The notes below the pieces were generated by a model. The model was not told where the DNA came from. It worked only from the letters and a program-made list of their open reading frames with translations, and did not search any database. This document shows, piece after piece, positions 1-64,000 of a stretch of DNA of 64,000 nucleotides. Position 1 is the first letter of the stretch; every line of letters begins with the position of its first letter. The translations under genes and the position numbers were made by a program. Source of the stretch: Cordilura impudica (lineage: Eukaryota; Arthropoda; Insecta; Diptera; Scathophagidae); the NCBI GenBank assembly GCA_963682025.1, contig OY821520.1, forward strand, positions 131,973,437-132,037,436. Reading direction: 5' to 3'.

Positions 1-2266
1 CACTTGGGCCTCGTTTTATTTGCTGCTGGCGATTACAATGCCAACCATACATTCTGGGGGTCATGTTTAATCTGCCCGAAAGGCCGTGTTTTGTTTGTCA
101 GAGCCAACATACTGGTAGAGAGGTAGATAAAAATTTCCCGATCAAATCGATTTTGGAGTAACTAAGAACATTGCGAGAGAACTTATAAAAGCTGAATCCT
201 CATTGGAACTCTCATCAGATTACACAACAGTTATTGTTACTATTTCTAACCCCCCGAGAAATTGCGCCTCCGAACGGTAATGTAGCGCCAACAAGTATCA
301 TAGATTGGTTAAGGTATAGAAAGTTTTTCACTGCCTATTGTACAGATAGGTTACCACTAACAACACCAGATGATACTGACCTGGCTATTGTTAACTTTGA
401 ACGAAACCTCAAAATATCTTCTCAACTTGCTGCGAAACGCCCCGACACAGAGGGCAGTATAGAACTTGCTCGGTAAATGTCGAGCGGCTATTAAATGAAG
501 AAAGAAGAATTCGAAGAGAGTGGCAACTGTACAGATCTCCACAACTTAAGCAACAATCGAAAGCATGTACATCAAATTTAAGAAAGTTTCTTGAATCCCA
601 GAGAAATGATAAATTAAACAGATATCTCGAAAAATTAGATCCGACTTCAAGAACTGATTACTCATTATAGCGATCTATAAAAAATCTTAAAAGACCCATT
701 GCACGTAAACCACCATTAAGAATGCAAAATGGAGGCTGGGCTAGAAATGTTATACAAAAAGGTAATCTATTTGTAGAACAATTGAAAAAAGTTTTTATTC
801 CGAATATAACTACAATACATGACACAGTGCAGTGTCACTTCGATTTGAGATTAGAGAGGTTGAAAAGTCCATTTCATGTCTTAACCCTAAAATAAGCATC
901 GGAGATCGACGGGATCAGTAATAAAATGCTTTTGGAATTACCCAGAATAGCATTGATAATAATTCTCTTTATATTTAACGCTATATTACGCCTTGAATAT
1001 TATCGCTCAGACTGGAAGTTTTCGATCGTTACCATGGTACCCAAGCCAGGTAAAGATCACACAAAGGTCGATTCGTACAGGCCAATAAGTCTATTGTCAA
1101 ATCTTTTAGAATTATTCGAGAAAATACTAGTAAATAAGCTTAGTGTAGCTGTAGATCAAAATAACGTCATGCCGGCACATTTATATGGATTTAGGCGAAG
1201 ACACAGCACCATTGAGCAAGTCCATAGAAAAAAGGTACTGCTCGGCTCTCTTTATTGACGTTTCGCAAGCTTTCGATAAGGTTTGGCACGAGGGTCTACT
1301 CTATAAAATTAAAACGCTGCTGCCCTAAACGTGCATAAACTAATGGAAAGCTATATAATTAACAGGAAATTCTCAATAAAGGAGAGCACAGGGCAGTATT
1401 CTGGGCCCGCTCCTATACATTCTTTATACAGCGGACATGCCAGCTAATGAAAACACGATTGCTTCAACCTTTGCAGATGACACGGCAATTTTGAGTATTC
1501 ATGAGGACCTCTCAACAGCATCTACACTTTTACAATGACATGTTTTTCAATTGGAGTACTGGTTACACAGGTGGAAAATATGAATAAATGAACAAAAATG
1601 TATCCACGTTACTTTTACGCTCAGACGAGAAACATGCCCTCAAATACGAATAAACAATCAGCAAATACCGCAACATTCTGATGTAAAATATTTGGGAGTT
1701 CATCTTGACCGCCGCCTTACTTAAAACACACGCATAGAATCAAAATTAGCACAAATAAAATTAAAATTAGTTCAACTTATGTGGCTAATTGGCAGAGTTT
1801 CAAAGCTAAATCTTGATTGCAAGTTATTAATATATAATTCAATCATGAAACCCATTTGGTGCTACGGTATGCAGTTATGGGGAACCGCTTCAGCTTCTAA
1901 TATAGAGAAAATTTAATGTCAAAATAAGATACTAAAGTTGATTACCCGCATCCCATTGTATGTGAGAAACTCACAATTGCATAGAGAATTAAACGTAGTT
2001 TTAGTTAAATTGGAAATTATAAAAAACTTTTCAAGCTACTTGAAAAAACTAGAAACTCATCCGAATCTGTTTGCACGTGACCTTCTCAACAATCGCATCC
2101 ACCAACGCCTAAGAAGGAGAGAGACTGCAGATCTTCTAATAAATGTTTGATGTTATCTAAGCCAATGAGTATTTACTTATTTCGATATAATAAGTTAAGA
2201 ATTAGTTCTAAGATTTGAATAATTATGTGAAGATTCAATAAATAAATGCATGAGAAAAAAAAAAGT
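1..2266 (+). mobile_element. Jockey-like non-LTR retrotransposon (LINE-1), decayed, cut by the window edge
   Basis: ORF2 remnant of a Jockey-clade LINE. The first bases encode the end of an apurinic-type endonuclease (frame 1, GDYNANHTFWGS, then PKGR). The reverse transcriptase starts near 926 with VPKPGKDHTKVDSYRPISLL and GFRRRHST, shifts frame near 1230 into FIDVSQAFDKVWHEGLLYK, and is followed by a FADD-type catalytic box near 1470 (FADDTAIL) and the WLHRW thumb region. The C-terminal part is open at 1938-2150 (NRIHQRLRRRETADLL). Several stops and frameshifts make it inactive. The element ends in an A-rich tail at about 2256-2266 after AATAAATAAA. Clade is inferred from motif style, not from a tree. 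Confidence 0.85.
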
Positions 2267-2419
2267 TTCCATTGTATTATCACTCTCTGTATATATTCGA
2301 TTAGGTGCAGTTTACCTTTTCTAATTATCAGAAAGTAAGTCATTGATCTTTCGCAAAACCATAAATTAATTTATTGATTGCCCAAATTTCTTAAATCGGG
2401 AATCCCCTTAGACTAATGG

Positions 2420-2801
2420 ACTCATTGATACACGTACCCTGTTACTGTCTTTCAAAATATCTTGGTCAAATTAACTATTTTGTTTATGACGACAAAGTAT
2501 GTAGATGACATTTTAGCCGTTGTCAACATAGACGACCAGGATGAAATTAGGAAAACACTTAATATTCATCATCCTAAGATTAAGTTTACTATTGAAGTGG
2601 AGGAAAATAATGAAAAGCATAACTGGACACAAAATTACAAAGATCGTCAGAAGATATCATTTTTGATTGGCACCCAAAATAAACTGCTTCAGGGAGACTT
2701 ATAAATTATAGTGCAATCAAAACAAAAAACCAGATAATAAACATGGCAAAAAACTTCATTGAAAGAGTTCCGAAAATTAGCGACAAATAATTTACGAGAA
2801 A
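2420..2801 (+). pseudogene. Penelope-like element reverse transcriptase fragment
   Basis: Short piece of a Penelope-like reverse transcriptase. Visible are the catalytic KYVDDILAVV box (about 2490-2520), HPKIKFTIEVEENN, then after a frameshift a DWHPK..TASGRLINY stretch and AKNFIERVPKISDK, in the order expected for this family (palm, then the region before the GIY-YIG domain). Both ends are truncated: the 3' end meets Tc1-like sequence at about 2802. The left limit is approximate. A second, longer member of the family lies on the minus strand at 50.5-54.0 kb. Confidence 0.75.
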
Positions 2802-3319
2802 TGGCATCCCAGACCATAATAGACCCGCCACCGTGTTTCACAGTGTATCTGGTGTCCAAGGCTTTGTTTGGAGGACATCTCAAATACGTTGTTCCATCAG
2901 ATTCAAACAAGTTAAACTTGGATTAATCACTCCAGAGAACTCTATTCTAGTAACGTGGATCTTTTGCAAGCATTTCCCTTGCAAACCGCAACCGCTTCTT
3001 AATATTTTTTTTTTTAAAACATGTGGTTTTTTTTATGCAATGCATCCACGAAGTTTCGAATCTTGTAAGTGCCTTATTATTATCCGAGTGGATATTTCTG
3101 CGTTTATTTGCTGTCCAATTTCAGTCTTTATTTCTCGCGAAGACATGAATGGATTTCTCTTTCTGGCCCTACAAATAGTTCTGTCTTTTGCTGGAGTGGT
3201 CTTTCGTGCCCCGTTTTTCATTTTGATAACACTGCACAATCAGCTCTCTCATTTTTGGAGTGCATGACTTGTTCTTGCAAATTTTAGAAACTAAAACGTA
3301 TCAAAATTATTAAAATTTA
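2802..3319 (-). pseudogene. Tc1-like transposase fragment, copy 1
   Basis: Minus-strand remnant of a Tc1-type transposase. From the 5' side it shows the N-terminal helix-turn-helix region (KMRELIV, then RKTTPAKDRTICRARKRNPF, SSREIKTEIGQQINAEIST, LQDSKLRGCIA), the KRLRFAREMLAKDPRY segment, a degraded first catalytic block near 2915 (WSD.SKFNLFESDGTTYLR) and KHGGGSIMVWDA, where it is cut at 2802. The rest of the catalytic domain is absent. Stops and frameshifts are present. The N-terminal half is duplicated in direct orientation in the next feature. Confidence 0.8.
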
Positions 3320-4495
3320 ATTAAGTAACGTGGATCTTTTGCAAGCATTTCCCCTGCAAACCGCAAGCGCTTCTTAATATTTTTTTTTAAAACATGTGGT
3401 TTTTTTTATGCAATGCATCCACGAAGTTTCGAATCTTGTAAGCGCCTTATTATTGTCCGAGTGGATATTTCTGCGTTTATTTGCTGTCCAATTTCAGTCT
3501 TTATTTCTCGCGAAGACATGAATGGATTTCTCTTACTGGACCTACAAATAGTTCTGTCTTCTGTTGGAGTGGTCTTTTGTGCCCTTTTTTATACCCTATA
3601 CCACTATGTGGTTTTGGTATAATGCCTTTGTGCTGCTGTTTGTAACAACCAAAAATATTTGACCTAGACCCATCTTTAATTATACCGATCGAATCAGAAT
3701 CACTTTCTGAGTTGATTTAACAATGTCCGTCCGTCCGTCCGTCTGTGTGTCCATGTAAACCTTGTAATCAAACTGCAGGTCGCAAATATGAATATATTTT
3801 GATGAAATTTGGTATATAAGCTTTTATCGGCCATGGGATGAACGCTATTGAAATTGGTGAGAATCGGTCCATGTTCAGACCTAGCCCCCATACGAATTAC
3901 CCCTATGAAATCGACATAAATTGCCATAAGATCCCAATTGTCATATAGATCTTACTCAAATTGGGTTTTGTATGCGTTCATTACGTCCATTAATGAGTAA
4001 TCCAAAAATGATCCCTTTGGCCCCATATAGAGCTGCTTCCCGATCTTCACTTAAATCTATTAAAAAACAAAAATATTGCACTGATTCTTCTCAGATTTTG
4101 TTTGTATATATTTTTGCAAAATACAAGAGACTTTACCAAACATGATCAGGATCGGTCCATTTTTGGACCTAGTCCCCATATGGATATAGCATCCGAGATG
4201 AACTTTTTCGTATCTGCAGCCAAAAAAATTAATAAAAATCCCACTCAAATTTGGTTTTTGCTTATTTTCTGTGTCCAGTTAGTTGGGCCTAAGAGATAGG
4301 GTCTCTGAACGCATGGTATAGGGTATCGTATAGGCGGTCTAGACCGACTGTAATTTTCTTACTTGTTTCATTTTGATAACACTGCACAATCAACTCCCTC
4401 ATTTTTGGAGTGCATGACTTGTTCTTGCCAATTTTAGAAACTAAAACGTATCAAAATTATTAGAATTTAATGTACGGGTTTTCAAATTACACTCA
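3320..4495 (-). pseudogene. Tc1-like transposase fragment, copy 2, split by T-family repeat
   Basis: Direct duplication of the N-terminal half of the preceding Tc1-like fragment: sequence from about 3322 closely repeats that from about 2948 (same GTAACGTGGATCTTTTGC start, same HTH coding region). It is interrupted between about 3590 and 4368 by a T-family repeat and resumes with the N-terminal KNKSCTPKMRELIVQ coding sequence at about 4370-4440. The shared right ends (CAAAATTATTA.AATTTAAT) show that the two pieces are one partly duplicated element. Confidence 0.75.
3590..4368 (-). repeat. T-family repeat copy T1
   Basis: Reverse-oriented copy of the T family. In family orientation the element opens with AACAAGTAAGAAAAT, then the 20-bp palindrome TAGTCGGTCTAGACCGACTA (partly degraded here at 4335-4355), then GATACCCTATACCATGCG, a non-coding body, an (ACGG)n microsatellite (here CCGT repeats at 3725-3745) and the end CCACATAGTGGTATAGGGTAT. 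Short open frames recur at the same place in different copies because the DNA is shared; I do not consider them genes. It interrupts Tc1 copy 2. Confidence 0.85.
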
Positions 4496-5115
4496 CTTTG
4501 TCAATAATAATAAAATAAGTTCAGAAATTAAAACAACAACTGCACGTTTCTAATTAGATGGCAAGCCAAAAGCAACTACTTGTAAAATAATCTTATTTTT
4601 TTAATAAAAAAAACTTTGAACTCCACGTGTTTTGCATCGACAACAATGTTGAATGTCCGCTCGTTGAATAACGGTTCCATAATTTACAGTGTAGGTCTTA
4701 AAAAAAGTTGCACTGCGTTTTATTTTCTTAAAACATCGTTTATATGTCCAACACTCTATATAAATAAATGAATAACTTTTTTTTTTTTTTTTTTTATAAT
4801 AATTGTACTTTTTAAGATAAACCATTTTTTGAATAAAAAAAAAAAGCAATTTTAAAAAGGAAATTTCACACTTGTGAAAAAAGTAGCTTAACAGGCTAGG
4901 TTTAACATTAAAGTGTAAAAAAGGTTTCGTGTTCTAAGGTTAAAATGACAACTATCAATAGCAAGCCACATTAACGCATTTTATTAAAAAAAGGATCGCT
5001 TTAAAAGTTATTCTCCAAATCGCAGATATTTGCATTTTCTTAGATGCAGTCGAAAACGATTTTCTTTTTTTTTTTTGTCACATTCCTAATCTCACTTTCA
5101 TTGCTAATATAACTA
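4496..5115. other. AT-rich stretch without recognised feature
   Basis: No coding region or family member recognised. Contains poly-T runs near 4780 and 5065 and short A/T-rich simple sequence. Confidence 0.5.
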
Positions 5116-6908
5116 ACGTTTAGAGACCCTATCCCTGATGTGCAACTAACTAGATATAGAAAATAAGCATAAACTGAATTTTTTCTGCCTTCGAATATGA
5201 AAAGGTTCATATCGGCTGCTATATTTATATGGGCACTAGGTCAAAAAATGGATAAATTTGGTAAGCTCATTTAATTTTTGCAAAAAAAAAATATATATGA
5301 TAGATTTTAGTGAAGATCGGGAATGAGCTTCATATGGAGGGTATGACTAAGAATTGGTTTTTTGTTTGTACTACTGATAAGTGGATCTAATAAACATAAT
5401 CAAACGGAACGTGAGATCTATATGTCAATTTGGATATTATGACAATTTAAGTCATTTGTATGAGGACTGGATCTGAGCATGAACCGATTTTCACCGATTT
5501 CGATAGCGTCCATCCGATGGAAGCTTATAAAGGGTTATCCATTTTGCGCCTTCAAAAGTAAACGTAAATAATATCTTTTTTCATGATATTTCTTTTTTAT
5601 ACCACCACGCGAATTGTTGCAAGCATTGATTATTTTGAGGTAATTTTCGACCACTTTTTGACACATATTGGGCGGTATCTCAGCCATAACTTGACGAATG
5701 TTGGTTTTTAAGTGCTCAAGACTTAAAGGGTTATCTGCATAAGCACGGTCTTTCGCGTAGCCCCACAAAAAAAATCTAATGGTGTCAAATCGCATGATCT
5801 TGGTGGCCACTTGATATCGCCACGACGAGAAATATTCGCTCGAGCTATGTGGCACGTGGCACCGTCTTGTTGAAACCACATATTCTCCAAGTCGTATTCT
5901 TCAATAGCAGGCAAAAAAAAAACTCGGTTATCGTATGACCGTAACGCTCTGAATTGACGGCGACAGTCGTTCCATCGTCGTTTTCGAAGAAGTAAGGTCC
6001 AATCACACCTTCGGACAAAAGAGCGCACCAAACAGTGACTTTTTGTGAATGTAATGGCCTCTCTTCAATTACTTGAGGATTCTCAGAACCCCTAATACGA
6101 CAATTTTGTATTAACGTACCCACCGAGTGAGAATTGTGCTTCATCACTGAAGAAAATTTTGTTCGAAAAATCGCCGTCCACCGCCTGTTGTTCAAGCACC
6201 CGTTCCACGTATCTACGACGTTGTGAATGGTCAGCTGGTTTCAGTTGTTGTATGAGCTAGACTTTATATGGATGTAGGTGTAGATCCAAATGCAAAATGC
6301 GCCATAATGTGCCGTAAGACAGTCCTAATTCCTGAGAACGACGAGGTATCGACACATTCGGGTCTTCGGCAATACTTTCACTTACAGCAGCGACATTTTC
6401 AGCGGAACGAGCGAAACGATGATGCATAGGCCTTACAATATCTGCAACCGATCCAGTCTCTTCAAATTTCTTCACAATTTTGCAATTGCTTGCGTAGTTG
6501 GACGATTATATAAACCGTAATCTCTTATAGCACGATATGTGGCTGTGCTAGAATCACCATTTTTGTAGTAGGTTTTATTAATTTTTATGCATTGTGTGAT
6601 AGTTAAGCGATCCATTTTCGTCAATGTCAGACTTTCAGCTGAAAAGAAAAAAATTTTTTTAACAACTTAGTTTGACAGATGTCGAATTCCAGCCCTATAG
6701 TTTTGAAACCACGAAATGGATAACCCCTTACATTAAATTTCATCAAAATGTATTTCCAACCTATAGTCTGATTACAAGATTTGCATGGACACGCAGACGG
6801 ACATCGGTATTATAAAAGATTTGTCTAGGGAAAATCTTTTTGGTAGTTACAAACATCAGCACAAAGACATAATACCCTGACCATATATGTATCGGTATAG
6901 GGTAGAAA
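5116..6908 (+). repeat. T-family repeat copy T2, split by mariner M1
   Basis: Forward T-family copy lacking its first part; homology starts at GTTTAGAGACCCTATCCC (about 5116), runs to 5529, is interrupted by mariner M1, and resumes at 6729 with ATTAAATTTCATCAAAATG through the GACGGAC segment to the TATAGGGTA end near 6906. The uninterrupted sequence of T3 at about 29420-29460 shows the original reading across the insertion point. Confidence 0.85.
5530..6728 (-). mobile_element. mariner-type transposon M1 (DD41D/rosa-like), defective
   Basis: About 1.2-kb Tc1/mariner element bounded by inverted repeats AAGGGTTATCCA (left) and AGGGGTTATCCA (right, reverse strand) and flanked by TA at 5528-5529 and 6729-6730. 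The minus-strand transposase begins near 6613 (MDRLT..) with an HTH region (PTTQAIAKL, SIPRRSQELGLSYGTLWRIL), then FFSDEAQFSLGGYVN with the first catalytic Asp, WFQQDGATCH with the second, and WPPRSCDLTPLD with the third. Only about 29 residues lie between the second and third Asp because about 12 codons are missing after HIARAN; relatives M2 and M3 have about 41. Several frameshifts make it inactive. Inserted cleanly in T2. Confidence 0.92.
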
Positions 6909-7979
6909 TATTGTAAAGATTTTTTATTTTTGTTTCACTGCAAAGGCTTACGAATGTCGTGTTCTTAGCTATGGAAATGCCCATATACGCAAAGAGAAGA
7001 AACAAAAAATTCAATGTAATATAAGCCTTAGAAAAATAGATTATTTCGTCTTGTGTTACCAATTAAACATTATTTTCTATAAGCCAAAGGGAAAGTGAAT
7101 AAAATTGAAGAAATTAGATGAACTCACAACAAAAGCATTTGAAGGAATTAATTTTTTATTTTTTTTTTGTTAAAACAAAAAGAATAAAAGAAAATTTTTA
7201 TAAAAAATTAGGTTTAAAATGTTAGGGCCAATAGTTAAGTACAAACATTAATCTTATTACAAAATTAACTTTAATTAAAGGAGCTTAGTTTAACAACAGC
7301 AACAGCATCACCAAAAACAAAAATATTTATGTTAAATCACCAAATTCCACAGATACTAATGACAATGTTATATACATTTCTTTATGTACTATATATAAAA
7401 CGATACGATACTCGTATTAAAAACTTAGTTATTTATTTCAGGTATTAATATGCAGCACGTGTTATCGCCAAGGCCAGACGACAGACTAAACTTCTTAATT
7501 AATGGCGCTGTTTAAATCTTTAAAAAAAAAAAACAAAAAAAAACTTTTACTAGGTAGTATAACTTTATGAATGTTAAGGTGCAACTTAGTACTACATGTT
7601 ACATAGAAAATCCATGGAAAAAGAGTTATGTTAATACAAATTCCCCAGCCAACTTATGCAACGTCAATCACTTGATTAAAAAATTTGAGCTTATATTTTT
7701 AAAATTTTATATACATACACTTTATTCCAAACTGTTCTCAAATTTCCAAGTTGGTTTCTATTTTTTTTTTTTTAGAAATATCAAAGAAAGCTCGAATTGA
7801 CAGATATCACTGTATACCATATGTGTGTCAGCCTATACCACAATTAAAGCCTGTTTAAAGCTGGTTTATATTTGGTTCGTGTACTACGTTTATGTACGTA
7901 GTATAAACGTGGTATAATATTAAACACAGCTAAAAATAAAAATTTTTTTTAAACAATTCCAATATAAAAACAACTATAT
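6909..7979. other. AT-rich stretch without recognised gene
   Basis: No supported gene or repeat family. Contains A/T homopolymers and simple sequence (for example poly-A near 7525 and poly-T near 7765). Confidence 0.45.
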
Positions 7980-8152
7980 GATACCCTATACCATGGTTTA
8001 GTGACCCTATCCCTTCGATCTAACTAAATCGATATAGAAAATAAGCATAAACCAAATTTGAGTGGCATTGTTATTAACTTTTTTGACTCTGACTTTTTGA
8101 CTTTTCAAAGTCATTATACCCAAAAACATGGTGGTATAGAGTATAATTATTA
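7980..8152 (+). repeat. T-family repeat T8, internally deleted
   Basis: Starts with GATACCCTATACCATGG and the ACTAAATCGATATAGAAAA segment, then jumps to the family end (AAGTCATTATACCC, GGTGGTATAGAGTAT). Most of the body, including the microsatellite, is missing. Confidence 0.75.
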
Positions 8153-8189
8153 AATATATTAATAATTTCTTTGAAGCCATTAATATCTA

Positions 8190-8542
8190 CAAGCAGATTC
8201 CAGCCCACGAAATTCGAGTGCAGATTCTAGGAAATTTTATTTTTTCATTAAATAAAGACCCTAAAGTTATGCCAATCAATTATAGCCAATTCTCAAATCA
8301 ACACAAAAACTAAACTCAATTTTATTACAAACACATTAACAAATTTAATAAACATACACATAGCATTGTATAATTTAAATTCGTTTTACTCAAAATTAAA
8401 GAAAAAATTTAAAAATCTGTAAATCTGCAAAACGGGTAAAAAGAAATACCTTTCAAATAATATACGTTTGGTCAAAATCGGGAGAAAACGGTAGAACAAA
8501 ACATCGGTCACAAGAAATCGACTAGCCTGTTAATATTATAGA
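8190..8542 (-). mobile_element. Helitron-like non-autonomous element, copy A
   Basis: One of five copies in the window. On the element strand the family starts with TCTATAATATTAAYAG and ends with a hairpin-forming segment (GCACTCGAATTTCGAG) about 11 nt before GGAATCTGCTNR. A 5' TC, a 3' CTRR-like end preceded by a short hairpin, no target duplication and an A/T insertion site are the hallmarks of Helitrons; the assignment is inference from the ends of the five copies. Here the end reads CTTG, so it is imperfect. No coding capacity. Confidence 0.65.
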
Positions 8543-8784
8543 TTTTTTTTAAGACAAAATACCTTTGTTAAGAAAAAAGCTTTCTTAAAAAAATCAATTT
8601 TTGAAGAAAATTTTAAGAAAACCTACTTTTGGAATAAAATGTTCCTTTTTAAAAGAAAGTAATTTTTAAGGAAATGTACTTTTATCTTTTAAGGAAGTTT
8701 TTGAGAAAAATTATGTTTTTCATAAAATGCAAGATTTATTTTTTTAAATCAAGATTTTGAGAATAGCTGAAAGGGTAACTCTTA
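8543..8784. repeat. degenerate A/T array of CTTAAAAAAG-type words
   Basis: Loose repeats of TTTTAAGAAA and AAAGTACTTTT words, like those of the large array at 14.15-15.86 kb. Too degraded to give a clear period. Confidence 0.5.
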
Positions 8785-8883
8785 AGAAAGTATGCTTGAT
8801 GAGGTCATTTTAAACAAAATATACTTTATGTTTTGTTTATAAAGTATATTTTGTTTAAAATGACCTCTTCAAGCATACTTTCT
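8785..8883. repeat. near-perfect 44-bp inverted repeat (hairpin)
   Basis: Left arm 8785-8828 and right arm 8840-8883 are almost exact reverse complements (GAAAGTATGCTTGATGAGG pairs with CCTCTTCAAGCATACTTTC) around an 11-nt loop. Transcription of either strand would give a long stem-loop. Confidence 0.9.
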
Positions 8884-8899
8884 TTTTCATACGTTTTTC

Positions 8900-9185
8900 G
8901 GTGCGTAATTGGGAGGAAAGAAGCATATATTTCTAAAATTCATAACTGCTTTAAATTTTTAATCAGACCGGTTTCAGGCATTTCAGCCTTTATCAGTGAT
9001 TTTATTAAACATTGTAATAATTATTATGTTATAATTGATTATATGGTTTCTATATAAAATTTTTCTACTTAGGGCGGCAGTGAGATTTGAATCTGAGTCT
9101 ATGTCACATACATTCGTACTTGTACTTTTCGGTCATTCGATGTAACACACTCACGTAAAGTCAGTCCTACCAGCAGTGTGGTTAA
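8900..9185 (-). mobile_element. tRNA-Ser-like/hammerhead element, copy 1
   Basis: About 286-bp unit on the minus strand whose paralogue lies at 54137-55336. From its 5' end (9185): a region resembling a type II (Ser-like) tRNA with an A-box-like ACGTGAGTGTGTTA and a B-box-like GATTCAAATCTC (about 9083-9094), an AT-rich linker, a hammerhead-ribozyme fold (8956-9005), and the end TTAGAAATATATGCTTC. No coding sequence. The pol III head suggests a SINE; alternatively it is the long terminal segment of a Penelope-like element, which can carry hammerheads. Both copies align from end to end, so the two parts belong to one unit. Confidence 0.65.
8956..9005 (-). ncRNA. hammerhead ribozyme-like motif, copy 1
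   Basis: Minus strand reads AATCA, CTGATAA, AGGC, TGAAAT, GCCT, GAA, ACCGGT, C, TGATT. This matches the type I hammerhead order: stem I, CUGANGA box, stem II (AGGC/GCCU), GAA, very short stem III (A-U and C-G closing CG), H17 = C, and the second stem I strand (AAUCA pairs with UGAUU, 5 bp). The conserved G8 is A, so this copy is probably inactive. Confidence 0.6.
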
Positions 9186-9289
9186 AGGCTCATTTACATG
9201 ATACCCCTCGGTCGTATGATTTTTCAAAATAAAAATCCGATGATATTCATCAGACTGTTATAAAGTCGTACCGACATTTTTCTGCATAC

Positions 9290-9613
9290 TTAGGCCATTT
9301 ACACCATCACACTCAAGTTTTATGAAAACACCTGTTTAGAATATCAAGAAATTTTTTTTTGAAATTTTTATTTTATTTAAACTTTCTTTGTTTTTGTTTC
9401 CCTTTTTTTTAATATTACAAAAAAAAAAAAAACAACTCTGGTCCGACGAAAATGGCAAGTTTTTAGAAATGTTTCTTAAACCATCGGACTTCGAAAATGA
9501 AATCCTACAGACTGTCAATTTCATAACATAAGGTTTAACATGATACGATTTTTTTATAATTCTCGACTTTTTGACAGGTCATATTACAAAGTGTGATAGT
9601 GTAAATTGGCCTT
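9290..9613. mobile_element. MITE with TTAGGCC termini
   Basis: Inverted termini TTAGGCCATTTACACCA (9290) and, on the reverse strand, TAAGGCCAATTTACACTA (9613) enclose about 324 bp of non-coding AT-rich DNA. A similar half-end (AAGGCTCATTTACATGAT) starts near 9185. Superfamily not assigned. Confidence 0.65.
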
Positions 9614-10180
9614 AGGAATCAGTATTTATACCAAACAGCTTTTACTTTGTAGTACTATCAGAGGATACAACACTGTCCAACAAACAATCATTATTTTTGA
9701 GTTTTCAGTCAACCTCTGACCATCATCGAGTAAAAACCTGCGTTCTATTTGTGTTCTATTTGTGTAAAAACATTAACATAAAAACAATTATGCACACATT
9801 TAAATAAAAAATAAAATAACAACAACCACATATATTGCAAATTCTTTTGTGAATGCTTGATAACGATGTTGATGAAATATGTTGGCAGGTAGTCTTGCCT
9901 AAACCAAGAAAACGTAAAAAAGCGAGTCCCCAGAAATATTTTAAACAAGCGAAAAAACACCAATATCAATTTACAAGCTACATTTAACAATAACGATGGT
10001 TTGATATGTCCAAATATCAATGATGTGGATCCTAATAAGAAAGCCAACAACAACATCATTGAAAAAATATTAATATGAATAATATTGCTAGTACACCAAG
10101 TAAAGCTATGCTTGAAAACAACAATGTAAGTCATAATAGATTTATTGTTTTAGACAACAATAATGCTGAAGATGATGAAG

Positions 10181-10406
10181 CGCCCCGGTAGGTGAGTAAG
10201 TAGCGTGCTCGCCTACCATGCGGGGGTCGTGGGTTCGATTCCCACCAGAGGCTTTGGTCTGTCGCTGCAAAAAAAAAAAAAAAAAAAAAATTAACACACA
10301 ACTCTCTCTTTCCTAATTCCTATATCAATATCTTTCCTGAGATCAACACAATGCACTGCATCTGTAGGGGGCATCCCCTGAGTGTTGATTAATTAAAAAA
10401 AAAAAA
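10181..10406 (+). mobile_element. tRNA-Gly-derived SINE
   Basis: The head (10181-10253) resembles tRNA-Gly: A-box-like TAGGTGAGTAAG (10189-10200), anticodon-arm-like GCTCGCCTACCATGCGGG and a good B box GGTTCGATTCC (10232-10242). After an internal A22 run (10269-10290) a body follows and the element ends in a second A tail at 10395-10406. The 10 bp just before the head, GATGATGAAG, recur within the 16 bp after the tail, an imperfect target duplication. It sits inside the acidic stretch of LINE-2 ORF1, so it is younger than that LINE. Confidence 0.85.
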
Positions 10407-10512
10407 GATAATGATGATGAAGAAATAACTAATATTCTGGTACCTAAACTCCCACCAATTTTTATACCAAATGTTTCAGATATTAGCGCAATGGTAAAAA
10501 GCTTTTAAAAAT

Positions 10513-11241
10513 TAATTAATTTATCATTTAATTACAAAACTCAAAGAGACGGCCAAATAAGAATTATGATCAAAGATATTGATTCATATAGATCACTTGT
10601 TGCTTTCTTAAATGATAAAAATATTGAGTTTCATACTTACCAATTAAAAAAAGAGAGATCTTATAGAGCAGTTGTTAAGAATTTGCACTCTTCAATACCT
10701 GCTGAACGAAGCCTTTGAACGATATGGACATAAAGTACGAAATGTTACAAACATAATAAGCAAAATTACAAAAGGAACCCTCCCTATGTTATACATTGAC
10801 CTAGAACCAAATACGAATAACAAACGCGTACATGACATTAAAACTATTAATAATGCTGTTGTAAATATCGTACCACCAAGAAAAGCAAAAGATATTGTTC
10901 AGTGCCACCGATGCCAAGAATTTGGACTTATGAAAAGCTACTGCAGGAAATCAGTTAACTGCGTCAAATGCAGATTGAGTCATTTAACTGTTGATTGCAC
11001 AAAATATCATGACACTCCTACAAAATATGTAAATTGTCTTCAAAGCCATCCAGCAAGTTATAAAGGCTGCATTGTATATAAGCAATTATTTAAAAAAAAA
11101 TGCAACATAATTCAATATATAGACGTAACAATAATAATTTTAATTATCTATAGAACGGATAAATTTCCTTATGTAAACTATACAACCAATCCAAGCAATA
11201 ACAATAGCAATTCTTATCCTGCAATTTTAAAGAATAATTAG
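10513..11241 (+). pseudogene. LINE-2 ORF1 (gag-like, zinc knuckle), broken
   Basis: Nucleic-acid-binding ORF1 protein of a Jockey-type LINE. After IKDIDSYRSLVAFLNDKNIE and a frameshift near 10700 the frame runs GHKVRNVTNIISKITKGTLP, IVPPRKAKDIVQCHRCQEFG, then three CCHC-type knuckles (CHRCQ..C, CVKCRLSH..C, CLQSHPASYKGC). The product would coat LINE RNA. Upstream codons from about 9860 (CWQVVLPKPRKRKKAS) belong to the same ORF but are separated by stops and the SINE. Not functional. Confidence 0.8.
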
Positions 11242-11336
11242 TCAAGTTCACTTGACAAATTAGAAAAATTAATTCAAGACCAAATAGAGTTAACCAACAA
11301 GTTATTAAACATGATGACAGTTTTGATTGCAAAACT

Positions 11337-11934
11337 ATGCAACTAAATTTAAATATTGCAATATGCAATGCTAACGGGCTTTCTAACCATTTGCAAGAAA
11401 TTGAAATATTTCTAAAAATACATCATATTGATATAATGCTACTGTCGGAGACACATTTTACTAGTAGATCCTTTTGTAGAATAAGAGGATACGAAGTTAA
11501 CCAGCCAGACGACAGAGCACACGCTGGAGCCGCTATAATAATAAAATCGTCAATAAAATGCGAACTTCTAGATGAAGTAAGGGATTCATTTATTCAAGCT
11601 GCCTGTATTAAAGTTAAGTCAAATTTGAGTGGCATTTCCATCTGTAGCATATATTTTCCACCCAGATATTCTGTCAAAAGTAATTAATTTTAAACTTTTT
11701 TTAAGAAACTAGGACCAAGATTTTTTGTAGCTGGATACTTTAATGCAATACATCCGTGGTGGGGATCGAGATTAGTTAATCCTAAGGGAACCGAGTTGTA
11801 CGTATGCATAATAAATAATAATTATTTGGTGTTGTCAACAGGAAATCCAACATATTGGCCCACGGCTCCAAGAAAAATACCTGATTTCTTAGACTTTGTC
11901 GTTTTCTCTGGTATTTCTGGTATTATAGATATTA
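11337..11934 (+). pseudogene. LINE-2 ORF2 endonuclease domain, truncated
   Basis: N-terminus of ORF2: NIAICNANGLSNHLQEIEIF, MLLSETHFTSRSF, GAAIIIKSSIKCEL, then after a frameshift near 11690 FVAGYFNAIHPWWGSRLVNP and STGNPTYWPTAPRKIPDFLD. These are the usual endonuclease blocks; the GDFNAKH block is changed to GYFNAIH, losing its Asp. The reading ends at Helitron-like copy B. Confidence 0.85.
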
Positions 11935-12482
11935 TAGATAATATTAATAGGCTAGGCGATTCCTTTTTTGCCTTTTTACAAACATATTAATGAATTTAAT
12001 AAATACACACATATTAATTGTATAATTTTATGTATATGTTAGTAGCGACTTTAATTGCAATTTACTCAAAATAAAGGAAAAATCTGCAAATCTGGTGAAT
12101 AGCTGAAAAGAAATACCTTTCAAATAATATACGTTTGGTCAAAATCGGGATAAAAAGGTAGAACAAGAACCTTTTTATCCCGATTTTGACCAAACGTATA
12201 TTATTTGAAAGGTATTTCTTTTCAGCTGTTCACCAGATTTGCAGATTTTTCCTTTATTTTGGGTAAATTGCAATTAAAGTTGCTACTAACATATACAATC
12301 AAATTATACAATTAATATGTGTGTATTTATTAAATTCATTAATATGTTTGTTAATGAGTTTCTTGAATTTCTTCATCAACAATAATAATAAACCAAAATA
12401 TTGTTGGTATGTGAATTGGCCAAGTTGAAAAATAAAGTTGCCTAGAAATTGCACTCGAATTTCGAGCGCTGGAATCTGCTGG
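11935..12482 (+). mobile_element. Helitron-like element, copy B, with central palindrome
   Basis: Has the family 5' end (GATAATATTAATAGGCTAGG, about 11935-11955) and 3' end (GCACTCGAATTTCGAGCGC, then GGAATCTGCTGG ending 12482, followed by T). In between, 11978-12159 and 12169-12351 are inverted copies of the same internal segment around the 9-nt spacer AGAACAAGA. The right arm is in normal family order; the left arm is an inverted extra copy replacing the normal TTTCTTGTGACCGATG segment. Confidence 0.75.
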
Positions 12483-13127
12483 TATATATAAATGACCAGT
12501 TTAAAAACAAAAAAAAAATAAATTTTTTTTTGAGGAATTTATTTCATATGGAATTATACCCTTCATTGTTACAAATATATGTATGTATATAGCAACAAGT
12601 CCATAATAGACCACTGCAAAAAATGATATAATGCTCACATCATTAAACATTCTAAAAACGAATATATTATTTCTGTTTGTTCTATAACGGCACATTCTTT
12701 TTTAGATTTTAATTTAAACATAACAAGGCTATTCAAAAAATTTCCCAAAATTGTATGAATTGACAACTAAAATGTTGTGGAAATTTTCTATTTAAAATGC
12801 AAGGAGAGACATACTAAAAATAATAAAAAAAATGATAAATGAATTCCTCAAAATTTAATTTAACTGAAAGCAATACGCAACTGTTTAACCCGAACATAAA
12901 ACGAAAAAATTTTAAATAATATTTTATTATTTCCTCAAAATACACTCAGGAATAACGTCCATAGACAAAAAAAAAAAAAAATGATTTACTTAAAGCTTAA
13001 AGGAATTGCTTTTTGCTGAATATTAGTAAAGCAAAATTATTAATACTTGACGTAGGTAGACCGCTTGACTCAGCCTAACTTTTTCAACTTGTACGCAGTC
13101 TAGAGGTTACATACCTCAATATGTATA
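12483..13127. other. AT-rich stretch without recognised feature
   Basis: No gene or family recognised; poly-A near 12970. Confidence 0.4.
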
Positions 13128-14138
13128 CTCTACTGTTCAAAAGTATATGCCAACCTAAAATACGTAATGTGGTTTTTCACTAATAGTTCCCGTTTGAAAG
13201 TCATAAAATTATTCCGGATGGAATTATCATTCATTATTAGGTAAATGTTTTATCGCACGCAATAAATACATGTTTTTTTTTTTTTAACAGGTAACACTAA
13301 ATAGCGAGTTTTATGAAAAGAATTTTTTTTTACAAGACGACGGATACTGGGATTTTTTTCAATTTTTACCCGAAAGGAAGTATAAATAATTAACAAAATG
13401 CTAATTGAAATACAATAAACAAAACAATGGCCGAGTTATTACGTCGTAACTAAGACCTAACACGTGAAATTGAAAATTTGAAATATTTTTTCCAAATATT
13501 GGATTGCAAGAAAGAATAACAAAAGCTGCGGAGATTTGAAGTGAGAAAAGCAGTAAAGCAGTTGCAAAGGAGCTCAAAGATTCGCGTCGTGCCGTGCACT
13601 ATATTTTGAGAAAATTAAAGAGAATGGTACAATTGCGAATAAAAAGCGAAGCGATCGATCCAGAGTAAAAACAAAGCGTAAAGATCATCTAATAATAACA
13701 GCTCCATAAATAGCCGCCCACATAAACAGCAGCCGCACGAATGCAGTAAGTGTGATTACAGTAAAGCGACGCCTTATAGCTGGCTTAAAAGGCAGAATTA
13801 CCATGAAACAATCTCATCCTCGCCCACAAAATAAAAGAGAAATATTAGAATAAGCCAGAAAAATATGGAAACTGCGCTTTCAACGAATGGTGCAAGGTCA
13901 TTTGTTCCGATGAATCGAAGTTTAAAGAGTTCGGCTGCAAGAAGCGAGTTTTTGCGATGCGTTCAGCTGCAGAACGTGCATCGGATGCATCCCTAGTGCC
14001 AGCAGTCAAATACGAAGGACGTTCCATAATATTTTGGGGATGATTTGCTTTCGAAAATGTTGCCGGGTTATGAAGAATCGAAGAAATACTCGATGAAACC
14101 CAGTACAAAACTATCGTGAAAGATCGTGCGATATTCAC
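13128..14138 (+). pseudogene. Tc1-like transposon remnant (5' part)
   Basis: Begins with a Tc1-style terminal sequence (CTGTTCAAAAGTATATGCC at about 13133). The plus strand carries decayed transposase blocks: an HTH segment near 13550 (AVAKELKDSRRAVHYILRKL), NAVSVITVKRRLIAGLKGRI near 13740, then CSDESKFKEFGCKKRVFAMR near 13905 with the first catalytic Asp, and VPAVKYEGRSIIFWG. Further catalytic residues and the right end are missing; the sequence runs into the minisatellite at about 14150. Minus-strand open frames here are shadows. Confidence 0.75.
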
Positions 14139-14149
14139 TGGACTTAGAA

Positions 14150-15860
14150 TTTTTCTAGAAAGTATAGTTTCTTAAAAAATAATATTTCTTAAAAGAACAA
14201 TTTAAAAAAAAAAATACCTTTCTTGGAAAGTATATTTTCTTTAAAACTAAAGTTTCTTAAAAAAGTATATTTTCTCAAATAAACACATCTTCTTATAGAA
14301 GTACCTTTTCTTAACAGATTACATATTCTTATAAAGTATATTTTCTTAAAAATACATTTTCTTCAGAAAGTACCTTAGTTTAGATACAAACCATTTTTTA
14401 AAAAGTACTTTTTTAGAAGAACCCCTTTTTTCCAAAATAGCTTTTCTTAAGAAGTACATTCTCTTAAAGCAGTAAATTTTCTTTAAAAACTACCTTTTCT
14501 TAAGAAGTACCAATTGTTGTAAAATTACCTGTTCTCAAAGAAGTAAATTTTTTCAAAAAGTACTTTTTCTTTAAACTTAAATGTTCTTAAAAACGTACTT
14601 TATCCAAAAATTATTAAAAAAAAAATAGCCTTAAAAAAGTACCTTTAATTCAAAAAAACATTTTTATATAAAAAAAAGTGCGTTGTCTTAAAAAAGCATT
14701 TTTTTTTAAATTTAAGTTCCTAAAAAAGTATTTTTTCCTAAAAAATGTCTTTCTTAAAAAAGACCCTTGTCTTAAGAAAGTACCTTTTCTTCAAAAAGTA
14801 CCTTTTTTAAAAAAATTGCCTTATTTTAAAACAAACGTTATGCTAAAAAGTACATATGCTTAAAATGGTACCAAAACTCAAAAAATCTCTTTTTTTTAAA
14901 AGTACATTTTGTTAAAAATGTGACTTTCCTTAAAAAAGTACATTTTCTTAAAAACTAACCTTTTCATAAAAAACAACTTTTTCTGCAAAAAAGTACTTCT
15001 TTTAAACAAGTACCTTTTCTTAAAAGGTATATAAGTATTTTCTTGAAAAAAATTATTTTCTTGAAAAAATATGTTTTCTTAAAAAGAAAATTTTTCAAAT
15101 ATAACTTTTTCGTAAAAAAGTTTCTAACTTTTCCAAAAAAATATATTTTCTTCAGAAAGTAAATTTTTTTAAAAAACTTAACTTTTCTTAAAAATATAGC
15201 TTATTTGAAAATGTAACTTTTCTTACAAAAGTACACTTTCTTAAAAAGTCAATTTTCTTCAAAAACTTACCTCTACTTAAAAAGTTATTTTTCTTAAAAA
15301 ATGTCCTAACTTTTTTTTTAAAAATTTCCTTTTCTTCAAAAAGTACTGCTCTTAAAAAATACTTCTTGGTAAAATAGTGAATTTTTTTAAAAAAGTACCC
15401 GTTTCTATGTAAGCACTTTTAATTCAAATGAACGTTTTGCCTTTTCTTAAAGTAGTATCTTTTCTAGAAAAAAGTACCTACCTATTTTAAAAAATTGAAC
15501 GTACATTTTGTTAAAAGTACATATGCTTTAATAAGTACATTTCGTTACGAAAATGTCTTCTCTTAAAAAGCGCCTTTTCTCTAAAAGTACTTTTCCCAAA
15601 AAAATACATATCGAAATTACAAAATTAGTTTTTCTTAAAAAAGTATCTTGCGTTATAAAAATAGTTCTTCTGATAAAAATAGGTCTTGTTAAAGAAGTAC
15701 CTTTTCTTAAAACGAAAATTTTCTTAACTATATACCTTTTGTTAAAAATGTGCCTTTTCTCAAAAAAGTAGGCCTTTCTAACCAAGTTTTTTTTTCTGAA
15801 CAGAGTGGCTTTCATAAAATACCTTATCTTAAAAAGAACATCTGAAAAAAGTTTTAACTA
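14150..15860. repeat. 1.7-kb degenerate minisatellite (unit about 17-20 bp)
   Basis: About ninety imperfect repeats of the type TTTTCTTAAAAAAGTACC. Half of the unit (AAAAAGTACTTTTT) and the other half (TTCTTAAGAA) are each close to self-complementary, so either strand can fold at many scales. Open frames here encode monotonous FLKKVP-type strings on both strands and are artefacts of the period. Confidence 0.9.
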
Positions 15861-16725
15861 ACGTTTTTGGCTAAAAATGCTTGATATAATAATATAATTG
15901 CTACATTTTAGTATGGAAACAATTCAAAATTAGTTTACTATCTAATTTTTTTTTTGAGTGTAATAAACAGTTAGCATATTTTTAATAAAATATAGAGAAA
16001 ATTAAAAATTCTACCCACATTTCACAATTAAATCAAACAACCACATTTACACACACACGCATACATACACACATATAAATAATAAACTCAAACATTCGGA
16101 CATGACAATACTAAATTATAACCACCTTGTTTAATTCCACACACTACACAAGAACAACAACAAAATTATGGTTAAAATTTTTGTGTAACATTGTTACTGG
16201 TTTTTCGCAAACAAAAAAATTTTTTCTATAGCATGGTTGTGCATGATGTTGTTTTTTGTGTTGTTTTTGCATTAAAGCTGTTAACAGGAGTGTTGGCTAG
16301 TAAAAAAAAAAACAAAAAAGAACCGACCTAAACTGAATATTTTACATCACTCAAAAACATTATGACACCTCTTACTCGAGCTGATGTAGCTGTTGTGTTA
16401 ATAATGTTTACCAAAAAAGGATTTGCATTCTTTTAAAAGCACTTGCTTTAAAAAAAACATTATTCACACTAGTATTTTCGTATATAAACTTTTAGTTAAA
16501 TGCAATACCACTGAAATTCAGTATAGAAATGTTCACAATGGCAAAAAGAGCACTAGTTCTTACATGGCTGCGGAGTTGATGATCAAAACTGCGACTTCAA
16601 CCTCGACTCCTACTCCGATATTTAATTTTTTCAATTGGCGACTCCGACTCTTTTCGACCCCGACTCTTCAATATAACAGGTTTTGCACAATGTATATTAT
16701 AGTTTGACTAGTAGTTGTAAGTATA
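15861..16725. other. non-coding stretch, CA-rich and simple sequence
   Basis: Contains an ACACACACGCATACATAC tract near 16050 and, at about 16570-16665, short repeats of the ACTCCGACTC type. No supported gene. Confidence 0.4.
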
Positions 16726-18656
16726 TGGGGCGTTTCATGTCAACGAATCCAACTTTTGAAACCAATTTCTTCCGATCGGGATGCAATATGCACCAAGGTT
16801 GGTCCTATTGGATAGTAGTTTAGACACAATTTTTCAACAAGATCGGTCAAGATCTCTCTGAGTTAGAGGGGATCTAAATTTGACATTTTGGCCTAACAGG
16901 TGCTTTTTCTCATCCATGTAACTTATTACCTATTGTTCTTAGGAAATTTTCTCCCAAATAGTTTAGATGGTTTTTCGGAAAAAAAAAATTAAAAAAAATA
17001 AAAAAAATTTTTTGACTTTTTTTGCAAAATCAAAAATTTTTTTTCAAAGAAGGATTTTTTTTTACTCAAAAGAAAGCCGAGGGTTTTTCCTTTAAGAACT
17101 TTTTGATCGTTTAGTGGGATGCGAGTGGGATATCATAAAAAAAAAAATGTTTTGTAACTCATGACAACGGTTTTTCAATTTCTGGCATATGTACTAATTT
17201 TTATATTTTTTTCCTATTAGTGTGTAAGTGTTGCCAAAACCTTAAAAATAAAGCATATACTGAGAAACTAGCCAAATTAACCTTTCCGACGGTATGTAAC
17301 ATTAGGGTTGCCCTTAATAAAAAAAAAGTGTTCAAACTCTCGGTGAGATCGAGAGCAAAAAAACTGAGAAATACAAAGTTTTGGGCCAATCAAAAAACAT
17401 TTAGTCGTGCCCCAATGCGATTGAAAATTTCAAGTGTGTTTATATGAGGAAAATATGACTTTTCTTCAGATTTTACGAAAATTTCGTTCTAGAGTTTAAC
17501 GTTTCCCACAAGTTGTTATATAATTCGGGATCAGTATTAAATTGCCCTTGCAAAAAGCTATAAAACTTCAAAACCGAATAAAACCTAGCCAAGAAATAGC
17601 AAATGCCCCAGACCACTTTTGTGCCAAAAAAAAAACTAGGTCATGAAAGTTGATGGCATTTTTTTCAACTTTGAGAAATTTATTAAAGCCATAATATTTT
17701 TTGTTGGTTTCTGTACTTGTAAGGACTCAGATGTGAAGTATTGTTTTATTACCATGTTGTGAGCCTATTGCGCATTGAGACCCAAAATGGGAAATTTTTT
17801 TGATAAAATTTTGAAAACTCCTTTTTCAAGTTTTAAAAAATTTTCTGTGACAAAATTTAAAAAAATGGATCTAGCACTTTTAGGTTTTGTTAAGTATGTG
17901 TTATAGATTAACTGTGTGAATTTTTAACTATATCCCTGTCCCAGATTTTTTTTTGACAAGGAGTTTATTTTTGCGGATTTCGAGACAAATGGGATTTTTG
18001 TAAAATATTCTGTAAATGTACTATTTCTAAATACTTTGCACCAAAAATTCATCACTTTTCTACTTTTAAATGTTACATTTTATCTTACTGGCTTAGGGTT
18101 TCGGAAAATAATAATATGACCAACTTAACCGTTTTGGAATTGGGGTCACGTATGACCCCAAGCTAATAAAAGACAATTTATTCAAAAAACTCAAATATTT
18201 TGTAAGTGCTATTGAATTTTTAGATGCGACGCTTAGAGTATAATAACCAAATGTGTAGAAGTTTCGTTCCAAAAATTTGGGATAAATCCGAGAACGTTAA
18301 CCCATTATTTGCCAAGGCCAGCTTTGGATTTTAAGATATTTTTACATAAAAATTACCGAAAACGAGTTTTTCTATTACACTCGATGAAACCACTATTTAC
18401 AATTTAAGAAAAATATTTCGGTTAATTTTTATTTATTTAACCATTCAGTGTTCCTGGGATCAAAATAATTTATTTATTTATTTATTTATTTATTTATTTG
18501 GTTTCCTGCACAACAAGACTAAGAGTCTTATAATTAAAGTACAGGATCGGTATAATGTGATACAGTATTTAATGAAAATATAACATAGTTTATAATTTGA
18601 ATAAAATGAGATAACAAAAATTATTTTACATACATATATTCAAAACAAAGCAAAGT

Positions 18657-21465
18657 TTAAACAATATTTAAATGGTATTGACATTGTTTCCTAAAATGTC
18701 CTGCGTTGTTTAAGTATTGTAATGTTGGCGGTAGCAAGTTCCAAAGACGTATGCAGTGTATATAGAACTGCCATTCAGAGACCAAACTTTTATGTCTTAT
18801 TTGAATTATAGAATTATTCCTTCTTGAATTAGAAAAGGATATTCGATTAATAAGATATGTAGGCTCACGTGTAAATATAATCTTATGCGTCAGTATCAAT
18901 GATCGTATCTTCAAGAGATCGCAAAAATTCACACCGTAAAGTTTTCGTGCATACGGTGTTATGTGGGATGATCTTTTCAAATTGTAGACGTATCTCAATA
19001 TAGAATAAAACGTAGTTGTTAATTTCCTAGAGCTAATAGAATCACAGCTAGCAAATAGTTCACATCCGTACAACAAAGTTGGAATTAGATAGGTTTTTGC
19101 AAGTAGAACTCGTACATGGACTGGTGTAAGATGTTGAGTTTTCCACAATGATCGAAGCATTGAATACGTTTTTCCCGAAGCGACATTTATATGATCAGAC
19201 CAGGTGAGAGTTTTATTGAAAATAATTCCAAGATTTTTGGTTTTTTTTTGTAATTTCAATAATTTGACGGTTAAGCATAATATCTGGTATAACAAGGGAA
19301 GGCACTGATCTTCGAGTAATAACGATGCATTTAGACTTTGAAGGATTGAGACATAGCCCATTTGCCAGAGCCCATAAGTAAATTCGATTAAGATCCACAT
19401 ATAGGTTCGCAACACAGTTATTTAGTTCATCGAAACGACTACAAACATAAAGTTGCGCATCATCAGCATACATATGAACTTTACAATACGAAAGTTGTCT
19501 AGGCAAATCATTTATATATATAGTGAAAAGAAGTGGTCCTAGAATCGAACCTTGCGGAACGCCTTTTTTTACTGGAAGCACATTTGATATTTTATTATTG
19601 GCGTTAACGTATTGTTGTCGATTTTCTAAATAAGACGATATAAGACGAGTTGCGGAAGGAGAGAAACCAAAAAAAGTTCTTAACTTCATGCAGAGTATTT
19701 CATGATTCACAGTATCAAATGCCTTCGAATGATCTAAGAGCACTAGAAATGCAATGTTACCACTATCAATAGACCCACGAATATCTTCAGACACATCAAT
19801 GAGTGCAGTTATGCAGCTATGTTTAGGACGAAAGCCTGATTGTCTGTCTGAGAGTAGGCCCATATTCTTGACATGTTTTCCAATTTGCTGATGCAATAAC
19901 CTTTCAAGCACTTTAGACAAGTATGGTAGGATAGCAATGGGACGATATTCTTTATTTGATTTAGGAATAGGTAAAATTTTAGCATTTTTCCAACTTTGAG
20001 GAAATACACTTTTTGTGATAATAGTGTTAAAAATATGGGTAATTTGAGGTAGCAGTTGAGGGATAATTTCATTTAAGAATCTGGGATGTATGTTATCAGA
20101 ACCAACAGCATTAGATTTCACAGCTTGGCATGTGGAAAGTACTTCCAGTTGGTTTACGCATTGAAAACAAAAAGCATTTTCCGATAAAGTTGAACTAATA
20201 TCAGTATTGCGGGTATAATATCCATCGTTTATGGAGATGTCAGGGATATTTGTAAAAGATTCGTTAAGCGAATCAACATTTATGTCAGAATTGACAATTT
20301 CCTTACATTTGCCGACACCAATTTCTCGTATGAGTTTCCACGTTTTTTTAGAGTGTGCAGCAGAAATAAATAGGCTAGAGTAGTATGCAGATTTAGCAGC
20401 TTTTATCATTTTATTTACTTGTTTTCTAGCTTTGGAATATTCGCCATATAAATTATCTGTTTTAAACAGTTTCCAACTTTTAAAAGCTTTGTCCCTTTCA
20501 CAGATTTTATTCTTAATCTGTTGATTGAACCAGGGTTTATTTTTGTAATTGTATTTTGTTGTTTTTAAAGGTACAGATTTGTGGAACACATGTGCCAAAT
20601 TTTGTTCTAAAAAACTGACCTGATTGTCAACCGAAGGCATGTAGTAAATGAAGTCCCAATCGATTTTAGATAATTCGAATAACATCGCGTTTCGATCGAT
20701 TTGTTTAAAATCATAATAAGTAACAACGTCATCCACCACTTGCATTTTAAAGTCAAATGATAGAAAAATTAAGTCGTGCTTTGAAAAACAAGGTGCTGAG
20801 AGCTGATCATAGAGTAAGACTTTCTTTTTGCTACTGACAAAGAAAAGATCAAGTAACGAGTTACTTGTAGCTGTAAAATGAGTTGGAACTGTAATGTTAG
20901 TTGGAGAAAGGCCAATTGATTGCATTATGTCAAGTAAAATAGTCTCATTGATAACGTTTGAATTTAAATCCCCACATATTAAAATATCTTCATAATTGAG
21001 AGTTATAGTTTCGAGTATATTTTGAAAAACATCAAGGTCTATTCTTTTATTAGGTCTATAAACACATCCAACAAGTAATTGTTTTCCATGGGACGAAACT
21101 TCAACAATTATATGTTCAACCTTTTCATGAGGTTTAGATTTGCTATGAAATTTACACATAATGCCTTTTCTGACAAAAATAGCTACACCACCACAACGAG
21201 TATTCCTATCACAGCGAAAAATTTTGAATCCGGTTAATCCAATCATTTTATCATCAACTTTTTCATTGAACCATGTCTCCGAAACACATATTATATCAAC
21301 ACCTGAGTTCTCAAAGATAAACCTAAATTCATCAATCTTATTATTAAGACTCTGCGCTTTAATATGGCATATATTTAAACCTGATCTCTGTTTGCATAAA
21401 ATACGAATAAGATTATAAGTTACGTCTTTGGAACTGAAAGATAAACTATCGCCGTTCAAAATCAT
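18657..21465 (-). pseudogene. LINE-3 ORF2 (endonuclease-reverse transcriptase), one frameshift
   Basis: ORF2 reads from 21465 to about 19213, then continues one frame over to 18657; the shift falls in an A-run (poly-T on plus near 19245), so a single indel separates it from an intact protein of about 930 residues. Blocks in order: endonuclease (NICHIKAQSLNNKIDEF, CVSETWFNE, GGVAIFVRKG, CGDLNSN, SKHDLIFLSF); reverse transcriptase (YRPIAILPYLSKVLERLL, SGFRPKHSC, LLDHSKAFDTVNH, PVKKGVPQGSILGPLLF, MYADDAQLY with the catalytic Asp pair); thumb (GIIFNKTLTWSDHI) and C-terminus (CIRLWNLLPPTL). A sequencing slip in the homopolymer is possible. LINE-4 is a truncated sister. Confidence 0.9.
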
Positions 21466-21647
21466 TATGAAGGATTAAAAAAGCAACGCAAGGATAAAGA
21501 AGGAAGAAATTTACAAAAAGTGTTAGAAAATCTAAAAAATATATCAAATTTGTTACGTATATAAAAAATAGTAAAAATAATACTAATAGAAGAATTAATA
21601 AATGAAGACAGAAATACCAATTTACTATTGAAACCATTACCAAATCA

Positions 21648-22031
21648 TCAGTTGTTGGCAGGAAAACATCCATCAGGAAATAAATTGTTTAGTCCTTCGA
21701 TAGTCTCAACTCTAACTGGTTCGTCATTACCATTGAATCTAATATATACTAAGCCTCGAGTAGTGTATGCTGTTTTTATCAGCCCTTTCTTTTTAAATTC
21801 AATTGCAGATCGAAGTATTTTATGATTAGTGGTGGTCAAGTTTTCATTGACGTAGAAGGTGCGATCGCCACCAAAGCCGAAATGTGAAAGTTTCAGTTCA
21901 GTCTTGTACGCTTTACGGTAATTAGAGAGACATTTCAATATGAAGTTTTTGTCGTATGGGGAACAGAGTTTGACCATAATCACTGCATCAGGAGAAAAAT
22001 TTTTATCCATTGTGATATATCTTTGGTGCAA
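21648..22031 (-). CDS. LINE-3 ORF1 C-terminal part
   Basis: A 127-codon frame resembling the C-terminal domain of LINE ORF1 proteins of the CR1/L2 group: GGDRTFYVNENLTTTNHKIL, EFKKKGLIKTAYTTRGLVYI, then VETIEGLNNLFPDG. The N-terminal part expected of a full ORF1 (zinc finger or coiled coil) is not visible, so the protein may be short, or its start may lie beyond a lesion. It precedes ORF2 by about 180 bp on the same strand. Confidence 0.7.
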   Translation of the reverse strand: MHQRYITMDKNFSPDAVIMVKLCSPYDKNFILKCLSNYRKAYKTELKLSHFGFGGDRTFYVNENLTTTNHKILRSAIEFKKKGLIKTAYTTRGLVYIRFNGNDEPVRVETIEGLNNLFPDGCFPANN

Positions 22032-23279
22032 TTATCTGCTTATTGCTCGCGAATATAAATTAAAACAACTTTTAATCAATTTTGTTATAGAATTATTTTA
22101 TGTATAAAAACTATCTATATTTTTCTGAATAAAATAAGAACCCCACAAATGACCCAAAAGACAATTTATTCAAAAGAATAGGAAATATAAAATTAATATA
22201 ATAATATAAAATTAAAGAAAAGCAATACTTATTGCAAGTCGTAAGTGATTACAGAAAACAATTTGAATCGCACACTAAATCATCCTTATATACATCACAA
22301 TAAATAGAGTTAATTTTATATTTCATATTCTTTTGCATAAATTGCATTTTATTAGTTTGGGGTCATATGTGACCCCACTTCCAAAAGGATTAATGGGGTT
22401 GTATTATTTTTTTTCGAAACCCTAGGCTATTAAGTTAAAATGTAATATTCAAAAGTAGAAAAGTGATGAATGTTTGGTGCAAAGCATTTAGAAAGGGTAC
22501 TTTACAGAATATTTTACAAAATTCCATCTTTCTCGAAATCCGCAAAAATAAACTCCTTGTCAAAAAAATCTGGAACAGGGATTTACTTAAAAATTCGCAC
22601 AGTTAATCTGTAACATATACTTAATAAAACCTTAAAGTGCAGATCCATTTTTTTTTTAATTTTGTTTAAGAAAATTTTTAAAACTTGAAAAAGGAGTTTT
22701 CAAAATTTTATCAAAAAAAAAAAATACCCATTTTCGGTCTCAATGCGCAATAGGTTAGCAACGTGGTAATAAAACAATACTTCATATCTGAGTCCTTACA
22801 AGTATAGAGATAAAAAAAATTACGGCTTTCGTCAATTTCTCAAACTTGAAAAAAATGCCATCAAATTTCATGACCTAGTTTTTTTTTTTAAACGAAAGTG
22901 GTCGGGGGCATTTGCTATTTCTTGGCGAGATTTTTTCGATGTTGAAGTTTTATAGCTTTTTAAAAGGACAATTTAATACTGATACTGAATTATATAACAA
23001 CTTGTTGGAAAAATAAAACTATAGAACGAAATTTTCGTAAAATCTGAAAAAAGTCATATTTTCCCCCATATAAACACACTTGAAATTTTCAATCGCGTTG
23101 AGGCACGACTAAATATTTTTTGATGCCCCAAAACTTTCTATTTCTTACTTTTTTTGCTATTCGCATATTTCTGGGACCGAGAGTTTGAACATTTTTTCCC
23201 TCCATATAATGAAGGACCACCCTAATGTAAGATACCTAACTAAAATTTCATACCCTCAGTACTGTAAAACCCACAATAT

Positions 23280-23584
23280 CCCAGGAAAAATTTCGTAATA
23301 GCAGCTCATTGATTTTTGCATTACCCATAATGACCTGCCATTGCCCACTGCATTACTTCTAAAGTGAGAATAAGGCGTTACTAATAATGTGTTATACAGC
23401 TACTTATATTTCATGCCAGCGCCTTGCATACTGCATTACTTTCAAAGTGAAAATAATGAGTTCCTAGGCAACTAGCTACCTCCAATGACATCCCCGTGTT
23501 AAAATAATGAGCTTATCAGGCAAACTTCAACCAGTTACATCTCATTCTAAAACCCATTATTTGGTAATGTTTGTTTTTCCTGGG
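23280..23584. mobile_element. MITE with CCCAGGAAAAA inverted ends
   Basis: 305 bp bounded by CCCAGGAAAAA and TTTTTCCTGGG, flanked by AT on each side. W copy b (about 41655) has the empty site AAAATATGTTAACC, so the insertion made a 2-bp AT duplication. Inside are short near-repeats of TAATGAG and GCATTAC words. No coding capacity. An AT duplication fits ISL2EU-type elements; this is inference. Confidence 0.85.
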
Positions 23585-23845
23585 ATGTTAACCTCAGGAA
23601 AAAAAATCACTTTTTTTCTATACAAATGTTGAAAAATTATTTTTTGTATTTATTTGTAATAATAATTAAATATATATATATATGGTAATAATAATAAAAA
23701 TAAATAGATAAATAATTTAATTAAATTCAATCTTAATCACATTAGATCAATTTATATTACAACTATTTTTTAATTAATTTATTGTAGCTGATGAAGTATT
23801 TAAGTTTTGTAAATTTTTAAATATCCAGTCTTTCATTCAGCTTGT

Positions 23846-24905
23846 TTGTCGCATTTATTTGCTGCTTTTTTAGCCAATCCTTTCTTGGCGTTATTAGATT
23901 CAGCTGTTGATTTCGCTGCAGGTTTCTTTTATTGGCTTTGGAAAGAAATCGCATTGAGTAGAGGCAGAAAACTTTTTCATCTTGGGTCTTCCATCGACAA
24001 GCGGTATAAAAGCATGGTAATAAGCGGTGCCATCGATAGTTGCTGCAGAATCGAATCTGCTCTTCAGTGTTTTCAATGTTTCCTCATGATCCTCTTTGCT
24101 ACTAAAAACTATTTTAGTTTCTTTACAATAATTCTTTGCTCAATAGAATAAAGCAGTCGCACCTAAGATGCGATCTTGATGAGAGCATTGGAGGCTATAC
24201 TTCGATGCATTTTTTTTAAGGTTGCTGCAATACCATCACATACTCCTTTATAGGATGGAAATGAAACTCAGCTGGCATTCCAAAATCGGTTTTATGAGCC
24301 ATAAGATTGCGAAGCTACTTTTGTTTTTAAAATGTTGACGAGCTCCGTCCGAAACGTAGTATACCTTCTCTACTGTTAATTAATATTTTGGATATTTTAG
24401 TAGTATCATCTGGTACTCATAAACTGCAATGGTATTTAAATCGTCCGTTATGTTTGCCATACTTTTGTGTTACACTTTTTATCCTTCATGTAGTAAATAA
24501 CTACTGTGAATATTATTGCTTGGTTGTTATTAAAGTGGAAACTTGTATGGCACCCTGAAGAACAACATATTTAGAGTTTTCTGGGAAAGCATATCAAATA
24601 GCGAATTCACTAGACTTCAAATGTATCTTCAAATCCTTGAAAAATGACCATTTCTCTTTGACTAAAAAGTCAAGGGTTCTCAAGTTTACCAATCACGTAC
24701 ACATTTCATCCACAAAATCATCCACATTTAAAATGATTGTTTTCAATGTGCATCTGTCAGTCTGAATCCAAGATTCAAACTTGACCTCCTCCATATATTC
24801 TCGATCAAAAGAGTTGATTAAACTCTCTTTGATGAATGTGGTTTCCGGGCAATTGGAACATTCACCTAAGCGGCAAGAAGTTGTTGCATTAGGACGCATA
24901 GTCAA
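23846..24905 (-). pseudogene. W transposase-like gene, copy a, decayed
   Basis: Minus-strand relic of the protein that is open in W copy b. The upstream part, lost in copy b, is visible here: CRLGECSNCPETTFIKESLI, EVKFESWIQTDRCTLKTIIL and DDFVDEMCT at 24693-24905. Downstream, FKDLKIHLKSGEFVISYDF and later blocks persist with frameshifts. Proteins of this type (CxECPxTE, then LDFAENY, then SDGA..QYKN, then HGKGxCDG) recur in transposon-derived genes of arthropods and cnidarians. Confidence 0.75.
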
Positions 24906-25126
24906 TTTAGGGCAATCGCGGCAATCGTGTAAATATTCTGGCGAATCAGTTAATCAACTGCTGAACCTAGTAAGGGCAAGAAAAGATTTGCAAAAAATCA
25001 GCAAATAAAGGCGATAAATAAGCTAGATGAAAGACTGGGTATTTAAAAATCTCAGTGAAAAGTCTTATGATAAATTTTATCTACGTATGTGAAATAATTA
25101 CCTGTTGATCAAAATAGACCACACAT

Positions 25127-27841
25127 CAGGGATGATAAAATTGGTACAATTGTACCATTTTTGGTACTATTCGAACCTAAAAATTACGATGGTACTCCCG
25201 TCACTCATTTGGTACTATTTAAAAATTTTCTCAATTTATTGCTTTTAATAGATATAATATGGTAACTCAATTTAATTGTCATATATTGTGAATGAATTTT
25301 TGTACTTGTTCAAGGCGAATACATAACAGCTGATAATGTTGTTGCATGGTTTGCTTGTTATTCATATATGAAATATATACAAAAAAAGCGACACATTTTT
25401 TATATATGAAGTTTGACAAGTAGAAAAGCGGCAAAAACATTCTGTTAAGAGTTGCGACCTCGTTGTTTGATGTGCATTCCCTTTTTATTTTTTGTTAACC
25501 GCACTTACTTCAATGTTATTTTGTTTTAAATCTAAAAGCGTCGCGTTGACAAAATAAAAAACTCAATTAGTTTACAAAATATTTTACTATTAAAAACTTC
25601 GATTATTTACATAAGTAATGGAATATAGTGAAGCTGGGTATGTTTATTTAAACAATTTAAATTATTTGCATAATGAATTTTTACATTTTGTAGAACAAGT
25701 AAACAGGACAAGCCATATAATGTACCTTTTAGAGAAGAGTGGGCTAAGCTGTTTCCGTGGCTGGTTAAGGAGGGTAAGCAAAAAAGATGCAAATTATGCA
25801 ATACGGGTATAGCGGGTGGCATTGTACACATAAAACGTCATGCGTCCACCGATAGCCATATCAAAAAAATAACTGCAGCAAAAAAACTCCGAAAATAGAT
25901 AATTTTTTGCAAAATACTGTGTGCCCTATAGTAGAGTCGGCAAAAAAAATCGAAATTATGTTGAGTTTGTTTATTGCATAACATAACTTACCTTTCTCAG
26001 TGTTAGCTTACCTAAACACCTAAACAGTGTCATAAAGGAAAGAATAACCGACTCCCAAATCGCCAAAAAGTTTGCAATAAATAGACTAAAGGGTCAAAAA
26101 ATAATCACAAATGTAACAGGCCTGGAAAATATCACCAGCATAAGTAATTTTTGTAAAGATAGTTACTATTCATTAACACTTGATGAAAGTACTGATCGCA
26201 GTATTTCAAAAAATTTGGCTGTAATCATTAGAACTTTTGATGGTAAATGTCGCGATCGCTTTTTAGGAGTGGTGCATATAGAGGACTGCACCGCAAATGG
26301 TATATTTGAAGCAACAACAAAAATATTAAATAAAAATAATATACCCCTTAGTAACATTGTTGGCATAACAACTGACAATTGTCCCATAATTACGGGCAAA
26401 GTGAATGGAGTTCAGTCCAAATTTCAGGCTTTGGTACCACATATATTCAAAAATGGTTGTATATGCCACATTTTGAATTTAGTATCAGCGGCAGCGTGCA
26501 AGTGTGGATTTTCCGATGACATCGAAAAAATTTTAAAAGAAATAGGTAACCACTTTTGCAATAGTTCCAGTAGAAGAGACGACTTTCTCTCATTTCAAGA
26601 GTATTTTGGAACCGATACTCATAATATTTTAAAATAATCAGCTACAAGGTGGTTATCACGTCAGGAAGTCATCAACAAAATTTTGGAACAGTGAGAACCA
26701 CTCTGTTATTATTTCACACTGCATGATTTTGAAGCTGATTTTACAAGTGCAAAATTAAATTTTATTATATCTGGATTTTCTAATCCGCTTTATAAAATGT
26801 CATTCCTCTTTCTTCAGTATATATTAAAAATTGTAAATGCAATAAATTTGGAAATGCAGGCAGAAGACGCTCGTATACATATATTTCTAGAGCGTTTAGC
26901 ATTTTTGTTTCGTCAAATGGGACGCAATTTTTTGAAAAAGGAATCCTTAGACAAATGTGAATTATCAAAGTTAAACCTCAATCAAAATCATCTTCCTCTT
27001 AACGATGTATACTGTGGGACAGAAGTAGATATTTATATATCTACAAATAACATTGAAAGCGGAGTAGTCATGGACTTTAAAAATACTGCTAAACAATTCT
27101 ACATAACCTTTTGCGAAACTTTATGATACAAAGTTAACTTTGATGATACAATTTTAAACTGGCTTACAAAATTTACTCCAGAAAATGTTATTTCTGGAAA
27201 AACCACCACTAAAGTTCCTCTTTTACTAAATATGTTCCCAAATGAAAGTAAAATTTATGACACTATAAATAACCAGTTCAGAACTCTGGCTGATATAGAT
27301 ACATTAAAAATGTTTAGAAATGAAAGTATTTCTATTTTTTGGGACAAGGTGTCAACAATGAAAAATGAATTGAATGAATTAATGTCTCCAGAGCTATCCA
27401 GAGTTGTAAGAGGAATATTATCCATTCCACATTCATCAGCGAATGTGGAAAGAATATTTTCGTACCAAAATATTATAAAAACGAAGGAACGAAATAGGCT
27501 GTATATGCCAACGGTTTTATTAAAGACAAATAATTCCTGTTGCTATAATTTTAAAATAACAACTGATTTGTTCTCAAAAAATGTATGAATTTGATCTCAT
27601 TGACTTTTTATGTACCTTATTTTACACATAAATGTTTATTTATTTTATAAGTTGTTTTTTTTTTTATTTACTTTATATGTACAAATGAATTTTAAGTACC
27701 TTTTGTTTTTGTTTAAGTTAATAAATATAAAAAAAATAATATAAATGTTAAAAAAAAATGTTTTTAGTACTATTGGGGTCGAAAAAGTACTATTTTGGAA
27801 GGTCGTTGGTACGAAATTAATATTCTCATATATCATCCCTG
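25127..27841 (+). mobile_element. hAT transposon with 8-bp target duplication
   Basis: 2715 bp bounded by CAGGGATGATA (left) and its inverted copy TATCATCCCTG (right), flanked on both sides by the identical octamer CCACACAT (25119-25126, 27842-27849), diagnostic of hAT. The plus strand holds a decayed transposase. The V-family neighbours confirm the uninterrupted target. Confidence 0.95.
25618..27588 (+). pseudogene. hAT transposase, broken
   Basis: In order: N-terminal region; BED-type zinc finger near 25735-25870 in another frame (EEWAKLFPWLVKEGKQKRCK, LCNTGI.., HIKRHA..SHIKK); catalytic half at 26160-26637 (YYSLTLDESTDRSISKNLAV, IVGITTDNCPIITGKVNGVQ, CICHILNLVSAAACKCG, then ATRWLS after a stop); alpha-helical insertion at 26797-27126; and the hATC dimerisation region at 27232-27588 (LSIPHSSANVERIFSYQNII, KTKERNRL). 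At least three in-frame stops or shifts exclude a functional product, yet key Asp/His/Trp neighbourhoods are still clear, so the decay is moderate. Confidence 0.9.
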
Positions 27842-28318
27842 CCACACATATACTATAAGCAGTTGCTTAAAGAAACCTTGCGGCACAATTTTATACTTCG
27901 CATTAGTTTTTCATTTTTGAAACTTCTTTGAATTTGACTTCTCTGCTCAATGATGATCACTTATTGAATGAAGTAATTCAATTTTTAGAAGTTCGGATTC
28001 ATTTATTTTGCAAACCATTCCGTTATATTTGATGTTTATAAATAAACATCAAATATAGTCAAATTTCGCAGCTTATTTATAAAGCATTTTTTCTGCAGCG
28101 TCTTATAAAAAACTTCTAAATTAAAAAATCAAAAAATTTTTAATTGAAATAAAAAATTAATTTACGGCCCATACAAATTTTTGGGGAGAAAGTTCATTTT
28201 ATTGGGGAATTTATTCATTGGGGACTAAGTACTCAGCGCCTGGTAAGCACAGTGAACCATTTTTCAAGCCAAAGGCCTTTTTATCCCGGGCAAGACCGGG
28301 TAAAAACAGCTAGTGTAA

Positions 28319-28744
28319 ATAATAAAAGTCTTTCTTTTAATCTGTTGGTTACTGAGTTCATTGGAATTCAGTATCTCAGTTAATTTTAATTATTATAAGA
28401 TTTGCTTATTATTTTAATTTTTGTAAAATAGATTGCAAATAAAAATGAATTGAAAAAAATAAAAAATAATTCGAATATTGTTTTCCCTTAAAACAATTAT
28501 TTTATAACAATTATGAACAGGGAGTCCCAAAATTGATTTAGTTGAACTTACAATGAATTTACTTGGAAAAGTTAAAACAAGTCTCTCTCTGCCTTCGTAG
28601 TAATTAATTAACTAGTTGCGGAAAATATTTATACGAAATATATATAGTTAAATTGTACAAACCTGTTCATTCATCCCCACAACCATATAAATTTACAGAC
28701 CTAGTTAATTATTGAAATAGAATTGAACATATACGAAAATGTTT
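28319..28744. other. AT-rich stretch without recognised feature
   Basis: No gene or family recognised between V1 and the 131-bp duplicate. Confidence 0.4.
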
Positions 28745-28876
28745 ATTTATAAATAATCTATGCTAATAATGGTCATTATTACGTTTTAATATTATTTAAT
28801 TAACAAATCAAATACAATTTTTTAATTGCGATGAAACAACCTTCCGTATTTACTTCCTATAAGCTTTCAAAAAGAA
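28745..28876 (+). repeat. 131-bp direct repeat, left copy (flanking T3)
   Basis: ATTTATAAATAATCTATGCT to GCTTTCAAAAA; its second copy at 29669-29800 is about 95% identical. The T3 repeat lies exactly between them. Far too long for a target-site duplication of a transposon. Confidence 0.9.
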
Positions 28877-29662
28877 AACAAGTAAGAAAATTATAGTCGG
28901 TCTAGACCGACTATACGATACCCTATACCATGCGTTTAGAAACCCTATCTCTTAGGTCCAACTAACTGGACATTAAAAATAAGCACAAACCAAATTTGAG
29001 TGGGATTTTTATTCATTTTTTTGGCCGCAGATATGAAAAAGTTCATATCGGATGCTATATCTATAAAGCGACTAGGTCCAAAAATGGACCGATCCTGATT
29101 ATGTTTGGTAAAGTCTCTTGTATTTTGCAAAAATATGTACAAACAAAATTTGAGAAGAATCAGTGCAATATTTTTGTTTTTTAATAGATTTAAGTGAAGA
29201 TCGGGAAGCAGCTCTATACGGGGTCAAAGGGATCATTTTTGGACTACTCATTAGTGGATGTAATGAACGCATACAAACCCAATTTGAGTAAGATCTATAT
29301 GACAATTTGGATCTTATGGCAATTTATGACGATTTCATATGGGTAATTTGTATGGGGGCTAGGTCTGAACAAGGACCGATTCTCACCAATTTCAATAGGG
29401 TTCATCCCATGGCCGATAAAAGCTTATATACCAAATTTCATCAAAATATATTCATATTTGCGACCTGCAGTTTGATTACAAGCTTTACATGGACACACAG
29501 ACGGACGGACGGACGGACGGACGGACATTGTTAAATCAACTCAGAAAGTGATTCTGATTCGATCGGTATAATTAAAGATGGGTCTAGGTCAAATATTTTT
29601 GGTTGTTACAAACAGCAGCACAAAGTCATTATACACAAACCACATAGTGGTATAGGGTATAA
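28877..29662 (+). repeat. T-family repeat copy T3 (most complete)
   Basis: Complete family member: AAACAAGTAAGAAAAT, the perfect 20-bp palindrome TAGTCGGTCTAGACCGACTA (28894-28913), GATACCCTATACCATGCG, body, (GACG)n at 29498-29525, end CACATAGTGGTATAGGGTAT. Useful as the reference for the other copies. Non-coding. Confidence 0.9.
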
Positions 29663-29668
29663 TGATTA

Positions 29669-29800
29669 TTTATAAATAATCTATGCTAATAATGGTCATC
29701 ATTACGTTTTAATATTATTTAATTAACAAATCAAATACAATGTTTTAATTGCGATGAAACAATCTTTCGTATTTACATCCTATAAGCTTTCAAAAATAAA
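29669..29800 (+). repeat. 131-bp direct repeat, right copy
   Basis: See left copy; a few substitutions (GGTCATCATTACG against GGTCATTATTACG). Beyond it, 29801-30177 is AT-rich with no recognised feature up to the 3' end of the Nepl gene. Confidence 0.9.
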
Positions 29801-30177
29801 AAAACTTATGCGTTGTTATATATTGCTGCAGATATTATAATTCGTATATCTGTGATTATTTCAATCAGAAAAGTTTCGAGTGATTATCTTAAATAGTTCA
29901 GACTATTTCTATATAAAATCTGTACGAAGGTCAGCCCTAAAATTTGACTTTGTGTCTTTTCCTTCTATTCTCGCTCTTTTGCACTTTGAATTAGGGATCA
30001 GTTTTCACACTGTTGTACTATCTGTAAAAAGAGTAACAATTGTTGTATTTGTTTTTAATTAGAATTTAATGCAATAACATATTTAAATATATAAAAATTT
30101 TAACAACAACTGACCGTGTACTTAAATATTAAAATAATCAACCAAATAGTAATAATAGTATGTATATTATATATTTT

Positions 30178-30187
30178 TTTATTTATT
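30178..30187 (-). terminator. candidate polyadenylation signals of the Nepl gene
   Basis: Two overlapping AATAAA hexamers (minus strand AATAAATAAA) about 55 nt after the stop codon at 30241. Suitable position; not proof of use. Confidence 0.5.
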
Positions 30188-30240
30188 TTCATATAATTCC
30201 ATTAAATACGTTTACACTAATATCAATAACAAAAATTTAA

Positions 30241-32157
30241 TCAGCGCCATAAATAACACTCTTTATCTCTATGCATACGATTGCCACTGTTACACTGAAA
30301 TACTTTTGCGAATTCAGCAAAATTTGCTAGAGCATCCGTAACACGTGCACGATTAGAACCAAGACTTCTATCAACGGCAAACTCATTGCCATACGACGAA
30401 GAGCAAAAGAATTGAGCAAAATTAAGGAAAAATAATTTACTCACTGAAACATCCATGCCATCGGTTCTTGAATCATTGAAGATTTTATACGCGTAACGCA
30501 AACCGCTTATATCGGCAGTTTTTACTTCGACTAATGACGGATTAAATTCAAGAAGGCAATTGAATCTGTCATTGAATAGGGGATTTGAAAATATATGAGA
30601 ATATTCCTGAGAAGCATCTTTGCCTTTATGATCCAATTCTAGACCAGTATTATCAAAAGCGGAGAACATCATTTCCGCTAACAGAAATCCCAAAGTACTA
30701 TATTTAAAAACATCAGCGGAGTGGGGCTGGTATAAAGGCGGTTGAATAAGTGTTAGGGGAATCTTAATAGTATTTAAGGTTGGGATGAAGTATGCTATAG
30801 AATGTGCACTAATGTACAAATCTTCCAAGTAAAAAAAATCCTTTTCGTGTATTGTGTAGCTTTCCAATTTATGTTTAGCAATAAAACAGAATTTCATTAA
30901 TTTTAAGTGATTATCATAGAAGTCGTCATTGTCGTTTAATTGTAAATTATTATAGAAATTCTCTAAAGTTTGTACGGTGTCTATACGTGGTACATTATTG
31001 ATTATCAAGCGCATATCGTTTATTTTGGCTAAAAGAAAATTCACAACGGTTTCATTAAATGCATGAACATTTTGCTTTATCGTTTTAGAAAACTGTTTTC
31101 TTATGTTGTTATAGAGCTTGATAATTTCTGGAAACTCTTGTTTCAAATCTGGATGTTGTTGTTCGTACAGCCAATTCATGGCCATTGATAAATATATTCT
31201 TACACCGTGTACACAACTTATTGTTTTGGAATTCGCTATGCGCTGCTCATGTAAATGCCATAAAAATCGGATTTCTAAATATTTACATAAAAACGGTTTA
31301 CTGTGTCGGTCAAGCAAATCATCTAAAGCCATTATATAGGGTCTATTATGCAGATCGATTTCTACGTCTGTATTAAGTTGCGTTTCATTTAGCAATATTC
31401 TCATATAATCCTTAAGCCAAGGCAATTGGAAATCCTCAGGTGTTTTAAGTCGCGAATCTGTATCAATTACTTTTTGCAGATCTAACTCGAAAGCCTGCAA
31501 TTGACGCCACAATTTTGAAGAGTCATTAAAGGGTTCGCCAAAAGATTCTCTGATATTTTCGAAGTTTTTATGAGTTAGGGGCTTAAAGCCTCCATCTGTA
31601 TATGGCACATATAAATAAATTGCATTATTTAATGGAAATTCGCTTTTATCCAGATAGTGTTCTATAAAAATACCCTTCATGCCGTAAATATGCATAACAG
31701 CCAACGTTCTAACCCAATCAAGCTCTTCGGGCTGACTGCCAAGTAAAGCAAATTTCACATTTTCCTGCTCCGTCAACCGTTTAAAATAATTCGATAATTC
31801 ATATTTTTTCAAATCATTACAAGACTTAAAAAATCGATATGCTTTTCTTACAAATTTAGGTTGGTCTTGCAATTTAATTCCACTTAAGACATCTGCCATC
31901 TCTTTATTTACTTTGTGATCCAATAAACGATTTAACGTGTAATATTTTTTATCAGCTTCTTCATTAAAATTTTCCCATTTACCACAGGCATATCTATAGA
32001 AATCTTCACAAGGATTGGCACTCAAGTCCATGGAACCTTTAATGAGCTGTTCCTGCTTATAATTTGCCAAGACTGAATTATTAGTTCTTATCGTTTCGCA
32101 GTTTAATTGTTTTACAATGATGACGACACATATTAACAATACTTGAATAAATTTCAT
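30241..32157 (-). CDS. secreted neprilysin-like (M13) protein, catalytic site lost
   Basis: Single-exon 638-codon frame. Residues 1-20 (MKFIQVLLICVVIIVKQLNC) form a signal peptide with no later membrane anchor, so the product is predicted to be secreted. The M13 N-terminal domain is clear from NPCEDFYRYACGKWENF (about 48-64); the chain ends in the family-typical CxxW (CYLWR). At the zinc site (about 490-500) the expected HExxH is AEMMF followed by SAFD, and the usual ExxxD appears as VKTAD (about 547), so zinc ligands are missing and the protein cannot be an ordinary metallopeptidase. It is shorter than neprilysins (about 700-780). Higher flies carry many such Nepl genes, several catalytically dead and testis-biased. 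Being intact amid decayed transposons implies selection. Start: first ATG, giving the signal peptide directly. Confidence 0.92.
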   Translation of the reverse strand: MKFIQVLLICVVIIVKQLNCETIRTNNSVLANYKQEQLIKGSMDLSANPCEDFYRYACGKWENFNEEADKKYYTLNRLLDHKVNKEMADVLSGIKLQDQPKFVRKAYRFFKSCNDLKKYELSNYFKRLTEQENVKFALLGSQPEELDWVRTLAVMHIYGMKGIFIEHYLDKSEFPLNNAIYLYVPYTDGGFKPLTHKNFENIRESFGEPFNDSSKLWRQLQAFELDLQKVIDTDSRLKTPEDFQLPWLKDYMRILLNETQLNTDVEIDLHNRPYIMALDDLLDRHSKPFLCKYLEIRFLWHLHEQRIANSKTISCVHGVRIYLSMAMNWLYEQQHPDLKQEFPEIIKLYNNIRKQFSKTIKQNVHAFNETVVNFLLAKINDMRLIINNVPRIDTVQTLENFYNNLQLNDNDDFYDNHLKLMKFCFIAKHKLESYTIHEKDFFYLEDLYISAHSIAYFIPTLNTIKIPLTLIQPPLYQPHSADVFKYSTLGFLLAEMMFSAFDNTGLELDHKGKDASQEYSHIFSNPLFNDRFNCLLEFNPSLVEVKTADISGLRYAYKIFNDSRTDGMDVSVSKLFFLNFAQFFCSSSYGNEFAVDRSLGSNRARVTDALANFAEFAKVFQCNSGNRMHRDKECYLWR

Positions 32158-32188
32158 ATTTAGTTTAATAGAATTTCCGATAGCTGAA

Positions 32189-32195
32189 TTTTATA
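32189..32195 (-). promoter_or_regulatory. candidate TATA box of the Nepl gene
   Basis: Minus strand TATAAAA lies 32-38 nt upstream of the start codon. If used at the normal 25-30 nt spacing, the 5' leader would be only a few nucleotides long. Candidate only. Confidence 0.45.
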
Positions 32196-32433
32196 CAACT
32201 TGTTTCGTGTAATGAAAAAATGCAACTGCTTTATTGATTTCCAAACATTGAACGTATTATTATGTATTAAATAATTTTCATTTACTCTATATATTGCGAA
32301 ACCCTACACTGATTTGTGGCCGTTATGTATTTAAATTTTCGCCGTAGTTTCTCTTGATATTAAATAAATTAAATATTAAATAAATTCACATACTTATTAT
32401 AGATTGACATTGTTTATGCCTATTTATACCCTA

Positions 32434-33009
32434 CTAGCAGATTCCAGTCCCCGAAAATCGAGTGCAAATTCTAGGAAATTTTATTGATGTGTAAACATCT
32501 ATACGCGCAGGGGGGTAAATTTCTATTTCACAATACAATCACAAAAACAGCGCACATGTGAGAGTCATATCTAACGCGTAAGATGTGACCATTAAGACAA
32601 ATCGGTATGACTTATGATTGTTTGGTGAAAAAATTATTATATGAAATAACCTTTTTGTCGCTGTTTTCTGCATTTTATTTATTACCAGATGTTTACACAT
32701 CTCCCCTGTGATCGGACTCACACGATTTTTTTTTTCATTAAATAAAGACCCTAAAAGTATGCCAATCAATTAAACACATTAACAAATTTAATAAACACAC
32801 ACATAGCATTGCATAATTTTATGTATGTGTTAGTAGCAAATTTAAATGCAATTTACTCAAAACAAAGGAAAAAATATAAAAATATGTATATCTGCAAAAC
32901 GGCTAAAAAGAAATACCTTTCAAATAATATACGTTTGGTCAAAATCGGAACAAAACGGTAGAACAAAACATCGGTCACAAGAAATCGCCTACGCTATTAA
33001 TATTATAGA
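32434..33009 (-). mobile_element. Helitron-like element, copy C, with nested insert
   Basis: Ends match the family: minus-strand 5' TCTATAATATTAATAG at 33009 preceded by A, 3' GGAATCTGCTAG at 32434 followed by T. Relative to copy A about 240 bp is inserted (about 32486-32728), bounded by GATGTGTAAACATCT and its inverted copy AGATGTTTACACATC (32687-32701), then a short GC-rich tail. Its 5' end directly abuts repeat T4. Confidence 0.7.
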
Positions 33010-33716
33010 TACCACTATGTGGTCAGGGTATAACGACTTTGTGCTGATGTTTGTAACTACCAAAAATATTTGATGTAGACCCACCTTTTATTATACCGAT
33101 CGACTCGGAATCACTTTCTAAGTCGATTTAGTATTGTCCGTCCATCCTTTCGTCTGTCCGTCTGTCCGTCTGTGTGTCATTGTTAACCTTGTAATCAAAC
33201 TACAGGTCGCAAATGTGAACATATTTTGATGAAATTTAGCATAAACGCTATTGAAATTGGCGAAAATCAGTGCATTTTCAGACACAGTCCCCATTCAAAT
33301 GATACCTATGCAATCGACTTAAATTGCCATATATTATGTTTTTGTGTTTATTACACCCATTAATCATTCTTAGGTATAGCCCCCATATAAAGCTGCTTCC
33401 CGCTCATCACTTAAATCTGTCAAAAAAACGAAAATATTTATTTATTACACAGATTTTTCTTTAATTTAATTTCTACATGTTTTTGCAAAAAAATAAGTGA
33501 CCTTACCAAATATGGTCAGGATCGGTCCATTTTTCGACCTAGTCCCCATATAAATATAGCAACCGATATGAACTTTATCATATTCAAAGAAAAACAATTA
33601 ATAATAGTAGCACTAAATTTGGTTTATGCTTATTTTCTATACCCAATTAGTTGAGCCTAAGATATAGAGCCTCTCTCAACGTATTGTATAGGGAATCGTA
33701 TAGTCGGTCTAGACCA
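33010..33716 (-). repeat. T-family repeat copy T4
   Basis: Reverse-oriented family member from TACCACTATGTGGTC (33010) through CCGT/CTGTCCGT microsatellite (33137-33175) to CGGTCTAGACC at about 33705. Some internal deletions relative to T3. Confidence 0.85.
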
Positions 33717-33837
33717 GGCGTGTTCATTTCATAGAACAATTGTTCATGCTCAACTCACATGTATTCTTACGCTCTTGCTTTTAGTCGTCACTGAAACAGC
33801 GACGAATGAAAACGTGCAGCGGATGTATGCTGATTTT

Positions 33838-36800
33838 TATACCCTCCACTCCAGTGTGCAGAGGGTATATATAAGTTTGTCATTCCATTTGTAATAATTA
33901 GAAAAAAAATGTTGGACCCCATAAAATATATATATATGTGATCTTTATAACAACCGGAGTTGATATAGCGATGTCCGTCTGTCCGTCTGTCCGTCTGTCC
34001 GTCTGTGGAAATCAAGATGACGGCATCAATCGGGCAGCTAGGGTGTTCGTTGGCAAAGCAAAAGATTTACTAAGATCCTGAGAAGTTCGCTATTTAAAAT
34101 CGTCCAAATCGGTCGATTAGGGCCCGAGATTTGAATGAAGAACTAAAAAAAGTCTTGAAAAAATATAATTTTCTATGTTGTTCTTGTCACGAGCACGCCC
34201 TGAATAGTGCAGCTACAGTGATCATTTTTAGTGAGAATGATTCACCAAATTCATAGGAAGATTCCTATTTCAAAAATCATTGAAATCGGTGGAACAGGTC
34301 CAGGGAAATCTCTGAAAAATTAAAAAAAAAAATGAAAACATGATGTTTCTATATTGTTCTTGTTGTTATTCTAAATGTTGTGTTGTCATAGCTGGACTTC
34401 TTGTTTTTGTGGTCGTTGTGGTAATAATTGTACATTTTTTTATTAACTCTGGTAGAAAAATTTAAAAGTTTCCATTGTTTTGGCATCACCCTCAAAATTT
34501 GTTAGATCATTTCTGTTATTATCGCGAGCCTCCCTGCAAAATTTCAGATCGAATGGCTCACGGGAAATTGGTTAAAATTGACCCAAAATAATTTGTTATT
34601 TATTGTTCGGTTTAAGATCATGTATATATGTATTTTTCTAATGAAAGAAAGATAATAATTTTTGTAATGTAAGAGAAATATTTGAAAAAAAAATTGAAGA
34701 CAGCGCTAGATGGAGTAGCTACTTTCGAACAAAGCGACTTGTTCATCTTCAGCATCCTTCTGCCTATTACTTCAACTCATGCCTAATCAACTATTTAACT
34801 CAACATTTGAAAGAAAAGAACATGAGAAATGTTTTTTCTTTTTTATATACGAGAGTTTCTACGAACAAGCTGAGCTTTTCCAATGTTTAGCTTTCTCTAC
34901 ATTAACATAGCCAGATCAATTACAAGTCTTGTAATGTGAACAGCTCTTTGTTTTTGTCATTGTCCTCTTGATGGAAATGTAATGGCATGTGAAATCTTAA
35001 CAGATTACACAAATGCATTGTACCTAATGTGTTGTATGTTATTAGTATGACTGTTGATCTGTATTGGAATAATTAGTTATTTATTGTTCGGTTTAAGATC
35101 ATGTATATATTTTTCTAATGAAAGAAAGATATTAATTTTTGTAACGTAAGAGAAATATTGGAAAATATTCCAAAATTTTTTCGACAAGCAGACACTACGA
35201 GTTAATATAAAGGGAGTAAAAATTCACCAACATCTAAAGCAAATAATGCTAAAATAACTAGTTGTTAATAAAAAAAAAACAATGTAAATATAGCAAAAAA
35301 AAAATTTATGTATAAATTTATTTATAAATTTATATAACCATATTAAAAACAACTGCATGTTAGAAATAAATCGGTATATTATTTTATTTACATAAAATTC
35401 TGCAATATTTTGTTGTGGGAAAAATAAATTTCTTTTGCATTAACAGAGTGTCACTTCATTTTGCTCAGCGTGACTATGCCACAGTAGATGGCGCCACAAT
35501 TTTTGTTTGTTCTAATTAGCTTTGCAATAGTTATTTCTATTTTAACATGAATGTTAATATTTTCAACTGGATATCATACAGAACAATGTTAAGAGTATAC
35601 ACGGGCTGGTCTTTTATTTCATACGTATTTTCATTATTCTTTTACAAATATGAACATTAGTTTGGCATATTAACTTTTTGTTGTCTTTACAAAATAGAGC
35701 TACCGAATTCATCAATGAGTTGTTTTGCTTTCAAAACAGTTCTACATAGTTATATAGAATTATTATTCTGCTTTACCTACAAAATATGTGATAGCGATTA
35801 CATCTAATTTTTAAAAATTGTTTAAAATTGCTAAAGCATTATTATTCACATAAATACAAAATTGCTATTTTTTAATTTTCCATTCAAATTTAAGAAAATA
35901 TCAATTCTAAAAACTGGAATTAAAAATTTCCAATTATAAATTACAATTAATTGAATTTCAGAAAATCATATCAAAACATCGGAAATTATAATTTTAAATT
36001 TGGAAGACATCAATTGCATCTTTAATATATAAATTTTATTCGTTAAACACAAATTGAAATTCCAAAAAATAAAACACCAAATATGTTTACATTTAAAAAA
36101 TTTTTACATTTAAAAAAAATATTGACATTCAGGAGAAATTAATAGCTTTTCAGTAACGCGATTCAGTAACTTCATTTAACGATAGTCGAATCGTTAAAAA
36201 AAGAAAATTGCAAAATTATCAGTAAAATTTTTAAACGATATTCGCTATTGTTAAAGTCAGCTGTTGTTGTTATCTAAACGACAACCATTTTTGTGTTGTT
36301 TATTCAATCGATAAAAACTTAAATTTTTAGGTTGAAATGTCGTCATACATAAATAAAAATCATAAAATAGTGAAAATATTTTGCTTTTATTAAAAAACTT
36401 TTTTATATAAATAAAAATAAAAAATTAAATAGCATATTCAATTCATTATTTCATTTTCAAATAAATACACAGAAATATTAGTAAAAAAATAAAGATATTA
36501 AACATACACATAAAATCATCCTGTCAAACACGAAGTAATTTGTTTTTTTTCTATTCTTCTTTGTGTTTTTCGCTTATTTTGACAGAGATGCCACTCGTTT
36601 ACAATTTAAATAAATAGAAAAATAGAGATGTCGACTGTCGTTAAGATGTCTGTACTTAGTGAATCACTTAATCCTTAGTGCAAACAACGATAGCTGTCGA
36701 TATATTTTGCGATTGTCGGATCATTGAAATTTACTGAATCACACTACAGAAAACATTAATTTATATTCAATGAATTTTTGAAAACGTCAAATGATATTTA

Positions 36801-37484
36801 AGAATTGCGAACATAAAAGCTGTTACATAAATAAACGCAATTTGATGAGAATGTTATTTACACATAAATTTTCATAATTTTTTTCAGAAAATAATGATAA
36901 CAAATTATTTTATTTAAAATGTTTGGGACATTTGGTTTTTTGCGTTTGGCATCCTTATAATTATAAATTTATTCTCTATGTTTTAAAATATGGCAATATT
37001 TTAATAAAAAAGTTTTTTTTTTGGTTATTATTTTGTTACTCCATCCGACCTATATGGCCGCAATGAAGAAATATTTGCCCAGTTAAAAGAAACTATACAG
37101 CCATCTCCAATTAGCACGATTTAATACATATAGCCACCCTACACAACCATTACCTTTGCTATGGAGGTTAGGGCGCGCTATTTAATTAGGAAAAACTAAA
37201 TTAAACGGGAAGTTATGTCATACAACCGGAAACGCATGCATATAGGTATATAACCTAAATGCATGCCGATCAGCAACCACGATGACCAAAAAGCAAACAC
37301 CGAAATAAATCCAAAATAATAAAAAAGACGAAAACCAACCCAAAGAATTTGCTGAAATAATTTGGTATTAAGTTTAACAAATTGTTTACTTTTTCATTTA
37401 CATTTATTATCAATACTCAAACCGAGGTGGAGGGTATCAAAGATTCGGCACAGCCGAATTTAACACTCTTACTTGTTTTTTAAT
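33838..37484 (-). repeat. U-family repeat copy U1 with internal insertions
   Basis: On the minus strand it opens with AAAACAAGTAAGAG and the palindrome ATTCGGCTGTGCCGAAT (37443-37459), then GATACCCTCCACC, and ends with ACTGGAGTGGAGGGTAT near 33840. 33838-35330 matches U2 (60978-61860) including CCGTCTGTCCGTCTG microsatellite. An about 88-bp segment is present twice in direct order (34596-34688, 35077-35165) around 390 bp. The X element (36152-36748) is nested further in. No coding region. Confidence 0.75.
36152..36748. mobile_element. MITE-like element X in U1
   Basis: About 597 bp with imperfect inverted termini: AGTAACGCGATTCAGTAACT on the left and, reverse strand, TGTAGTGTGATTCAGTAA on the right. 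Interior contains CGACAACCATTTTTGTGTTG and ATCGATAAAA, also found in reverse inside the GC-rich MITE (about 46870-47020). Superfamily not assigned. Confidence 0.6.
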
Positions 37485-39130
37485 ACACTGAAAAAAATTA
37501 AAAACAAAGCACCAAAAATATTTTGCGATTATAAATGCGTTTGGTAATTCCCAATGCCTTATTTGTAATAAAATATTTAAGGAAAAATAATTTAAAAGTT
37601 TTTAAACGACATTTGGATAATGACATTAACACTTCTGCACTCCTTGGGTTAATTTGACCCAATTTTGGTTTTCAAACGCAAAATTTTTCCCTTTAGTTAT
37701 AAGATACGAACGTGAAGCTTTAATTTATCCATTACAGGGATGAAAATTCAGTTTTTAACTGATAAAATAAAATATAAATTTTTCGTTCCCCCTCCAGATT
37801 TCAAAACACAATTTACACACATTTAATATCCTTTGGGTCAAGCGATTATGCAATTCTAATCCCACTTTACCATTTTTTTCTATTGAATATAATTGAATTG
37901 AGTTCATCTTCATTCAGAATCATCGATCAATAATTTTTTCAGTCAAATAATCAATAAAATCACTTTCATTGAATATTTTTTTATTAAAAATTTTATTATT
38001 CTCAAACTGTGGATGGGATTTGGAGAATGCCGCTTGAAATTTGTTTTATGATGTACACAAAAGAGTTCACTCAAATTGCAATTCGTTGATTCCTCGTTTT
38101 GTATATAAAAAAAAGTAACTCGCTTGATTTTCTGGTGCACACGGGCGGAAACTCGCGGGTGTATAATGGGATACAGGAGTATAGGGGAGGGTTCGGACTA
38201 TAGTAGAGTGCAAGATTTTTTCTGACTGCTTTTGACTGGCAGGAGTTATGCTCTATTAAGTAGGAGATTTTCAGAAAATTTGGACCTTTTTAACAATTTT
38301 TTTTTTAAATTTCGGAACGACTCAGTGATTTTACGTCTTTCACATTAATAGCAGGGAAGCCACAAAATTATGCAAAATTTATTTCACTTCAAAATCTTTT
38401 AAATCAAAAAAGTTACAGTCATTCAAAAATAAAAATTTACAAAGAAATTTTTAATTTTAGCAAAATACTGAGAAAGCCCATTTTCGAAGACCCTGTTCGC
38501 TGTGATATAGTTGAGATAGAGTCGCAATTTTTTGGCTCCCGAGGTTTACTAGTATTTACTTTCAAATTAATAACATAACTTTAAAATCGGTAACAAAAAA
38601 AAAATGAGTTTTGGCCGCCTTCTCAAAATATGGTCCACTGTGCGTCACCTCCATTTGACAACATTATAGCTGTCTTTTATGATTTTTTTTTTATTTAGAA
38701 AATATCCAATTACTGTAGGCTGGTAGGTTTTTTTAGTTTTTGGTAACATACCACTTACTAACCTTTGAAATTTCTTATCTTTTTAAGTTTTGATTTTTTT
38801 TTTTTTTTTGTTTTTTAAAGAAATGTATTACTTACTTATTTGATTTAATAAACTTCAAACTTATGGATAAAAAATATAAAATGTTCTGCATATTTTGTTC
38901 TTCAGAATGTAAGATTTAAAATTTTAAAATATCAAATTATATATAAAATTTTACGATATTCTTCGTGAACTCAATTACTTTCCCTTTTAATCATTCATAT
39001 AAATATTCATACAAAATCTACACAAACCTATTTAATAACGGCATTGTGTTACGTCCATGGATTTCGATCAGTGTAGTATAACTAACACATGCTCATAAAC
39101 ACTATTACTAACACAATTCTCCCGATGTCC
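37485..39130. other. AT-rich stretch without recognised gene
   Basis: No coding region supported. Near 37645 lies a GGGTTAATTTGACCC palindrome of the sort seen at transposon ends. Poly-T near 38790. Confidence 0.4.
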
Positions 39131-39170
39131 ACTACTGGTCTAGACCGCCTATAATTTTCTTACTTATTTT
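39131..39170 (-). repeat. T-family end fragment T9
   Basis: GGTCTAGACCGCCTATAATT followed by TTCTTACTT: only the palindrome end of the family. Confidence 0.7.
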
Positions 39171-39893
39171 AATATCCATTTTCGTCCCTATCCAGTACGA
39201 TTGGTTACGAAAGTCATGATATATAGTATTGTATAGTCGGCCTATGGCGACAATAAACAATAATATTTGTCTTTTCTAAATACAATACTGCTTAATACTG
39301 GTTTCTCTTTTCTAAAAATGCTACTACATACTCGTTTATTTTGTTTCGTCATTTTAGATTAATCAGCTGCAGTTAAGAAGTTTTCAAATCCATTGTGCTC
39401 AATTATTGCTGATAAGGTAAGTTGAAATAGAGCTTGTAGAACTTTTTTTTTATAAATGAAATAATTAACAAAATTTAGTTATTTGAAACCTCTAAAATGA
39501 AAATTTCAAAATTTGAAATTGATTTTTAACGCAGTATGATAGTACAACTCAAAATACATCAATTTCAACAAAAAAAGCTACCATTATGTCATTATCACTT
39601 GTTGTTATGCATTGGTACGAAAAGCTGCTATGTCCACAAAACAGCAAAAACAAAAAAAACAAAAACCAAAAACAGCTGAGTAAAGGGAATTGTTTTTTCC
39701 ATTCAGTTTGTTTAATCGATTTGATTGCAATTTCAATATTTTGTTAATTAGACAAAAGAGTGCTTACAATTAGATGAAAAATCAGCTCATTAATTTAACG
39801 TTAGACACGAAAGGTAAAGGTTTTCTGGAAAACATCGTTAAAATATTCATTTTCTTAAGAGTTTGTCATGAATTCAGCTGATAATATCACCAT

Positions 39894-40133
39894 CGTGATA
39901 AGTATGTGATTGAATCAGATGACGGAGTTGTAGGACTTATACCCTATGGTTTTAATAGTGATTCCGATGATTCGTTTGAGTTACCCTCTACATCAAAAGG
40001 CCACAAAATGAGAGTTCGTGATAAGGATCCTACTTGGTTTGGTGAAAGAAATAAAAAGTATAGCGAAAATGGAAAAAGTTTTTTGGGAAGACAAAAAGTT
40101 GATAACAGTTGGAATTACAAAAACAAAAAATAA
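39894..40133 (+). pseudogene. short exon-like open frame, unknown acidic/basic protein
   Basis: Frame without a convincing ATG (it follows stops at about 39880) reading YVIESDDGVVGLIPYGFNSD, SDDSFELPSTSKGHK, then basic KDPTWFGERNKKYSENGKS and a stop at 40133. Composition (acidic serine-rich then basic) resembles a host protein end rather than transposase. A splice-donor-like AAG/GTAAGT occurs at 39419. It could be the last exon of a gene, a retrocopy fragment, or part of a transposon; no function can be assigned. Confidence 0.3.
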
Positions 40134-40165
40134 CCACGGACGTTAAAAGAAAGATGCAGTTGTAA

Positions 40166-40235
40166 CAAGTAAGAAATTAATAATCGGTCTACACCGACTA
40201 TACGATACCCTATACCTATACCCTATACCCTATGT
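40166..40235 (+). repeat. T-family 5' fragment T7
   Basis: AACAAGTAAGAAATTAATA, degraded palindrome TCGGTCTACACCGA and GATACCCTATACC, followed by two extra CTATACC repeats; the body is absent. Confidence 0.75.
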
Positions 40236-41398
40236 AAAAAAATGGATTGTTAGTAAAATTTGCTGCAGCTTTAAGTTTATTGATAGTCCAGGCAATTCCA
40301 TTGATAATAAAATTGAATATTTATTAGTTGAGGTTGTAGCCGATTATCGTAAATTACTTGTAGGATCTGTCTATAGACCTAACTGTAGAGTCAGTACAAA
40401 CTTTTTTCACAAAACAATGGAAACGCTTACCCTTAAATATGACGATGTCATAGTATATGGAGACTTTAATTCCAACATCATCACTGAAAGTCATCTTACT
40501 AATGACATGAAGTCGATTGGTTTGTCGCCGACAAATACTTCAATCCCAACACATTTTACCTCTACAACCAACACGCTATTGAATATATTTTTTGTCAGCA
40601 ACATTGATAAAGTTCTGTTATATGATCAGCTGTCAGCACCTTGCTTCTCCAAACATGATTTAATATTTTCAGCATTTGATTTTCAATTGCAGTATGTTTG
40701 TAATGAGGTTACCTTCCATGATATTAATTATAACATTATGTCATCTGAGCTATCAAATATTGATTGGGCCATGGTTCAATGTAGCAATTAAATCAGCCAT
40801 TGGTCGCAGAGATTTTGCTTACAAACGTTGGAAAACTTTCAAAATTCCCAATTTACATACTGAATATTGTAATGCACGTAGAGATGTGAATAGAATGATA
40901 AAAAGTGCGAAATCAGGGTATTATTCTAGTCGTTTTTTTATCAGCTGTTGGATCCAAACAGACTTGGAAAGCTATACGTGAAATTGATGTTGGCAAATCA
41001 TCGTGTGTGGCTACCAGTGACATAGATGTAGAGAAAGTAAACGAGTCCTTTACAAATCTTCCCAATGTTCGTCCGAATAAAAGCTTTTATGACCACTGTC
41101 CAACTATTTCTGGTAATTGTTTTAACTTTAACTGTGTAAATCAATCAGATGTTCTATGTAGTTGTCTCGCGATTAAATCAATTGCAGTTGGGGTTGACAA
41201 CATTCATCCCAAATTTCTGAAAGCTATTATTCCGCTAATGTTACCCTATATCACGTACATCTTCAATAATATTATCATTAAGTGCGTTTATCCCCAAAAT
41301 TGGAAATATGCGAAAATCATACCCACCCCAAAACCAAACAACGAATGCCGACCAATTGCAATACTACCGTATTTGTCAAAAGTTTTTGAACATTTACT
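40236..41398 (+). mobile_element. LINE-4, truncated sister of LINE-3
   Basis: Endonuclease and linker of the same LINE family on the plus strand: KIEYLLVEVVADYRKLLVGS, YGDFNSNIITES, PTHFTSTTNTLLNIFFVSN, SKHDLIFSAFDF, then, with about 40 residues deleted at 40775, KSAIGRRDFAYKRWKTFK, and after a frameshift KQTWKAIREIDVGKSS to the start of the reverse transcriptase (CRPIAILPYLSKVFEHLL). The reading ends abruptly at 41398 where W copy b begins. Truncated at the 5' side near 40236 by T7. Not functional. Confidence 0.88.
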
Positions 41399-42776
41399 CT
41401 TAGGATTTTTCCTTTAAGAGCTTTTTGGTCGCTTAGTGGGATAGGAGTGGGATATCTATCAAAATAAATGGTTTGTAACTGAAGACAACGGTTTTTCAAT
41501 TTTTCACAAATGCACTATTTTGAATTTTTTCCCTATTTATGTCTAAAACCTTTTAAATAAAACCTATGCTGAGAAACTAGACAAACTAAACTTTCCGAAG
41601 GTATATAACATACCTAACTAAAATTTTATACCCTCGATACTGTAATACCCAAAATATGTTAACCTCATGAAAAAAATCGCTTTTTTTCTATAGAAATGAT
41701 GAAAAATTATTATTTTTTATTTATTTTTAATAATAATTAAATTAATGTATAATAATAATAATATTAAAAACAAAAAGATAAATAATTTATTAAAATTTAA
41801 TCTTAATTGCATTAGATCCATTTATATCATAACTATTTTTATACTTAATTTATTGTAGCTGATGAAGTACTTAAGTCTTAAATTTTTAAATACCCAGACT
41901 TTCATCCAGCTTCTTTGTCGCCTTTATTTACTGCGTTTTTTTGTCAATCCTTTCTTGGCGTTACTAGGTTCAGCTGTTGATTTCGCTGCTGGTTTATTTG
42001 TTGTCTTTGGAAAGAAATCGCACTGAAAAGAGGCAGAAAACTTTTTCAACTTGAGTCTTCCATCGACAAGCGGTATAAAAGCGTGGTATTGAGTGGTGCC
42101 ATCGATTGTTACCGCAGCATCGAATCTGCTCTTCAGTGTTTTCAATGTTTCCTGATGATCCTCTTTGCTACTAAAAACTATTTTAGTTTCTTTACAATAA
42201 CTCTTTGCCCAATGGAATAAAGCAGTCGCATCTAAGATGCGATCTTGATGAGAGCACTGGAGGCTATAATTCGCTGCATTTCTTTTAAAGTTTGCTGCAA
42301 TACCATCACATGCTCCTTTACCATGAGCAGTAGGATGAAAATGCCACTCAAAATCTTTTACATGGGCCATAAGATTTGCCAAGCTACTTTTGTTTTTAAA
42401 GTGTTGACGAGCTCCGTCCGAAACGTAGTATACCTGCTTTACTGTAAATTTAGATTTTAGATATTTTAGTATTCTCTTCTGGTACTCATAAACTGCAACG
42501 CTATCATGTTTTAAATCGTCGGATATGATTGCCATACTTTTGTGTTCCAGTTTTTCATCTTTCATGTAGTAAATAACTACTGTGAATATAGTTGCTTGGT
42601 CGTTATTGAAGTGGAATGCTTGTATGGCATCCTGAAGAACATATTTATAGTTTTCTGCGAAATCATATGAAATAACGAATTCACCAGACTTCAAATTTAT
42701 GTTCAAATCCTTGAAAGTCATGGTTTCTCAAGTTTAGCAATCCTGTACACATTTCTTCCACAAAATCATCCATATT
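41399..42776 (-). mobile_element. DNA transposon W, copy b, truncated by T5
   Basis: Starts with TTTTTCCTTTAAGAGCTTTT like 17085 in copy a, continues through the empty sites of Y (about 41600) and of the CCCAGG MITE (about 41655), and carries the W gene on the minus strand. T5 cuts it at 42776, removing the N-terminal coding part. Confidence 0.8.
41924..42721 (-). CDS. W transposase-like protein, C-terminal 265 codons open
   Basis: RNase-H/DDE-like protein of a DNA transposon, truncated at the N-terminus. Motifs: SGEFVISYDFAENYKYVLQD (first acidic block), EHKSMAIISDDLKHDSVAVY, VKQVYYVSDGARQHFKNKSS (second acidic block), WHFHPTAHGKGACDGIAANF, and a basic tail (KKGLTKKRSK). The candidate catalytic Asp residues are in YDFAENY and VSDGA. 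The ATG is internal: upstream VLNMDDFVEEMCTGLLNLRN is in a shifted frame. Two hundred and sixty-five clean codons in a truncated element, against a wrecked copy a, suggest recent insertion. Transposon superfamily not assigned. Confidence 0.75.
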   Translation of the reverse strand: MTFKDLNINLKSGEFVISYDFAENYKYVLQDAIQAFHFNNDQATIFTVVIYYMKDEKLEHKSMAIISDDLKHDSVAVYEYQKRILKYLKSKFTVKQVYYVSDGARQHFKNKSSLANLMAHVKDFEWHFHPTAHGKGACDGIAANFKRNAANYSLQCSHQDRILDATALFHWAKSYCKETKIVFSSKEDHQETLKTLKSRFDAAVTIDGTTQYHAFIPLVDGRLKLKKFSASFQCDFFPKTTNKPAAKSTAEPSNAKKGLTKKRSK

Positions 42777-43461
42777 TAAAACAAGTAAGAAAATTACAGT
42801 CGGTCTAGACCGACTATACGATACCCTATACCATGCGTTTAGAGACCCTATCTCTTAGGCCCAACTAACTGGATATAGAAAATAAGCATAAACAAAATTT
42901 GAGTGGGACTTTTATTAATTTTTTTGGCTGCAGATATGAAAAAGTTCATATCGGATGCTATGTCTATATGGGGACTAGGTCCAAAAATAGACCGATCCTG
43001 ACCATGGTTGGTAAAGTCTCTTCTATTTTGCGAAAATATATACAAACAAAATTTGAGATGAATCAGTGCAATATTTTTGTGTTTTGATAGATATAAGTGA
43101 AGAGCGGCTCTGAGCTTTATATGAGGCTATGACCAAGAATTGTCCTATATGGTTCACTTTTGCACTACCGGTAAACGGATGTAATAACCTTATGGATATT
43201 ATGGCAATTTAAGTCGACGTAAAAGGGGTTATTTGCATTGGGACTATGTATGAACATGAACCGATTTTCACCAATTTCAACAGCGTGTATGCTACGTTCT
43301 AAATTTAATAAAATTTACGTTCTAAATTTAATAAAAATATATTGATATTTGCGGCCTGTAGTATGATTACAAGGTTTATATGGACAAACGAAAGGACGAA
43401 CGGTTACAAACATCAGCACAAAGTTATAATACCCTAGCCACATAGTGGTGTTGGGTATAAA
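42777..43461 (+). repeat. T-family repeat copy T5
   Basis: AAACAAGTAAGAAAATTACA, CGGTCTAGACCG palindrome, body, end CCACATAGTGGTGTTGGGTA. A local duplication of ACGTTCTAAATTTAATAAA occurs near 43290-43330. Inserted at, and truncating, W copy b. Confidence 0.88.
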
Positions 43462-43980
43462 AATCTTGTGTCTAAAACAAACAATTTCTTTGTTCTTTCT
43501 CTGAGCTTAATGAGCTTAGTGAATAAGAAGAATAGTTTTATTCCATGTTGCTTACTTTCGACATATGATATATAAGCATAAGTTTAAGTGAAAGTGAGTC
43601 TAAAGCTAAGGCAATTCATTAAATCTACTTTAGTTGAAAATCCCCATATAAAATATTTCAATTAGTCAAATAAACATTCGCAAACGTGCAAACTAAACAC
43701 AAATACATTGTACGAATAACTTCTAAAAAACCGTGTTCACCAACAACTATTTGTAGCTTATTTACTTTTATTTTTATGTTGACATGGTACTTACAATCTT
43801 CCTACCCATGGACTAGACCTTAATAAACAATCAAAAATACACTGTAATTAAAATCTTGTGTAGAAGTCAGAAATTTGGTTTAACTATTATATTAAGGCCA
43901 ACAATATCTGAGACAGGAGACATAAAAGATGAGCATAATCTGTCTTTTGAGTCAAGTTCAATTAAAAACAATAATAATAT
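43462..43980. other. AT-rich stretch without recognised feature
   Basis: No gene or family recognised. Confidence 0.4.
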
Positions 43981-44348
43981 TCTATAATATTAATTGGCAA
44001 GGTGATTTCTTGTGACCGATGTAAGTTTCACAGTTTTACACCGATTTTGACAAAAAACTTATCATTTGTAAGGTAATTCTTTTTAGCTGTTACCCAGATT
44101 TACAGATTTTCATCGTCTGGAATTTTTTTTTTTGAGTTATGATCGTTTAAAGTTGCTACTAACCCATACATACAATTATACAATGCTATGTGTGTGTTTA
44201 TTAAATTGATAATGTGTTTATGTTAATGTGTTGAGTTTGTTTTCTTCATTTAAAATTAGTTGAATTGTGAAGCATACCTTTAGGGTCTTTATTAAAAATA
44301 AAATTTCCTAGAATTTGCACTCGAATTTCCAGTGCTGGAATTTGCTTG
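43981..44348 (+). mobile_element. Helitron-like element, copy D
   Basis: 5' TCTATAATATTAATTGG at 43981, TTTCTTGTGACCGATG, family body, hairpin-forming GCACTCGAATTTCCAG and end GGAATTTGCTTG at 44348. Diverged member; inverted relative to copy E, with 373 bp of unrelated AT-rich DNA (44349-44721) between them. Confidence 0.7.
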
Positions 44349-44721
44349 TAATAATTGATATAGCTCAAGTGAGTTCCTTTCGAAATGCACAGAACCGTTT
44401 TTGTTTGAGGCCTTATTATAGTTAACTCCAAATATTTCGACCTCGGCATATTTGTTCATCTCATATATAAATTTTATTCCACTGGAAACACCATATTCCA
44501 TACATTTGTATTGATTTTTATTTGATTGGTGCCACGTCCCATTTTCTTTGCAAAAAAAAAAAAAAATGGGGTTTTTCTATATAAAACACCATTTCAATTT
44601 ACTTTTTTATATAAAAATCTTTAAGTGAATTGTATACTTCAGCCTTGAGTTCATAAAATTTATAATGAAATAAAACGTAAATTTGTTTAATTTTTATTAC
44701 TAGCTTTTATTTTTATTATTA

Positions 44722-45089
44722 TTAGCAGATTCCAGCGCTCGAAATTCGAGTGCAATTTCTAGGCAACTTTATTTCTCAACTTAGCCAATTCATAAACCAA
44801 CACTTTAATAGTTTATTATTATTGTGAATGAAGATAACAAATTCACTAACAAACACATTAACAAATTTAATAAACACACACATGGCATATGTATAATTTT
44901 ATAAATGTGTTAGGAGCAATTTTAAATGCAATTTTCTCAAAATAAAGGAAAAAATTTTAAAATCTGTAAATCTGGTGAACAGCTAAAAAGAAATACCTTT
45001 CAAATAATATACGTTTGGCCAAAATCGGGACAAAATGGTAGAACAAAACATCGGTCACAAGAAATCGCCTAGACTATTAATATTATAGA
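44722..45089 (-). mobile_element. Helitron-like element, copy E
   Basis: Best-preserved copy: minus strand 5' TCTATAATATTAATAG at 45089 preceded by A; 3' hairpin segment GCACTCGAATTTCGAGCGC and GGAATCTGCTAA at 44722 followed by T. These are the A/T context and CTRR end expected of a Helitron. Confidence 0.75.
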
Positions 45090-45186
45090 TGCCCAATATT
45101 TCGATCGAAATATTCGACCATTATCAAGGGCTCTATTATAAATTGTATAAAAAACACATTATAAACACATATTAGTTACAAAAATA

Positions 45187-45932
45187 ACAAGCAAGAAAAT
45201 CGTAGTCGGTCGACCGACTATACGATACTTTATATCATGGTTTAGAGACCCTATCTCTTCGATCCAACTAAGTGGATGTAGAATAATAATAATAGCATAA
45301 ACCGAATTTGAGTGGCATTATTATTAATTTTTTTGTCTGCGGATTTGAAAAAGTTCATATCGGATGCTATATTTATATGGGGACTAGGTTGAAAAATGGA
45401 CCGATCCTGACCATATTTGGTAAAGTCACTTATATTTTGAAAAAATATATACAAATCAAATTTGAGAAAAATCTTTTTTGAAAGATTTAAGTGAAAATCG
45501 GGAAGCAGCTTTATATTGGGGCTATGACAAAGAATGGATATAATAAACACACACAAACCCAATTTGACTGAAATCTATATGATAATTTGAATCTTAAGGC
45601 AATTTGAGTCAATTTCATAGGGGTCATTTGTATGGGGACTAAGTTTGAACATGGACCGAATTTCACCAATTTCAAAAGCGTTCATCCTATGGCAGATAAA
45701 AGTTTATATACCAAATTTCATTAAAATATATTGATATTTGCGACCTGTAGTTTGGTTACAAGGTTTACATGGACACACAGACGGACGGACGGATGGACAT
45801 TGCTAAATCGACTTAGAAAGTGATTCTAAGTCGATCGGTATAATAAAAGATTGGTCTACGTCAAATAGATTTGGTGGTTACAAACAGCAGCACAAAGTCA
45901 TTATACCCAAACCTCATAGTGGTGTAGGGTAT
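45187..45932 (+). repeat. T-family repeat copy T6
   Basis: AACAAGCAAGAAAATCGTAG with a shortened palindrome TAGTCGGTCGACCGACTA, body, ACGG microsatellite at 45780-45795 and end CTCATAGTGGTGTAGGGTAT. The palindrome has lost its TA centre while staying perfect. Confidence 0.88.
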
Positions 45933-47868
45933 AAAAATTGCAAAACATTTAAAAATGGCCATTCTACTGTTGATGCTATGCTGAAGTTTGAAGATGATAT
46001 TATTCATCATTTGCGCATTAAGCATTGCACAGTAGCGGTTTCTTTGGATGTGAAAAAAGCACTCGACCATGCACATCACTATGGAATTCTATTTAAAATG
46101 ATCCAGGTTGGTTTTGACTCCTCAATTGCTAAAATTTTTCTTATTTTTTTTTTTCTAACAGAATGTTTTGTGTCCAATTTAAAGGAAAATTTAGTTGTGG
46201 TGCTCCACAAGGCTCGATTTTAGCTCCACACCTATATAATATCTTTATGCATGATTTTCTTCATTTTATAAGCCGATGACTCTTTGCTTTACTCCCACAA
46301 TGAGTCACCCATTACCGCTTTAAGCCAGGTTTCAAATCACCTCTCAATAGTGAAACAATTTTAAAATGATTGGGGTATTAAAATTAATGCCTCAAAATGT
46401 GAAGAAATTTGTATTCGCAATGCTTCAGGTAAATGCAGGAACTTTGTTATTCCTGAAAGTAAAACTTTAAGACTCTTCCTCGAAGGGACTGTAATTCCAT
46501 TTAGAGAAAATCTAAAATATCTTGGTATATCATTTAATAAGCTTTTGATGTTTAATAAGCATGCAAGGCAAGTCATAAAAAAAAATATAAAATTATTGGC
46601 ACGTTTTCTAAAATTTAACATAATACAGGTGTACCAATAAAAACAAAATTGTTATTATACGGAACAAGCATAAGGCCGACGCAACACAATGAGCCGCAAA
46701 GCGACAAGCGGCAGAGCGGTGAGCGGCAAAGCTGCCAGTTTGAGAGGCAAGTGGCTTATTACTGAGCGTCATTTCTGAGCGGTTAGTTGTCAAAATGCCA
46801 TTGTCAATGTAATTATTTATTACTTATATAAAAAGTTTTTATAATAAAAGCAAAATATTTTTACTATTTTATGATTTGATTTTTGATGATTTTTTTTTAT
46901 CGATTGAAAAACAACACAAAAATGGTTGTCGTTAAGATACCAAAATCGATAATTTTGTTTTCTTTTTCTAACGATTCGATTATCGTTAAAAAGCAGTAAC
47001 TGGATCGCGCTACTGATTGAAAAAACAAAGAAAAGCCATTTCTTTTTTTGTTTGCAATTTTTATTCTTTGCCGCTCAGAAAACAACTAAAAATTAGAACA
47101 AGTTCTATTCCTGAGCGGCACTCCTTAGACGCTCAGAAATGCCACTCACATGCCGCTCATTGTGTGGCCACTTCAGTAGTATTTCATATGTTTTAATTTT
47201 TTCCGCTCATCGCTCTGCCGCTCGCCGCTTTGCCGCTCATTGCGTGGCCTCGGCCTAAGACCTGTCTTTTTTTTGTATGGATTCCCAATTTGGTTTAATA
47301 TATCACCGATAATTGTTAAGGAATTGGAAATTTTAGAGCGTAAAGTTTAAGGGAAATATTTTGAATCTTTCTCCAAACGTTTTTCCAATTTCTTCATTTA
47401 TAATGAATGAAATATTACACCCATTGGCCATTATGTCAGTGATATTTTAAAGAGGTTGATTAGATATTCTTAGTACATCTAATCATGAAATAAATATGTT
47501 AAAGATATTTTTACTTCTCAACTTTAACTGCAGAAATATTAGTTATTTGTCTCCTATTGGTTACATGAATGAAGAATGTCTTTGCTCTGAGTTATGTGTT
47601 TCTTTATGTCCCAATTTTTTTAGGAAAAGTACTCCTGGTGCTCATAGGGGTTCAATTTAGTCTTTCTAAATTTATTTTTATTTTTTAATTTTGCGTTTGT
47701 TTTTTTTTTTTTTTTTTTTTTTTGAATTAGTATGTAATGGTACCTTTAAGTTAGTTTTAAGTTTATTTTACGAAGTATACTCTCCTGCTATGTAAGCCCC
47801 GGGAGCAAGGGCGTTGAAACTAAAATAGTTTGTTACACAATTTTCACTATATCGCACCTGTACCTCTA
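45933..47868 (+). mobile_element. LINE-5, 5'-truncated, with GC-rich MITE inside
   Basis: Reverse transcriptase and C-terminus of another Jockey-superfamily LINE: FKNGHSTVDAMLKFEDDIIH, CTVAVSLDVKKALDHAHH, after frameshift CGAPQGSILAPHLYNIFMHD, ADDSLLYSHN (catalytic box; its Tyr-Ala codon region is damaged), WGIKINASKCEEICIRN, KYLGISFNKLLMFNKHARQV. The MITE at 46673-47255 interrupts it and, when removed, TSI joins RPVF. C-terminal YMNEECLCSEL follows near 47565. 3' UTR has a T21 run (47701-47722). The exact 3' end is uncertain. Confidence 0.8.
46673..47255. mobile_element. GC-rich-ended MITE in LINE-5
   Basis: 583 bp between TA dinucleotides (46671-46672, 47256-47257). Termini of about 55 bp: AGGCCGACGCAACACAATGA on the left and, reverse strand, GGCCGAGGCCACGCAATGAG on the right, both continuing into repeated AGCGGCAAAGCGRCRAGCGG. 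Extra GCCGCTCA words lie inside. The centre (46870-47020) contains an X-family piece. TA duplication suggests Tc1/mariner-type mobilisation. Confidence 0.88.
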
Positions 47869-48185
47869 AAGTGAGTCAACTCAAAATTTTTAAATTTTCA
47901 CTTTTTGCAAGAAAACGATACACAGTGATCATATCTATCTACTGTAAAAATCTTACAGCGGTTTTTCTAGTCTTTTGCAAAAAAAAAAAAAAATACAGTT
48001 ATAACCCTCTTTGTGGTATAAGAGTAGCTTCTTTAGAATCCACTAAAAAGACATATTTTGAGTTCCATCCAAAACAATTGTTATTTTTGCTGATCACTGT
48101 TAAAATCGCAACACCAGCTAACGTTGAATACTTATTATTCGCAATTCTTTACAATAAAACAACTGTTTTTAAATTTTATAGTAAA
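47869..48185. other. unassigned stretch between LINE-5 and V2
   Basis: An open plus-strand frame crosses here, but it has no recognisable motif and runs into V-family DNA; probably chance. Confidence 0.35.
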
Positions 48186-50260
48186 TATCAGCTGTTTTTA
48201 CCCGGTCTTGACTTGAAAATTATTTCACTTTGCTTACCAGGTGCTGAGTACTTAGTCCCCAATGAACAAATTCTAAAAAAAGGAACTTTATCCCCAAAAA
48301 TTTGTATGGGATTGGGTAGTAAACTAATTTTTTAGTTCAACCAAAAATATTTTGATATCTAAATTTTGGAGTTTTCTTGTAAGATGCTACAAAAAAAAAA
48401 ATTCTTCAAAAATAAGCTGCGAAGTTTATTTATTTTGTAAACGTCCAATATAACGGAATCGTTTGCAAATTAAAGGAATCGGAACTTTTAAAAATTGAAT
48501 TACTTCATTCAATATGTGATCATCATTGAGCAGAGATGTTTAAAATTGTGCCGCAATGTTGCTTTAAGCAACTGTTTATAGCATATGTGTGGCCTGTTTG
48601 GATCAACAGGTAATTATTGCCTATACGTAGATCAAATTTATCATAAGACTTTTCACTTAGCTGTGTTCCGCGAGCACGTCGCGTCCGCACGCCGCTTCCG
48701 CGCGTTTGGCAGCTACACCCGTGCTGCCTCTCAGTTGTCGTCAACTTATTTTAATTGCCAAATTATATTTTTCAGATCATCCGATATTTTAGCTAAGCTA
48801 TATTCCGCGTCCACGTATTTAGCAGCCACACCCGTGCTGCCGATATTTTAGCTGAGCTGTGATCCGCGAGCGCGTCGTGTCCGCGTCCGCGCGTCACTTC
48901 CGCGCGTTTAGCAACCACACCCGTGCTAACTCGCAGTTGTTTTCAACTTATTTTAGTTGCCAAAATATATCTTTCAGATCATTCCGATATTTTAGCTGAG
49001 CTGTATTCCGCGATCGCGTCGCGTGCGCGTCCGCGCGCCGCTTCCGCTCATCGAAATGATGCTATTGAAAAGAATACTCATTTTAAATGCTTTTATTGTA
49101 GGACAGATATTGAGAGCACTATGCAAATTTTCACTTAAATAAATATTTAACAAAATTCATTAAATAAAAATATGTAAAAACTTAAGAATGAATTTGGGGA
49201 GTAAGTTCATTTTTTATTTCGTTTTAAAAAAATTTGGGGAATTTGTTAATTGTGAAGTTATTCCCGTGTGTACCAAATTTCAGAGAAATCCGTTGAAAAA
49301 TACCAATTGCGATAACGAACAAATGTAACAAATATAGAAAATGAGTTTTATAATAAAGTGGGCGTAAAGGTAGGGGTGGTCAGAAAGGTATACACTCCGA
49401 CCTTGGCAGAGATCATGTTTAACAAATTTCAATTAAAGCCGTTGAAAAATAAAAGTTTGTATAGCAGTAAAACAAAGAAACAAATAAAAGGAAAAAAAAT
49501 AAATTTTATATGCATAGAAGTAGGCACAAAATCAGGCGTGGCCGGTAAAAAGCATATGCGACCTTGCCTGAAGTACAGAGATTGTGCGTATCAAATTTCA
49601 GTGAAATTCATTGAAAAATAAAAATTTGTATAGCGAACCAATATAAGAAAACAGAAAATTAATTTTATAGAAAAAGTGGGCGTAAAAGTAGGCGCGGCCG
49701 CAAGAATCATATGGTGACCTTGTCTGGAGTACAGAGATTGTGCGCACCAAATTTCAGAGAAATCCGTTGAAAAATAAAAATTTTTATAGCGAACAAATAT
49801 GCCAAAAAACAGAAAATGAATTGTACACAAAAAGTGGGCGTAAAAGTGGGCGTGGCCGGTAAGAATCATATAGCGACTATTCCTGGGGTACAGAGATCGT
49901 GTGTACCAAATTTCAGAGAAATCCGTTGCAAAATCAAAATTTGTATAGCGGTCAAACAAACAAACAGAAAATGAATTTTATATATCTGTGGTCACAAACG
50001 ATAACCGCCTAAGTCGACTTAAGAACAATTCGAGTTATGTATGCTCTCATATTCTACTAAAAACGCTTTATATTTACGTGAAATTCCCATTTCTCTAATA
50101 CTGTTTATTAAAAAGTTATTAATGAAAACATTCTGACCTAAGTCGTAATGAAGCTCCATTACAGTTATATAAAAAGTGATTTTGCTCAAAAGCATGATTT
50201 TCGACTTAGGCGGTTAATGCTTGTGACCACAGATATATAGATTAAAAAGAAAACGTTTTT
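48186..50260 (+). repeat. V-family repeat 2 with two tandem arrays
   Basis: Starts AGCTGTTTTTACCCGGTCTT, colinear with V1 (inverted) and V3. After about 470 bp comes a GC-rich array (48655-49050; about four units beginning GAGCTGTRTTCCGCGAGCG), a shared block (CGAAATGATGCTATTGAAAA), and a second array at 49262-49980 of five about 155-160-bp units starting ACCAAATTTCAGAGAAATCC and containing GTGGGCGTAAAAGTAGGCG. The CTGTGGTCACAA MITE lies near its right end. Non-coding. Confidence 0.85.
49985..50233. mobile_element. MITE with TCTGTGGTCACAA ends
   Basis: 249 bp with about 35-bp inverted termini (TCTGTGGTCACAAACG.. and TCTGTGGTCACAAGCA.., both reaching TAACCGCCTAAGTCGA) and TA on each side. Non-coding; a Tc1/mariner-type MITE is the simplest reading. 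Confidence 0.88.
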
Positions 50261-50969
50261 GTCTCTACTGAAAATACAGGTGCGTTATATTGAAAGCATG
50301 GCTGCATTTCCACAAAAATGGTATTTAAGATATTACACTATAGTCTTAAGTTATCTTTTATTATTGTTGCTGTATCATTATATTGTAGAAAAAAAGACTC
50401 AATAAATTTAAGCTTTAAAACTTTAAACTTTTAAAAAAACATTTTAAAAAACAACAAAAATTCACAACATAAAATCACAATATTTACATATATTTTAAAA
50501 TAACTAATGAACCGTGATTAAACTAATCATATGAGTTGTTGTCACCTACAGTTTTGTTTTGATCTACATTGTCTCTTGTATGTCTACAAATTTGATCGCA
50601 TTTGTTATGCACTAATTACGTGTAGCATCTCTAGAGTATATCTCTTTTTATAATTGCTCTCTTTAACTAATATGTCAATATTTTCGAAACTAGGTTTATG
50701 ACCGACCAGTCAATGTACAGTGGGCTGCTAAAGCTGTTTTTTTTTGTAAAATTGGTTTGTCAGTTGCTTTTTGATCTGATTTGTGAGATGCCAGTCTGGA
50801 TTTCAGTTTCGATTTAGTCGTGCCAACATATAACTTCGGGCATATATTGGACTCGTCTCTAATTCAACTAATTTTAGAAACTAAATTACATTTATCACAA
50901 TTTTCCATTTTGGATTTGGTTTTACTAAATAGTTTTTTAAGTGTATTGTCTGTCTTAAATGCTAACACA

Positions 50970-51383
50970 ATACGAAACATGCAAGCAATGCATCTAATTT
51001 CGAAGGAGTTTTTGGAAAGAACCGTGTACTGCGAGATGACATACAGACACGAGTGGACAAGTTTCTGTATTATTTTGAAAAAATCAATGCATCCATGACG
51101 TTAAAATTACATTTCATGCAATTCCACCTTGATACCTTTTTGGCACAATTACGTCAGGAATCGGACGAACAAGGAGAGAGGTTCCATGCCAATGGAAAAG
51201 CGATTCAAAGGCAAAAAATTAGATGCATTGCTTACGGAGGTTTGTTGGTGGAGTTCTAAAATTATGCAGTTTGAAGATGACACTGAAATTGGTGGACACT
51301 CTGATGAAAACATGCCCTTGAATATTATGTCTAACTCGGATGATTATGCATGCTCAGAACATGAATATGAACAACCTACGTAG
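50970..51383 (+). pseudogene. coding relic of element Z (EQGERF protein family)
   Basis: The frame reads RVDKFLYYFEKINASMTLKL, HFMQFHLDTFLAQLRQESDE, QGERF, then shifts by one to KRFKGKKLDALLTEVCWWSS and an acidic tail (DENMPLNIMSNSDDYACSEH). The block KLHF..HLD..(S/E)DEQGERFH followed by CW recurs in transposon-associated proteins of arthropods. No catalytic residue can be assigned. It ends about 100 bp before mariner M2. Confidence 0.6.
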
Positions 51384-51484
51384 AAAACAAGATTATCAGA
51401 ACCACAAGCGCCAACTTCAACGTGGATGGATATTGACAATAATTGAAAATGTTATAAATTTTGTTTCCATGCATAGATAACATA

Positions 51485-52772
51485 AAGGGTCCGCCACTAA
51501 CGTTTTTATTTTCAACAAGTGCTTATTTCGTGAATGGTAACACTTAGCTCATGTCTGATTTGACAGATAATTGGTTTTATCCTTCCGCTGAACGGACATG
51601 GTTGTGTATACGATTGAACAATGCTGGGAAATATTGCGACATTACTTTGAAAATCATGGTAATATTGCTGAATGTGCGCGAAAATTGCGTACGGATTTTG
51701 GACGAAGAGAAGCACCGTCAGCTCCGTATGTTCGTTATCTTGTGAAAAAAGTGAAAGAAACTGGCATCCTCATCGATAAACCAAAGCGTGAAAAGCCAAA
51801 AACAGTGCGTACACCCGAGAATATTGCTGCTGTGGTAGAAAGTGTGCGTGAAGCGCCATCAACATCAATTCACGTACGTTCTCAAGAATTGAACATTTCG
51901 GAGGCATCATTGAGACGAATTTTGCATAAAGACCTTGGCATGACGCCATACAAAGTCCAATTGGTTCAGGAGTTGAAGCCAATTGACCATCCAATACGTT
52001 TTCGCTTCGCTAAGTGGGCCTGCGATCGACTTACAGAAGATGCCGATTTTGCCAAAAAAAATCATCTTTTCAGATGAAGCTCATTTTGATCTTGGCGGGT
52101 ATGTAAACAAGCAAAATTGTCGCATTTGGGGCACAGAAACCCCGCACTCATACATTGAAAGCCGATACACCCAAAACGAGTAACTGTTTGGTGCGGATTT
52201 TGGTCCAGAGGCATAATTGGGCCATTTTTCTTCGAAAATGAGCAAGGAGTGGCCGTTACAGTCAATGACGATCGTTATCGGGCCATGCTGAATGAATTTT
52301 TGTTCATAAAAATTGAAGAGGAGGATATTGGCAACATTTGGTTTCAACAGAACGGCGCTACGTGCCACACAGCCGAAGTTACACTCGATGTTTTGCGCCC
52401 TGTTTTTGAAGATCGCATTATCAGCCGCAGAGTTGATGTCGTTTGGCCACCTCGGAGCTGCGATTTGACACCGTTGGACTATTATGTGTGGGGTGCCCTC
52501 AAAGATAAGTGTTACGCCAACAAGCCAGAGACAATTGACGCTTTAAGGGACAATATTCGTGAAGCCTTTGGTGAAATACAGCTGCACACAATCGAAAATG
52601 AGCCTAAAAATTGGACCGATCGTGTAGGCTACTGCATGGCCATTTGAAAGAAGCTATATTCCATTATTAACCGAAAGGATTGTACTTTCAAAAAAAAAAA
52701 AGAAATTTGAGATAATATTCAGTAGTTTTTTTTATAGCATTTTCAAAAAAAAAAGTTATTTGGCGAACCCTT
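51485..52772 (+). mobile_element. mariner-type transposon M2 (DD41D/rosa-like), defective
   Basis: 1288 bp between inverted ends AAGGGTCCGCCA and AAGGGTTCGCCA, flanked by TA (51483-51484, 52773-52774). Transposase starts at 51598 (MVVYTIEQCWEILRHYFENH): HTH pairs (NIAECARKLRTDFG, STSIHVRSQELNISEASLRR), GMTPYKVQLVQELKP, then a frameshift in the A-run at 52055, IIFSDEAHFDLGGYVN with first Asp, a second frameshift near 52170, IWFQQNGATCHTAEV where the second Asp is Asn, and WPPRSCDLTPLDYYVWG with the third. Forty-one residues separate positions two and three, the rosa-type spacing. C-terminus at 52647. Not functional, but long frames suggest modest age. Confidence 0.94.
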
Positions 52773-52870
52773 TATTTTCTGTGTAAGAATAGTTGTAATA
52801 TGAATCGGAATTTTTATTTCCATGCAAAATAAAGTTTATAAAAAAAACAGTATATTTGTGAATTTGTAAT

Positions 52871-53195
52871 CCAGTTATTTAGCAAAAAAGTGAAAATGGG
52901 GAAAATGGAGGGGAAATGGGCATTTTTGCGATTTTTAAGGCACTGAATGCACTTCTTTCGGGAAGGTTTGTTCCACTTTTCTTTTCTCCTATTCAATATT
53001 TACAACTTTGTTTCAGACAAAAAAGATATATTCCAGTTATTTAGCAAAAAAAGTGAAAATGGGGGGAAAAAATGGGGGGAAAATGGGCATTTTTGCGATT
53101 TTTAAGGCACTCGATGCTTTTTTTCGGGTAGTTTTGTTCCGCTTTTTTTTTCCTATTCAATAGTTACGACTTTGTTTCAGACACAATAGTGATAT
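52871..53195 (+). repeat. 162-bp tandem duplication (two units)
   Basis: Units 52871-53032 and 53033-53195, both starting CCAGTTATTTAGCAAAAAAG and containing GGGCATTTTTGCGATTTTTA; the second has expanded G-runs. Lies in element Z. Minus-strand open frames here are chance. Confidence 0.9.
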
Positions 53196-54195
53196 TCCGT
53201 ACGGTTACCGAGTTATAACTGTGTTAAAATATACAAAAAGTGATAAAAATCCACCTTGAGCAAAAAACTTTGTATGGCCAATAAATTATAATAGCAGCCA
53301 ACTTGACAAAACTAATGATGCAGAAGTTCTTATTTTTCAAGCTACTTTCAGTTGTAATTTTCAGAATTAAGTCCCAAATCAATGAGCTGAAAAATGTTAT
53401 ACTGTGTAATTCCAATTTTTCTTTATCGTAAATATTAGTATTCTTGAGTCTTTCCGATGAGCCTGGTATATACGTCATTGAATTATATACTTTCGTTGAT
53501 TTTTCTATTATTATTTTGCGTATCTTATTAAGTCGTTAATGGTTTTAACGGAAAATCCTTAATATAATACAATCTAAATAGGGTAACATGTTTTCCTTTT
53601 CAATTTCCATAGTGAATTGAATTTGTCTGTTGAAGTCGTTTTATGTTTTGAGGGTTTCGTTGATATTAGTTATTTTTGCTATTGCAGATAATATTTTTAC
53701 AATATTTTTACTATTGCAATATACATATTTTGTGAGTATTCTAGGTTTATAATTTAATTTTCTACCATCACATTAAGTAGTTCCTCTATAACTATGTCTG
53801 TAATAACCGGAGATGTTGGAGATCCCATAGGCATTCCTTTATTTTGCTCGTAGATTTTATCTCCATATTTAAAATATATATTTGCTTTTATACGAAACGT
53901 CAGTAGTTCCATAAATATATCCTGAGTTATATTCGTAAATTTTTTGATTATGTGTGACTGTGCGTGACTACCCCAAAATTGATCCGTAGTAACAGCAAGA
54001 CTATGGGCCAAGCTTCATATCAATTTGATAAGGGGGAATGGGGTTTACCCACGATAGACAGACAGACAGAACATGAGTTAAAAAAAAAGAGTTTAAGTTC
54101 TAAGCTTAAGTCATCGAAATTGATTACCATTTCAATGGTGCGTGGTAGAGCAGAAGAAAGCATATATTTCTAAAATTCAGAACTACACTTTTTTC

Positions 54196-54240
54196 TTAAT
54201 CGGACCGGTTTCTGGCATTTCCGCATTCATCTGCGATTTA
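54196..54240 (-). ncRNA. hammerhead ribozyme-like motif, copy 2
   Basis: Minus strand reads AAATCG, CAGATGA, ATGC, GGAAAT, GCCA, GAA, ACCGGT, C, CGATTAA. Stem I is AAUCG/CGAUU (5 bp); in copy 1 the pair next to the core is A-U, here G-C, a compensatory change. The core has G8 intact but U4 is A, and stem II keeps only its two G-C pairs. The two copies together imply an ancestral CTGATGA core. Confidence 0.62.
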
Positions 54241-54293
54241 TTCAACATTGTGATAATTGTTACTGTTATTGTTAATTGAATAAATTGTTTCTA

Positions 54294-55203
54294 AAGGGTG
54301 ATCCATTTCGAGGTTCCCTACCTTTTTAAAGAAAAAGCAAACACAGAAAGTTTAAATTTAATGGGTAATATTTATTATCATTTGAAAGAACATTCTTTGG
54401 CATTTATTTTTTGGAGATTATGTCTATCAAATGTTGGCCGCGGCTACGTCTCAGATGGTCCATCCGTTGAGTCCAATTTTCGATGACTCGTTCGAGCATT
54501 TCGACTGGTAACTGGCGAATGATACGCGTGATGTTTTGCTCCAAGGCCTGAATCGAAGCGGGATTGTCCGCATAAACTTTAGACTTTACATATCGCCACA
54601 GGGAAAAGTCGAACGGTGTGATATCACACGATCTTACTGGCCAATCGACCGGCCCAAAACGTGAAATTATTGACCGAAGTGTTCTCTCAATAAATCCATT
54701 GATTGTTGCGTGTGTGGGGAGTGGCGCCATCTTGTTGAAACCAAATGTCGCCGAGGTCACGAGCTTCCATATGTCAAGTCGTTCCATACGTCAGTGCGAG
54801 TTGCTGCGAACGGCGCCGAATCGACTCTCTACAGTTTTCGTATACACTCTCAGCTACGGCCGCTATATTTTCTTCACTGCGTGCTGGATGTGGTCTGTTC
54901 TGCCGCATATTATCCAATAGTGAATGCTGGGTCTCAAGATGGGTGATGGTGTTGCGAATAGTACGCTCAGTAGGCCGATTATGTTGGCCATAATTTGAGC
55001 GAAGTGCACGAAACACATTATTCACAGAACGTGAATTTTCGTAATAAAGTTGAACGATTTGTAAACGTTGTTCAGGCGTAAGTCTTTCCATGATGAAATG
55101 TCAAACAATACTAAACAGAAATAACATGACAGCATGACACGACTCACACGTGATCTGTCAAAAAAAGGCTATTGAAAAAAGTATCTCTACTTGGATCACC
55201 CGG
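54294..55203 (-). mobile_element. mariner-type transposon M3 (DD41D/rosa-like), internally deleted
   Basis: 910 bp with ends AAGGGTGATCCA and CCGGGTGATCCA (reverse), flanked by TA (54292-54293, 55204-55205). Minus strand: MERLTPEQRLQIVQLYYENS from 55091, HTH segments (RTIRNTITHLETQHSLLD, RRRSQQLALTYGTT), then a jump directly to FGFNKM/WFQQDGATPHT (second Asp, frameshifted), WPVRSCDITPFDFSLW (third) and the C-terminus RVIENWTQRMDHLRRSRGQH. About 140 residues including the first catalytic Asp are missing. A non-autonomous deletion derivative. Confidence 0.93.
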
Positions 55204-55559
55204 TATATGAAATTTTTCCCCTTAGGGCAACTACGAGGTTTGAACCTGCGACCATCTCACGTACACTAGTAACTGGACTTTTTGGTCAGCGCTTTAACAC
55301 ACTCACCAAAGTCGGGTCTACGAGCAGTTTGGTTAAGAATCAGTCCAATTTCCACTATTCTCAGTTTTGTATACATACATATGTTTTGCTATATGTGATA
55401 TGTGGTTTGTATATTGCACATATTGTACCTTTTACATATATTACAGAACATTGCTTTGACATATTTTTTTAAAAGTTGGTTAGATTTTGACGTAATTTTT
55501 CAGACATTTTGCAATTACATAATACTATAATTAATATGCAGATTTTGTTTTCTTTAGTT

Positions 55560-56430
55560 TGTTTTGGCAGTCTTGCTGATTTTTGCATTAAATTATCTGA
55601 AGTTTGTTGGATTGTAGGAGCTTTTTCTTTTAATAAATTCCCTTACAGGAATTAATCGTGTTGGCTGCATTTCTCGACGCTTTTAAACTGAGATCCAGAT
55701 AATTGTTTTAAAAAATTTTCATGTTTGGCGATATCAACTACTGCATCGCTGCAAGGATTTTATTGGTAGCAAGCATTTTTTTGATCTTCCTCATCTTCAA
55801 GGGTAAGTGTTTCATCGTCCACCGCATTATTAATCTCATTTTTTAACCCTTTGTTTTCTTAAAAAAGCTCGGTAATATCTTCTTCTATTCCTTAAAATTA
55901 GCATTTCTATATGATTCTGCAAGTTCTGTACAAATGTTAGGAACTTCATTAATGTAACTAATATCATTAAGAATACATTGGGGCCATAATTTGCTGCTTT
56001 CCATTAAAGGTTTATATTTTCAATGGCCTTCAGGATATTAAAATTTCTTTAAAAATCTTCCGTGGTAGGCTTATCACCTTCCTTTTTTATCTCCATCAGT
56101 AGTTTTTAGAAGTTAACTGATACGACTTGAAGTTGGATATAACACCTCGATCTATTTGTTGTATCGCTGATGTGATATTTGGGGGCATAAAATTCATTTT
56201 GTATTTTCGGAATAAGAAAAACAGGACGGCCTGGTGCATTGTCTAGCAACAGGAACATTTTAAACTATTTTTTTTTAAATAACAATAAACTTTTAGTTCA
56301 GGATCAACACCTTTTTCCATTCAATCTTTGAATAAGGATGCAGTCATGCTTGCATTTTATTTGCGCGCCAGTCAACAGGAAGATCGGTCTTTTTAACACT
56401 TTTTGAGTTCTTGGATTTTTAGATTGGTAA
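55560..56430 (-). pseudogene. pogo/Tigger-like transposase remnant
   Basis: Scattered minus-strand blocks of a DDE_1-type transposase: near 56210-56250 a degraded LLDNAP block with VLFFLFRKYKMNFMPPNITS, then AIQQIDRGVISNFKSYQL, the classic region around the second and third acidic residues of pogo/jerky proteins (PPNTTS..QPMDQGVI). Downstream KPTTEDF..FNILKAIENI resembles the C-terminal region. Many stops; limits approximate. Confidence 0.65.
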
Positions 56431-56867
56431 ATTAAAAACGAAGCAACGCAAGCTGGGGTAATGGCTTATATGATTAAGAATCGAGGAATTACAAAAACGT
56501 AATACACTATTATATGTATTCAGTGCAAATAAGCTCATCCAAACTACAACTTTTCTTATTTGAAATTTGGATGTCGTTAATTTAGAGTAAATGTCAAAAA
56601 TTTTTACTTTTTTAACTCCTTAAATACTACTAGCTTATTTTCTCGTATTCTACAACATATCCAAGTTTCATCGCATTCAACTATAACATTGAATAGTGGC
56701 ATCAAAGAAATAAATGTACAGCCTCTTAACTATTGGTTAGACTTGAACACTATATTTTAGGCCATTTTAGTCAAGAATATAAACTTTTAAAATATTAAAT
56801 TCTGAGATAACTTTCAACAACACAGGTTGCGTTCCAGATAAACAAATTTGACTCGAGATGGGAAAAC

Positions 56868-56972
56868 CTTTGTAACTACCACAATGTTGGATCTATACCC
56901 ATATTTTATTATACGGGTGGACTCAAAATCACTTTCTTAGTCGATTTAACAATGTCCGTCCGTCCGTTTACT
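56868..56972 (-). repeat. T-family fragment T10
   Basis: TTGTAACTACCACAATGTTG, ACTCAAAATCACTTTCTTAG and CGATTTAACAATGTCCGTCC: only the microsatellite end of the family. Confidence 0.75.
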
Positions 56973-57273
56973 TGTTATGAATACAAAAGTTGGTCGTACC
57001 GGTGTATTTTTTTTGCGTGAGTTTATTTGTTTTGATTCTGACAGAATTTTTCAAAAACATTAATTGTCAGAAACATTATATAGTTTAAATACCTGACAAA
57101 ATGGAAAAAAAAAATTCAAAATTCAAATAAGGAAAATGGTAAAAAAAAACTGTTGCGACACACCCTTTTAAGATAGGAACAGGTATGCTTCACTTTTTAA
57201 AAGGGCTTAGGGTCTGGTTTTTTTATGCTTAAAAAAGTGGTAATAAAAAATAAAAAAATTTTATTTTACATAA

Positions 57274-59254
57274 TTGCAAGAAAGAGTATTAATAATAATG
57301 TTTCCACAATTACTATTCATTACAGTTTCAACAGTGGCTAATTACTGTTATAGAGATCTCGCTGATATTTATTTTCAACATAAAGGGGAAGACGATACAC
57401 ATATACTGAGCAACCGTTTCTTTAAGAATTGTGACCTGCAAGAAATTGAAATACCAAAGGAAATATTACAATTTTTCATCAAATTTGGAAAAATGGTACA
57501 CTGAATGGTCTCGTAGCAATGGAAAGATATACAAACGTCTCCAGGACTGGTTATTAAAGGAACTTATTTTTGAGAGTTCATCTACAACTGCCAACGAAAG
57601 TGGAAAAAAGGGCCGACCAGCAAAACTAATTGAGGGATGTATTGAGAGATCTCGAAGGCGCAAGCTGGGGAATATTAATGTTGAAATTTCTAAAAGAATT
57701 ATTAAGGATTCATTTTTGCACCAAATTCAACCAACACAAGGCACACAAAGGCGATTTTGAAAAGCATTCCCACACAAATTGAACATAACAAGTTTACTCC
57801 AGATTTGGATTTTTTGGATTTGAAGTTGACCAAGAATCAGGAATTGCGGAAGCAAACCAATGAAAAGAATTGTGGGATTTTTCTAGACTATCGAGATTTA
57901 GTTTCTGTCAAAAAAGAATGCATACCTTCACAATCTGCTATTAGTGGCACTTCAAGTTCAGCAGAAATTAAATTGCAAGATCTCCTTGAACATACTGCAG
58001 AACGATTGCTAAACACGCGTGATACTGATCATTAAAAGAAAAAAATTAAATGGTAGCATTACTTTAATTTCTAAATGGAGATGTGATGGATCCTCTGGTC
58101 AGAAACAGTACAAGCCGAAAATTAGTCAGATGGTAATTTATTTATGGTATCTTTCGTTCCATTGCGCTTAACAAGAAGGTAAAGCGTCTTAGAGCCGTCA
58201 ACTAATAGAGCAACAGAAATTGATATATGGAAAAATTAAAGTCCTTCTTCAACAAAGTATTGCCAATAAAATTTGCGTTCAAAAAGGAAACCAAAGATGT
58301 CATAACTGAAGAAGTTCAAAAAATAAAAGATCAAATTAAGGAACTTCAACCAGTAATATTTAAATTTGATGACCAACAGATTTTAAAATGTGTCTTACAA
58401 TGATTGATGGAAAAGTTGCACAAGCTTTAAGCGTAACAAAGTTATCATCAAGCTACATTATAAGCCAAAAGACATCAAGTCAATTAAGCCAACCCCCACC
58501 ACAAGACGATAGTTTTAAGGCAGGAGTGTTCCCTCTTCATTCTAGAATACATGTTATGGAGCATAATCTTAAATTGGGTTATGATTTGGAATTTGGTCCG
58601 TTAGGCAAAACAGTGAGAAAAAAGAAAGAAAATGAAGAAAAAACAAAGCAAAAATAAAACAAATTCAAGAAAAATACCTATTGCTAGGCCTCATAAACGA
58701 CCTAACAAAACAAGGAGAAGGAAACTCAAATGATTCAAATAATGCAAGAGGATATTTTTCCGATCCAGAAACTGCAGCATCTATCACAGTTGTAGATCAC
58801 GAATTAATAAGATGATTCAAAATCATGTTAGAAGTTCTAGCATGCAGCAGAAAGATAGATGCAAAAGAATTTGGAGACTACTCCAATAAAACAGCAATAC
58901 TTTATAACGAAAAATACGCTTGGAGATATATGCCATACACAGCTTATAAACTTTTGTACCATGGGGAACAAATAATTGAAAACAATATGCTAACAATAGG
59001 AGATCCATCTGAAGAAGTGCAAGAAAAAAGGAAAATGTGTTCGCGAGCACAACACAAGGAAAATGTCCAGATGTTGTACTAATGAAGACCTTATCACTAT
59101 TTTGTTATGCACTTCAGATCCATATATGTCCAACTTTCGACAAAAATGGAAAACTGTCTTTATTGAATTAGGCGAAGGAGCTAAACAACTTCTAGAAGAT
59201 GAAATCAAGGCCATTTTGAAGAAATATTTAGTAAAATTGTTTGATTTAAAGTAG
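57274..59254 (+). pseudogene. RAG1-like/arthropod transposase-type gene, decayed
   Basis: A long run of plus-strand coding relics in changing frames: SRSNGKIYKRLQDWLLKELI, GKKGRPAKLIEGCIERSRRR, LDLKLTKNQELRKQTNEKNC, SSAEIKLQDLLEHTAERLLN (57431-58035), RNSTSRKLVRW, ETKDVITEEVQKIKDQIKEL (58290), LTMIDGKVAQALSVTK, VFPLHSRIHVMEHNLKLGYD, FSDPETAASITVVDHELIR, then YMPYTAYKLLYHGEQIIENN and DPSEEVQEKRK (58920-59030), TNEDLITILLCTSDPYMSNF. The order matches a protein family common in aphids and other arthropods whose C-terminal ARRFF..HK.L.HG..EExxExxNK pattern recalls RAG1/Transib/Chapaev transposases. That kinship is inferred from motif pattern only. Not functional. Confidence 0.6.
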
Positions 59255-60977
59255 TTTTTCAGTACGCTAACAATAAGTTATACTCTCTTATATATATTCA
59301 GCAATTTTTCTAAAAATAAACATCCTTTATATGTATATGCAATCCAAAACCAATTAACAACTTTTTAATTTTAATTTTAATTTTTTTTTTAATTTTCGCT
59401 CTTTATGTTAATAAAATTAATAATTCTAATAGTGTCCGCGTTTGACTTGAAGTAACTTTACGTAAAACTTCACGCCTGGCAGCTGTGAAAAGTCACCATA
59501 AACGTGTGTTTAAGTTTTCTTTAGCACCTTGTTTTGCTTCGATAGATCAACACCTTCGCTACTTTGTATGATTCGAAGCCTTCCCTGTTTTTCACTTTTC
59601 TTAAGATCGACCCCGAGCAATTGGTGCTTTGATTTGCTTTTTTTCCTGAAATATTTAGATGAATCTTAGAAAATGCCAATAGTTTTGTAATCTCATTAAG
59701 ATCAGTATGGCCCTTTTTTCTGCTTCTTCCCAAGCTTGTCTCTGGATTACGATGTTCGTTATTACTTTTAATAATCCGGGTTACCTCATATGTGAGTTTT
59801 TAAATTCGAAACATTTTTTCACATAGTTTTCCTTCATAAATATTGATAACTCATGGAAAACGTATCTCATAAAATTTTGCAAAATTTTATAATTTTAATT
59901 AATAAATACCTTTAGAAGTGAAAATATATGCTGTAGTTTATCGTGCGAAAAGCTAATAGGTGGAAACAGTTGCCTTAAAATTTCATCTAGTAAATATGTT
60001 TTCCTAGTTTTTTTTTTTTTCTGGCACAAACTTTATATATTTAATTGTATGCCATATTTCTGTAACTGTATTTATTTGTCATCTGTGTAAGACTTTTTGC
60101 TGCAAGATTTTCTTGTGTTGTGATTGTGTACGAAGATAAACATGCGTGTATAAACAGTGCGTATGTTGGCAACGTTTTTTCCGTCACATTGCGTTAAGAC
60201 CTTAAGTGAATAAAATCACTTAAGTATGGACAAACTACTATTCCCAATGGTAACATTACGAAACTTGAAAATGTTCCCATAAAATAACAATCCAAATATA
60301 GACATTCGTTGTTTGTGTTTCTTATTTTTGTTTTTTGTTGAGGCCAGAACCGTCAACAGATAAAGTTTTATTTTATTTTTTGAATTTTGTGGAAAACTTT
60401 AAATGAGGGTCTTAACAACAATTTGAACCAAAAAACTTTTTATTTATTTTCTGCGAATTTAGCAAACAAAACACTTAATCTAAAATAGTAATATAGGTAT
60501 TAAGGGAACAATCTGAACTAATTTGATCATTATTCTTACCAACAGTTTTCCCAAAACATTTCAAATATAAAAAGAAAAATGATGATGTTCTCTATAAAAA
60601 AATTTCATTTCAACTTTAGAATTTTGTTTTAAATTTTACATATACCTAAAGGATTATTCCAACTGAAGGAAATTTATCAGATAAATTTGGCATTCTAATT
60701 TGGCAACAGCATTTTTCTATAGCAGGATTTTGAGATACTTTACAGAAGAGTATCAGATCAGCTACTGTCCGTCAATGTGAACAAGGTCAAATAATATCAG
60801 GAATTGCACAGTGTAAAAACCATTGTGGTGGGGCGGAGGCTGGGGAGGGGTTGAGAAATTCAAAATCAGGGTTAAAGTACTACGCAAGTATAGTAAAAAT
60901 TTCAAAAGGTTTGCCGTTCTCAGACCAAACTTTTTTTTTTGCATTTGATATTTTTCATTGATTTTGTGACCTTTAAT
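59255..60977. other. AT-rich stretch, possible mariner-type HTH fragment
   Basis: Mostly unrecognised. The minus-strand frame at 59521-59733 (LRKVKNREGFESYKVAKVLI near its end) weakly resembles the second HTH of mariner-type transposases, but no catalytic block follows. Confidence 0.3.
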
Positions 60978-61860
60978 AATTATACTTTACACCCCAGTGT
61001 ACAGAGGGTATATATAAGTTTGTCATTCCGTTTATAAAGATTAGAAAAAAAATTTTGGACCCCAAAAAATATATATATTTGTGATCGTTATAAAAAGCGG
61101 AGTTGATATAGTGATGTCCTTCTGTCCGTCTGTCTGTTTGTCCGTCTGTGGAAATCACGATGACAACTTCAGTCGGGCAGCTAGGATGCTCGTTAGCATA
61201 AAAAATGATTCAATAACATTCTGAGAAGTTTGTTATTTAAAATTGCTCAAAACGGTTGATTAGGGTCAGAGATGAAAAACTAAAAAAAGTCTTGAAAAAA
61301 TATGATTTTCTATGATGATGTTCACCAAGATCATGGGAAGATTTCTGTTTTAAAAATCATTACAATCGGTGGAACAGGTCCAGGGAAATCTCTGAAAAAT
61401 TAAAAAAAAAAAATAAAAATATGATGTTGCTATATTGTTCTTGTTATTATAAATATTGTATTGTTGTCATAGTTGGACTTGTTGTTTTTGTGGTCGTTGT
61501 GGTAATGATATAATAAAAACTAACCCTTTGTACATTTTTTCATCAACTCTGGTAGAAAAATTTAAAAGTTTCCATTGTTTTGGCATCACTAATAAAATTT
61601 GTTAGATCATTTTTATTATCACCACCAGCCTGTGTGCAAAGTTTTAGATCAATTGCGTTACTGGAAAGGGGTAAAAAATCGATCCAAAATTTTGTCGACA
61701 TGCAGAGAAGCAGACATTACGAGTTAATTTAAAGGGAGTTAAAATTCACCAACATCTAAAGTAAATAATGTTAAACTATCTAGTTGTTAATAAAAAAAAA
61801 AAACAATGCAAATTTACCAAACAAAATTGTATGTATTAATTTATTTAAAGAAAAACACGA
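60978..61860 (-). repeat. U-family repeat copy U2, truncated
   Basis: Matches U1 from ACCCCAGTGTACAGAGGGTA (60990) through the GTCCGTCTGTCTG microsatellite (61120-61150) to CTAGTTGTTAATAAAAAAA near 61800. The palindrome end of the family is absent. Confidence 0.85.
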
Positions 61861-61910
61861 AAATAACTTTTGATGTTGTATTTTTTGTGTGTAATATTTA
61901 CATATACACC

Positions 61911-62106
61911 GTGGTGCAAAAGTGAGCCAATGTAAGTAAAATTTTTGTGAATGATCTCCTAATTTTTTGTTTGTTTTACAACAACAAGACTTGTTGAACT
62001 TTTTAATTCCATATTTTCTCTTCTCTTAAAAACTTAATAAACTTTTCTTTATTTGGTTCTCTTATTCAGAATATATCGATTGCATTGGCTCACTTTTGCA
62101 CCACCC
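61911..62106. mobile_element. MITE with TGGTGCAAAAGTGAGCC ends
   Basis: About 196 bp with 22-bp almost perfect inverted ends (GTGGTGCAAAAGTGAGCC.. at 61911, reverse copy at 62106). TA lies a few bases outside each end, fitting a Tc1/mariner-type MITE; precise edges uncertain. Confidence 0.85.
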
Positions 62107-62352
62107 AAAAATACTCAATTAACGGTGGGTGCTTCAGTTGGTAAGTTAACTTAAAGATTGTGTATATATTAAAGTGAAAAATAAAAATAAAAATTTTAAT
62201 GAAGCCATTATTTATTACTTAAAAAAAAAAACAAGTTAAATTTTTCCTAATATTTTTTTAATTCATTTTCATACACTTGCCGCACAATTAAATAAATTTT
62301 AAAGTTAATTTTAAAAAAATTAAAAATTTTGTTTTCTTTATTTATATTTAAA

Positions 62353-64000
62353 ACTAGCTGTTTTTACCCGGTCTTGCTCGGGATAAAAAGGCCTTTGACT
62401 TGAAAAATGGTTCACTATGCTTACCAGGCGCTGAGTACTTAAAAATTTATATGGGCAGTAAATTAATTTTTTGATTTTTTAATTTAGAAGTTTTTTAAGA
62501 TGCTGCAGCAAAAATGCTTCAAAAATTAGTTGCGAAACCGCTTTACGTATTTTTTAAGTTTATTTATAAACATCAAATATAACGGAATCGTTTGCAAATT
62601 GAAGGACTCAGAACTTTTAAAAATTGAATTACTTCATTCAATAAGTGATCATCATTGAGCAGAGACGTCAAATTCAAGTTTCAGAAATGAAAAACTAATG
62701 CGAAGTTTAATATTGTTTCACAAGGTTTCTTTAAGCAACTGGTTATAGTATATGTGTGGCCTATTTTGATCAACAGGTAATTGTTTCGTAGATAAAATTT
62801 ATCATACGACATTTCACTAAGCTGTGTTCCGAGAGCGAGTCGCATCCGCTTCCTCGCGTCTGGCAGCCACACCCGTGCTGCCGCGCAGTTGTTGTCAACT
62901 TATTTTAATCGCTAAAATATATTTTTCAGATCATTGCGATATTTTAGCTGAGCTGTGTTCCGCGAGCGCGTCGCGTCCGCATCCGTCGCGTCCGCGCGCC
63001 GCTTCCTCGCAGCTACTATCCGTGCTACCGCTTAGTTCTCGTTAACTTATTTTAATTTCTAAAACATATTTTTTAGAGCATTGCGATATTTTAGCTGAGC
63101 TGTGTTCCGAGAGCGCGTCGCGTCCGCATCCGTCGCGTCCGAGTCCGCGGTCGCGCGCCGCTTCCGCGTGTTTGGCAGCCACACCCGTGCTGCCGCGCAG
63201 TTGTTGTCAACTTATTTTAATCGCCGAAATGCATTTTTCAGATTATTGCGATATTTTAGCTGAGCTGTTTTCCGCGAGCGAGTCGCGTCCGCATCCGTCG
63301 CGTCCGCGTCCGCGCGCCTCGCGGCGCTTCCTCACAGCTACTACCCGTGCTGCCGCTTAGTTCTCGTTAACTTATTTTAATTCCTAAAATATATTTTAAG
63401 CATTGCGATATTTTAGCTGAGCTGTGTTCCGAGAGCGCGTCGCGTCCGCGCGCCGTTTCCGCGAGTTTGGCAGCCACTCCTGTGCTGCCGCGCAGCTGTT
63501 GCCAACTTATTTTAATTGTCAAAATATATTTTTCAAATCATTTCGATATTCTAGCTAAGCTGTATTCCCCGTGTGCGTAGCTTCCGCGCAACGAAATGAT
63601 GCTATTGAAAAGAATACTCATTTTAAATGCATTTATTGTAGGACATATATTGAGAGCAGTATGCAAATGTTTACTAAAATAAATATTTAACAAAATTCAT
63701 TAAATAAAAATATGTAAAAATTTTAGAATGAATTTGGGGAGTAAGTTCATTTTTTATTTCAATTAAAAAAAAATGGGGAATTTGTTCATTTCTTTTGGGT
63801 GCCTTTTTTTAAGTTTGGGGAATTTGTTCACCGTGTAGTTATTTCCGTGTAAACCAAATTTCAGAGAAATCCGTTGAAAAGTACAAATTTGTATAGGGAA
63901 GAAATATACCACACAACAAGATATGAATCTTATTAGAAAATTGGGCGTAATAGTAGGCGTAGTCGGTAAAAATCATATGGCGACCTTCCCTGGAATATGT
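62353..64000 (+). repeat. V-family repeat 3, runs off the window
   Basis: Starts CTAGCTGTTTTTACCCGGTC (the most complete start, with GCTCGGGATAAAAAGGCC), then the block shared with V1 and V2, the GC-rich array, CGAAATGATGCTATTGAAAA, and the beginning of the ACCAAATTTCAGAGAAATCC array at 63850. Continues beyond 64000. Confidence 0.88.
62815..63590 (+). repeat. GC-rich tandem array of V3 (six units, 131-165 bp)
   Basis: Units begin at about 62820, 62951, 63098, 63263, 63419 and 63557 with AGCTGTGTTCCGCGAGCG-like sequence; each has a CGCGTCGCGTCCGCG-rich half and an AT half (CAACTTATTTTAAT, AAATATATTTTTCAGATCAT, GATATTTTAGCTG). The GC halves vary by CGTCCG copy number. Strong CpG content in an AT-rich genome. 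Confidence 0.9.

Follow-up and report, generated by a model that had tools for sequence, protein, structure and literature searches.

A dispersed tRNA-Ser-like and hammerhead repeat family in the fly Cordilura impudica, probably a retrozyme-like element mobilised by Penelope machinery

The window analysed here, a stretch of 64,000 nucleotides from the scathophagid fly Cordilura impudica, raises the question of whether a tRNA-like segment and a hammerhead motif that lie close together in it belong to one mobile element and, if so, how that element moves. A preliminary description had reported two copies of an approximately 290-bp unit, each with A and B boxes followed by a hammerhead on the same strand, and had proposed a possible self-cleaving SINE. 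The pairing is confirmed, with both copies on the minus strand (76–78% identical to each other); the 290 bp are the shared part of a unit of approximately 602 bp, and both hammerheads are broken. A 290-bp element as defined by these two copies was rejected because genome copies extend on both sides of it.

In the 1.49-Gb genome, an exact hammerhead 20-mer is found 5,665 times and an exact 15-mer of the tRNA-like head 4,393 times, compared with none and one, respectively, for the reversed-pattern controls, and the family with the hammerhead comprises at least 5,665 exact copies. Among the first 100 hammerhead places listed (first 25 Mb, one contig), 53 have an exact head 125–178 nt to their 5′ side on the same strand, and 53 of the 79 exact head places in the same 25 Mb are linked to a hammerhead; the control placements, with the head on the wrong strand or the wrong side, yield no pairs there. 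All 58 unsplit head matches continue into the hammerhead. The tRNA-Ser-like segment and the type I hammerhead thus form one linked, large family, which is represented mostly by single copies in the 25 Mb examined (exact matches). The genome-wide and 25-Mb lists consist of exact matches and are free of query-similarity bias. Counts from a 30-locus sample and its extension to 52 loci are biased because these loci were picked by similarity to the query; in the former the search gave sequence upstream of the head no credit, and the second, added sample is weighted towards copies extending to unit 602.

The head consensus is collinear with the genome's own tRNA-Ser(CGA) from the D-arm to the acceptor (score 36; 0 of 500 shuffles as good), whereas for a control tRNA-Gly 159 of 500 shuffles are as good. 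A and B boxes are present in the consensus, the exact B box GGTTCRANNCC in 10 of 58 copies. As judged from sequence, the head is derived from a tRNA with both boxes, as in a SINE, and the unit may be transcribed by pol III. The preliminary description had named two outcomes that would speak against a fusion, namely independent occurrence of the two parts and a head aligning to no tRNA beyond the boxes; since the parts are linked and the alignment extends beyond the boxes, neither was observed. ARAGORN calls no tRNA within the unit, either in the window or in 53 loci, and Rfam reports neither a tRNA nor a hammerhead in the window (gathering score, E ≤ 5) or in 20 loci (E ≤ 10). The Rfam result says little about the head because Rfam reported no tRNA family for the tRNA-Gly called by ARAGORN at 10182–10253 either, and both programs, which miss the head, were set aside as tests of it.

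Copy A of the window (8894–9185, minus strand) corresponds to unit positions 238–531 and comprises head, spacer, hammerhead and a short-class 3′ end (blastn against the window itself and against the consensus, 85% identity). Its upstream part, unit 147–241, lies at 9612–9705 on the same strand, separated from the rest by an insert of approximately 426 bp that by eye has MITE-like inverted ends. A-box-like and B-box-like sequences are read at 9147–9158 (TTACGTGAGTGT) and 9084–9093 (GATTCAAATC, decayed; family consensus GGTTCAAACC), both on the minus strand. The minus-strand hammerhead region (8937–9022) has the core CTGATAA (G8A), with predicted cleavage between 8966 and 8965.

Copy B as a whole spans 54130–55555 on the minus strand, as do all its parts, and its head/hammerhead portion is split by a 910-bp insertion. 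The downstream part (54130–54293; unit 371–529 by blastn) holds the hammerhead and the 3′ end; the hammerhead region at 54174–54258 has the core CAGATGA (U4A) and a predicted cleavage between 54203 and 54202. The insertion (54294–55203, minus strand), named by eye as Tc1/mariner-like, has GGGTGATCC ends with TA on both sides and a broken transposase with a DUF4817 helix-turn-helix (PF16087, E 1.2e-13). The tRNA-like head follows at 55204–55344 (unit 230–372), with presumed B-box-like GGTTCAAACC at 55237–55246 and A-box-like TTTGGTGAGTGT at 55299–55310. A further part at 55344–55475 (unit 1–123, 73% identity) is joined to unit 230, the stretch between being missing, and is preceded by the tail of a partial unit at 55476–55555 (unit 528–602), which represents a partial direct tandem.

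Each window hammerhead carries one catalytic-core mutation and neither is intact; a strict descriptor that does find the family consensus identifies no hammerhead in the window. A covariance model of this hammerhead scores 100 bits for copy A and 96 bits for copy B, both of which were included in the model; beyond these two no match exceeds 18 bits, either in the window or among 30 Penelope loci. Taken jointly with the whole explanation developed below, both copies are probably decayed members of a non-autonomous retroelement family. A 5′-truncated Penelope-like reverse transcriptase remnant (53557–54038, minus strand) begins 92 bp past the 3′ end of copy B in the same direction (tblastn with the 866-aa protein of locus L084, aa 447–594; RVT_1 E 1e-4, below the curated cut-off), and a Penelope-like GIY-YIG endonuclease remnant lies at 50608–51022, also on the minus strand and in the same direction (tblastn with the same protein, aa 709–833; GIY-YIG E 0.001, below the curated cut-off).

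Genome-wide, the consensus unit of approximately 602 bp has no long reading frame, the longest mechanical ORFs over it reaching 78 aa (L040) and 52 aa (L032), and neither a reverse transcriptase nor a GIY-YIG endonuclease was found within it, as a Penelope element would have. From 5′ to 3′ it consists of an upstream region, the tRNA-Ser-derived segment with A and B boxes (265–340), the type I hammerhead (413–466, predicted cleavage after 456), the sole run of at least four T (484–488) and the 3′ ends, which fall at approximately 530 (short class) or at 602 (CTAACAAA); the tail reads ATTAATTGCAATATGTCTGAAAAATGACGTCAAATCTAACAAA. In the 30-locus sample, 13 loci end at 596–602 and nine at 526–544, and in all 52 loci the respective numbers are 34 and nine, while 5′ ends are variable. 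The main match starts at unit 1–146 in 26 of the 30 loci, 119 nt or more upstream of the A box (at 265), and the head is approximately 120–260 nt internal to the element in these copies; preceding partial units start mostly at 492–584. Clustering of 5′ ends at the cleavage site was considered and rejected, given these main-match starts and no clustering at the site. Inverted pieces starting near that site number two only (L009 at 459, L052 at 462).

A pol III SINE is expected to start just upstream of its A box. A strict tRNA-Ser-derived SINE, transcribed by pol III from the internal boxes, carrying the hammerhead in its body and moved by a LINE, would agree with the tRNA-Ser similarity, the dispersal and the high copy number, and the single TTTTT 27 nt 3′ of the predicted cleavage site would serve as a pol III stop that leaves the whole ribozyme in the transcript. 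Such a transcript, however, could not make the 3′ ends at 530 and 602 because both lie beyond the TTTTT; moreover, the tRNA-like part is not 5′-terminal, with 26 of 30 loci starting at unit 146 or further upstream, the exact B box is confined to the few copies given above, and head-to-head and tandem arrangements occur. No common poly-A or simple-repeat tail is seen in the flanks after CTAACAAA, with L060 running into A's. With the head internal in 26 of 30 copies, we regard a classical pol III SINE as distinctly unlikely, and the pol III-headed structure first suggested gives way to a unit of approximately 602 bp that is sometimes tandem, with an internal head.

The family consensus matches the strict hammerhead descriptor. 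Dinucleotide shuffling of the whole window gave no match on either strand in 40 trials, and one of 20,000 shuffled units matched. The 12 core positions are intact in 49 of 63 aligned places, A-U replaces G-C in stem I in 4 of the 51 distinct rows, and the covariation score is higher than in all 500 shuffles and in slid controls; two of five pair measures are not above shuffles (reached by 70/500 and 64/500). With its core and stems I–III, and with the base of stem II unpaired (in 48 of 51 rows), the consensus is a predicted ribozyme of type I hammerhead structure that may cleave RNA. Stem III is a loopless palindrome, ACCGGU. The consensus single strand folds no better than shuffles (71/200 as good), and a two-strand fold is predicted to form a double hammerhead at −22.3 kcal/mol versus −8.2 per single strand. 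From the palindromic stem, cleavage is predicted chiefly where one unit encounters another, and cutting would then be tied to RNA that is tandem or paired. In the modelled circular fold 58% of bases are paired, against 55% in shuffles, and the energy of this fold beats shuffles (z −3.5); excerpts of PMC4918200 give 70% for the paired bases of published retrozymes, above the value here.

Among the places listed in the 25 Mb, neighbouring exact copies within 1.5 kb are direct in 11 cases, head-to-head in five and tail-to-tail in none, with tandem periods of 587–610 bp. Penelope-like neighbours within 8 kb in the same genome show 21 direct, 17 head-to-head and no tail-to-tail pairs (best 150 of 3,352 and best 150 of 3,495 candidates), several pairs coming from one array (six from C1:209.36–209.38 Mb) and two head-to-head pairs representing a duplicated C2 locus that also holds L057. 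An inverted piece is fused at the 5′ end in seven of 52 loci and at the 3′ end in one (L052), a selected locus in which an inverted copy 10 bp past the tail makes an exceptional tail-to-tail join. The copies therefore match the Penelope-like pattern of direct and head-to-head arrangement with variable 5′ truncation, which hints that Penelope copies the repeat, and the earlier guess of Penelope machinery fits this arrangement. Penelope-like open frames of 866 aa, with named relatives in flies, are present at L084 and L087.

The tandem periods, together with the hammerhead repeats of newts, schistosomes and crickets described in excerpts of PMC6155905, would also suit a hammerhead satellite that owes its spread mainly to recombination or to copying at the DNA level, with no reverse transcription and with incidental tRNA likeness. 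This reading is highly improbable: the 5,665 exact places are genome-wide and mostly single in the 25 Mb examined, 3′ ends are shared while 5′ ends vary, the tRNA alignment spans D-arm to acceptor, and a few target-site duplications exist. The target-duplication analysis proposed in the preliminary description yielded these few, and taken together the signal is weak (a score of ≥7 in 8 of 33 loci versus 12.7% of mismatched pairs, some being only A-runs).

Another reading takes the unit as pseudo-LTR plus tail of an undiscovered autonomous Penelope-like element, with the copies as its 5′-truncated remains. The tandem and head-to-head arrangement is as in Penelope, and Penelope remnants adjoin units in the window and in two of 52 unit loci (L057 and L043, tblastn). 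The 3′ end also lies directly after ATGTCTGAAAAA, a possible ORF start, and in Penelope-like elements the tail extends into the ORF according to excerpts of PMC11167929; in the consensus, however, a stop follows four codons past that ATG, and tandem arrays of 604–605 bp leave no room for an ORF between units. No Penelope-like element with the unit as terminal repeat or tail was found, the sole match among 30 Penelope loci at E ≤ 0.001 being L061, the window itself; relaxing the threshold to E ≤ 5 adds 26-bp matches in L067, L070 and L071 (E 0.004) and weaker ones elsewhere, taken as chance. L057, where the unit is joined to a Penelope ORF, was rejected as proof because that ORF is cut to about aa 275. 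Places at least 91% identical to the L057 protein number 26, and 11 of them are in open frames of 649–868 aa, where the unit cannot join as in L057 because the frames exceed the approximately 590 aa left after the join (by analogy with L084). The query's first residue is not specific to this join either, since five of 150 scored places match from it, four of the duplicated C2 locus and one (C4:182662332) in an 860-aa frame. L084 itself has a different, minimal hammerhead-like motif (by eye). We regard an undiscovered autonomous parent as unlikely.

We consider that the family is probably a retrozyme-like element that is non-autonomous, carries a dimer-type hammerhead and is moved by Penelope machinery. 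Transcription, cleavage, circularisation and use of that machinery are parts of a proposed route in which RNA from single or tandem units would arise from an upstream promoter and perhaps from the tRNA-like boxes too, two hammerheads would pair via ACCGGU and cut it, and cut, circularised or uncut RNA would be taken up by a Penelope-like protein. This protein might begin reverse transcription at sites within the tail, 530 or 602, and extension from both target strands would give 5′-truncated, direct-tandem or head-to-head copies. For one Penelope-like element, excerpts of PMC11167929 describe internal starts and the extension of both strands of the target; there, hammerhead mutants had no effect on in vitro insertion, and the cleavage site was not the end of any read. 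A bolder version, possible yet rather doubtful, is that a SINE-like parasite exploits Penelope-like elements, namely an RNA that bears the tRNA-Ser segment and a palindromic hammerhead able to form dimers and that would be at least partly pol III-made, paired, cut, perhaps circularised, and inserted thousands of times by Penelope protein. If true, this would be a Penelope counterpart of the LINE–SINE pair and would name the partner of a metazoan retrozyme.

Insect tRNA-derived SINEs are short, non-coding and present in thousands of copies, with a tRNA-derived segment and A and B boxes. The unit shares these features and differs in its non-terminal head, its lack of a recognised tail, its ribozyme and its tandems. 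Like the metazoan non-LTR retrozymes in excerpts of PMC7229834 and PMC4918200, which include dimeric ribozymes in amphibians, it is non-coding, low in GC, dispersed and tandem, with a type I hammerhead; in contrast, it measures approximately 602 bp (tandem period 587–610 bp) against their 150–450 bp, carries the tRNA-Ser-like segment and has Penelope-like inverted joins; a circular RNA is putative here. A 2020 review (PMC7761336, excerpts) states that metazoan retrozymes could count as a new SINE family and that such repeats show no motif identifying their partner. In this genome the hammerhead family shares an arrangement signature with Penelope, making the partner question testable in one species.

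Minimal hammerheads in Penelope-like pseudo-LTRs were reportedly described by Cervera and de la Peña in 2014. Such elements, as far as excerpts of PMC11167929, PMC6155905 and PMC7761336 go, share with the unit direct-tandem and head-to-head copies, variable 5′ truncation, internal 3′ sites and a dimer-type hammerhead; the unit differs in lacking reverse transcriptase and endonuclease and, by eye, in a hammerhead unlike that of L084. Sm-alpha, a Schistosoma retrozyme whose tRNA part PMC4918200 names tRNA-Gln in the text and tRNA-Glu in a legend, is likewise a short repeat joining a tRNA part to a type I hammerhead, although its tRNA and host phylum are different and the tRNA-like part of our unit is internal to a longer one. 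With its tRNA-Ser segment, the unit adds to Schistosoma a second example in which a hammerhead is combined with a tRNA-like part; the literature searched, partial in coverage, contains nothing against the earlier statement that a fly example was not known.

A third reverse-transcription 3′ end at approximately unit 570 was also considered and rejected, since in L007 and L022 this is the edge of a separate 340–390 bp repeat at the same spot. L003 and L021 likewise end near 570, the separate-repeat explanation covering L007 and L022, and the same repeat is present at unit ~570 in L025 and L030 too.

Comparison of the region at 54137-55336 (minus strand) with the whole window revealed a single further copy of the repeat on the same strand, at 8900-9185 (copy A), and showed that the copy at 54137-55336 (copy B) is split in two. 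The interruption is a 910-bp Tc1/mariner-like element (54294-55203, named by eye) with GGGTGATCC ends, flanked by TA on each side and containing a single broken reading frame with a DUF4817 helix-turn-helix. The hammerheads of both copies carry a catalytic-core mutation. A second broken Tc1/mariner-like transposase, recognized from reading frames and also named by eye, lies on the plus strand at 51592-52644 between Penelope remnants.

The genome searched comprises 1,486 Mb in 855 contigs. Exact whole-genome matches number 2,856 + 2,809 for a hammerhead 20-mer (CTGATGAAGGCTGAAATGCC; reversed-pattern controls 0 and 0) and 2,230 + 2,163 for a 15-mer of the tRNA-Ser-like head (GAGTGTGTTAAAGCG; controls 1 and 0), which indicates a large family. 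A genome search with copy A as query listed 42 matches from 4,351 first-look candidates, of which 40 were scored. Mutual similarity among 30 fetched loci extends far past 290 bp, the unit length originally proposed from the two window copies; the two copies stand, and the repeat unit is about 602 bp, with a tandem spacing of 587-610 bp. The unit consensus was built from these 30 loci plus a linker taken from loci L040 and L043 and is therefore an approximation. The longest mechanical ORFs overlapping the unit encode 78 aa (L040) and 52 aa (L032). On contig C1 (G000, 5015869-5019045), three hammerhead units in one direction face three in the other, spaced 604 bp each, which is a large head-to-head palindrome.

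The head was compared with four tRNA-Ser genes from the same genome, three of which are near-identical tRNA-Ser(GCT). Against tRNA-Ser(CGA), the head consensus scores 36, exceeding all 500 dinucleotide shuffles (z 5.3), with an alignment across the D-arm, anticodon arm, variable arm, T-arm and 3′ acceptor strand; the resemblance to a real tRNA thus reaches beyond the A and B boxes. Scores with the three tRNA-Ser(GCT) genes are 25-26 (equalled by 17-24 of 500 shuffles), and the window tRNA-Gly, the sole non-Ser control, gives 20 (159 of 500). With either kind of tRNA-Ser, the copy B head reaches 33 (0 to 2 of 500 shuffles), and with tRNA-Gly 17 (229 of 500). The head of L057, a locus where units adjoin a Penelope ORF, scores 35 with tRNA-Ser(CGA) (1 of 500 as good). 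The copy A head does not stand out (40 of 500 shuffles as good). Across 58 copies, identity to the consensus is 97.1% in the A-box region, 92.6% in the B-box region and 91.5% in the remaining head; an exact GGTTCRANNCC B box is present in 10 of the 58. ARAGORN also reported tRNA-Gly(ACC)-like sequences in the window (10182-10253) and in unit locus L022 (2343-2414), perhaps representing another tRNA-derived repeat.

Head and hammerhead belong to one linked family. Linkage was sampled with exact patterns on C1 up to 25.2 Mb, covering the first 100 hammerhead places listed and the 79 head places of the same stretch. Same-strand pairing at 125-178 nt involves 53/100 hammerhead places and 53/79 head places, and no wrong-strand or wrong-side pair was found among these places. 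Because both patterns must be exact in decayed copies, an unpaired place may merely have a mutated partner. In 52 non-redundant loci and the window there are 59 head-spanning matches, and all except the mariner-split copy B continue into the hammerhead (58/58). Six of the 64 hammerhead-spanning matches start downstream of the head; these are partial or inverted pieces, one cut at a locus end, and the mariner-split copy.

Hammerhead motifs are named C3 to A9, G12 to A14, A15.1-U16.1 and H17. The family consensus is AATCG-CUGAUGA-A-GGC-UGAAAU-GCC-A-GAA-ACCGGU-C-CGAUU, with an additional GUUC/GAAU helix in stem I. Alignment used the 64 motif-spanning matches minus locus L001, which is window copy A; eight overlapping or duplicate loci, the 30 Penelope loci (L061-L090) and shorter matches were left out. 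Of the 63 aligned hammerheads, 49 keep all 12 core positions; the core matches the consensus at 97.5% identity, the stems at 95.3% and the rest at 95.4%. In 4 of 51 distinct rows, the first pair of stem I is A-U in place of G-C, and in 48 of 51 the base of stem II does not pair. A covariation score of 0.089 lies above all 500 shuffles and all slid controls, a level that related sequences can reach without structure; for two of five pair measures (changes on both sides of a pair, additional pair types), 70 and 64 of the 500 shuffles do as well. The single-strand consensus folds no better than shuffles (71/200 as good). For a 56-nt stretch of copy A the fold beats shuffles (2/200 as good), and for longer hammerhead pieces from the window it does not (54/200 and 186/200). 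One strand cannot form stem III well because this stem has no loop; the two-strand fold is a double hammerhead at −22.3 kcal/mol, compared with −8.2 for one strand and −16.4 for two apart. A strict hammerhead descriptor matched the consensus and 1 of 20,000 unit shuffles, with no matches in the window itself or in 40 window shuffles.

The element had been proposed as a possible self-cleaving pol III SINE. Its tRNA-like boxes and hammerhead hold, and a plain SINE build is unlikely, the head being internal in 26 of 30 loci: using a query that gave sequence upstream of the head no credit, the main match begins at unit 1-146 in these loci, with the A box at 265. The remaining four begin at 199, 227, 238 and 238, and one of them is copy A, whose upstream part resumes beyond an insertion. 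The sole run of at least four T in the consensus (unit 484-488) lies upstream of both 3′ ends. The copied RNA would therefore have begun upstream of the boxes and ended past the T run, unless pol III reads through. Of the 30 loci, 13 have their 3′ end at 596-602, nine at 526-544, four at 565-582 and four elsewhere; the same classes hold 34, 9, 5 and 4 of all 52 loci, the second locus search having favoured the 602 end. The 5′ ends of the 52 are variable.

The arrangement of copies fits the suggested Penelope machinery. An inverted unit piece is fused to the 5′ end in 7/52 loci; L052 also has one 10 bp past its 3′ end, which does not fit this rule. Within 25 Mb of C1, neighbouring unit copies at most 1.5 kb apart are direct in 11 cases, head-to-head in five and tail-to-tail in none. 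Penelope-like places at most 8 kb apart (two lists, best 150 each) give 21, 17 and 0, several of these pairs stemming from one array or duplicated locus. According to PMC11167929, a Penelope-like element assayed in vitro cuts both strands of its target and extends each of them, reverse transcription starts inside its RNA, and hammerhead mutants leave insertion unchanged; both-strand extension and internal starts could give such unit copies. Short target duplications look genuine in L038 (11 bp), L039 (7 bp), L050 (8 bp) and, for a partial copy of 120 bp, in L049 (10 bp), and the set as a whole is weak (8/33 score at least 7 versus 12.7% of mismatched pairs, some being A-runs). In L002, the short repeats on either side of the unit (ATAACGGTA and TACCGTTAT) are inverted instead of direct, which may reflect an unusual join.

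No Penelope element bearing the unit was found among the 30 Penelope loci, where the unit matches only L061, the window itself, at E ≤ 0.001; a looser search added short matches, none stronger than E 0.004. In L057, two units are joined to a Penelope ORF whose truncation extends to about aa 275. Of 26 places at least 91% identical to the L057 protein, 11 have open frames that span 649-868 aa and are too long to carry such a join. Copy B is followed after 92 bp by a Penelope remnant of matching orientation that starts at aa 447, a placement that may be chance, and another Penelope-like reverse transcriptase remnant, at 2480-2808 (plus strand), corresponds to aa 540-649 of the L084 protein. Loci L084 and L087 are Penelope-like elements with an 866-aa frame; among 120 listed relatives of the L084 protein, those named by organism are from flies (among them Lucilia, Haematobia, Musca, Eurosta and Drosophila virilis) and one moth. 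L084 has a motif of its own (GATCCCCTGATGATGATCGGAAAATTCGGTCGAAATATTGGGTC), which by eye resembles a minimal hammerhead of the Penelope type and which the descriptor scan did not list. By eye, the Penelope-like elements in L084 (2660-3186 of the reverse complement), L087, L086 and L082 have a minimal hammerhead-like motif just upstream of a repeated ORF start, and sequence ends fall inside this start, as described for other Penelope-like elements.

Titles and abstract starts among the listed matches (hammerhead, retrozyme, Penelope, SINE and Diptera literature) include no fly element of this build, which does not contradict the statement that no fly example is known. PMC7229834 mentions insects as hosts of hammerhead repeats, and PMC4918200 describes schistosome repeats joining tRNA and hammerhead, a combination shared with this unit. 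The unit is therefore a variant of known repeats; unusual are its internal tRNA-Ser segment, large copy number and Penelope-like arrangement.

A separate AT-rich repeat of 340-390 bp occurs in the window at 44723-45090, 43981-44346, 12169-12480, 12025-12169, 32816-33011 and 8376-8543. In four loci (L007, L022, L025 and L030), this repeat follows position 570 of the hammerhead unit each time, so it either prefers that site or was co-amplified with the unit. A near-perfect hairpin (12109-12219) overlaps one AT-rich repeat; it scores 68.9 bits against the plant miRNA family MIR6440, whose cut-off is 95, and is most likely a palindromic transposon end rather than a miRNA.
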